Below are positions 1-34,396 of a stretch of DNA of 34,396 bases, piece by piece. Within the stretch, counting starts at the first letter, position 1, and each line of letters begins with the position of its first letter. Origin of the DNA: a virus; IMG/VR virus record IMGVR_UViG_3300025647_000126, positions 1-34,396 of that record. The stretch is one strand, 5' to 3'. Under the pieces are notes generated by a model. That model worked only from the letters and a program-made list of their open reading frames with translations, was not told the DNA's origin and ran no database searches. A program made the position numbers and the translations under genes.

Positions 1-1
1 A

Positions 2-3000
2 ATGCTTAATAGTGATGGACAGTACACAGGTCCTACGCCGGCGGCTGTTGCAGCAACGTACAGGCTGTTTAACCAAGCTAAATGGGCCTATAAAGTTGCT
101 ACAGATCAAGAAGTAGATCCTGATCTGCGTCCTACGCCGCTTAACATTGTTAAATTGGTCGAAGCTGCGCGTCACGCTACGTTTGAAAAAGCTAAGGAAG
201 AGTTACGTAATCAGCGGAATACGCGCTTGTCTTACGCTGAACAGCAAGAAGCTACCCAGAATCAGAGAGCAGCAGTTGATAAGATACTTGAGGACTCAGC
301 TAACCGTACTGAAGATAGGCGGTCTGTTGATGCTGTGGCTAACCCGTTTACCGAAGCACAACTTGAAAATCTTAATAACGACAGTTCTCAGATGAGTGCC
401 ATTCGGAGAAAGTTTGACAAATTCATTAAGAAACTTACGCTCCCCGAAGCTGTGCATCTTCTTACGCCAAAACAGGCTATCGAGATGTTGGAAGATATGG
501 GACTTACTGACGACGCCAACCAGATTCGTGAAGGTTTGGTAAATGGTAAACGCATCATTTATACAGACCCGGTTACTGGCGATGTTCAGTATTTCGTATA
601 TGTCGATCCTCGTCAGACAAAGGTTAATGTTGAGGATGCTCTGGCACACGAAATAGGTCATACAGTTCTTGACCAGTTCTTTAACAGACTTGATGGTAAA
701 GAAGCTCAGGAAATAATGAATGAGTACAGGGCTTACCGTAAATCTGTAACCAACGAATTGAATGGGAAGATTACTTTCCGTAACTTGCAAAAGCTACTCG
801 AAATGCGTCCTGAAGATCTTATGAGCTTCAAATCTCGTGGGGCGGATATTTACGGAAGTATGGTAAATAACTCTGCCGAAGCGCAAGCGTATCTTGAGTA
901 TGTAACTGACTTCCACGAATGGTTTGCTGATCGTGTGTCTGCACGTTTACGTGACACAACCCCTGCCAGAACTGCGTTTCAACGTATGATCGACAATCTG
1001 CTCACGATGTTCCATCGTCTGTTTGATAAAGATTATGTGCGCGAAGGTAATGTTCAGGATTTCGTAGATGCGTTGGTTGAGCATCGTCCACTTCTTTGGG
1101 GCGGAGCGCGTATGGCCTCTGAAGCCTTAAGTTCGTGGCACAGAATCAATATGCAGGACTACGAGAACGACAGAGAATTTAATCCAGATGATCTGAATGC
1201 TGTCGCTGACTTTTATAAGTCTGTTACCAATCTTACTATGGATGCAGATACTATTGCCATGTTGGGTATGCTACATGGGCAAGATCGTACCAATGCGTTG
1301 TATCGTGAAATCATGTCTGACATTATGACAAACGGTAATACTGGTATTTCGAATGAAGCTAGAACGGTATTACTCCGGTTTGCTCGCCGCCCAGATGTAC
1401 GTCAATATCTGATCGGTAACGTGACTAACCGCAACTTCAGAGAAGCCTTGATAAAGAACGATAACCTGCTTGTCGCTTATGCTTATCAGTTGTGGGCTAC
1501 TGGCAACCTTAATATGGACGGTACTGCCGCCGATATTAAGAATCCTAAAGTGCGGAAAATCTTCTTGGATCTCAGTGATGGATTAAGTCAGACGTTCGAT
1601 TATATGAATGAGCTTGAGCAGGCTGATCGTATGTTTGCCTATATTCACTCAGGTAACGCTGCGCTTAATAAGCAGTTCCCTCATCTTGGCGGCGCACAGA
1701 ATACTGTAGCAAGACAGGCATGGAACGGTTATATCAAACCTGCGTGGGATGCAGTTTACAAGTCTAGGTTTGGTGGAGGCGTATTCTCTACAGCTTCAAC
1801 CAGACTGCAAGACACTAATATACCTATGTTGATAAAGCTAGGTGATATGCTGTTTGGGCGTATCGGTAAAGCCTACACGGAAGAATCGTTCATTTCTGGC
1901 AAAGAACGTAATATGCACAAGTTCTTGCGTAGATACGACCAGATAGTTAAAGACTTTACTGAAGTGGAGCTTCAGGAACTTGGTGCTATGTTAAACCTAG
2001 GTCTTCCTGTTGCAGATTATGAACATGCGTATAACGACAAACTGATTACTGCGTTGAAAGCTATGAGAACGCTGTATGCTGATGTGTTCCAGTACGGTAG
2101 GAAAAATGGTGTTGATATTGGCTATCTGGACGAAAACTATTCTCCTTGGTCAATGGACTTGCCTTATTTAACAGATCATAGGGAAGAGTTTATTGATCTG
2201 TTTAATGAAGCGAACCTGCGTAACCATCTTATGCAGCATCAGATGGACCCGACTAGATTGTGGGAAACTATCGTAAACAATATGGGCGATACGCATTACG
2301 ATGAGGAATCTGCTACTAAAGTCAGACCTTATGTTTCTGCTAAGAAGTTCCGTTCACTGAACTGGATTCGTACAGTAGCTACGCCGGAGCAGATGAACCG
2401 TTTTAATAAGTTCTTGTCTGACAACGCTACTCAGAGCGTCCACACATATATTCATCAGATGGTTAAACGCGCAGAGTTTAATCGAGTGTTCAGAGACTAT
2501 ATGGACTATCAGGGTTCTGATCCGCTCGCGTATATCCTTGCTGAAGCTAACAGGCAAGGTGCTACTAAGCAGGATTTGGTTTTAGCCAAACAGTATGTAG
2601 AAGCTGTAATGGGTACACTTGGACGTGACACTAACACTGCGCTTAAGGCCTTCTTTGGTATGCAGCCGCCTGTTCCGGGTGAGGTCATAGATAAGCGGCT
2701 ACAGAAAGGCATGGCTACGGTCATGACCGCTGTGAACCTTGCAACTCTTGGTCTAGCTACTCTGACATCTGTTATTGATGCGTTCGGTACGATGATCCGT
2801 ACTCAAGACCTTCAGGTATCTTATCATGGTTTTGTTGAAGCGTTTAATGCCATGAAAGCAGAGTATAACGGACAGGAAAGCGAATTGATGGCTATAGCCG
2901 ACGCTATTGGTACTTCAAGTCGTGACTCTTCTATTGAGGTTCTGAACCAGTTGTACGGTGGGAACTATATGTCCGGTATGAATTTGAAGATCAATGACAA

Positions 3001-3835
3001 GTTCTTCAATTTGATTGGTCTTAACCTGTGGACTAAATTTACCCGTATAGCGGCAACTCGTACTGGTCTACTGTTCATTAAGAAGCACATGACTAATCCT
3101 GACCGGAATAGTGCCAGATGGATGGCTGAGTTGGATTTGACTCCTGAAGATTTGGTAACAGATGCCAATGGTGATTACGTTCTGCTGTCATACGAGCAGA
3201 TCAAAGAGACCGAGGCGAAGATAAACGAGAACGCAGAGATTATGCATAATCTCGATTTCCAGTTTGAAAGGGATCAGATCGAGGAATTAAAGCAAGAGAA
3301 CGACGCGCTTAGGAATCAAATCCGTAGTTCTGAAAAACTGGCTAAAGCAGTCAACAAGTTTGTGGATCAGTCAGTACTAAGACCAAATGCGGCGCTTCGT
3401 CCTATTTGGGGTTCTGACCCTCACTACATGCTGATGTTCCATCTGAAGTCCTTTATGTACACGTTCCACGAAGTAATCCTGAAACGTATGGCGCTTGAGG
3501 CGGTTCATGGTAGTTTGATGCCCGCTGCTGTGGGATTAATGATGATGCCTGCTATGCTTGCCTCTGATATGCTTCGAGAACTTATTCAGTACGGCAGTGA
3601 AGAACCTAGATGGAAAAAGGATTGGAGTTGGTTTGACCATATCCTACATTCAGCCCAACGTGCAGGTTTACCGGGCAGTTATCAGACAGGGATAGATATG
3701 TACAAGGATTTCAAATATGGCGGCAACCCTGTAGACTCTTTGCTCGGACCTACGTGGCAAATGGCTACCTCTGGTAAGCCACAACAGTTTATGCCCGGAT
3801 ATAGCGTCTGGAAACATTGGGGAGAAAGTGAGTAA
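2..3835 (+). CDS. Giant virion protein with zinc-metallopeptidase motif (5' end probably outside window)
   Basis: The frame is open at the window edge, so the first Met seen (position 2) may be internal. At least 1277 residues are present. An HEIGH zinc-peptidase motif lies at residues 216-220 of the visible part, preceded by small and hydrophobic residues, and a candidate third ligand (HEWFAD, Glu306) lies about 90 residues later. The rest is mostly helical, with two strongly hydrophobic segments near residues 904-932 and 1172-1190 and a Lys/Glu-rich coiled coil around 1065-1120. Large proteins of this build in tailed phages are usually internal virion or ejected proteins, and an HExxH domain in a long multi-domain phage protein recalls the 'polyvalent protein' class. 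It is followed directly (TAATG) by a fibre-adaptor gene, which supports a structural role. The role is inferred; the peptidase motif is seen. No lysozyme or transglycosylase motif was noticed. Confidence 0.75.
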   Translation: MLNSDGQYTGPTPAAVAATYRLFNQAKWAYKVATDQEVDPDLRPTPLNIVKLVEAARHATFEKAKEELRNQRNTRLSYAEQQEATQNQRAAVDKILEDSANRTEDRRSVDAVANPFTEAQLENLNNDSSQMSAIRRKFDKFIKKLTLPEAVHLLTPKQAIEMLEDMGLTDDANQIREGLVNGKRIIYTDPVTGDVQYFVYVDPRQTKVNVEDALAHEIGHTVLDQFFNRLDGKEAQEIMNEYRAYRKSVTNELNGKITFRNLQKLLEMRPEDLMSFKSRGADIYGSMVNNSAEAQAYLEYVTDFHEWFADRVSARLRDTTPARTAFQRMIDNLLTMFHRLFDKDYVREGNVQDFVDALVEHRPLLWGGARMASEALSSWHRINMQDYENDREFNPDDLNAVADFYKSVTNLTMDADTIAMLGMLHGQDRTNALYREIMSDIMTNGNTGISNEARTVLLRFARRPDVRQYLIGNVTNRNFREALIKNDNLLVAYAYQLWATGNLNMDGTAADIKNPKVRKIFLDLSDGLSQTFDYMNELEQADRMFAYIHSGNAALNKQFPHLGGAQNTVARQAWNGYIKPAWDAVYKSRFGGGVFSTASTRLQDTNIPMLIKLGDMLFGRIGKAYTEESFISGKERNMHKFLRRYDQIVKDFTEVELQELGAMLNLGLPVADYEHAYNDKLITALKAMRTLYADVFQYGRKNGVDIGYLDENYSPWSMDLPYLTDHREEFIDLFNEANLRNHLMQHQMDPTRLWETIVNNMGDTHYDEESATKVRPYVSAKKFRSLNWIRTVATPEQMNRFNKFLSDNATQSVHTYIHQMVKRAEFNRVFRDYMDYQGSDPLAYILAEANRQGATKQDLVLAKQYVEAVMGTLGRDTNTALKAFFGMQPPVPGEVIDKRLQKGMATVMTAVNLATLGLATLTSVIDAFGTMIRTQDLQVSYHGFVEAFNAMKAEYNGQESELMAIADAIGTSSRDSSIEVLNQLYGGNYMSGMNLKINDKFFNLIGLNLWTKFTRIAATRTGLLFIKKHMTNPDRNSARWMAELDLTPEDLVTDANGDYVLLSYEQIKETEAKINENAEIMHNLDFQFERDQIEELKQENDALRNQIRSSEKLAKAVNKFVDQSVLRPNAALRPIWGSDPHYMLMFHLKSFMYTFHEVILKRMALEAVHGSLMPAAVGLMMMPAMLASDMLRELIQYGSEEPRWKKDWSWFDHILHSAQRAGLPGSYQTGIDMYKDFKYGGNPVDSLLGPTWQMATSGKPQQFMPGYSVWKHWGESE

Positions 3836-4206
3836 TGGCTACGCCACGTTTAAGTGAAAAAGCAGGGCTGCTCAACATAACCATCGAGCAGGGGGCTACT
3901 TTCAACCCTGTTTTCACATGGAAAGATGAGTTGGGCAACCCAATTGACCTGTCTGGTTTCTCCGGAAGGATGCACATTAGGGGAGAAATTGAGGATGTGG
4001 CTCCTCTGTTGGAGATCACAACAGCAAATACTTATATGGTTTTGGGCGGTGCTTTAGGTACGATCACCCTTAACGTTCCTGCCTCTATAACGGCAGCACT
4101 TGACTTTGATACGGCTGTTTACGACCTAGAACTGGAGTCTAGTGGCGGTGACGTCACTCGACTCCTGAAGGGTTCAGTTGGTCTGTCACCAGAGGTTACA
4201 CGGTAA
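3835..4206 (+). CDS. Small tail-fibre adaptor/baseplate-associated protein, paralogue 1
   Basis: This 123-residue protein is predicted to be all-beta. Its hallmarks are IEQGATF near residue 17, a central strand containing GRMHIRGE, VYDLELES near the end and a terminal LSPEVTR. The same marks occur in the same order in the product of 10704-11063, so the two are paralogues. Proteins of this type occur beside tail fibres in many phages and may form a small N-terminal-type adaptor domain. Start and stop overlap both neighbours as TAATG, so translation is probably coupled to the giant protein upstream and the collagen-like protein downstream. The exact structural role is not established. Confidence 0.75.
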   Translation: MATPRLSEKAGLLNITIEQGATFNPVFTWKDELGNPIDLSGFSGRMHIRGEIEDVAPLLEITTANTYMVLGGALGTITLNVPASITAALDFDTAVYDLELESSGGDVTRLLKGSVGLSPEVTR

Positions 4207-4628
4207 TGCCGGTCTACCCGATCAACCAGAACACGGTAGTTGACGCTCTGAACTACCCTTCTGAGGTACAACTCGCTGTTTCTAAATACTTTGTTGAGTC
4301 AACAACTCAACCCAATTCTGTGGAAATAGTGGTTCAAAATGCTACAATTTACTCAGCAGGAATCCAAGGTCCGGCAGGCGCAGATGGCTTGCAAGGTCCG
4401 CAGGGTGAACCGGGAGAAGAAGTGCCATATTCAACGAGGGTAGACTGGATAAGTGATTCGGAGCTTTATAAAGGTGAAGCAGATCCCGGTTCTTCAGAAT
4501 CTTCTGCGGTTTGGCGAATCCGTCATATTGTTATTGGTAATGATGACGATGTTACTACCAATTGGGCTGATGGTGATTCTCAGTTCGATAACATTTGGGC
4601 AAACAGGGCATCCTTGAGTTACAGCTAA
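4206..4628 (+). CDS. Tail-fibre-type protein with short collagen-like stretch
   Basis: This 140-residue protein has a Gly-X-Y run at residues 52-70 (Gly at every third position, with Pro in several X sites). Collagen-like runs of this kind are common in phage tail fibres, where they form trimeric stalks or hinges. The N-terminal 50 residues are beta-rich (strands around 20-50) and the C-terminal 70 are acidic and Ser-rich. It overlaps the genes on both sides by one base (TAATG), placing it in the same translationally coupled fibre operon. It could be a small fibre or a connector; no enzymatic motif is visible. Confidence 0.7.
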   Translation: MPVYPINQNTVVDALNYPSEVQLAVSKYFVESTTQPNSVEIVVQNATIYSAGIQGPAGADGLQGPQGEPGEEVPYSTRVDWISDSELYKGEADPGSSESSAVWRIRHIVIGNDDDVTTNWADGDSQFDNIWANRASLSYS

Positions 4629-4972
4629 TGGCTATTCAAATACAAAATTCTGAGACTCTTCCGGCACTTGTGTACGACAAGTTTTTTCTGGAAGAACTGC
4701 GCCTCACCCAGAGGATTAGTGGCGACGATACAAAACCGCCATACTATACCCTCAAAATTTCTTTTCGCATTTACGCTGTTGATGATAACAATGTAAGGCA
4801 CTACAAAAACAAGGTAGACTCTGTTGAAATCAATGACTACGCCGCTGTTGCATACGCCAAAGCATTAGCGGGTGATAATGATCTGGCTACTGCGGCGGTA
4901 GCTATAGAAAACGCACTTGTGGCGATTATTCAGGATCAGAAACCGGAATTTGGCGGGGCAACAGTAATTTAA
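4628..4972 (+). CDS. Hypothetical tail-module protein
   Basis: I chose the ATG at 4628, which overlaps the previous stop as TAATG and gives 114 residues beginning MAIQIQNSETL. An upstream ATG at 4595 would add 11 residues translated from inside the collagen-like gene and lacks a good ribosome site. The protein is predicted alpha/beta, with strands such as YTLKISFRIYAV around residues 38-49 and an Ala-rich helix near residues 76-100. I do not recognise the family. Position between a collagen-like protein and a large fibre-like protein points to a tail or baseplate role. Confidence 0.7.
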   Translation: MAIQIQNSETLPALVYDKFFLEELRLTQRISGDDTKPPYYTLKISFRIYAVDDNNVRHYKNKVDSVEINDYAAVAYAKALAGDNDLATAAVAIENALVAIIQDQKPEFGGATVI

Positions 4973-4987
4973 CTTTGGAGACTTTAA

Positions 4988-6838
4988 ATGGCAGCAATAG
5001 ACAGTGCCAACTTTTCAATTAGCGCAGGAAAAGTTATTGATTATACAGGCGCAGCGCATGGGGCAACTGGTGCGGTTTATCACACCACGATTGAGTTTCA
5101 CAGATGGCTGATGGACAAAGCCGATGATGCTGTTGCATCAGGCAATGACCTGCTCGACATCACCTACGATACTCCGTCTGACCGAGCAACGGACAACTAC
5201 ATCAAACTCATTAATGGTTACACCATTACTGACGCAGTAGCCGAGCATCTGTATGACGGTTCTATTGAACAAGGAATTTTAGGCACATCAGGTTGTAAAA
5301 TCTGGGACGGTCAGGTGGTGATTGCTGCCCCTGATATGGACTTGCAGATCATGCAGGACGGTGCTCAGATTACTAACGATTTCTGGAATACCATCATGTT
5401 CAATGATGGCGGTATCAACCCGAATGGTTATAAAGGTCTGAACTTCGATACCAACAACGGTATCTCACACCGCTTCATGCTGAAAGTTTATGACTTTGAT
5501 GCTGATGGCGGTTACATTGATGGCGCTCGCTATATCGGTATGACTCGTGTTGATGCAAGCTCAAACGGCGGTACTGGTAAGACCTTCTCCGAGTTCAAGG
5601 TAAACGGTTCTGCTCGCGGTAACAACGTTATCGCCTTGACCTACGCTGACGACTTGAACGATGCGTCTGATGCCTCTGGTCTGACTGGTATTTCTAACCA
5701 ACTGTACGGTTACAACGGTATTGACGTTGAAACTGGTATCACCTCTTACTACTACTCCAAGTGGACTAAAGGTGCTAATACCATCAACCAGTTGTATCAG
5801 TACATCAAGTACCTGTCTCGCGGTGCTGCTGCAAACTTAGGTACTCTGTATAACATTGATGCCAAGATTTTCCGTGGTATTACTCATGTTCTGAACGGTA
5901 CTCAGGCAACTGGTACTTTCGGTACTGCTTCAAGCTCACAGACAGGACAGCCAGAAGAAATTACTTGGGCTACTGGTACTGGTCAACTGCTTGCCGTGGA
6001 TGATACTGGTTCAGCTACTAAAATCTGGATGCAGATTCTTACTGGTGTTGCGCCTTCGTCTGGTACGGTTACTGGTACAACTTCTGGTGCTACGTTCTCT
6101 GTTTCAAGCAACACTGAGTTCACAGTATCTTCACCGATAATCGGTGTATCTACTGGTTCTGCGATCATCGGTGCGACAGGTTTTGGTGTTCTGTCTACTG
6201 ACCTTAGCAAGAACGATAAGGTGTTTGACCTTGCAGGTGCTCCGCATACTCCACCAACCAACGTAACCTTTACCGTTACAGGTGTGGAGTCTGGTGAAGA
6301 CCGTATCCTTGTAGGCCCAGAATCAGGCGGTACTTTCCACATGACTCAGGGTGCTGTAGCAACTTCTGCGCTTACAACTGGTTCTACCACTGTAGTAATG
6401 ACAGGTGATGGTACTGGTGGTACTGAGGCATTGGGTACAGGCACACAGTCAGAGTTCGATACGCCAAACGATTGTACTGGTACTCCTACTGCTCTGCGTA
6501 TTATGGACGACAACGGTGTTTACCAACGTGTTACTTACACAGGTTACACCGCTTCAGCCGATACGCTGACATTCACTGGTTGTGATTGTTCTGCTCTGAC
6601 AGCAGGTGCGGCTATCAGCAACGATATGTTCATTGCTTACATTGACGCTCTGTACAACGGCACATCAGCAACTAACGCCTACACTGCTACATACGGTAGT
6701 GCTACTCGCAATCTGTATGTCCGTGTGCGTGACGGTGGTACTGGTGGTGACGCAGAGGGTATCAAGACGTTTGAATCAGCAGCTTCAATCGCTGACAACA
6801 ACAACTCGATTTCTGCGATTCGTACACCTGACGTATAA
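4988..6838 (+). CDS. Large tail-fibre/tailspike-like structural protein
   Basis: This is a 616-residue protein with a clear ribosome site (GGAG nine bases before the ATG). The first ~100 residues end in a LINGYTIT segment that is also found near residue 85 of the 8710-10704 protein, where it reads IINGYTIT, suggesting a shared virion-attachment domain. The remainder is rich in Gly, Thr, Ser and Asn with many short beta-strands (e.g. GTVTGTTSGATFSVSS near residue 357), typical of beta-structured phage fibres. No hydrolase motif is visible. It starts a run of fibre genes. The role as a structural tail component is inferred from composition and context. Confidence 0.7.
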   Translation: MAAIDSANFSISAGKVIDYTGAAHGATGAVYHTTIEFHRWLMDKADDAVASGNDLLDITYDTPSDRATDNYIKLINGYTITDAVAEHLYDGSIEQGILGTSGCKIWDGQVVIAAPDMDLQIMQDGAQITNDFWNTIMFNDGGINPNGYKGLNFDTNNGISHRFMLKVYDFDADGGYIDGARYIGMTRVDASSNGGTGKTFSEFKVNGSARGNNVIALTYADDLNDASDASGLTGISNQLYGYNGIDVETGITSYYYSKWTKGANTINQLYQYIKYLSRGAAANLGTLYNIDAKIFRGITHVLNGTQATGTFGTASSSQTGQPEEITWATGTGQLLAVDDTGSATKIWMQILTGVAPSSGTVTGTTSGATFSVSSNTEFTVSSPIIGVSTGSAIIGATGFGVLSTDLSKNDKVFDLAGAPHTPPTNVTFTVTGVESGEDRILVGPESGGTFHMTQGAVATSALTTGSTTVVMTGDGTGGTEALGTGTQSEFDTPNDCTGTPTALRIMDDNGVYQRVTYTGYTASADTLTFTGCDCSALTAGAAISNDMFIAYIDALYNGTSATNAYTATYGSATRNLYVRVRDGGTGGDAEGIKTFESAASIADNNNSISAIRTPDV

Positions 6839-6840
6839 GT

Positions 6841-8523
6841 ATGGCGGTCACTACTAACCTGTCTGTTTTTGATGCGGCAGACTCCAGTGGCAAGTGGGCG
6901 GAGTTAGCAGGGCATCTCTCTGGAGGTGCGCCTGCTGCTACGTCTGAAAACTATTGGCAGAATGGTACAGCAGTTGACCAGTCAACAGGTCAGGCAGTTG
7001 GTACATCAGCAGGTATGCAGTGCGACTTTGGTTCTACTCTTTCTTGGACAGGCTCAAGTAAATGGGTCTTTCTGACTTGGAGTAAATATGATGCCGCAAC
7101 GAACATTCAAACATGGGCTAATGGTGGTTTCAGAATAGGTATTGGAACGAGCAGTGGTAACATGGATTTCGTTAATGCCTATGGTAGTGACTTCTCTCCT
7201 TACCCTGCCGGCGGTTGGATTAGTGTAGCTATTGATCCAGAGGTAGCTTTTGCAAGTCCAGATGCTTCTGATGGTTCTGGTCTTACGAGTGGTAGTTATC
7301 GAGTAATAGGGTTCTTGCCTAATACGCTTGCTAAGGTAACGAAGGGTTCACCAATTGTTGCCGATATTATCCGTTATGGTCGTGGTGATATTGTTGTAAC
7401 GGGTACTGAAACTTTCTCCTCAATGGCTACAGCAGATAATACTGCTACTGTGAGATGGGGCTTATTCATACCTAAAGCTACTGGTATTTATGAGTGGAAA
7501 GGCTTAATGAGCCTCGGAACAAGTGGTACAGCGGTATCGCTTACTGACGCTAATAAGACTATCCTCGTTCAAGACACACCAAGAGTAAGCGCAGGGTTTA
7601 ATAAAATTGAAGTATCCAATGCTTCATCAACTGTAAGTTTAGACTCTGTTACCATACAAGGTGTGCAAACAAGTATTACAGGCTCTTCCCCTATCTCTCC
7701 CGGTGACTTTGAAGCGGTCGCTAATGCTAATATTACGTTTACGTCTTGTACGTTTGTTGATTTAGGCACATTTATATTTCAAAGCAATTCAGAAATTATA
7801 GGGTCAATCTTTCGTAGGTGTGAAGCAATAACGCAGGGTGGAGCAACTTTTACTGACTGTTTCTTTATCAACTCTGCCGCTTCTACTGCTTTGACGGTTA
7901 ATGATGCTTCAGTAGTCACTGGATGCACTTTTGTTGGTAATGGAACTACATCGCCCGGACACGCCGTTGATTTAGGCACGATAAATACTGGTGGTTCAGT
8001 AACGATAAACTGGACTAATGAGCTAGACAACGGCACTACTAATCAATCTGTTTGGGAAGGGTCAACACAGTCTCCGACAGCAGGAACGCAAGGTTCTGCA
8101 AATAGCGCTATTACAGTCAACGTAGTTAGCGGCACTGCTCTTAAAATTGCGGTTGGCTCTGGTGCAACTATACCAACAGTACAGAATACTGGTACTGGTA
8201 CGCTCGAAATAACAGCTAATGAAGTAACGCTGACTATTACTGTGCAGGATATTATTACCAATTCTCCAATAGAAGGCGCGATGGTCTATTGTAGAAACTC
8301 AGGCGCAACGGCGACGTACATCGACAAGGTTGAGACTAATTCAAGCGGACAGGTCAGTTTTACTGGTTCATTAGGGTCTGCTCAAACTTTGGCAGGTTCA
8401 GTAAGGGCAGCAACTCCTGATACCCATGCTTACAGTAAGCACTACAAATCTTCACCGATTGTTGGCACGTTCAGTAATTTGAACGATACTAACATTACAA
8501 TTTCATTAATACCGGATGAATAA
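6841..8523 (+). CDS. Tailspike/fibre-like protein with probable beta-helix
   Basis: This 560-residue protein starts two bases after the previous stop. The N-terminal ~210 residues look like a lectin/concanavalin-type beta sandwich (alternating Trp and Gly-rich strands). Residues ~245-390 read as short repeating turns (SVTIQGV, NITFTSCTF, EIIGSIFRRC, ATFTDCFF, VVTGCTF), the pattern of a right-handed parallel beta-helix. A C-terminal segment from ~460 (TLTIVQDIITNSPIEGAMV-like) resembles an Ig/carboxypeptidase-regulatory-type fold. Beta-helix proteins in phage tails are often receptor-binding or glycan-degrading, but I see no catalytic signature. The product overlaps the next gene by one base (TAATG). 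Confidence 0.68.
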   Translation: MAVTTNLSVFDAADSSGKWAELAGHLSGGAPAATSENYWQNGTAVDQSTGQAVGTSAGMQCDFGSTLSWTGSSKWVFLTWSKYDAATNIQTWANGGFRIGIGTSSGNMDFVNAYGSDFSPYPAGGWISVAIDPEVAFASPDASDGSGLTSGSYRVIGFLPNTLAKVTKGSPIVADIIRYGRGDIVVTGTETFSSMATADNTATVRWGLFIPKATGIYEWKGLMSLGTSGTAVSLTDANKTILVQDTPRVSAGFNKIEVSNASSTVSLDSVTIQGVQTSITGSSPISPGDFEAVANANITFTSCTFVDLGTFIFQSNSEIIGSIFRRCEAITQGGATFTDCFFINSAASTALTVNDASVVTGCTFVGNGTTSPGHAVDLGTINTGGSVTINWTNELDNGTTNQSVWEGSTQSPTAGTQGSANSAITVNVVSGTALKIAVGSGATIPTVQNTGTGTLEITANEVTLTITVQDIITNSPIEGAMVYCRNSGATATYIDKVETNSSGQVSFTGSLGSAQTLAGSVRAATPDTHAYSKHYKSSPIVGTFSNLNDTNITISLIPDE

Positions 8524-8726
8524 TGACTGCTGACCAGAAAAACATAAAGATACTCCACCAAGAACTCGTTAATGTTATTGAGAACATTCGTTCTATGCAG
8601 GAGAGAATTGTTCAGATTGAGGGTGCGCTTGCTAATCTTTCAGCGGATCAGGCAAATACTAAATCACTGATCGGTCATGTTCTAGGCCGTGGCCGGGGAA
8701 GTACGGTTCATGGCGATTCTAATTGA
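8523..8726 (+). CDS. Small coiled-coil protein
   Basis: This 67-residue ORF is coupled to the previous gene by TAATG. Heptad-like hydrophobic spacing runs through residues 5-55 (IKILHQELVNVIENI and onward), predicting one long helix or coiled coil, followed by a short basic Gly-rich tail. Its 3' end overlaps the next gene's start by 17 bases. The family is not recognised. In this position it may be a fibre chaperone or a small trimerising tail component, which is inference only. Confidence 0.6.
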   Translation: MTADQKNIKILHQELVNVIENIRSMQERIVQIEGALANLSADQANTKSLIGHVLGRGRGSTVHGDSN

Positions 8727-10704
8727 TTGGTCTACCAAGGTAATCACTGTTGAGCAGAACACTCCGGGGGTTGTTTCCTTCATAGGTGGCTCTGTCTACG
8801 AGTTAGACACCTTTGCTTTCCGTCTTGCTCTGAAGGACTTGGAGGATTCAGAGGTAGGCATGTCTATGCCAGATACTCATAGGCATAATACTCAGGTGTT
8901 GCTTGGTGGTATCTACTACGCTCGTACCATCGAAATCATCAACGGTTACACCATCACATTTGAAGAAACTGGAAGTCCTTATGTGGTCAATCTTGTTGGC
9001 TCTAACAATAATATCCTTGATGTTACTAACTTGGGAACTGTTCAGATAAGGTCGAACAACTCCGCAGGGCTTATTAACGTAAAAGAGTTGCAGCACGGTA
9101 TCTTTGGCGAAGAAGTCCATCTGGATCAAAACGGTGGTACGCCCGGAACTGTGTACCCTGCCGGTACGCCCCTTCAGCCAGTTAATAACGTGCCCGATGC
9201 TATGACCATCGCTGCTGTTCGTGGCTTTACCAGAATCCACGTTATCGGCAACCTTACCCTAGATACCGGAGATAATATCGAGGGTATGATCCTGATGGGC
9301 GAGAACGCCACCAATACTCAAATTACCGTAAACTCAGGAGCAGACACACAAGGTTGTGAGATTCAGGAAGCCAGTGTCACAGGTAATCTGGACGGTGGCA
9401 CGATCCTTCGTAACTGCGTAATCGACAACCTGAACTACATTAACGGGTTTGTGTACAGTTGTATGATAAACCCCGGCACTATTGCGCTTGGCGGGTCTGA
9501 TACCGCTCATTTCCTAGACTGCTACTCCGGTGTTCCGGGGGTCGGAACTCCTACCATCGATTGTGACGGTATAGGCATCCAAGCTACTCCATTGGCTATA
9601 CGCGGGTACAATGGTGGCATCAAATTGATAGATATGACAGGTGGCCAAGCTACTTCCATTGACTTGGCATCAGGTCAGGTAATCATAGACTCTACCTGTG
9701 TATCGGGAACTGTTGTTGTACGTGGGGATGGGAAAGTCATTGACGAGAATGGAACATATCTTAATTCTGGTGTTATCAACGGCGGCCTTACTCTTGTTAA
9801 TGAGACTACTTCCGGTGACGTAGTAACTACCGCTGTAGCCAAAGCTGTGTGGGATACGAACCCTGCAAGTCACATTGCAGAAGGCACAATGGGGCATCTG
9901 CTCAACTATCTGGACTACATGGAGAAAGTTGTCTACTGTGACCCAGAAGCACTGGTTAACGGCGAAGGTAGTCAGGAAAAACCGTTTAACAATATCACCG
10001 ATGCCATAGATTTTGCTGAAGCGCACAATGTAACCACTTTGATAGTGACTTCAGATATTGCGATTGATCGTAATGTAAAGAATCTGAAAGTGGTAGGTGT
10101 AGGTGTTCCAGAAGTGGATACAGTAGGTTATGACTTGAAGAACTCAGAGTTCCACAGAGTTCAGTTCAAGGGACTTTATTCTGAGTCGGTTATTGTACAA
10201 GAGTCTGTACTTACCAATGGTGCGTATCTGAACGGCTTTTTTGAGAACTGTGCTGTGGCAGGTAACGTAGCTACGGTAGCTAGCTCGATCACCTACATGA
10301 AGAATTGCGCCAGTTCGATGCCAAACGGCTTTACGCCTGCTATCAGCATAGGTGCTGACTCAGTTCTTAATGTTGCGGAGTGGTATGGAAAGCTCAGTAT
10401 TGTGGGGTGCTCTACCGCTAATTCTAGCGTTATTATCAACCTCAGTAGTGGTAGCGTTACTCTGGACGCAACTTGTATTTCTGGAACGATTCTCATTACT
10501 GGTGTTGGTAGTGTTACTGACTATAGCCTTGGGGCTACTGTTATCAATAATGCAGTAGATCCTGCTACGACCGGAGCTACTCCTTCTGATATTGCTGATG
10601 CTGTCTGGGACGAGGCTATTGCCGATCATGCGACTCCCGGATCGTTTGGTCATTATGTAGGCAAGAAGCTGCTCTCTGTAGCTAAATTTATAGGACTAAA
10701 ATAA
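8710..10704 (+). CDS. Tail-fibre/tailspike protein with tandem duplicated beta-helix unit
   Basis: I chose the ATG at 8710 (664 residues), which has GGGGAAG about nine bases upstream; a GTG at 8689 would add seven residues. The N-terminal ~100 residues contain IINGYTIT, matching the 4988-6838 protein. Two related units follow. Each has a 'P...V/I...DA...A....T.I.V' segment, later a C(V/I)SGT strand within a GxV..D context (near residues 330 and 590), and an AVWD...H...G..GH segment (near residues 379 and 635). The AVWD segment is widespread in phage tail proteins. The C-terminus (KKLLSVAKFIGLK) is helical. The central units look like beta-helix. The protein is probably a virion receptor-binding or spike component; no catalytic residues can be assigned. 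Confidence 0.72.
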   Translation: MAILIDWSTKVITVEQNTPGVVSFIGGSVYELDTFAFRLALKDLEDSEVGMSMPDTHRHNTQVLLGGIYYARTIEIINGYTITFEETGSPYVVNLVGSNNNILDVTNLGTVQIRSNNSAGLINVKELQHGIFGEEVHLDQNGGTPGTVYPAGTPLQPVNNVPDAMTIAAVRGFTRIHVIGNLTLDTGDNIEGMILMGENATNTQITVNSGADTQGCEIQEASVTGNLDGGTILRNCVIDNLNYINGFVYSCMINPGTIALGGSDTAHFLDCYSGVPGVGTPTIDCDGIGIQATPLAIRGYNGGIKLIDMTGGQATSIDLASGQVIIDSTCVSGTVVVRGDGKVIDENGTYLNSGVINGGLTLVNETTSGDVVTTAVAKAVWDTNPASHIAEGTMGHLLNYLDYMEKVVYCDPEALVNGEGSQEKPFNNITDAIDFAEAHNVTTLIVTSDIAIDRNVKNLKVVGVGVPEVDTVGYDLKNSEFHRVQFKGLYSESVIVQESVLTNGAYLNGFFENCAVAGNVATVASSITYMKNCASSMPNGFTPAISIGADSVLNVAEWYGKLSIVGCSTANSSVIINLSSGSVTLDATCISGTILITGVGSVTDYSLGATVINNAVDPATTGATPSDIADAVWDEAIADHATPGSFGHYVGKKLLSVAKFIGLK

Positions 10705-11063
10705 TGGGCTGTGCTGTAAAACAACCGCTAGAAATAGAACAAGGGGCAACCTTCAAGTTCAAGATTAACTGGTTTCAGGATGATGAGATCACACCTGTCG
10801 ACCTGACTAACTACACTGCCCGTATGCAAGTACGCTCGGAAGTGACTTCGACAACCGTTTTGTTGGAGTTGACCACTGAAAATGGGCGTATCACAATGAA
10901 CGGCGCATCAGGTGTAATCGACCTGTATGTGTCCGCTACAGATACCGCTGCTTTGACTTTCACGGCAGGGGTTTATGATTTAGAATTGGTAGATGGATCA
11001 AACAGCGATGTCTACCGTCTCATGTACGGTTTAATTGAAGTTTCACCGGAAGTAACTCGATAG
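10704..11063 (+). CDS. Small tail-fibre adaptor protein, paralogue 2
   Basis: This 119-residue protein is coupled by TAATG to the fibre gene upstream. It repeats the signature of the 3835-4206 product: IEQGATF, PVDLTNYTARMQVRSE, VYDLELVDGS and terminal VSPEVTR. The hydrophobic pattern and length also match, so this is a paralogue. The Cys and basic residues at the N-terminus (MGCAVKQ) are the main difference; the Cys is not preceded by a signal peptide. It probably docks a fibre in the tail or baseplate, as inferred for paralogue 1. Confidence 0.75.
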   Translation: MGCAVKQPLEIEQGATFKFKINWFQDDEITPVDLTNYTARMQVRSEVTSTTVLLELTTENGRITMNGASGVIDLYVSATDTAALTFTAGVYDLELVDGSNSDVYRLMYGLIEVSPEVTR

Positions 11064-11076
11064 GAGAGTAAAACAA

Positions 11077-11487
11077 ATGGCTGCATTAAGTGATTTTTTA
11101 GAATTAGAGCTGTTGGATCATATTCTGCGTAATGAAACGTGGACTCCCCCAACATCGGTGTGGATTGCGTTGTTCACTGCCGATAATGGTCTGGAAACTA
11201 ACGTACAGACAAGCGAAGTATCTGGTGGCTCGTATGCTCGTTTGGAAGTAGGTGGATCATCAGGACGCAGTTTTACTGTAGCGGCTGCGGGTGCGACTAC
11301 TAGCAATGAGGATTGGATTTTTCCAACTGCTACCGCTGATTGGGGCACAATTACTCACTGTGCGGTGATGTCCGCTTCCTCCGCAGGTCAGGTGTTGATC
11401 CACGGCTCATTGACTGCCCAGAAAACCGTTAATAACGGAGATACCTTCAAGTTCTCCGTTGGTGATTTCGACGTTACGATGGCGTAA
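11077..11487 (+). CDS. Conserved phage tail/structural protein (LLDHILR...WIALFT type)
   Basis: This 136-residue protein starts after a good ribosome site (TAGGAGAG). Its pattern is one I recognise as a widespread phage structural family: an N-terminal helix with LELLDHIL, a WIALFTADNG strand, SGGSYAR, then a Trp-Gly-Thr turn (ADWGTITHCAVM) and a C-terminal GDTFKFSVGDFDVTM segment. Members sit among tail-fibre genes and are usually annotated only as phage structural or tail fibre protein. Here it is directly between the second adaptor paralogue and the next small tail gene. The family match is from memory, not a database search. Confidence 0.7.
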   Translation: MAALSDFLELELLDHILRNETWTPPTSVWIALFTADNGLETNVQTSEVSGGSYARLEVGGSSGRSFTVAAAGATTSNEDWIFPTATADWGTITHCAVMSASSAGQVLIHGSLTAQKTVNNGDTFKFSVGDFDVTMA

Positions 11488-11819
11488 TGAAAATCCTTGG
11501 ATGGAAAGCGTGGTACACACAGAACAGGGTATATTCTTCTGCTAAGATAGCGTGGGAGGATTTACCCAAAAAGGGTGTACTGTTTGTCGTAGTATTTTAC
11601 GCTACTGGAAGTCGTGAAATACTTAATGGCGTACGTCGCTACTTCCAAGCTACTGGTAGCTCTGGTAATAAATTTATCAAAGGCAGTCTGTGGCGGCAGA
11701 AGACACTCCTCGATACGTATGAAACCTCTGATGCCGAAATAAAAGAAGGTGTCTGGGACGACGACGAGACCGTTGCGCGGATTGCTAAGGAAGCAAGTGA
11801 AGCGCAATGGCATGGGTAG
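11487..11819 (+). CDS. Conserved small phage protein (LGWKAWYTQNRVYSS type)
   Basis: This 110-residue protein is coupled by TAATG to the preceding gene. The N-terminus (LGWKAWYTQNRVYSSA, then WEDLPKKGVLFVVVFY) resembles small proteins commonly found in phage tail-fibre regions. A beta-rich first half is followed by a charged helix (residues ~75-110). No catalytic motif is seen. It overlaps the next gene by 13 bases. Function unknown; context suggests a tail accessory protein. Confidence 0.65.
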   Translation: MKILGWKAWYTQNRVYSSAKIAWEDLPKKGVLFVVVFYATGSREILNGVRRYFQATGSSGNKFIKGSLWRQKTLLDTYETSDAEIKEGVWDDDETVARIAKEASEAQWHG

Positions 11820-12814
11820 GAACAGATTTTGCGGTTCCGCAAGGGTTTAATGCGGATTACACTAACGCTACTACTTGGGATCAGACAGGGTCATCCTATA
11901 ATTTTGCTGGAGGTTATTCTGGCTTAGCCGGAACAGATCCTACTTTACTTCATACCGCGTACGCATCAGATTACACTACAATAACGTCGCCACAAACACA
12001 TTCTGCCACAGTAGAGGTAGTAAAGAGCGGGTCTAATGTCGCATGTTATGCTTTGATATTACCTGTGCCTTCGAAAACTCCTTGGGTTTCTCTACAAGCT
12101 GTTAATAATAATACAGAAGATGTTTTCCTAACGCATGGCGGATGTAGTTTTTTCACTACTACATATAACGCGAACATTCAGCCACGTTATATATTGAGTG
12201 TATTTGATAGTACGCTGTCTACCTATAAAGGTACGTTGCGTGATACTAGCCCCGGTACTGTTATGCAAACAGGAGAGTATCAATGGACATGGTCTAATGT
12301 ACTTACTGCTTCTCAATATTCGGCATTTAGTATCACACCTACGGATAAGCTCGTAGTTTTTGTGTCAGTTAATAACCTCGCAGCGCACTCCGCATCTATT
12401 TTTGGGATGTACATAGGGCCAAATGGAAACTTATGGCAACACCTACAACAAAACTGTAATTTTTATTCTGATGCGGCTTTTCTTTATACTATACCTGCAC
12501 AAAATAGCATTAATTATATCGGGGCTGGACTTACTCCAACAGCAACGTTGATAGAAGCAGCAGGAAGTCAGTATAAGCTTGTTAGTTCTGCTAATTTTGT
12601 AGATAACGCAACTTTAGCCGCAGCGGGTGTAACTGTTTTAAGAAACGGATCTAATCCGGCTCGTGGTGCGGGATTAACTACTATGGATATTTGGGAAGTA
12701 GCCCACGAATATAATTTATCAGAACATCAGAACGGTCGGTTAGTTTCCCCTTCTAGCTTGTCTCCACGTACTCCTACTCGCCGTAGGCTTTACCTTACTT
12801 ATAACGGAACATAA
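11807..12814 (+). CDS. Hypothetical tail-module protein
   Basis: This 335-residue protein begins inside the end of the previous gene; AAGGAAG lies roughly a dozen bases upstream of the ATG. It is rich in Thr, Ser, Asn and aromatic residues, with many short beta-strand candidates, and has no recognisable enzymatic motif. Base composition from here into the next gene is more AT-rich than in the fibre genes before it. It lies immediately ahead of the 2042-residue tail protein and may be a companion or attachment subunit. The family is not recognised. Confidence 0.62.
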   Translation: MAWVGTDFAVPQGFNADYTNATTWDQTGSSYNFAGGYSGLAGTDPTLLHTAYASDYTTITSPQTHSATVEVVKSGSNVACYALILPVPSKTPWVSLQAVNNNTEDVFLTHGGCSFFTTTYNANIQPRYILSVFDSTLSTYKGTLRDTSPGTVMQTGEYQWTWSNVLTASQYSAFSITPTDKLVVFVSVNNLAAHSASIFGMYIGPNGNLWQHLQQNCNFYSDAAFLYTIPAQNSINYIGAGLTPTATLIEAAGSQYKLVSSANFVDNATLAAAGVTVLRNGSNPARGAGLTTMDIWEVAHEYNLSEHQNGRLVSPSSLSPRTPTRRRLYLTYNGT

Positions 12815-12816
12815 CT

Positions 12817-15800
12817 ATGGCTAATTGGGATTCTTATTATTCTACTTATGCAATTTTACAAGTAGGTGCAAATACCTTCGGTAAAAACTCAGTTAAAATA
12901 GTAACAAAGTTAAATGTTTATTCGACTTTAACTACTGGGCCTACGTTATATAAAGACTCAGAGAACTGGATTACGTTTAGGCCTTATGTATATTCGAGCA
13001 GAATACGAGTGCAGGTCTACTGGTGTGTCAATGGCACTATGATCTTTACCTCGTATATAGAGCCCCAAGGAACTTCTGCTTTTACTTCTAATTTGCACTA
13101 TATAAGTGCTGGACAGTTCGGGTTAGAGCTTGTTATTGAGTTTGATCTAGAAGCTAAAACTATTGACTTTACTTATAGGTGTATTGATTCTGAAACAGGG
13201 TTTGGGTTATTTTCTGGCACACCTAGAGATATGTCGGCCTATGTGCCAGAATCTTTTACTTTTGCAGAACATTATACGGGCATAATGGCCCCCGATACCA
13301 CTTATACGTTAAACTCGTATGGCTGGACTTACACAGAACCGTTGCGATCAACTTCTGAAAGTTATCGTTCTCATAGAGACTGGTATGAAAACATAGAGTT
13401 TTACGGTAAAGGTGATCCTACTATTATAGGGGCTACGCAACTTGATTGCGAAAGCTCCCTTACCTGCGCTCCTTTTGGTGTAGATATATCTGGCGCAATT
13501 ACTATAAGTACTCTTGACGATGCTCTTTTACAAGCGACAGGTGACTACAATAACACGTTAGAATATCTCGAAATCACTCACGCATCGGTTGTCGAGATCA
13601 CAAGTAATCCATTTTTATCTATTACAGAAGCGCCTATAACAGGCGCTACAGATCAAAATATTTATCCCATAGAAGCAAATAAAAACTATGCTGTTAAGTT
13701 TGTAGTCTCCAATCCGGGTACAAATACGCAAACGTATCCAAACTTAGCTATGCAGTTAAAAGCTGTACGCGAAAATAGCGGTGTATTCACTCCTATATCC
13801 TTATCTACATGGAGCGATGGACAGGATAACTTAGTTTCTTCATTAAACGGATACGGTTATACAGGATCGTATTTTTACAGGCTTCCGTCATCTAATTATA
13901 ACGACATAGAAGCTAGGTTGATTTTTCTCGCTAAGCGAGACGGGGCTCAAAGCGTAGTAGACGTTGATGCTGATCATGTTATAGCTCGTATTGGACTTCA
14001 TTTTGTTTTATGGAACAAAACTACTGAAACCTACTTAGGGGCAATACAGCTAAAGTTTTGTAATCCTAATAACCCATCAGCAGGAGACCCTGCACATGCA
14101 GGTATAAATCTTTTACCTAATGGTGACTGGGTAGCCGCTGCTACCTTTGCTACAGGTGAATTAGAGTTTTACACATTTACGACCGCTAACCTAATGACTG
14201 GTTTTGGGTATATATCGACTCCGGGATACAGGGCTGATTGCGACGTTACTGGTACTGTTAATAATATCGGAGGAACCCGTGTAAACATAGATAGTGGGCT
14301 GCCCGGTACGAGTACATATATACGGCTTGTAATTGGATTTAATAATGGAAGTTACATTGTCGCATTTAAGGAAGATGTGAATGTCGATGTTGTTTGGATT
14401 TCTGATGATTATGGATCATCTTGGAGTACTACGACAGGGGGTACTTTTGAAACAGCATGTATTTTGGGTTCTACTGACACTGAAGGTAAGCAGGATGGAG
14501 TTTTTGTAGAGGATGAAAGCGGCAATCAATACTATGCTTTTGGTTGTCCTAATGATAGTACTTGGTACTTCATTAAAGACGATTTTACAGCTACATCTAA
14601 ATATGTACCTTCTGCGGGATTTATTCTTTATAAAAACAAGGCGAAATCTACTGCAACCGCTATTGCAGGAATAACGCTTTATGCTTCTATACATAAAACC
14701 GTTATTACATATAATGATGTAACTTTTCCTGAAGGTACTTCAATCCCTATTGTTTTATTTGGAGCGCATCACGAGGTTGCTACTGACAATCAAGGGGTAT
14801 ATGACCATCAAGTACGTGTTTATAATAACGGCGGTACTGGATGGAACAAATCTACATGGAACAATTTCTCCGTAGCAAGTGTTACTTATTCTGAAGATGG
14901 CGAACTCTTAGCGATGGCTACTGTCCGTGTAGTGTCTAACACTAGCGTAAGTAATTTGTCCGCTACCCTTCGTTGGGACACTCTTAAAATTGTATCAGAA
15001 GACCTATCTAATAACGATGCGTCTGACCCAGATGTAGACAATAATATTGTATTCCGCGGTTTAGGTTCTTCCAAAAACAAACTCGTATTTTGCTGCCATC
15101 GATCTTATAGCAGTGGTGATTATCTTTGGCCGCACGCAATGGTAGTAGTAAACCCAAACAGTGAGAGTGGACGCCCAGACTTTTTTGACAGGGTCTTATT
15201 CGCAAATAAAACCAAAGGAACTGGAACGTCTCCTTTGTATGTGGAAAACTATGTAAGTGATGGTATAAATATTCCTGTATATCGCCCTATGGACCCAATT
15301 GCTCCGGGCGAAGAAGTAGAATTAACGTACATTATTCATTGTCATGAAGATGTTGCTGGGTCGATTATACATTTTTATTTAGATAATCATTCTTTACTTG
15401 GTTTTGTGGCTAATAACTACCGAACGACAAATCTTATACCTCTCGATTGCGGTACTGATGCAAACGGTTACTTAACTTCAGATTCTAATAATGCAATCGT
15501 GTGGAACACACAATATCATCAAGATGATGTTGGGTATCCGTTAATCTGGTCCGCAGATTATATACAACCGTATTCCGGGGCTTCTTATGGATCATTTGCA
15601 TGGCTTACGAGTAGTGTTACTAACGGTTTAACCCGTGAAGCAGGATGGTATGCAGAACCTACATTTAATAATGTTCCGTACGTAAGTCCCGTAATAGGAT
15701 TAACGTTGTCGGATTACGTGTATCTTGACGCGGCAAACCAAATGTATAGTGGTGACATTGTATGGAAAATTGACGGTGTTAATAATAAAACCAATTTACG

Positions 15801-18800
15801 CCCAATGTACCAATACAAATGGAACCAAGTAGGTACTACAAACTATTCATATCCTTACGTTGACTTGCTTCCATTACGAAATAATTCAGGAACAAATACT
15901 TCAGTACAGTATGGGTTTTTTATAAGGTACTACCTTACTAGAGCGTTTGGATCTAAACCGCCTGAAGTTCATGTTTATCACTCTGGTGTACACTCAACAC
16001 TGAGAACAACTACCAATATTTTTGATTGGGATCGTTCTTATCAGGTGTCCGTAGCTAGTGGCGGGTTTACTCATGTACGAATGAACGGACAGTCCGCATT
16101 GTCCGCAACTGGTTCAACTAACGTACTAACCGGAGTATTAGGCGCTACACAATTAGATTGCATAACTGAAATTTCTCCGACTGGTGATTTTTTTGGAAAT
16201 GAAGTCTTAGGAGCATTTAACCGTGGCGGTACTTGCGGAATTTCGCCTAATGCGACTCAGTGGTTTTTATTAAAAGCGGAAACTAACTTGGGCGGCGTAT
16301 GCTCTATTACTAATGCAAACGCAGTAATCAATCAGGTCTTTATTGATGTAATCGCTTACCGTGTGCGTAATGATGATGGCGACGAGTCCACAGCTACGTG
16401 GGCTGCTCCGCTTAATACTATGCCCACGCTCTTACCTAATACAACGTATCGTATTCGGTTTGCTATCAAGAATACTGACCCTGTAAATAACCGTTATCTG
16501 GCTCCAATATGGCTTGATTACGCGATTAATAGTCCTGATGGAAAAGTAGGATTTATGCCTGCTGGATTGCAGCATCACGCTGTATATGCCCCGGCTTATC
16601 AGTATGATTTTGTCCGTACTGTGGCGATGAATACCCAAGGACTAGATAGTACCAAGGTAGCGCTTATCACAACATGGTATAAATATATAGATAGCGGCCT
16701 TAGTGTTATCGGGGGTACATACGACGGAACGGATAACGATCATTTCTTCTTTGCACGATCTCTAGATAACTGCGTTACGTTTGATAAATCGCACGATGCG
16801 GGTGGGTCAAATACGCATAACTGGATGAAGTCTTTTATAGGTGCAAAAAATTGGGAAACGGACGATGCAAAAGTTGCCGAAGTAACTAACGGCGACGGTG
16901 CTACATTCATCTCTGGTTTAAAAACTACAGATAATTTTGCTACGACTACTGCTTCTAGTGGTGTTTGGTGGCACGCGTCCCCTATATATCTCCCTCTTTT
17001 TGGGTACTGTTGGGGGCAAGTAGCCTATCATGATCCAACCAATGTAACCGGCGAGAAATACATGGCATGGGCATGTACTTTCGGAAGTGGTTCCACTGGG
17101 TCGGACGTATTTCCCGCAACAGGCCTTCAGGGTTCTCCAACGGCGTATATAGATGACACTGGCAGGGTTCCATACATAGTTAAAAATACTTATGTAAGCG
17201 GTACTGACCAAAAGGCTTATACGGAAGTATCAGGCGCGAGTATTCGTCTAGTAAAAGACCATGTTATTCTAATGAGTACCGACTCTTCTCCATACTATAC
17301 AGCTTACAGTTTGTGTGGAGCTACTCAGAATCACTTTGCTTCGTGTCCGGCAGATGGTACAGGTACTATTTCAATTTCATCTTACCTGCAAAACATGATT
17401 TATCCAAAATGTTCGTCACTTACCTATGGTGGCATAATTTTTTGGCCAAATATTGCACAGATTTGTATTCATCCATTGAACCCAGTCGATAATAGCGCAG
17501 GAATAGCCTATTATATTTCGTTCCCTAAAAGTCCGACTAATGATTGGTATAATCTAGATTGCTCTTGTTATTTCCGCGCATCTACTACTACTGGTACTTT
17601 GGACTTGGACTATGCCGGTGATACATGGGGAACGCCGAACAGAAATCGTTTTACACGCCCAGTCGATAATCATCACGACGAAACCTACGATAACTATCAA
17701 GAAGCAACCTATGTTCCATTTTATGCTCCAGATTATGCAGCAAGAGAACTTGGCGATAGGCAGTATGTTGGCGGACGCGTATTCACTAGCGGTACATTAA
17801 CGCATCCCGGACTTGGATGGCAGTGTGCAGGCGTACCTAAAATCAACGAGTACAAAGGCGATTATAACCCTACGCTTAATGAACTCCTTTATATAGAACC
17901 GGGTACAAACCCGTTTGATCTAGATGTGTATTCGTTCAAAAACTCATCTGAAATGTATCAAGACCCTACTGACGGTGACTTAGGGTTTGGGTTATTTTCA
18001 ACTACCCAACAAATATCTAGTGGAGCATTTGATGCTTCTCAAAGTTTTGTATCCACTGATACGCATGGTTTAAACGTAGGGGTTAACCTCGGTGCGGGTG
18101 ATACTATCGAAGTAGAGTTTTCTTTCAGACTAAAAGAAAATGGCCTTAACGCTACAGGCCATGACCCGATCGTTGTACAGGATGGCGATAAAATAACATT
18201 CAGGCCTTATGTTGATGGGTTTGAGCAGTATATTCTCAATTCAAGTGCATTAGCTATTTACACAATTGTTTCCCCCAAGACTACCCTTAACTGCGTAGCT
18301 TCAGTTGCCGCCACAGGTAGTATAGACGCGGGTAAATGCCAACTTGAGTGTGTCTGTACACTAACGCCAACGGCTCCACGAATTGAGGGTACTGCCACTT
18401 TGGGCTGCATAGGCTCTGTTGTCCCACATGCAAGTCTGTCGTTCTACGCCCAGATAGACCCGATGAACGGCGTATGTACTATGACAACCAAGGCGTATAT
18501 TACCCGCCTTGCCGCTACTTCACTGACTATTGAAGTAGACGCCAGTATCGACTCACTGTGCCTTGTCCCCGCAAGTACATTGCTTGAGATTACTGGTTCT
18601 GACTTGACCGCAGAGGGTAGCATTGACGTATATGCCTATGCCAAGTTACTGACGAGAGCCTATACCAATATCTTTGGACGACTGACTAAACCCGCCCAAA
18701 TCGACCTACACTGTGCCAGTTATGCTACCAATATAGGACATATCGGGTGGAAAGCTGACGTACTGGCTGAAGGCATTGACCTCAATATCTACGCCTGTAA

Positions 18801-18945
18801 GCCTGAGTTGACAATTGTTAAGGCTAAGCCGCTGAAATTGGTACAAAATGTCCCAGAAATTACCGCCAAAAAATGCTCAAATTCTGTGAAATTGTCACAA
18901 AAACAGCTAGAATTGGACATATTCGGGATGTGTAAGGCCAGTTAA
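12817..18945 (+). CDS. Giant modular tail protein with internal repeats and Asp-box-like motifs
   Basis: This 2042-residue protein is the largest in the window. It contains GATQLDC twice, at residues 205-211 and 1109-1115. Each copy is followed some 75-100 residues later by an 'xNxxYxxxFxxxN' segment (EANKNYAVKFVVSN and LPNTTYRIRFAIKN), indicating that two large parts are related. SDDYGSSW at 529-536 fits the Asp-box of sialidase-like beta-propellers, and SLDNCVTF at 1315-1322 is a weaker copy. The C-terminal ~220 residues (from ~18290) are Cys-rich strands of the type LNCVASV, LECVCTL and LGCIGSV, with higher GC than the middle. It is probably a receptor-binding or glycan-recognising tail protein. 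No complete catalytic set of a sialidase was identified, so enzymatic activity is unproven. Confidence 0.7.
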   Translation: MANWDSYYSTYAILQVGANTFGKNSVKIVTKLNVYSTLTTGPTLYKDSENWITFRPYVYSSRIRVQVYWCVNGTMIFTSYIEPQGTSAFTSNLHYISAGQFGLELVIEFDLEAKTIDFTYRCIDSETGFGLFSGTPRDMSAYVPESFTFAEHYTGIMAPDTTYTLNSYGWTYTEPLRSTSESYRSHRDWYENIEFYGKGDPTIIGATQLDCESSLTCAPFGVDISGAITISTLDDALLQATGDYNNTLEYLEITHASVVEITSNPFLSITEAPITGATDQNIYPIEANKNYAVKFVVSNPGTNTQTYPNLAMQLKAVRENSGVFTPISLSTWSDGQDNLVSSLNGYGYTGSYFYRLPSSNYNDIEARLIFLAKRDGAQSVVDVDADHVIARIGLHFVLWNKTTETYLGAIQLKFCNPNNPSAGDPAHAGINLLPNGDWVAAATFATGELEFYTFTTANLMTGFGYISTPGYRADCDVTGTVNNIGGTRVNIDSGLPGTSTYIRLVIGFNNGSYIVAFKEDVNVDVVWISDDYGSSWSTTTGGTFETACILGSTDTEGKQDGVFVEDESGNQYYAFGCPNDSTWYFIKDDFTATSKYVPSAGFILYKNKAKSTATAIAGITLYASIHKTVITYNDVTFPEGTSIPIVLFGAHHEVATDNQGVYDHQVRVYNNGGTGWNKSTWNNFSVASVTYSEDGELLAMATVRVVSNTSVSNLSATLRWDTLKIVSEDLSNNDASDPDVDNNIVFRGLGSSKNKLVFCCHRSYSSGDYLWPHAMVVVNPNSESGRPDFFDRVLFANKTKGTGTSPLYVENYVSDGINIPVYRPMDPIAPGEEVELTYIIHCHEDVAGSIIHFYLDNHSLLGFVANNYRTTNLIPLDCGTDANGYLTSDSNNAIVWNTQYHQDDVGYPLIWSADYIQPYSGASYGSFAWLTSSVTNGLTREAGWYAEPTFNNVPYVSPVIGLTLSDYVYLDAANQMYSGDIVWKIDGVNNKTNLRPMYQYKWNQVGTTNYSYPYVDLLPLRNNSGTNTSVQYGFFIRYYLTRAFGSKPPEVHVYHSGVHSTLRTTTNIFDWDRSYQVSVASGGFTHVRMNGQSALSATGSTNVLTGVLGATQLDCITEISPTGDFFGNEVLGAFNRGGTCGISPNATQWFLLKAETNLGGVCSITNANAVINQVFIDVIAYRVRNDDGDESTATWAAPLNTMPTLLPNTTYRIRFAIKNTDPVNNRYLAPIWLDYAINSPDGKVGFMPAGLQHHAVYAPAYQYDFVRTVAMNTQGLDSTKVALITTWYKYIDSGLSVIGGTYDGTDNDHFFFARSLDNCVTFDKSHDAGGSNTHNWMKSFIGAKNWETDDAKVAEVTNGDGATFISGLKTTDNFATTTASSGVWWHASPIYLPLFGYCWGQVAYHDPTNVTGEKYMAWACTFGSGSTGSDVFPATGLQGSPTAYIDDTGRVPYIVKNTYVSGTDQKAYTEVSGASIRLVKDHVILMSTDSSPYYTAYSLCGATQNHFASCPADGTGTISISSYLQNMIYPKCSSLTYGGIIFWPNIAQICIHPLNPVDNSAGIAYYISFPKSPTNDWYNLDCSCYFRASTTTGTLDLDYAGDTWGTPNRNRFTRPVDNHHDETYDNYQEATYVPFYAPDYAARELGDRQYVGGRVFTSGTLTHPGLGWQCAGVPKINEYKGDYNPTLNELLYIEPGTNPFDLDVYSFKNSSEMYQDPTDGDLGFGLFSTTQQISSGAFDASQSFVSTDTHGLNVGVNLGAGDTIEVEFSFRLKENGLNATGHDPIVVQDGDKITFRPYVDGFEQYILNSSALAIYTIVSPKTTLNCVASVAATGSIDAGKCQLECVCTLTPTAPRIEGTATLGCIGSVVPHASLSFYAQIDPMNGVCTMTTKAYITRLAATSLTIEVDASIDSLCLVPASTLLEITGSDLTAEGSIDVYAYAKLLTRAYTNIFGRLTKPAQIDLHCASYATNIGHIGWKADVLAEGIDLNIYACKPELTIVKAKPLKLVQNVPEITAKKCSNSVKLSQKQLELDIFGMCKAS

Positions 18946-19173
18946 ATGCACGAATTAGTTCATCTTTTGCAGAAAACTCGCATTATCCCTTTAGTGGTGA
19001 TGGCTTTCATACTATGGCTGACGTATGACTTCCATGAGTTCTACAAAAAACACGCTATGGACATGCAGGAGTGGCAGATAGCGGCTGTATTTGCGTACGC
19101 CGGAGTACTCATCGGAGCGATTAAGTTCTTATTTGAACACATCACTAACAAAATTGAGCGGGATGACGACTGA
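18946..19173 (+). CDS. Putative holin with two transmembrane segments
   Basis: This 75-residue protein starts immediately after the giant tail gene's stop. Two hydrophobic segments are visible at residues 13-29 and 44-63, separated by a charged loop (HEFYKKHAMDMQEW) and followed by an acidic tail (ERDDD). Size, topology and position at the head of a block that ends in a lysozyme fit a class II-like holin. It overlaps the next gene as TGATG. Another small membrane protein in the block could be the true holin or an antiholin. Confidence 0.6.
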   Translation: MHELVHLLQKTRIIPLVVMAFILWLTYDFHEFYKKHAMDMQEWQIAAVFAYAGVLIGAIKFLFEHITNKIERDDD

Positions 19174-19700
19174 TGGATTGGATTGAACTATTAGGACTTG
19201 GCGCATCAGCGGCATCAGGTGGCCTATTCGGTGTCCTCGGAGCGGCATTTGGCTCATGGATGAAGCATAAAGAGCGTCAGCAAAAAGCAATTGAGCAGAA
19301 AGCAGAGAGAGAACATGAACTGAAACTGATAGAACTGCGTATGCAGTCAACCTCGCAGGAGGGTGCATGGGACGGACTGACGACGAGCCTCCACGCTCAG
19401 ATGGAGTTGGACAAACACCAGACGAATCTTCCCCTTGTGGTGGCGATCAAGTCTCTTTTCAGACCTTTCCTTACACTGTGTTTGTGGGGTGCGGTGGCGT
19501 GGCTGATGCACCTTGTCCTCATGGGATCGCTGCAAAATTACCTTTCGATGGCCTCACAAGCACAAACGATATTTTCAAGTGCCGAAATTGTGAGTCTCGT
19601 CCGGTACGTTGTTTATTCGACTGTTTTTTCTGCCACGACTGCAACAACGTGGTGGTTCGGAGAACGCGCACTGTCTCTACCAGACGTAAAGAATAGGTGA
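19173..19700 (+). CDS. Three-transmembrane holin-like protein
   Basis: This 175-residue protein has hydrophobic segments at about 5-28, 97-118 and 142-162. A highly charged coiled coil (residues 30-58) and an amphipathic stretch lie between the first two. The C-terminus has TTWWFGERALSLPDVKNR, where the WWFG(E/D)R turn after the last segment is familiar from phage/GTA three-TM holin-like proteins (compare Pfam GTA holin 3TM; from memory). It sits between a two-TM protein and a one-TM coiled-coil protein in the lysis block. It is probably the main holin or a partner of the upstream two-TM protein. Confidence 0.6.
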   Translation: MDWIELLGLGASAASGGLFGVLGAAFGSWMKHKERQQKAIEQKAEREHELKLIELRMQSTSQEGAWDGLTTSLHAQMELDKHQTNLPLVVAIKSLFRPFLTLCLWGAVAWLMHLVLMGSLQNYLSMASQAQTIFSSAEIVSLVRYVVYSTVFSATTATTWWFGERALSLPDVKNR

Positions 19701-19703
19701 GAC

Positions 19704-20198
19704 ATGGAAGAACAGCAAATGCACCGCAGGGCGGAGGATCGGCAACGCGCCTATGATCCGAATTTATCTGTGCTACAAGCACAGGTGCATGAGATAGGTA
19801 AGGCCGTAGCTGCACTACAGGGCTCACCTGAGAAGGGGGCGTTGGAAAAACACTTCCAAACAATATTTAGTACGCTGATTCTAGGCATTCTTGCATGGGT
19901 TGGTACGTCCACGCTCGAAAGCCGAGAAAATATCATCAAGTTAAGCTCGTCCAGTTCGACAATAGAGAGCCGACTTAGCGAGGTCAAGAACCAGATTAAT
20001 ATGGCTATGAGCACAAACTATACAAAAGACGATGCCAACCGTGACCTAGTATCAGTCCTCGGTCGTATCAAGGCAGTAGAGGATAAACAAATTAACATGG
20101 ACAAACACTTAATGCACATACGCAAAGAGTACGACGTTCTGCTGTTAGAGCATGATAAATGGAAGAAAATGCACGACCATGAGGATGAAAACAGATGA
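19704..20198 (+). CDS. Single-pass membrane coiled-coil protein of lysis block
   Basis: This 164-residue protein has a charged, basic N-terminal 50 residues (MEEQQMHRRAEDRQRAY), one hydrophobic segment at about 52-71, and then a long helical/coiled-coil domain (75-164) rich in Lys and Glu. The topology (short cytoplasmic side, one TM, long periplasmic coil) resembles inner-membrane spanins, but the N-terminal part is longer than usual. No lipoprotein partner is seen. It overlaps the DUF1353 gene by four bases (ATGA). The spanin-like or lysis-regulator role is inference. Confidence 0.55.
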   Translation: MEEQQMHRRAEDRQRAYDPNLSVLQAQVHEIGKAVAALQGSPEKGALEKHFQTIFSTLILGILAWVGTSTLESRENIIKLSSSSSTIESRLSEVKNQINMAMSTNYTKDDANRDLVSVLGRIKAVEDKQINMDKHLMHIRKEYDVLLLEHDKWKKMHDHEDENR

Positions 20199-20512
20199 CT
20201 CCGCTTCTCCTGCAACGCATAAGTTATCAGCAGTTTATGCTTATGGAAGATTTCCATGCAGAGTGCGGGATCACTGTCCCTATGGGGTTTATCTCCGATG
20301 GAATTACCGTCCCGCGGGGTCTTAGGTGGTTCGCCGTACCTACGGGTTGTGGGTTCAACGCCGCCCTCGTCCATGACTACCTGTTGTCAGAAGGACACTC
20401 ATGGGAACACGCGCAGGAGCGTTTTGAAGCGCAATTAGAACTAGATGGAATACCTTACATAACACGGAAATTATATGTATTTGGAGTCGCAATTTGGGGG
20501 AAAATCAGATGA
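20195..20512 (+). CDS. DUF1353-family protein
   Basis: This 105-residue protein contains GFISDGITVP (residues 31-40) and ALVHDYLL (57-64), matching the GF..D..SVP...HD layout that I associate with DUF1353, a family common in phages and prophages near tail or lysis genes. The conserved Asp and the His-Asp pair suggest a metal or catalytic site, but no activity is established. It lies between two single-pass membrane proteins and overlaps both by four bases (ATGA), so it is expressed with the lysis block. Confidence 0.72.
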   Translation: MTPLLLQRISYQQFMLMEDFHAECGITVPMGFISDGITVPRGLRWFAVPTGCGFNAALVHDYLLSEGHSWEHAQERFEAQLELDGIPYITRKLYVFGVAIWGKIR

Positions 20513-20796
20513 CTCAGTCGCATTTGTCCCTACTAGAGAAGATTGTTTTCGCCATTGCAGCAGCCCTTGGTGCGACTATCCTTTATGCAATGGACTGGCA
20601 GAGGGAGCAAGACGCAAATATATCGGGGATAAGGGAGCTTCAGAAGGAGCAAAAAGCCCTGTACACGCAGCAAAAACAGCTTAATGAGAGTATTCTTAAC
20701 TTTAACAGTGAAATGCTGAAGGCTATTAAGGCCACGCAAGGTGACACCAATGGCGAACATGGAGCAAGTACGGCTAATATCATCCCTGAAGGATAA
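20509..20796 (+). CDS. Small type II membrane protein, inner-membrane-spanin-like
   Basis: I used the ATG at 20509, which overlaps the previous stop as ATGA and has GGGGG about ten bases upstream; an ATG 15 bases earlier would lie inside the DUF1353 gene. The 95-residue product has one TM segment at about 8-27 near the N-terminus and a helical, Gln/Lys/Glu-rich remainder (residues 30-80). This is the layout of phage inner-membrane spanins, which link to an outer-membrane lipoprotein. No Rz1-type lipoprotein is visible within or after it, so the assignment is tentative. Confidence 0.55.
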   Translation: MTQSHLSLLEKIVFAIAAALGATILYAMDWQREQDANISGIRELQKEQKALYTQQKQLNESILNFNSEMLKAIKATQGDTNGEHGASTANIIPEG

Positions 20797-21082
20797 TGGG
20801 CTGCATGATGTAGCGGATTACATGATGCACCTTTTTGAACGGCAGGATGATGTAGATAAAAAGGTTGAGGCCATACAAAGGTGCATGGATGATATAAAAA
20901 AGGCATTCCCAAAGGAAGACCCTTATGGGCACAGGTTGTACCATGAGAAGGTAATAAGGCAGCGGGAAGCAATGGATGAAGTAAGGTGGTCAGTGAAAGC
21001 TGATCTGTACCAAAAGGCGGCATGGATAGTTATTGGGCTAATTGTTGCGGGTGCGGGGTTAAAATTGGGATTAGGTGGATGA
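20750..21082 (+). CDS. C-terminally anchored membrane protein upstream of lysozyme
   Basis: I chose the ATG at 20750 (110 residues), with AAGGTG about eight bases before it; a GTG at 20741 and an ATG at 20759 are alternatives. The protein is charged and helical up to residue ~88, includes DPYGHRLYHE (57-66), and ends in a single hydrophobic segment at about 90-108 with a Gly-rich tail. The first half overlaps the preceding gene by 47 bases. Tail-anchored proteins with this GHRxYHE pattern occur in phage lysis regions. The role, possibly holin or holin regulator, is uncertain. Confidence 0.58.
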   Translation: MANMEQVRLISSLKDNGLHDVADYMMHLFERQDDVDKKVEAIQRCMDDIKKAFPKEDPYGHRLYHEKVIRQREAMDEVRWSVKADLYQKAAWIVIGLIVAGAGLKLGLGG

Positions 21083-21501
21083 CGAGCGACGACTTTGAAA
21101 ATATGTTAATGCGCCATGAGGGTGTGCGACTGAGCCTGTACAAGTGTTCGGAAGGATTTAACACAATTGGTGTGGGTAGGAATTTAGACTCAAACGGGAT
21201 TAGTTTAGATGAAGCAATGCTTCTTATGCGGAATGACGTGGATAAGGCTGCTAGAGACTTGGGAACTCATTTTCCCATCGTTCATGAGCTTGATAGCAAT
21301 CGTTACTATGTCCTCGTTAATATGGTATTTAATCTTGGGTTAGTTGGAATTAGCCGATTCAAGAAGATGTGGGCTGCTATATCCTCAAGGGATTACGAGC
21401 AAGCTGCACTGGAAATGTTAGACAGTAAATGGGCAGACCAAGTAGGCAATAGAGCTGTTGAGCTGTCTGAAATTATGAAAACCGGGGAATATAATGGCTA
21501 G
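21079..21501 (+). CDS. Endolysin, T4-type lysozyme (GH24 muramidase) with Glu-Cys-Thr triad
   Basis: The ATG at 21079 overlaps the previous stop (ATGA) and gives 140 residues; a longer frame from 21022 would start inside the membrane-protein gene. The product aligns with T4 lysozyme around HEGVRLSLYKCSEGFNTIGV, where Glu14 is the catalytic acid and Thr29 matches T4 Thr26. The position of T4 Asp20 is Cys23. The 8- and 5-residue spacings of the GH24 triad are kept. A C-terminal GNRAVELSEIM segment is the usual GH24 end. There is no signal peptide, so release depends on a holin from the genes just upstream. It cleaves peptidoglycan glycan strands at the end of infection. Confidence 0.9.
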   Translation: MTSDDFENMLMRHEGVRLSLYKCSEGFNTIGVGRNLDSNGISLDEAMLLMRNDVDKAARDLGTHFPIVHELDSNRYYVLVNMVFNLGLVGISRFKKMWAAISSRDYEQAALEMLDSKWADQVGNRAVELSEIMKTGEYNG

Positions 21502-21532
21502 AGCAGCACCAGTCTTTGACTATTCGTTTTAA
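21494..21532 (+). CDS. Possible 12-residue ORF after lysozyme
   Basis: An ATG inside the last codons of the lysozyme gene opens MARAAPVFDYSF followed by TAA. It has only a weak purine-rich stretch (GGGGAAT) upstream, spaced seven bases. It may be a leader that helps reinitiation, a vestige of a larger gene or chance. I list it because the region is otherwise fully packed. Confidence 0.2.
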   Translation: MARAAPVFDYSF

Positions 21533-21545
21533 TAGGAGACCAGAA

Positions 21546-22205
21546 ATGGCAAGTGGAACATTACTTTTTGATTACGCTCAGCGGGTAAAGGGCGGAGATT
21601 TGCGTGCAGCGCAACAGGACTTGGCGCTAACTACAGGTTTGATGGCTATCCCCGGACCTAAAATATTACCAAGAGCCCCGCAAACTAATCTGTATGAAAA
21701 TGTAGCGAGAAGGACTGCTAGAAAAACTTTCCGTGGCAGAGGACCTGCTACTAAAGAGGCAGCAGAAATAACTAAGGATTATGAGTTACTATCAGCGAAG
21801 GTAGCTAAGAAATCAGGAAGAAAAAAACGCTTTGAGAAGCAACAGCGTGCTATCGAAAGAAGTAAAAGAATGGAAAAGGCAGCGCATCAGGCGGAAGCCA
21901 TAAGTAAAGTTGGCGAGTCTTTGGGTGACGCACTAAAACAACGACGTATGGAAAAATTAGCAGAAAGGGCGTACAACTGGTGGAACAAAGGAAAGAATGC
22001 TGCGGATTCAGTTTCAAAGGCGAAGGGAGCACAGGTTGCTATAGCCGCAGCAGAAACAGCCAATGCTGTTGATGATATTAACGACGGCCAAGGTACTATT
22101 CGTCGTATGCAAGAACAGATGCAAAACCGCAAAATTATTCCTGAAGTAGTTGAAGGTATACGCGCTAAAGGATATTTTGATCCACTAATAAGAGGTAAAT
22201 ACTGA
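21546..22205 (+). CDS. Basic helical/coiled-coil phage protein
   Basis: I chose the ATG at 21546, which has AGGAG seven bases upstream; the frame extends to a TTG at 21516 without support. The 219-residue product is strongly basic and helical, with long Lys/Arg/Glu/Ala runs between residues ~60 and 185 (e.g. KKSGRKKRFEKQQRAIERSK) and a Pro-Gly-rich region near residues 36-45. No enzymatic motif is visible. Being last in the late operon, after lysis, it could be a virion-internal or DNA-binding protein. Function unknown. Confidence 0.65.
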   Translation: MASGTLLFDYAQRVKGGDLRAAQQDLALTTGLMAIPGPKILPRAPQTNLYENVARRTARKTFRGRGPATKEAAEITKDYELLSAKVAKKSGRKKRFEKQQRAIERSKRMEKAAHQAEAISKVGESLGDALKQRRMEKLAERAYNWWNKGKNAADSVSKAKGAQVAIAAAETANAVDDINDGQGTIRRMQEQMQNRKIIPEVVEGIRAKGYFDPLIRGKY

Positions 22206-22246
22206 TGGCAAAAGGTAAGAAAGGCGGCGGCGGCAAGAAGTGCTGA
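22205..22246 (+). CDS. Tiny Lys/Gly-rich ORF (13 residues)
   Basis: An ATG overlapping the previous stop as TGATG opens MAKGKKGGGGKKC and a TGA. Translational coupling and the strongly biased composition (five Lys, five Gly, terminal Cys) are suggestive. It ends eight bases before the terminator stem. With only 13 codons it may not be translated to any purpose. No function can be assigned. Confidence 0.3.
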   Translation: MAKGKKGGGGKKC

Positions 22247-22253
22247 CAAAAAA

Positions 22254-22281
22254 AACCCCGACAACGCGAGAAGTCGGGGTT
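22254..22281 (-). terminator. Intrinsic terminator at the convergent junction
   Basis: AACCCCGAC (22254-22262) pairs with GTCGGGGTT (22273-22281), nine base pairs around a 10-base loop. On the minus strand the stem is followed by a run of T (the A-run just left of 22254), so it should efficiently stop the leftward early/replication transcripts. On the plus strand no T-run follows, though the hairpin may still slow the rightward late transcript. It lies exactly where the two opposing gene blocks meet. Confidence 0.85.
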
Positions 22282-22319
22282 AGAAGTACACTTCATTCAC
22301 ACATTAAAGGAGATTCAAT

Positions 22320-22355
22320 ATGTGCTTTGAAGTTTATGAGGAATATGTTTTTTAG
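22320..22355 (+). CDS. Possible 11-residue ORF with strong ribosome site
   Basis: AAAGGAG (22306-22312) sits seven bases before an ATG that opens MCFEVYEEYVF and a TAG. The stop abuts the end of the minus-strand gene at 22356. The ribosome site is as good as that of any real gene here, but the reading frame is tiny and lies beyond the hairpin. It may be a truncated gene start left by rearrangement at the junction or a genuine micro-peptide. Confidence 0.3.
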   Translation: MCFEVYEEYVF

Positions 22356-22604
22356 TCAAGGAACGATTATTTTAGGTTGATCTTTTTCTTCCAGAAGACC
22401 TACATCCGGCTGAAAAAGATCAAAAGGGTTGTCCCATATCATAATAGCCATTGGGACAAAGGTTTCCCCTTCTACGTGGCATATCGCGACACGTTTATTT
22501 CCTTCCTTATCCACAACGGGCAATAACTGCACGTTGTCGGCCTGCATGGAATTTTTGAGGAAGTTCCAGTTATCAAGGTAAGTTTGTCTGTCTGTTTTGT
22601 CCAT
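22356..22604 (-). CDS. Hypothetical small protein, last gene of leftward block
   Basis: I chose the ATG at 22604, which overlaps the preceding stop (TAATG), giving 82 residues from MDKTDRQTYLDNW; an upstream Met nine residues earlier lies inside the nuclease gene. The product has a helical start, then strands such as VQLLPVVD, KRVAICHV and FVPMAIMIW. It is acidic overall. I do not recognise the family. Location directly after the PD-(D/E)XK nuclease suggests co-expression in the replication block. Confidence 0.65.
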   Translation of the reverse strand: MDKTDRQTYLDNWNFLKNSMQADNVQLLPVVDKEGNKRVAICHVEGETFVPMAIMIWDNPFDLFQPDVGLLEEKDQPKIIVP

Positions 22605-22999
22605 TATCCAAGTACCATAACTTCTATCCATTCTGCTACTTGTCGAGGCGTCATCCCCACATCTTTAAGGACTATGTCTTTCTTCAAGTCCTCTACTGTG
22701 AAAATGTATCCCCCACTATCAGTACCCATAATAACTGCGGTCTTGACGTTATTCTTGGCGGCTCTACGTAGCCACCGTAGTTGAAGTTTGGATAGTTTAG
22801 GGTGAGTTGAAGTGGATAAATTCAACGTACGAGGAGGAGTTTGAACATATTTATATTCCACCCAGAGAATACCGTTATGCCCCTCGTAGTAGTTATCCGG
22901 TGTACCGTTAGTGGCGGTAAGCCCCATACCCTGCGTGTACACAGAGTTATTTAACTGATTGTGTACACGCTTGATATAGTTAGCTTCAGGTTTAGCCAT
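22604..22999 (-). CDS. PD-(D/E)XK nuclease-like protein
   Basis: This 131-residue protein shows the PD-(D/E)XK active-site layout: NGTPD (Asp35), then a strand with WVEYK (Glu48, Lys50), then an LSKLQLRWLRRA helix and a strand with TAVIMGT. The Gln in the LSxLQ helix is usual for this superfamily in phages (VRR-NUC/resolvase-like). It probably cuts branched or damaged DNA during phage replication or recombination, or degrades host DNA; the sequence does not decide which. The start lies within the end of the preceding coiled-coil gene (8-base overlap). Confidence 0.75.
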   Translation of the reverse strand: MAKPEANYIKRVHNQLNNSVYTQGMGLTATNGTPDNYYEGHNGILWVEYKYVQTPPRTLNLSTSTHPKLSKLQLRWLRRAAKNNVKTAVIMGTDSGGYIFTVEDLKKDIVLKDVGMTPRQVAEWIEVMVLG

Positions 23000-23228
23000 T
23001 AACCTTGTCGTCCAGACGGACGTTCTGAAGATTCAGCTTTTCGATCTGCTTGGAAATAGAAAGAGCGTGCTTTTCATCAGCTTTGGCTACTTTCATTGAT
23101 TCCCGGGCTTTAGCCTTGGCTTCTTTTAGGTCATCACGCAGGTTCTTGATCTCAGCTTTGTTCTCAAGAATCTGGTCTTTCATCTTAGCTTGTGTAGCAG
23201 TTAATACTTTAGAGGGCTTGCGAGCCAT
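22992..23228 (-). CDS. Small coiled-coil protein
   Basis: This 78-residue protein is almost entirely Lys/Glu/Ala-rich helix (LENKAEIKNLRDDLKEAKAK and onward) with heptad spacing, predicting a coiled coil. AAGGAG lies upstream of the ATG. It overlaps genes on both sides by a few bases. No family recognised. It is within the polymerase/nuclease operon and may be a small structural or inhibitor protein. Confidence 0.6.
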   Translation of the reverse strand: MARKPSKVLTATQAKMKDQILENKAEIKNLRDDLKEAKAKARESMKVAKADEKHALSISKQIEKLNLQNVRLDDKVNG

Positions 23229-23445
23229 GAACTTTTCTCCTTAATTTTTCACGTAAATTAGAACTCTCAACCGACACAATGCGCTTGATTAGCCTGTCTA
23301 AGGCTGAAGGTCTACGCCTTGTGTCGATTTCGAGATCCAGAGCATAATACAGCTCAGCAAGACTGAGCTGCGTTATGTTGTTGGTTAGCCCTCGATAAGA
23401 CGAGAGCACATCCGCAACGATATGTTTACGGACAGTTGGTAACAT
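23209..23445 (-). CDS. Hypothetical small basic protein
   Basis: This 78-residue protein is coupled by TGATG to the Cys4 gene upstream. It is helical and rich in Arg and Leu (TRRRPSALDRLIKRIV in the middle), with a net positive charge at the C-terminus (REKLRRKVHG). It may bind nucleic acid, but no motif is clear. It overlaps the following coiled-coil gene by 20 bases. Confidence 0.6.
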   Translation of the reverse strand: MLPTVRKHIVADVLSSYRGLTNNITQLSLAELYYALDLEIDTRRRPSALDRLIKRIVSVESSNLREKLRRKVHGSQAL

Positions 23446-24137
23446 CAGTCAAACTTTGGTGGGGCCAACAGGATGTTTTCAGCGTCTTGCAGACGAGAGT
23501 TTACATACGCAAACTGCTCATCAGTCAGAGGACGAGGATCACCAAACGCTACGGTCTTGGCATCTGAATTACCTGCGGCTTTAGTGTACATGGACATTAC
23601 CAACTGGCGTGGTAAGCGACCCATACCTGCAATTTTGCTGATTGTGGAGTCAAAGTCCTTGATACCCGTAGGTGACACAGAGATGGTCATAATATCTGAC
23701 TCATTACCCTCACCGGCATCAGCAGGAAGCAGAGCTACCATCTTCATGTTCTTACAGGCTTTACCATTGCCATTAGAACCAAACTGGTTCATTGGGCAGG
23801 TCTTACAGTCATCTGCTTGGATTTCAGGAGCGTTTTCAGCAGGGATAAGGTCATCGTTAGTGCCTTTACCTACAGCGGCACACACAGGTGGCTGTGGGTT
23901 ATCTTTACGATATGCGCCTTTGTACAGATAATTGGCAGCAGCGAACTGAACGACGATTACATCGATCGGACCTTCTACTTCGCCAATACCCGGTACTTTG
24001 AACTTACCGTTATTCATAACAGAAATACGGCTTCCGGTTGGAGCCTGCACACGCTTTTGCAGTTCCAGAATTTCCTGCTGAATTGAAGCAGGCAGATTAG
24101 AGGTTTGGTTTACTTCAGCGACTTCTTGTTTCGCCAT
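23445..24137 (-). CDS. Conserved Cys4 protein of phage replication module, possible ssDNA-binding role
   Basis: This 230-residue protein has a strong ribosome site (AAGGAG). Cysteines at 86, 111, 114 and 128 (PPVCAAVG, DDCKTCPMN, GKACKN) form a plausible zinc-binding set embedded in a beta-rich central domain. The C-terminus (LTDEQFAYVNSRLQDAEN, LLAPPKFD) is helical and acidic-ended. Proteins with this CxxCP...GKACK pattern sit next to phage polymerases, and an ssDNA-binding or replication-accessory role would fit. I cannot confirm a domain match without a search. Confidence 0.6.
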   Translation of the reverse strand: MAKQEVAEVNQTSNLPASIQQEILELQKRVQAPTGSRISVMNNGKFKVPGIGEVEGPIDVIVVQFAAANYLYKGAYRKDNPQPPVCAAVGKGTNDDLIPAENAPEIQADDCKTCPMNQFGSNGNGKACKNMKMVALLPADAGEGNESDIMTISVSPTGIKDFDSTISKIAGMGRLPRQLVMSMYTKAAGNSDAKTVAFGDPRPLTDEQFAYVNSRLQDAENILLAPPKFD

Positions 24138-24541
24138 TATGATCTCCTTTTAGTTACAGATAGTGTGAATTTCTCGAAAGTCTTAAGTCCCGGAGGTAAT
24201 TCACCATCATGCAGAGACAGATATTCCCTGACAGCCGGAGCTGACAGACGCTTCTGTAGCATGTGGAGGTTCCCCGTGGAACTTGCCCAATCAAGAAATT
24301 CTTCAGAGTCCTCGAAGGTTGGATAATCTTCCGTCTTTGGAGTGACGTTAATATCCTTACCAGAGGCTTTATCGATTCCGATTGCGTTCATGGTGTCCCG
24401 AATCCGGTACTCCAAGTCCTCAATCTCCTCGTTCAGTTGATTCATTTGCGAGGTCAGTCCTGCTTTTTGAACACGCAAGTCACTCAACTTGTCAATCATT
24501 GTACCTAGAGGTGTATCATCTTGCAACACTTCATTTAACAT
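24137..24541 (-). CDS. Coiled-coil protein of replication module (Gam-like layout)
   Basis: This 134-residue protein has AGGAG upstream. Residues ~14-55 form a coiled coil (DLRVQKAGLTSQMNQLNEEI), followed by a globular part with FLDWASSTGNLHMLQKRLS and a terminal LPPGLKTFEKFTLSVTKRRS. The C-terminal pattern (LQ.RL...AVRE...G..PPG...F....LSV.K) is familiar from small proteins beside phage polymerase and recombination genes. A Gam-like end-protection function is possible but not shown. It lies nine bases after the polymerase stop. Confidence 0.6.
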   Translation of the reverse strand: MLNEVLQDDTPLGTMIDKLSDLRVQKAGLTSQMNQLNEEIEDLEYRIRDTMNAIGIDKASGKDINVTPKTEDYPTFEDSEEFLDWASSTGNLHMLQKRLSAPAVREYLSLHDGELPPGLKTFEKFTLSVTKRRS

Positions 24542-24550
24542 TTGAATCTC

Positions 24551-26527
24551 CTATTTAACTTCGCCGTAATTATCGCCCCACCCACCATCGGCATTAATGG
24601 GTAGTCCTTCGCACCAGTCTGGTACTTTACGCATACAACTCAATCCGAAGTTGTAGGCTTCCTCGGCTTCGTCTTCTTCAGCCAAGTACACAACCTCATC
24701 ATGCGTCATCATCACAATCGGGTATTGAGACGCTATTTCAAGCATCTGCTCACCCACTACAATACGGGCAAGGCATTGGATCAGGTTTTCAGCCAGTAGC
24801 CCACCATATATCTTGCCTCTGGTGTGCTTGCCTGTACGGTATGAGAACTCTTCTCCCTCACCGTATGCCGTATCATATTGAATCCGTTTTAAGTCGGGAT
24901 AATGCAAATAGAGACCGTTTGGCATCAGTATCTTCTGCCCTCTAACCTGTGCAATTACCTCGCCTGATGTTTGAGATGTGATGTTGTATGTCTCGTTGTC
25001 ATACATTTTCTGGATAACTCGAAACATTCTGTTCCAGTTTTCCACAACATGCTCTGAAGCATCACGATATTTTTTGTGAGCTAGATGGATGTCTTTTTCA
25101 GATAGGTCGCTTTCGAGTACAGGAGGTCCCATAGCGCCTGATCTGAGCATGTAAGTAAACTTTGCAGCTCCGCACTGGTAGCCGAGACCGAGCCTTGCAA
25201 CCTTTCCAACGAATCGCTGAGACTTGGTAACTTCGTCAACCGGGACATCGTAAATTTTACTTGCCATGAGTTTGTAGTTGTCGAGGTTAGCTCGATACGC
25301 TTCGAGTACATCACTTTGTCCTGAGACCCAAGCATTCATTCGATCCTCAATCTGAGATGAGTCGATTACGACTATCTTATAGCCTTCTGGTGGTATCAGT
25401 GATTCCCTGATCCGCGAGTCTGTACGCGAGGAGGGGAAGTTCTGAGGGTTAATCTTGTCTCCACCCGTCCATCGCATTGTATGTGCCTTACAATAGTTGA
25501 GCATGACGGGCAGAGTAGGCTTACTGTGAAGAATAAGTCTTTCAGCTCTTGACTCTCCGATTGTGGACTTGACAGAAAGCCTTGCTTCCACAAGCTCCCG
25601 CACTCTTGCGTCAGGATGGACTTGCAAGTTTTGGAACGCAATATCGTTTTTTGCGAAGGCATAAGTCATCGTATCCGGATTAGATGGACTTGGCTTTAAT
25701 GGGGCTTCCGCTCCAAAGTATTCAAGCATCTTAGCGAACTGAGGATTCGAACTCAAGGCTGATTCAAAGGCAACACGATTTTCCTGATGTAAAAGGTGCA
25801 TGATCTTATCCATCAGCGCGTCTTTCTTGTCACGTTCACGCATCCACTCTTCGTAAACCAGATTATGATTTACGTTAAGCAAAGGACGAGCAAACGCTTG
25901 GATGGTAATGTTAATAAGATCAAGCTCATCTTGTGGATAACTTGGTAGCATCTTGTTAAAGATCTTCCACATGATGTTTACATCATTCATGCAGTAGTAG
26001 ATCATGGCTGCTTGTAACTTATCGTCCATATCATCCCACTGCTTGCCCTTTGCTTGAGCGAGAATACCGGGGGTTTTTGCACCGAGAAGATAATGTTTGG
26101 CTACTTCGTCTAGTGATGCACTGATGTCGTGACTATGTAAGCCACGAGCCATGCTCATAGAATCGTAGTAATAAGCAGGAGTGATCCCAAAGTGCTGACT
26201 AAGAATAAAGCCGTCGAAAGCAGCGTTGTGAGCCAGAACCGCAGTTCGATCCCAATCGAAGTGACTGAGAAACTCTGCCAAGTCATCTGGCCTGTACCAA
26301 GTAGTTTGGCCACCGTCCACGGAGACAGCCGCGCCGTGAATTTCGGATTTTTGTAAATCGCGCACATACTGCGTGGTCGAGAGTTTTGTGAGAGAGAAGT
26401 GTTGGCCATAATATGTCTCAAAATCTATCCCTAAAATCGTAGTCGGTCGAGCCGTAGAATTCACCATCCTCGGTGAAAATGGTCGGTCGTCCTCTGGTTC
26501 CGGTTTGACTATGCTTCCCCACCCCAT
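24551..26527 (-). CDS. Family A DNA polymerase with 3'-5' exonuclease
   Basis: This is a 658-residue protein, close to T7-type polymerases in length. The proofreading domain shows ExoI DFE (35-37), ExoII HNAAFDGF with Asp105, and ExoIII YCMND (Tyr178, Asp182). The polymerase domain shows motif A IDSSQIEDR (Asp389), motif B-like KVARLGLGYQ and motif C THDEV (His609, Asp610). All catalytic residues are present. AAGGAG precedes the ATG. No 5'-3' exonuclease domain is fused. It should replicate the phage genome, with the SNF2 helicase, Cys4 protein and PD-(D/E)XK nuclease of the same operon as likely partners. The 5' 107 bases overlap a small upstream ORF. Confidence 0.95.
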   Translation of the reverse strand: MGWGSIVKPEPEDDRPFSPRMVNSTARPTTILGIDFETYYGQHFSLTKLSTTQYVRDLQKSEIHGAAVSVDGGQTTWYRPDDLAEFLSHFDWDRTAVLAHNAAFDGFILSQHFGITPAYYYDSMSMARGLHSHDISASLDEVAKHYLLGAKTPGILAQAKGKQWDDMDDKLQAAMIYYCMNDVNIMWKIFNKMLPSYPQDELDLINITIQAFARPLLNVNHNLVYEEWMRERDKKDALMDKIMHLLHQENRVAFESALSSNPQFAKMLEYFGAEAPLKPSPSNPDTMTYAFAKNDIAFQNLQVHPDARVRELVEARLSVKSTIGESRAERLILHSKPTLPVMLNYCKAHTMRWTGGDKINPQNFPSSRTDSRIRESLIPPEGYKIVVIDSSQIEDRMNAWVSGQSDVLEAYRANLDNYKLMASKIYDVPVDEVTKSQRFVGKVARLGLGYQCGAAKFTYMLRSGAMGPPVLESDLSEKDIHLAHKKYRDASEHVVENWNRMFRVIQKMYDNETYNITSQTSGEVIAQVRGQKILMPNGLYLHYPDLKRIQYDTAYGEGEEFSYRTGKHTRGKIYGGLLAENLIQCLARIVVGEQMLEIASQYPIVMMTHDEVVYLAEEDEAEEAYNFGLSCMRKVPDWCEGLPINADGGWGDNYGEVK

Positions 26528-26633
26528 TTTTTCTCCTTTTATGATAGTCCACCTCGCGGCGCAGGTTTCCTGCTAGTGTTATTAAACGCGAAGTAAGTGT
26601 TAAAAGTGCAATAGCTAAATAAATATGCTTCAT
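26418..26633 (-). CDS. Small protein with N-terminal hydrophobic segment, overlapping polymerase start
   Basis: This 71-residue ORF starts with an ATG overlapping the previous stop (ATGA), which supports translation. Residues 3-22 (YLAIALLTLTSRLITLAGNL) are hydrophobic enough for a signal anchor. The remainder is basic, then acidic, and is encoded in a second frame over the first 110 bases of the polymerase gene. The family is not recognised. Because the overlap constrains both proteins, the C-terminal half may be less meaningful than the start. Confidence 0.5.
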   Translation of the reverse strand: MKHIYLAIALLTLTSRLITLAGNLRREVDYHKRRKNGVGKHSQTGTRGRPTIFTEDGEFYGSTDYDFRDRF

Positions 26634-26797
26634 ATCACATTCACCTGTACCCCATTTATTTCAATAATTCCGGGAACGTTTTCTTCTTCACACATTTCAA
26701 CGTACAGGTCGAAAGGGATGTCTATTACATAGATTTCCGCCTCGTTCTGCAACTGTATTGTGTCAAAGTATTCAACAATTTCAGAAACCACAGTCAT
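26630..26797 (-). CDS. Small acidic protein (55 residues)
   Basis: This short gene opens with an ATG overlapping the SNF2 stop (ATGA) and ends with a TGA overlapping the next ATG (ATGA). The product starts MTVVSEIVEYFDTIQLQNEA, continues through YVIDIPFDLYVEMCEEENV and ends with a strand-turn-strand (IIEINGVQVNVI). It is acidic and looks foldable. Coupling at both ends makes it a convincing gene. No function is recognised. Confidence 0.65.
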   Translation of the reverse strand: MTVVSEIVEYFDTIQLQNEAEIYVIDIPFDLYVEMCEEENVPGIIEINGVQVNVI

Positions 26798-28275
26798 GTC
26801 AGTAACTCCAGAAGGTTGAGCATTTTATCCAAGCGTTCAGCAAGGATAACATTAACTCTCTCTTCCAGAGTACCAACGGCTTCGATCATAAGTGTTTCAG
26901 TACGTTCTGTTTGACCGGCACGGTAGATACGGTGGTTAGCCTGTTTGAAGAGGCTTGGTTGGTAGATCGGACTCGCCCAGATCGTTGTCTTGCCTTTGGT
27001 AAGTGTGAGTCCGTGACCCGCCGATTTAGGATGCAAGAGTAAAGTCTGGAAACGACCCTCTTGGTATCCCTCCACAATATCTTTTCGTCTTCCGTCAGGA
27101 ACAGTTCCATCAATGACTTCATAGCTTATCCTCTCTTTATCGAATAGCTCCATCAAAAGTTCTTTCTGGTGTCTCCACTGAAAGAACACTACAGAGTGAT
27201 CTCGCTCTTTAACTAATTCAGTTATCAAGTGATAACGATCACTGTCTATTAATACACGCTCACCATCTTCTGTATAAACTGCACCAGAAGCGATTTGAAG
27301 TAACTTTTGAGCCATAACCGCAGCATTCACAGCGGTTACATCACCTTCAGTTGCTTCAATAAGAGCGTCATCACGCATAGTCTCATAGTCAACCATGTGT
27401 GAAGGGTTAAGGTGAAAAGGAATCCGTCGCGTTACGTTTGGTGGAATATCAAGACACTCCTCAAACTTGTTACGGATAGTAAAGGATGACATCAGGTGTG
27501 CGATCTCACGGTCTATACCGGGCTTATCAACCCAAATCCGCATTTCCGGTCGCGGCCCCACTTGCTCAGGGATACTTACAGCCGAGCGAAATTGGAAGAA
27601 ACTCTTGCCAAGTAATGCTCCCTGATCGAGAAGGTACACCTGATGCCATAACTCGCACACAGACTTGTTAAACGGTGTAGCAGTCATAACAGTTCTGTAT
27701 TTAAACATTGGCATTACCTTGGCCATTGCCTTGGAACGCTGCGATGTATGGTTCTTGAACGCTTCAGCCTCATCGACAATCACTGTATCGAAGTCAGCGA
27801 GAAGCGTTTTAAGTGATTTACATTTAGATAACCATTTAACACCGTCGTGATTAATAACCACGATTTGTGCTTCCGGTACAAAGCCTTTTTCCTTCTGTTT
27901 AGCACCACACACAGACACAGTGTATTCTTCAGGATAAAATTTCATTACATCGTTTGCCCAAGCCGCAAATTGAATGGACTTTGGACAAAAAACAAGAAGT
28001 TTACCCCCACCTTCTTGGCGTCTTTTGTGCCAAACACGAAGGTGGGCAAAAGTTTTACCAGTACCCGCATCTGACATATCAAAGATAATGTCAGTTGTTT
28101 TGGATACTTGTTCAGCTTTACGTTGATGATTATAAGGACGGATAGCTTTGAAGTTATCAGGTTTTACACCTGTATAGACTTCAACCAGTTGTTTTTTGTG
28201 ACTACGTTTGCCTTCAGTAATATTATGTCGTACGTACTTCTTCGGCTCCGTCTTTTGAAGATTGTTCCAACCCAT
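26794..28275 (-). CDS. SNF2-family DNA helicase/translocase
   Basis: This 493-residue protein carries the superfamily 2 SNF2 motifs in order: Walker A DAGTGKT (69-75, Lys74), LVFCPKS (Ia), VIVDEAEAFKN (Walker B, Asp168-Glu169), MTATPFN (motif III), SVVFFQW (motif IV), SAGHGLTL (motif V) and QANHRIYRAGQT (motif VI, arginine finger). AGGAG precedes the start, which lies inside the end of the DUF3310 gene (53-base overlap). Compact SNF2 proteins are usual in phage replication modules, where they probably remodel DNA-protein complexes or branched DNA. It is followed by coupled small genes and the DNA polymerase. Confidence 0.92.
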   Translation of the reverse strand: MGWNNLQKTEPKKYVRHNITEGKRSHKKQLVEVYTGVKPDNFKAIRPYNHQRKAEQVSKTTDIIFDMSDAGTGKTFAHLRVWHKRRQEGGGKLLVFCPKSIQFAAWANDVMKFYPEEYTVSVCGAKQKEKGFVPEAQIVVINHDGVKWLSKCKSLKTLLADFDTVIVDEAEAFKNHTSQRSKAMAKVMPMFKYRTVMTATPFNKSVCELWHQVYLLDQGALLGKSFFQFRSAVSIPEQVGPRPEMRIWVDKPGIDREIAHLMSSFTIRNKFEECLDIPPNVTRRIPFHLNPSHMVDYETMRDDALIEATEGDVTAVNAAVMAQKLLQIASGAVYTEDGERVLIDSDRYHLITELVKERDHSVVFFQWRHQKELLMELFDKERISYEVIDGTVPDGRRKDIVEGYQEGRFQTLLLHPKSAGHGLTLTKGKTTIWASPIYQPSLFKQANHRIYRAGQTERTETLMIEAVGTLEERVNVILAERLDKMLNLLELLT

Positions 28276-28684
28276 TTATCATCTCCTGTAGCACTGTGTC
28301 TGCTTGTTGTAATCGTTCTTGAAAAACTACTTTATCATTTTGAATTGCAGCATGTCCGATCATACGTAGTATGCGACGTTTATTGCTATCTGGTTCATGG
28401 AAACACACACGGTCTACATCTCTGCTGATTGCAACAGTCAAAGAAGGGGATGGGGCTTGGCAGTTAAATAACCAGTCAGGCATACCGTAAGCACGTTGCA
28501 GATACCATCCTGCTTTACGTAAGTCTTCTACATCATCCCATTTATGACCTGCTCTGAAAACATATTTCCATGCGTTTCCCAAACAAAAAGGAAGTAATTC
28601 AGAGATTTCAATTGCTTCAATTTTACTTGGATGAGAAGTGTAATGAGGGGGATGGTTTACCAGATCAGTGTTCTGTTCTGTCAT
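28223..28684 (-). CDS. DUF3310-family protein
   Basis: This 153-residue protein has the DUF3310 layout: NHPPHYTSHPSKIEAIEI (10-27), CLGNAWKYVFRAGHKWD (34-50) and EDLRKAGWYLQRA (53-65). The family is common in phage nucleotide or replication modules and sometimes fused to other domains; its activity is unsettled. The C-terminal ~80 residues are helical and not clearly part of the domain. GGAG lies before the ATG. Its 3' end overlaps the SNF2 gene by 53 bases. Confidence 0.8.
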   Translation of the reverse strand: MTEQNTDLVNHPPHYTSHPSKIEAIEISELLPFCLGNAWKYVFRAGHKWDDVEDLRKAGWYLQRAYGMPDWLFNCQAPSPSLTVAISRDVDRVCFHEPDSNKRRILRMIGHAAIQNDKVVFQERLQQADTVLQEMINGLEQSSKDGAEEVRTT

Positions 28685-28931
28685 GTTTTACTCCACGTAA
28701 TTCATGAGCAATACTTTGAATAAGTATTTCGCGTTGTATGTCCAGTTCCTTTTTTGATTCAGGAGCGTTAGTAAAAAGATCTCTTGTAAGGTCAATAGAA
28801 GTGCGTAGCAAAGACATTATAAAAATACCCGGCTCATTTGAAACTTCTGCACATTCGCGCGCCATTATTCTCATGTGCTTTTCGATAATTGCGTGAACCG
28901 CATAAACCTCTTTTATTTCTTCTTCGTCCAT
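28665..28931 (-). CDS. Hypothetical helical protein
   Basis: This 88-residue protein has AGGAG before its ATG and overlaps the DUF3310 gene by 20 bases. It begins acidic (MDEEEIKEVYAVHAIIEKH) and is predicted helical throughout. No membrane segment or motif is clear. The family is not recognised; it is co-transcribed with the replication genes. Confidence 0.6.
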   Translation of the reverse strand: MDEEEIKEVYAVHAIIEKHMRIMARECAEVSNEPGIFIMSLLRTSIDLTRDLFTNAPESKKELDIQREILIQSIAHELRGVKHDRTEH

Positions 28932-28939
28932 AAGATCTC

Positions 28940-29254
28940 CTAAAGTCGCATTGAAATAAATTTATTATGTAATTCAGCGTTAAACCCATCATGTACTGTA
29001 TAGTCTGTATGCTTTCCTGACTTTTTACTGCGCCCTTCTGTCTTTATCTGAGAGCAAGTACCACACTTGATCGCACCAGTATTAGAACGCTTACGTAAAG
29101 CATCTTGAGACATTTGCTTTACCTTTCCACAATTACAGCATTCGCATAAGTATTGTGGTATTAAACCTTTTAGTGTCATCGATGGCTCAGCGAAACTAAG
29201 GATTCGCATATTACCTACAACTTGATTTTTCAAGTAAGCCCTATTCATTGCCAT
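28940..29254 (-). CDS. Zinc-ribbon protein, HNH/AP2-associated type
   Basis: This 104-residue protein has a Cys cluster CECCNCGKVK (Cys37, 39, 40, 42) and CGTC (Cys64, 67), preceded by VVGNMRILSFAEP. The layout 'VG.M.IL.F......YLC.C.CG......L......CG.C' is that of the small zinc ribbon often found ahead of HNH or AP2 domains in phage proteins, but no HNH residues follow. It may be a stand-alone nucleic-acid-binding remnant or relative. Its start lies inside the TraR-like gene end (14-base overlap). Confidence 0.6.
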   Translation of the reverse strand: MAMNRAYLKNQVVGNMRILSFAEPSMTLKGLIPQYLCECCNCGKVKQMSQDALRKRSNTGAIKCGTCSQIKTEGRSKKSGKHTDYTVHDGFNAELHNKFISMRL

Positions 29255-29459
29255 ATTTAATTCCCGTCCATTCGCAAAGTTCCTGACAGTCTACGCAGGT
29301 TTGTACTCCCGGTATGGCTAATTGGCGTTCTGATGGGATCTGTTCCCCACACATTGTACAGTCATCAGCGGTTTCTTCTTGATATACATACCCTCTCGCA
29401 GCGGCTTTAAGTTTCTCTAACATAGCTTCTTGTTCCGAAACGCGGTCTGCATCGTCCAT
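29241..29459 (-). CDS. TraR/DksA-type zinc-finger regulator of RNA polymerase
   Basis: This 72-residue protein is almost the length of F-plasmid TraR. It carries the family's C4 zinc finger: CTMCGEQIPSERQLAIPG then CVDC (Cys34, 37, 55, 58). The N-terminal acidic tip MDDADRVSEQEA resembles the Asp-bearing element of DksA/TraR that enters the RNA polymerase secondary channel. It probably binds host RNA polymerase and shifts transcription, mimicking DksA with or without ppGpp. GGAGG lies upstream, and an intrinsic terminator precedes the gene, so it may have its own transcription control. Confidence 0.85.
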   Translation of the reverse strand: MDDADRVSEQEAMLEKLKAAARGYVYQEETADDCTMCGEQIPSERQLAIPGVQTCVDCQELCEWTGIKYGNE

Positions 29460-29478
29460 TTAATATCCTCCAAGAAAA

Positions 29479-29497
29479 ACCCGGCACGAGGCCGGGT
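29479..29497 (-). terminator. Intrinsic terminator between 48-residue ORF and TraR-like gene
   Basis: ACCCGGC (29479-29485) pairs with GCCGGGT (29491-29497) around a five-base loop. Read leftward, the stem is followed by TTTTTC. This would partly end transcripts from the upstream (conjugation cassette) side and separate them from the replication genes. The stem is short but GC-rich. Confidence 0.75.
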
Positions 29498-29500
29498 AGA

Positions 29501-29647
29501 TTATTTTCCAAACACTATTTCATTAATCTTAGATTCCCACTGTTCGCGGGTCATGGAACCAGTACGTTTGGCTTTACTGTTTTCCCATTTATATTCTTTG
29601 GCACGGGCAACAGCTTCTTGGCGCTTTTGCTCTTTGGTTTTTGCCAT
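29501..29647 (-). CDS. Small basic protein (48 residues)
   Basis: This short gene begins at 29647 (GGAGAG seven bases upstream; an in-frame ATG sits one codon earlier) and ends right at the terminator stem. The product starts MAKTKEQKRQEAVARAKEYK and ends in REQWESKINEIVFGK. It is Lys/Arg/Glu-rich and helical. A good ribosome site and snug placement favour a real gene. No function recognised; a small nucleic-acid- or protein-binding peptide is possible. Confidence 0.6.
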   Translation of the reverse strand: MAKTKEQKRQEAVARAKEYKWENSKAKRTGSMTREQWESKINEIVFGK

Positions 29648-29717
29648 CATTGTTCTCTCCACAGTTATGTTTCATAGAAACGATCTATTTTCCGTAATTT
29701 AACGGATAATGTAAAGT

Positions 29718-29851
29718 GAAGCTGCCCTACACGGATAGAGAGTAGGGCTTCTCCGCTGGTAGTGAGTGACTCGACCCGAGTATGACTATTCAGCTTTCCA
29801 GAGCTTCTGGATGTCGGACCTCATCTGGAACCCATCTTTCGGCCCGACACC
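29718..29851 (-). other. Hairpin-rich untranslated stretch after the Ubl gene (possible structured RNA)
   Basis: This lies in the largest gap of the window (29651-29859). On the minus strand four stems occur in a row: 29841-29851 with 29810-29820 (11 bp, two G-U, 20-base loop); 29806-29810 with 29798-29802 (5 bp, CCAGA/TCTGG); 29777-29781 with 29769-29773 (ACTCG/CGAGT); and 29742-29748 with 29724-29730 (GCCCTAC/GTAGGGC). None is followed by a clean T-run, so they are not simple terminators. No tRNA could be fitted. A short ORF (MRSDIQKLWKAE) and a possible frameshift extension of the Ubl gene run through the first two stems. A weak promoter-like pair (TTTACA, then GAAAAT 17 bases on) lies just leftward. 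Confidence 0.4.
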
Positions 29852-29859
29852 TATTGCGC

Positions 29860-30072
29860 TTACGCGCCCTTTGCCGCCTTAGCGATCAGGATACGCGCAC
29901 CGTCTGACAGAACGGCGTCAGTATCGGCGTCAGAGCCGTTGAGCTTCAGGGTTTCTCCTGAAGTCAAGGTAACGCCTGCTGCGCTCAGAGCGTCAGAGAC
30001 GGTAGCACCGTCTTCAACACCTACTTCAACGACAGCACCGGGTACGCGAATAACTTTAGCAATAATAGCCAT
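29860..30072 (-). CDS. Ubiquitin-like/ThiS-MoaD-like beta-grasp modifier
   Basis: This 70-residue protein fits the beta-grasp fold: two strands (AKVIRVPG, VVEVGVE), a helix (TVSDALSAAG), then ETLKLNGS and a last strand DGARILIA followed by KAAKGA. The 'l.dGARI.I' end is typical of ThiS/MoaD/Ubl proteins. The C-terminus is Lys-Gly-Ala, so removal of one Ala would expose Gly; the JAB protein of the same operon could do this. Genes for E1-, E2- and JAB-like proteins lie upstream on the same strand, supporting a conjugated modifier. Hand counts over 29881-30060 give about 57% G+C versus about 41% in sampled lines of the adjoining 143-residue gene. The ribosome site AAGGAG is within a hairpin, and a slippery AAAGGGC precedes the stop. 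Confidence 0.8.
   Translation of the reverse strand: MAIIAKVIRVPGAVVEVGVEDGATVSDALSAAGVTLTSGETLKLNGSDADTDAVLSDGARILIAKAAKGA
29866..29872 (-). promoter_or_regulatory. Possible -1 ribosomal frameshift site (A-AAG-GGC)
   Basis: On the minus strand the heptamer AAAGGGC is read A-AAG-GGC in the Ubl frame, matching the X-XXY-YYZ slippery form, two codons before the stop. A -1 slip would read AAA-GGG and continue for 26 more residues (starting RVSAIGVGPKDGFQMRS) to a TAG at 29786-29788, giving 95 residues. An 11-bp stem starts about 14 bases downstream, farther than usual for a stimulator. The Lys-Gly before the divergence is shared by both products. This is a hypothesis from sequence only. Confidence 0.35.
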
Positions 30073-30075
30073 GTG

Positions 30076-30093
30076 AATATCTCCTTAGATATT
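30076..30093 (-). promoter_or_regulatory. Hairpin sequestering the Ubl ribosome-binding site
   Basis: On the minus strand AATATCT and AGATATT form a perfect 7-bp stem around a four-base AAGG loop, and the Shine-Dalgarno AAGGAG spans the loop and the 3' arm. The ATG follows three bases after the stem. Such an AU-rich hairpin could limit translation at low temperature or be bound by a protein. The structure is seen; regulation is inferred. Confidence 0.5.
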
Positions 30094-30523
30094 AAAGTGA
30101 AGAAATAAGGAACTTAAATTCGTTCCATAATTGTGGTGATGGTGACGCGTCACACGAATTAACCATCAGTTTTATCTCGTCAAGAAGAGGATTCTTCCTG
30201 ATCGTAGATTCATGTACGACACCAGTAAACTTCGTACGAAGCATATCGATGTCTTCATCGGGCAAAGATGCAATTTGATCATCAGTTGCATCAGCAATAA
30301 CGTGAGCAGCTTTCTCAATCGCATCTGACTCTTGCGAGTCATTAGAACGAGTACGAGTAAGGTCACGGCTATACTCAAAACCGTGATCTATTGCTAACTC
30401 GATAAAGCGGTTAACCTCATCGTCACTGCAATTGTTGTAAATATCGTCAATGTCTTCATCCCATTCGGGATCGACAGTGACATAAACTTCTGTTTCGTAA
30501 TCACTATAACTAACTCTTGGCAT
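30092..30523 (-). CDS. Hypothetical acidic protein of the conjugation cassette
   Basis: This 143-residue protein has a near-perfect ribosome site (AGGAGG). It starts with strands (PRVSYSDYETEVYVTVDP) and continues with acidic helices (DEDIDDIYNNCSDDEVNRFI; DQIASLPDEDIDMLRTKF). No known domain is recognised and it has no membrane segment. It lies just upstream of the Ubl gene (20-base gap), so it is probably expressed with the E1/E2/JAB/Ubl set. It might be an accessory factor or an early substrate; nothing in the sequence decides. Confidence 0.65.
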   Translation of the reverse strand: MPRVSYSDYETEVYVTVDPEWDEDIDDIYNNCSDDEVNRFIELAIDHGFEYSRDLTRTRSNDSQESDAIEKAAHVIADATDDQIASLPDEDIDMLRTKFTGVVHESTIRKNPLLDEIKLMVNSCDASPSPQLWNEFKFLISSL

Positions 30524-30531
30524 GTAGCCTC

Positions 30532-30912
30532 CTATAAATAGATCAAAGTTTCTTCCAACAACTCAACCGCCATTGATAGCGATGGATTGTTGTCCACGTT
30601 TGCCACACCAGATGTGAATTCTTCAATCTCCTCAGATAATTTCTCAGGATCACCAAAAGGTCCGACATCTTCTTCAGGATGTGCAGGATGGAAATAGTCA
30701 GCCCAATGAGTAATGACTACTTCACTAGACTTAGTTGTCTGTGCAAAATCGGGATCAAGACAAACAATGTCTTTTGCATCTGTTCCAACATACATCAGAG
30801 TTGTGAACACGTACTCAGGTTCGGTTATATAATAACCAGCTACGTAACACATACCAATTGGCACTGCATCGAATGTTGTGAAATCTTCCCACTCAAGCTG
30901 CTGCTTCTTCAT
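30532..30912 (-). CDS. Hypothetical protein downstream of the E2-like gene
   Basis: I chose the ATG at 30912 (126 residues, MKKQQLEWEDF), which has GGAG about ten bases upstream and overlaps the E2-like gene end by 20 bases; an ATG at 30954 lies deeper in that gene without a ribosome site. The first 75 residues are beta-rich (TFDAVPIGMCYVAGYY, YVFTTLMYVG), with a His/Pro segment (YFHPAHPEEDVG) and an acidic helical C-terminus. The family is not recognised. It belongs to the conjugation operon by position and overlap. Confidence 0.62.
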   Translation of the reverse strand: MKKQQLEWEDFTTFDAVPIGMCYVAGYYITEPEYVFTTLMYVGTDAKDIVCLDPDFAQTTKSSEVVITHWADYFHPAHPEEDVGPFGDPEKLSEEIEEFTSGVANVDNNPSLSMAVELLEETLIYL

Positions 30913-31918
30913 TTTCTTCTGTCTCCGGTTTAAAGTACTCTTCGTATGTGTCATATAATGTTACGTTTGCATTGTTTCCATCTAACTGGATACGAGCGAA
31001 CTTAGGCCCAATCATTATGATCTGTTCTACTAACTGATTCTGTGGATTGCGAGCTGCGTAAGTACGAACAGTCTCATCAATACCCGGAACAAGTTGTAAC
31101 CAACGCCACCAGTAGCGACCTGCTGCATCGTCAACTGTTGCATTGGAGAGGAACATCTCCATCAACGACGCCAGAGTTGGCCAATCCTGTTCGCTAATCG
31201 CCTCTGCAACCGGGGTGGTATAATCACCAAGACAAGGACGACTATTATCGAGAATATGAGGATGACCTGTTGGCCTACCACTGAAATTCTCGATACGGCG
31301 ACCACCACGGATAGGAATAATAGCAACGGAATTATTACGTACATAGAAAGTACACGTTAAAGGTTCAAGTTTGATCTTTACAGGACCACCGTTGTTAATA
31401 GATGGATAATTGTTATTGTCAGGAGACATCCAAATATCATCATAACGCCAACGAACAAACTGACCATGTGTATCTTCACCAACACATACTGTGCGAGGAT
31501 TAACAGCGGCTATGTTTGAAAGCGATTGTTTAACTCCATCCTTACTGATGTGAATCATTTCATTATCAGTAAGACGAGCACGCTGTTCCTTAATCGGAGA
31601 CAATTCACGATTGTGATTTGATATGTCACGCTCTGTACGTTCGATCGAAGCTTGATTATTCTGTTCGCTAAGCGATAGATCGTGGAGTATTACACGTATC
31701 TTGGTTTGTAAAAAGTCTGGGACAGCGATACCAGCACGAGTTACCTTCTCATTGTACTCAGTAATTGCTTTCTGATCTTCAACATATTCATCTAAGTCTT
31801 GACGCATACTTACAATACGTTGATTCCAATTAGTTATCTGTTCTTCGAATCGTCTGATCCTGTAATCCAGATCCTGAACTTGTGGATTTTTAAACTCAAT
31901 TTCTTTTAGTAATCCCAT
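30893..31918 (-). CDS. E2-like (UBC/RWD-type) ubiquitin-conjugating protein with N-terminal coiled coil
   Basis: Residues ~1-115 of this 341-residue protein form a charged coiled coil. The core has strands (KIKLEPLTCTFYVRN, SVAIIPIRG) leading to GHPHILDNSRPCLGD (218-232). This matches the E2 active-site pattern HPN(I/V)...G..CL, with His219-Pro220 and Cys229 as the likely thioester cysteine. DWPTLASLMEMFL (245-257) then resembles the helix after the E2 catalytic site. Prokaryotic E2-like families in Ubl operons have this HPH...C-L/G signature (family knowledge from memory). The start overlaps the JAB gene by 13 bases. It should accept the Ubl from the E1 and pass it to a target or hold it as a thioester. 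Confidence 0.72.
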   Translation of the reverse strand: MGLLKEIEFKNPQVQDLDYRIRRFEEQITNWNQRIVSMRQDLDEYVEDQKAITEYNEKVTRAGIAVPDFLQTKIRVILHDLSLSEQNNQASIERTERDISNHNRELSPIKEQRARLTDNEMIHISKDGVKQSLSNIAAVNPRTVCVGEDTHGQFVRWRYDDIWMSPDNNNYPSINNGGPVKIKLEPLTCTFYVRNNSVAIIPIRGGRRIENFSGRPTGHPHILDNSRPCLGDYTTPVAEAISEQDWPTLASLMEMFLSNATVDDAAGRYWWRWLQLVPGIDETVRTYAARNPQNQLVEQIIMIGPKFARIQLDGNNANVTLYDTYEEYFKPETEENEEAAA

Positions 31919-32712
31919 TTGTCATAGTCTCCCCAACGCCAATTCAAATACTGATCGCGTTGATTCTTAAACTGTTGATTCATTTGAGTTGCTGGTACTG
32001 CTTGGTTATTTCTTAAACCACCATACCCATAACCATTGTTAACAGGTTGTGTATATGTACGCTTCTTAACTTTTGCTGCAATCTCATCTTTCAGAGCTTT
32101 GAGCCATTCAGCATCGTAACGCTCATCTTTAACTGCATGGTCTACTTTCTGATAGACAAGTTTGTGGTTCATATCGAATACATCGACCTTTGCTTCCATC
32201 TTCTTGTTGTAGATACCACGAATGAAGAAGTCACAATGTTCGATGTATTCGTTGGTTTGATTTTCGTCAGTACCAGACGGACTGACACCCATGTTTACGT
32301 GGGAATGACCCCAGAACCGTAATTTTGTTGAATCCATGCCGCGGCTTTCAAGATCAACTGCCAGATTAGCGACAGCATCAGATTCAATATCTGTGGTAAC
32401 ACCACTTACCTCCTGTTCTAAGAGAAAGATTTCAGTGATTAAATAATCACCAGTTTCGGTCTTATCGACCATGCCGAGCCAACCCACTTCTTCCGGGCAA
32501 AGCTCAACAATCTTCCACATCTTCGTCCACGCATCCCGTGTGTAGTACACCGTCGGCATCTGTGTTGTGCCAATTGGTGTAATCGTTTTGGTCTGTGAAG
32601 TTGCATTGAACTGCAACGGTTTAGGTGCGGGTTTCGGTGTGGTAGTGGTTGGTACATACTTACCACCAGTTGCTCCAACCACGTAATGTGGTTTCTTTCC
32701 TTTCTTCGACAT
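31906..32712 (-). CDS. JAB/JAMM metalloprotease (deubiquitinase-like)
   Basis: This 268-residue protein has a low-complexity Thr/Pro/Lys N-terminus (1-50), then a JAB domain. The JAMM zinc site is complete: PEEVGWLG (Glu74/75) and GHSHVNMGVSPSGTD with His136, His138, Ser146 and Asp149, the exact HxH-x7-S-x2-D spacing. A Gln/Asn/Tyr-rich C-terminal tail (from ~210) follows. JAB proteins beside Ubl genes trim the Ubl C-terminus or remove it from targets; here trimming of the terminal Ala of the 29860-30072 product is a natural guess. CGGAGG precedes the ATG. The gene lies directly before the E2-like gene. Confidence 0.9.
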   Translation of the reverse strand: MSKKGKKPHYVVGATGGKYVPTTTTPKPAPKPLQFNATSQTKTITPIGTTQMPTVYYTRDAWTKMWKIVELCPEEVGWLGMVDKTETGDYLITEIFLLEQEVSGVTTDIESDAVANLAVDLESRGMDSTKLRFWGHSHVNMGVSPSGTDENQTNEYIEHCDFFIRGIYNKKMEAKVDVFDMNHKLVYQKVDHAVKDERYDAEWLKALKDEIAAKVKKRTYTQPVNNGYGYGGLRNNQAVPATQMNQQFKNQRDQYLNWRWGDYDKWDY

Positions 32713-32730
32713 AATGCCTCCGGGTTGTTG

Positions 32731-32910
32731 TTAAAAATCTGTTTCCAGTGCTTTCTCTGCAATGTCATGTATTCCGATGTCTATTGTTTCTTTGGTAATA
32801 ACATTTAGTGCCTCACGATAGCGATCACGTTCTACTTCAAGTTCTTCAATGCGCTCAACTAATTCGCTACGAATAAAAGTTTGATACCTAAATAATCCTT
32901 GAATACTCAT
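32731..32910 (-). CDS. Small helical protein, paralogue of upstream gene product
   Basis: This 59-residue protein starts with an ATG overlapping the previous stop (ATGA). The segment RIEELEVERDRYREALNVI followed by IHDIAEKALE mirrors the C-terminal part of the gene upstream (ERALYHEALELI...RIANEALE), so the two are related. The 'RxxYREAL...IA..AL' pattern is frequent in small phage proteins. It may be a coiled-coil accessory protein. No function is known. Confidence 0.62.
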   Translation of the reverse strand: MSIQGLFRYQTFIRSELVERIEELEVERDRYREALNVITKETIDIGIHDIAEKALETDF

Positions 32911-33203
32911 TTCTCACCTTCCAGTGCTTCATTTGCTATACGTAAGTTTGGTATGATTAAGTTATTATCCCAAGCCGACATAGCCTTATAGTTTTCTACA
33001 ATTAGTTCTAGTGCTTCATGATAAAGGGCACGTTCTGTTAAAATGTCTGACATTCTTAATGATAAATGTTGGATTTCTTTTGCAAATTCATCACGTTCTG
33101 CTATTAACTGTTCAACATCCTCATATTTAACATACTCACCGTCAGCATCTTCATCAGCAAATGTATTGCCGTCAGTTGTTGAGTAAATACAGTATCGTTT
33201 CAT
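32907..33203 (-). CDS. Small acidic helical protein between E1- and JAB-like genes
   Basis: I chose the ATG at 33203, which overlaps the E1-like gene's stop (ATGA), giving 98 residues (MKRYCIYSTTDGNTF); a Met two residues earlier is possible. A beta-strand start and acidic stretch are followed by a long helix (VEQLIAERDEFAKEIQHLSL). It is coupled at both ends, with its C-terminal part similar to the following 59-residue product. Function unknown; position makes it part of the conjugation operon. Confidence 0.65.
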   Translation of the reverse strand: MKRYCIYSTTDGNTFADEDADGEYVKYEDVEQLIAERDEFAKEIQHLSLRMSDILTERALYHEALELIVENYKAMSAWDNNLIIPNLRIANEALEGEK

Positions 33204-33874
33204 TGGCATAACGTTAACGGCTTAAAGAAGATCTCAATGTTCTCTTCCATTGCAGCAGGCTCATGACGCAGGTGCATGAACTGCCATACTGCCAAGTTCG
33301 CAATGAGTGATGCTGTAGTACCAACAGTCAGGGTTGAGCCACAAGCACTCAACTCTGTGTTGTCATCATTCTCAGGAAGGTTCTTGAAGTACTTACGAAT
33401 TGATGACTCATTAATCATATTCACATACACCACATTGCCGTGAGTACTAGCCATACGCGTATCGAATACATTGAAAGTACTGTCATCTTGTTTGAACTTC
33501 TCTATCAACATACGACGTGCTTCAATGCTATCAACGCACATAAAGACTGTGCCGTGATTAATCGTCTGAGACTCAGGTGTTACCTTCTCTTGAAGGAACG
33601 TCATTGTGTCTGGTACGTAACCGAGCTTCATACGAACCAAGTCCTCCATCGCATACACTTTCGATACGCCGATGTGACAGTCCATGAAAGCCTGATTAGC
33701 GAGGTTATGTGCTTCAACCTCATCAAAGTCGATGAATGTAAGTTTAGTTAAACCGAGTTCAACAAGCGCCATACCAACTCTTGAGCCGATAGCGCCAACA
33801 CCGATTACCGTAACTGGGTAATCGTATTTATGGACGGGGAAAACCTCGTCATGTCTAATGGTACTGATGCCCAT
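33200..33874 (-). CDS. E1-like ThiF/MoeB-family adenylating enzyme
   Basis: I chose the ATG at 33874, seven codons into the longest frame, because GGGAG lies nine bases upstream; an ATG at 33892 is the alternative. The 224-residue product has a Rossmann nucleotide-binding loop VIGVGAIGS (Gly25, 27, 30), FIDFDEVEAHNLANQAF (Asp49, Asp51, Asn57), GVSKVYAM (Lys72) and CVDSIEARR (Asp115, Arg120), all in E1 order. ELSACGST contains Cys178, the best candidate for a catalytic thiol. The usual NLxRQ arginine is replaced (NLANQ), and there are no CxxC zinc pairs, so this is a short, single-domain E1. It should adenylate the Ubl C-terminus and load it on Cys before transfer to the E2-like protein. Confidence 0.85.
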   Translation of the reverse strand: MGISTIRHDEVFPVHKYDYPVTVIGVGAIGSRVGMALVELGLTKLTFIDFDEVEAHNLANQAFMDCHIGVSKVYAMEDLVRMKLGYVPDTMTFLQEKVTPESQTINHGTVFMCVDSIEARRMLIEKFKQDDSTFNVFDTRMASTHGNVVYVNMINESSIRKYFKNLPENDDNTELSACGSTLTVGTTASLIANLAVWQFMHLRHEPAAMEENIEIFFKPLTLCQ

Positions 33875-34396
33875 GTTCTTCACTCCCGACATTAATGTCT
33901 TTCAACGTGTAAATTGTATTTCCTACTGTCCACTCAGTAGGTCCGACCCATGTGGGCCTTACCCAAACCTTACTTCCATATTTGGGGTGGTTACTAAAAC
34001 GTGGATTAGTTAATCTTCTCCAATGACCACGACGGTTATGACCGCGATGAGTCTTGTGAGATCCTTTTACTGGTTCCCCACTACGCTCAACCACAATGCG
34101 AGGAGCGTCAAGATATACGTAATGAGGTAAATCTTCACGATGGGGTAATGGTTTACCTTTACGTTTTGATTTAGCATTAGCAGCTTTCTGTGCAGGTGTA
34201 AGCACACGTCTTACTTCAACCAGATGCTTATCTCGCGCTTTTTGTAAAGTCTTCAGAATGAATAACAGCTTGTTCATCATTAATTGCATAAACAGTACTG
34301 ATGTTTCGTCCTGAATTTCTGCAAAATCTATACTGTGTAGTAACTCTTGCTCTACTAAAATAGCATTTTCCAGATGACCAATTGTAATTTTGTTAT
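33855..34396 (-). CDS. Basic protein with His/Arg/Trp-rich C-terminus (5' end outside window)
   Basis: The frame is open from its stop at 33855 to the right-hand window edge, so the true start lies beyond 34396; at least ~180 residues are visible. The first part is helical (HLENAILVEQELLHSIDFAE, then QLMMNKLLFILKTLQKARDK). From the middle it is strongly basic, with a HRGHNRRGHWRRL segment and KVWVRPTWVGPTEW near the end. The RRGHWR...WV.P.WVG pattern recalls small phage and plasmid proteins of unknown role. It overlaps the E1-like gene by 20 bases, linking it to the cassette. It may bind nucleic acid. Confidence 0.6.
   Translation of the reverse strand, partial: NKITIGHLENAILVEQELLHSIDFAEIQDETSVLFMQLMMNKLLFILKTLQKARDKHLVEVRRVLTPAQKAANAKSKRKGKPLPHREDLPHYVYLDAPRIVVERSGEPVKGSHKTHRGHNRRGHWRRLTNPRFSNHPKYGSKVWVRPTWVGPTEWTVGNTIYTLKDINVGSEEHGHQYH

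Follow-up and report, generated by a model that had tools for sequence, protein, structure and literature searches.

Operons in which a ubiquitin-like modifier (Ubl), an E1, an E2, and a JAB protease are encoded together have been predicted in prokaryotes since 2006, and in the available part of that survey phages enter only through their tail-assembly Ubl and JAB proteins (PMC1779556). Later work demonstrated a defence role for related prokaryotic systems (PMC10097602, PMC11153139). Here, we analysed a virus record of 34,396 bases, the whole of which is referred to as the window, and found that an E2-like gene flagged there by an original prediction belongs to a four-gene phage cassette composed of Ubl, E2, a JAB/JAMM protease, and E1. 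No account of a phage-borne cassette of these four genes was found in the open-access literature, a scope that leaves room for an earlier description elsewhere, and two crAss-phage papers do not mention such a cassette. The Ubl-E1-E2-JAB operon type itself is known; its phage-borne variant with a hairpin-bearing E2 is new to the literature searched.

The BilABCD antiphage system, a further bacterial Ubl-conjugation system active in phage conflict, consists of Ubl, E2, JAB, and E1. Its four parts are the same as in the phage cassette and are likewise separate proteins, but Bil is host-carried, whereas the present cassette is carried by a phage and its E2 has a helical hairpin. PADLOC 2.0.0, which possibly does not include Bil models, gave no Bil-named match and recognised the genes only with generic E1-E2 and JAB models. 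The modifier UFM1 has a single-Gly-type tail after trimming that a trimmed phage Ubl would resemble, and UFC1 was among the best Foldseek matches of the phage E2 core. Meanwhile, UFC1 has no hairpin, and the enzymes that process UFM1 are cysteine proteases rather than a JAB. The phage E1 scored 42 bits against the PRTRC_ThiF model (TIGR03736), below its cut-off of 144.75; PRTRC is presumably the operon type 6d of the 2006 survey.

Operon types 6a-6e of Iyer et al. 2006 also have separate, clustered Ubl, JAB, E1, and E2 genes, and type 6d combines these four with a helical protein (PMC1779556). The 6d E2s have no His upstream of the Cys and one downstream, and the 6d Ubl has a conserved C-terminal Gly (PMC1779556). 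In contrast, PH precedes the Cys in the phage E2, and none of the phage Ubls end in Gly. CBASS type II (Cap2/Cap3) shares the E1, E2, and JAB chemistry and the setting of phage-bacteria conflict; however, Cap2 fuses E2 with E1 and its target involves a nucleotide cyclase, whereas the phage genes are separate ORFs with a dedicated Ubl (PMC10097602, PMC11153139). No CD-NTase or cyclase was recognised among the scanned neighbouring ORFs, which does not agree with an assignment to CBASS type II. The Ub/E1/E2/Rpn11 operon of Caldiarchaeum subterraneum is also compact, and its Rpn11-type JAMM protease processes a Ub precursor, but this operon includes a small RING E3 and none was recognised in the phage cassette (PMC5654768, PMC6043591). 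The phage proteins are far diverged from those of the C. subterraneum operon.

The cassette and the phages that carry it

The carrier of the cassette is an uncultivated tailed phage with a bacterial host. A minus-strand block occupies the right end of the window (Table 1). PHROG matches were absent for the scanned large ORFs between 4988 and 18945, and from these ORFs the phage appears to be a divergent one. In a relative with 90% identity (L002/L010/L013), JAB is likewise followed by E2, two ORFs, and then Ubl; the contig of this relative begins past the expected position of E1.

Table 1. Features of the window with their positions, strand, and distinguishing details.
Feature	Positions	Strand	Details
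1277-aa ORF	2-3835		matches a phage virion structural family
Phage DNA polymerase	24551-26527	-	minus-strand block
Helicase	26794-28275	-	minus-strand block
Ubiquitin-like modifier (beta-grasp)	29860..30072	-	70 aa, ends ...AKAAKGA
143-aa ORF between E2 and Ubl	30092..30523	-	elsewhere only in the 90% relative
140-aa ORF between E2 and Ubl	30532..30954	-	elsewhere only in the 90% relative
E2-like (UBC-fold) protein with N-terminal helical hairpin and UBC core	30893..31918	-	341 aa, ATG start
Predicted UBC (E2) core, residues 120-290	31049..31561	-	from the model of residues 120-295
Active-site block GHPHILDNSRPCLGD, residues 218-232	31223..31267	-	Pro220, His221, Cys229 invariant
Predicted antiparallel helical (coiled-coil) hairpin, residues 12-119	31562..31885	-	AlphaFold helices 12-61 and 68-119
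JAB/JAMM metalloprotease-like protein	31906..32712	-	268 aa; E75, H136-S-H138, S146, D149
JAMM motif HSHVNMGVSPSGTD (HxHx7SxxD), residues 136-149	32266..32307	-	
100-aa ORF between E1 and JAB	32907..33209	-	outside the conserved cassette
E1-like ThiF-family adenylating enzyme	33200..33892	-	230 aa, candidate catalytic Cys184; Pfam ThiF

Loci were collected with an alignment of three JABs, which retrieved 157 viral contigs, 80 of which were kept, and six MAG contigs of bacterial or archaeal origin were added. Scans with the single proteins E2, JAB, or E1 gave near-identical relatives only. According to the family profiles, 65 of the 88 loci contain all four components, and E2 and JAB are neighbours there; it should be noted that several loci come from nearly identical contigs or from fragments. 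Many different viral contigs carry the cassette, in a sporadic pattern. The putative catalytic residues of E1, JAB, and E2 are all intact in it.

A tblastn search of 50,697 public phage records with JAB or E2 yielded a sole match, the unannotated faecal scaffold MT835544.1, whose cassette has the order Ubl, E2, JAB, E1. The BLASTP comparison of the window E2 with the E2 of this scaffold was not significant, and the two are linked by the position of their genes, by the PH...C motif, and by family members that lie between them. The same scaffold (L012) encodes seven small paralogous proteins of 67-93 aa (1928-2443 and 9511-11700) that end E-C-x-C-x-S-L-L, a tail not seen in the ORFs of the other loci, as well as a reverse-transcriptase-like ORF (YADDMMF; 6954-8291) immediately 3' of the E1 gene. 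At two further loci (L053:5793-6437 and L064:5794-6438), Ubl is fused to a conserved protein of ~140 aa that precedes Ubl in the MT835544-type cassettes, hinting that this protein may be a partner or a target of the Ubl.

As in the original prediction, no E3-like gene was recognised nearby. Two adjacent small zinc-type ORFs were considered as E3 candidates and rejected: that at 28940-29254 is HNH-like and unlike RING, and that at 29241-29459 is, by eye, unlike RING as well.

Two named phages have genes that resemble parts of the cassette. In the cultured phage crAss001 (L099:7395-11805), Gp76-Gp79 are adjacent: Gp76 is a ThiF protein, Gp77 is a JAB with HSHNNMATFFSGTD, Gp78 is a possible, strongly diverged E2 (...MHSHV...PCTGRG, no profile support), and the N-terminus of Gp79 looks Ubl-like by eye. 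Perhaps these genes represent the same system in a phage that is amenable to experiments. The Xanthomonas phage PhiXhv-12 (L100:3247-6621) encodes an 892-aa protein with the E2 core HPHMAVPSSQESHGSLCLGS (core profile E 2e-7), and a ThiF gene follows directly. Both termini of this protein are very Cys-rich and could be zinc-binding, E3-like modules.

Active site and fold of the E2-like protein

The gene had been proposed to encode an E2-like protein on the basis of the block GHPHILDNSRPCLGD with His219, Pro220, and Cys229. All these positions are as claimed, and the distance of 10 residues between position 219 and Cys229 equals the His-to-Cys spacing of the canonical E2 site HPN(x7)C and agrees with a catalytic Cys about 8-10 residues past an HPN-type motif. 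Both in an alignment of 24 full-length proteins and in one of 34 cores, the latter with identity down to 14%, Pro220, His221, and Cys229 are invariant, and Gly231 and Asp264 are conserved in more than 90% of the relatives. The expected invariance of the three residues thus holds for Pro220 and Cys229, and fails for His219, which is Ala or Gly in several homologues (L093, L097, L042, L036, and L034). Homologues lacking the Cys were looked for, and Cys229 was present in 34/34 cores.

The canonical tripeptide HPN is replaced with HPH in the window and with xPH across the family, the invariant His221 standing in place of Asn. Since HPN is not universal among known E2s, its loss does not exclude membership in the UBC superfamily. 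In E2s of the UbcH5b type, HPN(x7)C is followed by an acidic loop (PDDP) ~31-32 residues past the Cys. The phage family has a conserved VDDAAG loop 34-35 residues past Cys229, which may be the equivalent of that acidic loop.

The xP[HN]...C motif was found in the JAB-adjacent ORF at 68 of the 87 loci. The loci had been collected with a pattern that did not include E2, and this recurrence beside JAB is far beyond chance. In the window, the start of the E2 gene overlaps the end of the JAB gene by 13 bases. The comparison with L013 gave a dN/dS of 0.20, and the E2 gene evolves under purifying selection. The C-terminal extension varies in the family from 3 to 419 residues. One protein (L097:3194-4744) contains two UBC cores with the PH...C motif in each, while L034 and L036 have two E2 genes apiece, one of the L036 copies having no motif.

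Family databases did not recognise the protein. No E2-family match above the cut-off was obtained for the window protein in Pfam, PHROG, and NCBIfam; the 34 cores likewise had none in the Pfam and PHROG searches, and the searches with the whole E2 sequence (Pfam, PHROGs, NCBIfam, PADLOC, and PDB) returned coiled-coil noise only. Weak Pfam matches, e.g., SPATA19, were below the cut-off and were discarded.

The AlphaFold model of the full-length E2 (pLDDT 81.6, pTM 0.63) agrees with the predicted N-terminal coiled coil of ~115 residues, which is modelled as an antiparallel hairpin. The hairpin matched only generic coiled coils in the searches with this model and swamped its fold search; therefore, the core was predicted separately (residues 120-295; pLDDT 88.8, pTM 0.85). 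A structural comparison had been suggested as a check of the original prediction, and a structure unrelated to UBC/RWD was looked for. With the core model as the query, E2/UEV structures filled all 50 of the best VIA-align rows (Z 6.2-7.6, 100-124 residues, 3.2-4.1 A). The top match was UBE2S (Z 7.6), the best Z corresponding to 119 residues at 3.3 A; Ubc13 scored Z 7.3 and UbcH5b Z 6.8-6.9, and UEV domains (Tsg101) were also among the matches. The leading Foldseek matches of the core were UbcH7 (E 0.026) and then UFC1, both weak, with E-values >0.01. The modelled core very probably has the UBC fold (helix, four-strand meander, active-site loop, helices), though the Z of 6-8 is moderate; the case is made by the unanimity and coverage of the matches, the invariant Cys, and the gene context rather than by the absolute Z.

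The ~110 extra C-terminal residues described in the original prediction are only partly extra: 109 residues do follow the motif, but about half of them belong to the UBC helices (residues 231-276), and the truly additional part is about the last 50-60 residues, which are weakly modelled. A helical segment precedes the core in 40 of 56 relatives, as counted by a crude heuristic, and because of this wide recurrence the hairpin probably matters. As the fold, the motif, the invariant Cys, and the gene context agree, the flagged gene very probably encodes the conjugating enzyme of a phage E2 family unrecognised by the protein-family databases searched.

Modifier, protease, and activating enzyme

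The Ubl of the window scored 24.8 bits against Pfam Ub-Mut7C (cut-off 23), and a profile of its relatives matched SAMP2 in the PDB (E 1e-4) and also ThiS; judged by its sequence, the Ubl is a beta-grasp modifier domain. It shows zero amino-acid change between the window and its relatives at a dS of 0.22. None of the 86 phage Ubl ORFs has a terminal Gly as translated, the Gly being penultimate in the window. The tail is [KR]G[NA] in 52 of these ORFs, the window included (...AKGA), and K..[NS]A in 27. Some Ubl ORFs run on past KGN by up to about 23 residues, and in several phages one ORF holds a tandem array of two or three Ubl units, most of which end [IV][KR]G[NA]. Such tails and tandem units are as expected for precursors that a JAB-like protease would process. 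Cleavage after the Gly would give a single-Gly end in the [KR]G[NA] class; the K..[NS]A class has no corresponding Gly.

The JAB protein has the complete zinc site E ... HxHx7SxxD (E75, H136, H138, S146, and D149). These residues, together with N169 and K170, are kept in 81/81 proteins; the search pattern itself accounts for part of the conservation of GHSHVNM, but not for that of the other positions. The profile match of JAB to RPN11 is weak (E 0.007). Meanwhile, E1 matched Pfam ThiF at E 5e-20 (72 bits vs a cut-off of 28). Asp121, Arg146, and Cys184 are invariant in E1 (75/75), and Gly31, Gly33, Asp55, Asp57, Asn63, Asn66, Gln67, and Lys78 are found in 74/75. The GxGxxG nucleotide motif, Asp121, and Cys184 are present in 73-75 of the 75 proteins. 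Between the window and its relatives, dN/dS was 0.08 for JAB and 0.06 for E1.

A proposed tagging relay and its alternatives

We consider it highly likely that the gene encodes the E2 of a self-contained Ubl protein-tagging cassette of a tailed phage, which would work through an E1-E2 relay and a JAB. The JAB would trim the Ubl (70 aa) at the [K/R]G[N/A] tail or close to it, and the ThiF-type E1, in view of its family and invariant residues, would adenylate the Ubl C-terminus with ATP. The fold and the invariant Cys suggest that the Ubl then moves, perhaps via Cys184 of E1, to Cys229 of E2 as a thioester. From there, E2 would attach the Ubl to lysine residues of its targets, no separate E3 having been found, and JAB could take the tag off again. 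The cassette probably acts early, because its neighbours on the minus strand include the phage genes for DNA polymerase and helicase, and we speculate that host or phage proteins of replication or defence might be its targets.

Directly after the hairpin comes the first UBC helix; in eukaryotic E2s, this helix makes contact with E1. Since an E1 of 230 aa cannot fit the extra domains of eukaryotic E1, the hairpin may aid E1 docking, and a role in substrate binding, with the coiled coil taking over target recognition from an E3 as the original prediction suggested, is equally possible; more speculatively, it probably docks one or the other. A bolder and rather doubtful extension is that these phages represent a tagging class of their own, spread in many uncultivated phages, with a non-glycine (Asn/Ala) modifier end and a hairpin E2 that replaces the E1 docking domain and E3.

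If the cascade is real, its main purpose could be counter-defence or superinfection exclusion, with host-defence or rival-phage proteins being tagged, and not the regulation of proteins of the phage itself; we give this somewhat less than an even chance. The involvement of bacterial Ubl conjugation in phage conflict, as in CBASS Cap2/Cap3 (PMC10097602, PMC11153139), and the sporadic occurrence of the cassette among many different viral contigs are consistent with such a role, but no defence-gene neighbour was found and the cassette adjoins replication genes.

It is improbable that E1 and Ubl constitute a sulfur-carrier (ThiS/MoaD-type) pathway, in which JAB would trim the carrier and the "E2" would be a non-conjugating accessory protein. 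The short, ThiF/MoeB-type E1 and the resemblance of Ubl to ThiS, SAMP2, and Mut7-C ubiquitin would suit such a pathway, and JAB-containing sulfur-carrier operons are described in the 2006 survey (PMC1779556). However, a UBC-type ORF with PH...C adjoins JAB at 68/87 loci and its Cys is invariant in the 34 aligned E2 cores, while no sulfur-metabolism gene was seen among the nearby scanned ORFs, and the terminal Gly that typifies sulfur carriers is absent from all the Ubls. Even less credible is an inactive UEV/RWD-type scaffold with the coiled coil and core as an assembly platform: despite the UEV domains (Tsg101) among the structural matches, the large N-terminal helical region, and the altered HPN motif, Cys229 is present in 34/34 cores, whereas UEV/RWD domains have no such Cys, and Asp264, close to where the acidic loop usually lies, is conserved as well.

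Conjugation by a phage-encoded relay would be of interest for several reasons. The cassette adds an E2 family missed by the family databases searched, and with it further architectures: helical hairpins, tandem E2 domains, tandem Ubls, and modifiers with no terminal Gly. It also bears on E1-E2 pathways that work without dedicated E3 enzymes. The likely counterpart in crAss001 (Gp76-Gp79), a phage in culture, would allow direct testing. Bacterial Ubl conjugation is known mainly as a host defence; a complete and widespread phage cassette raises the reverse possibility that viruses tag proteins inside bacteria.
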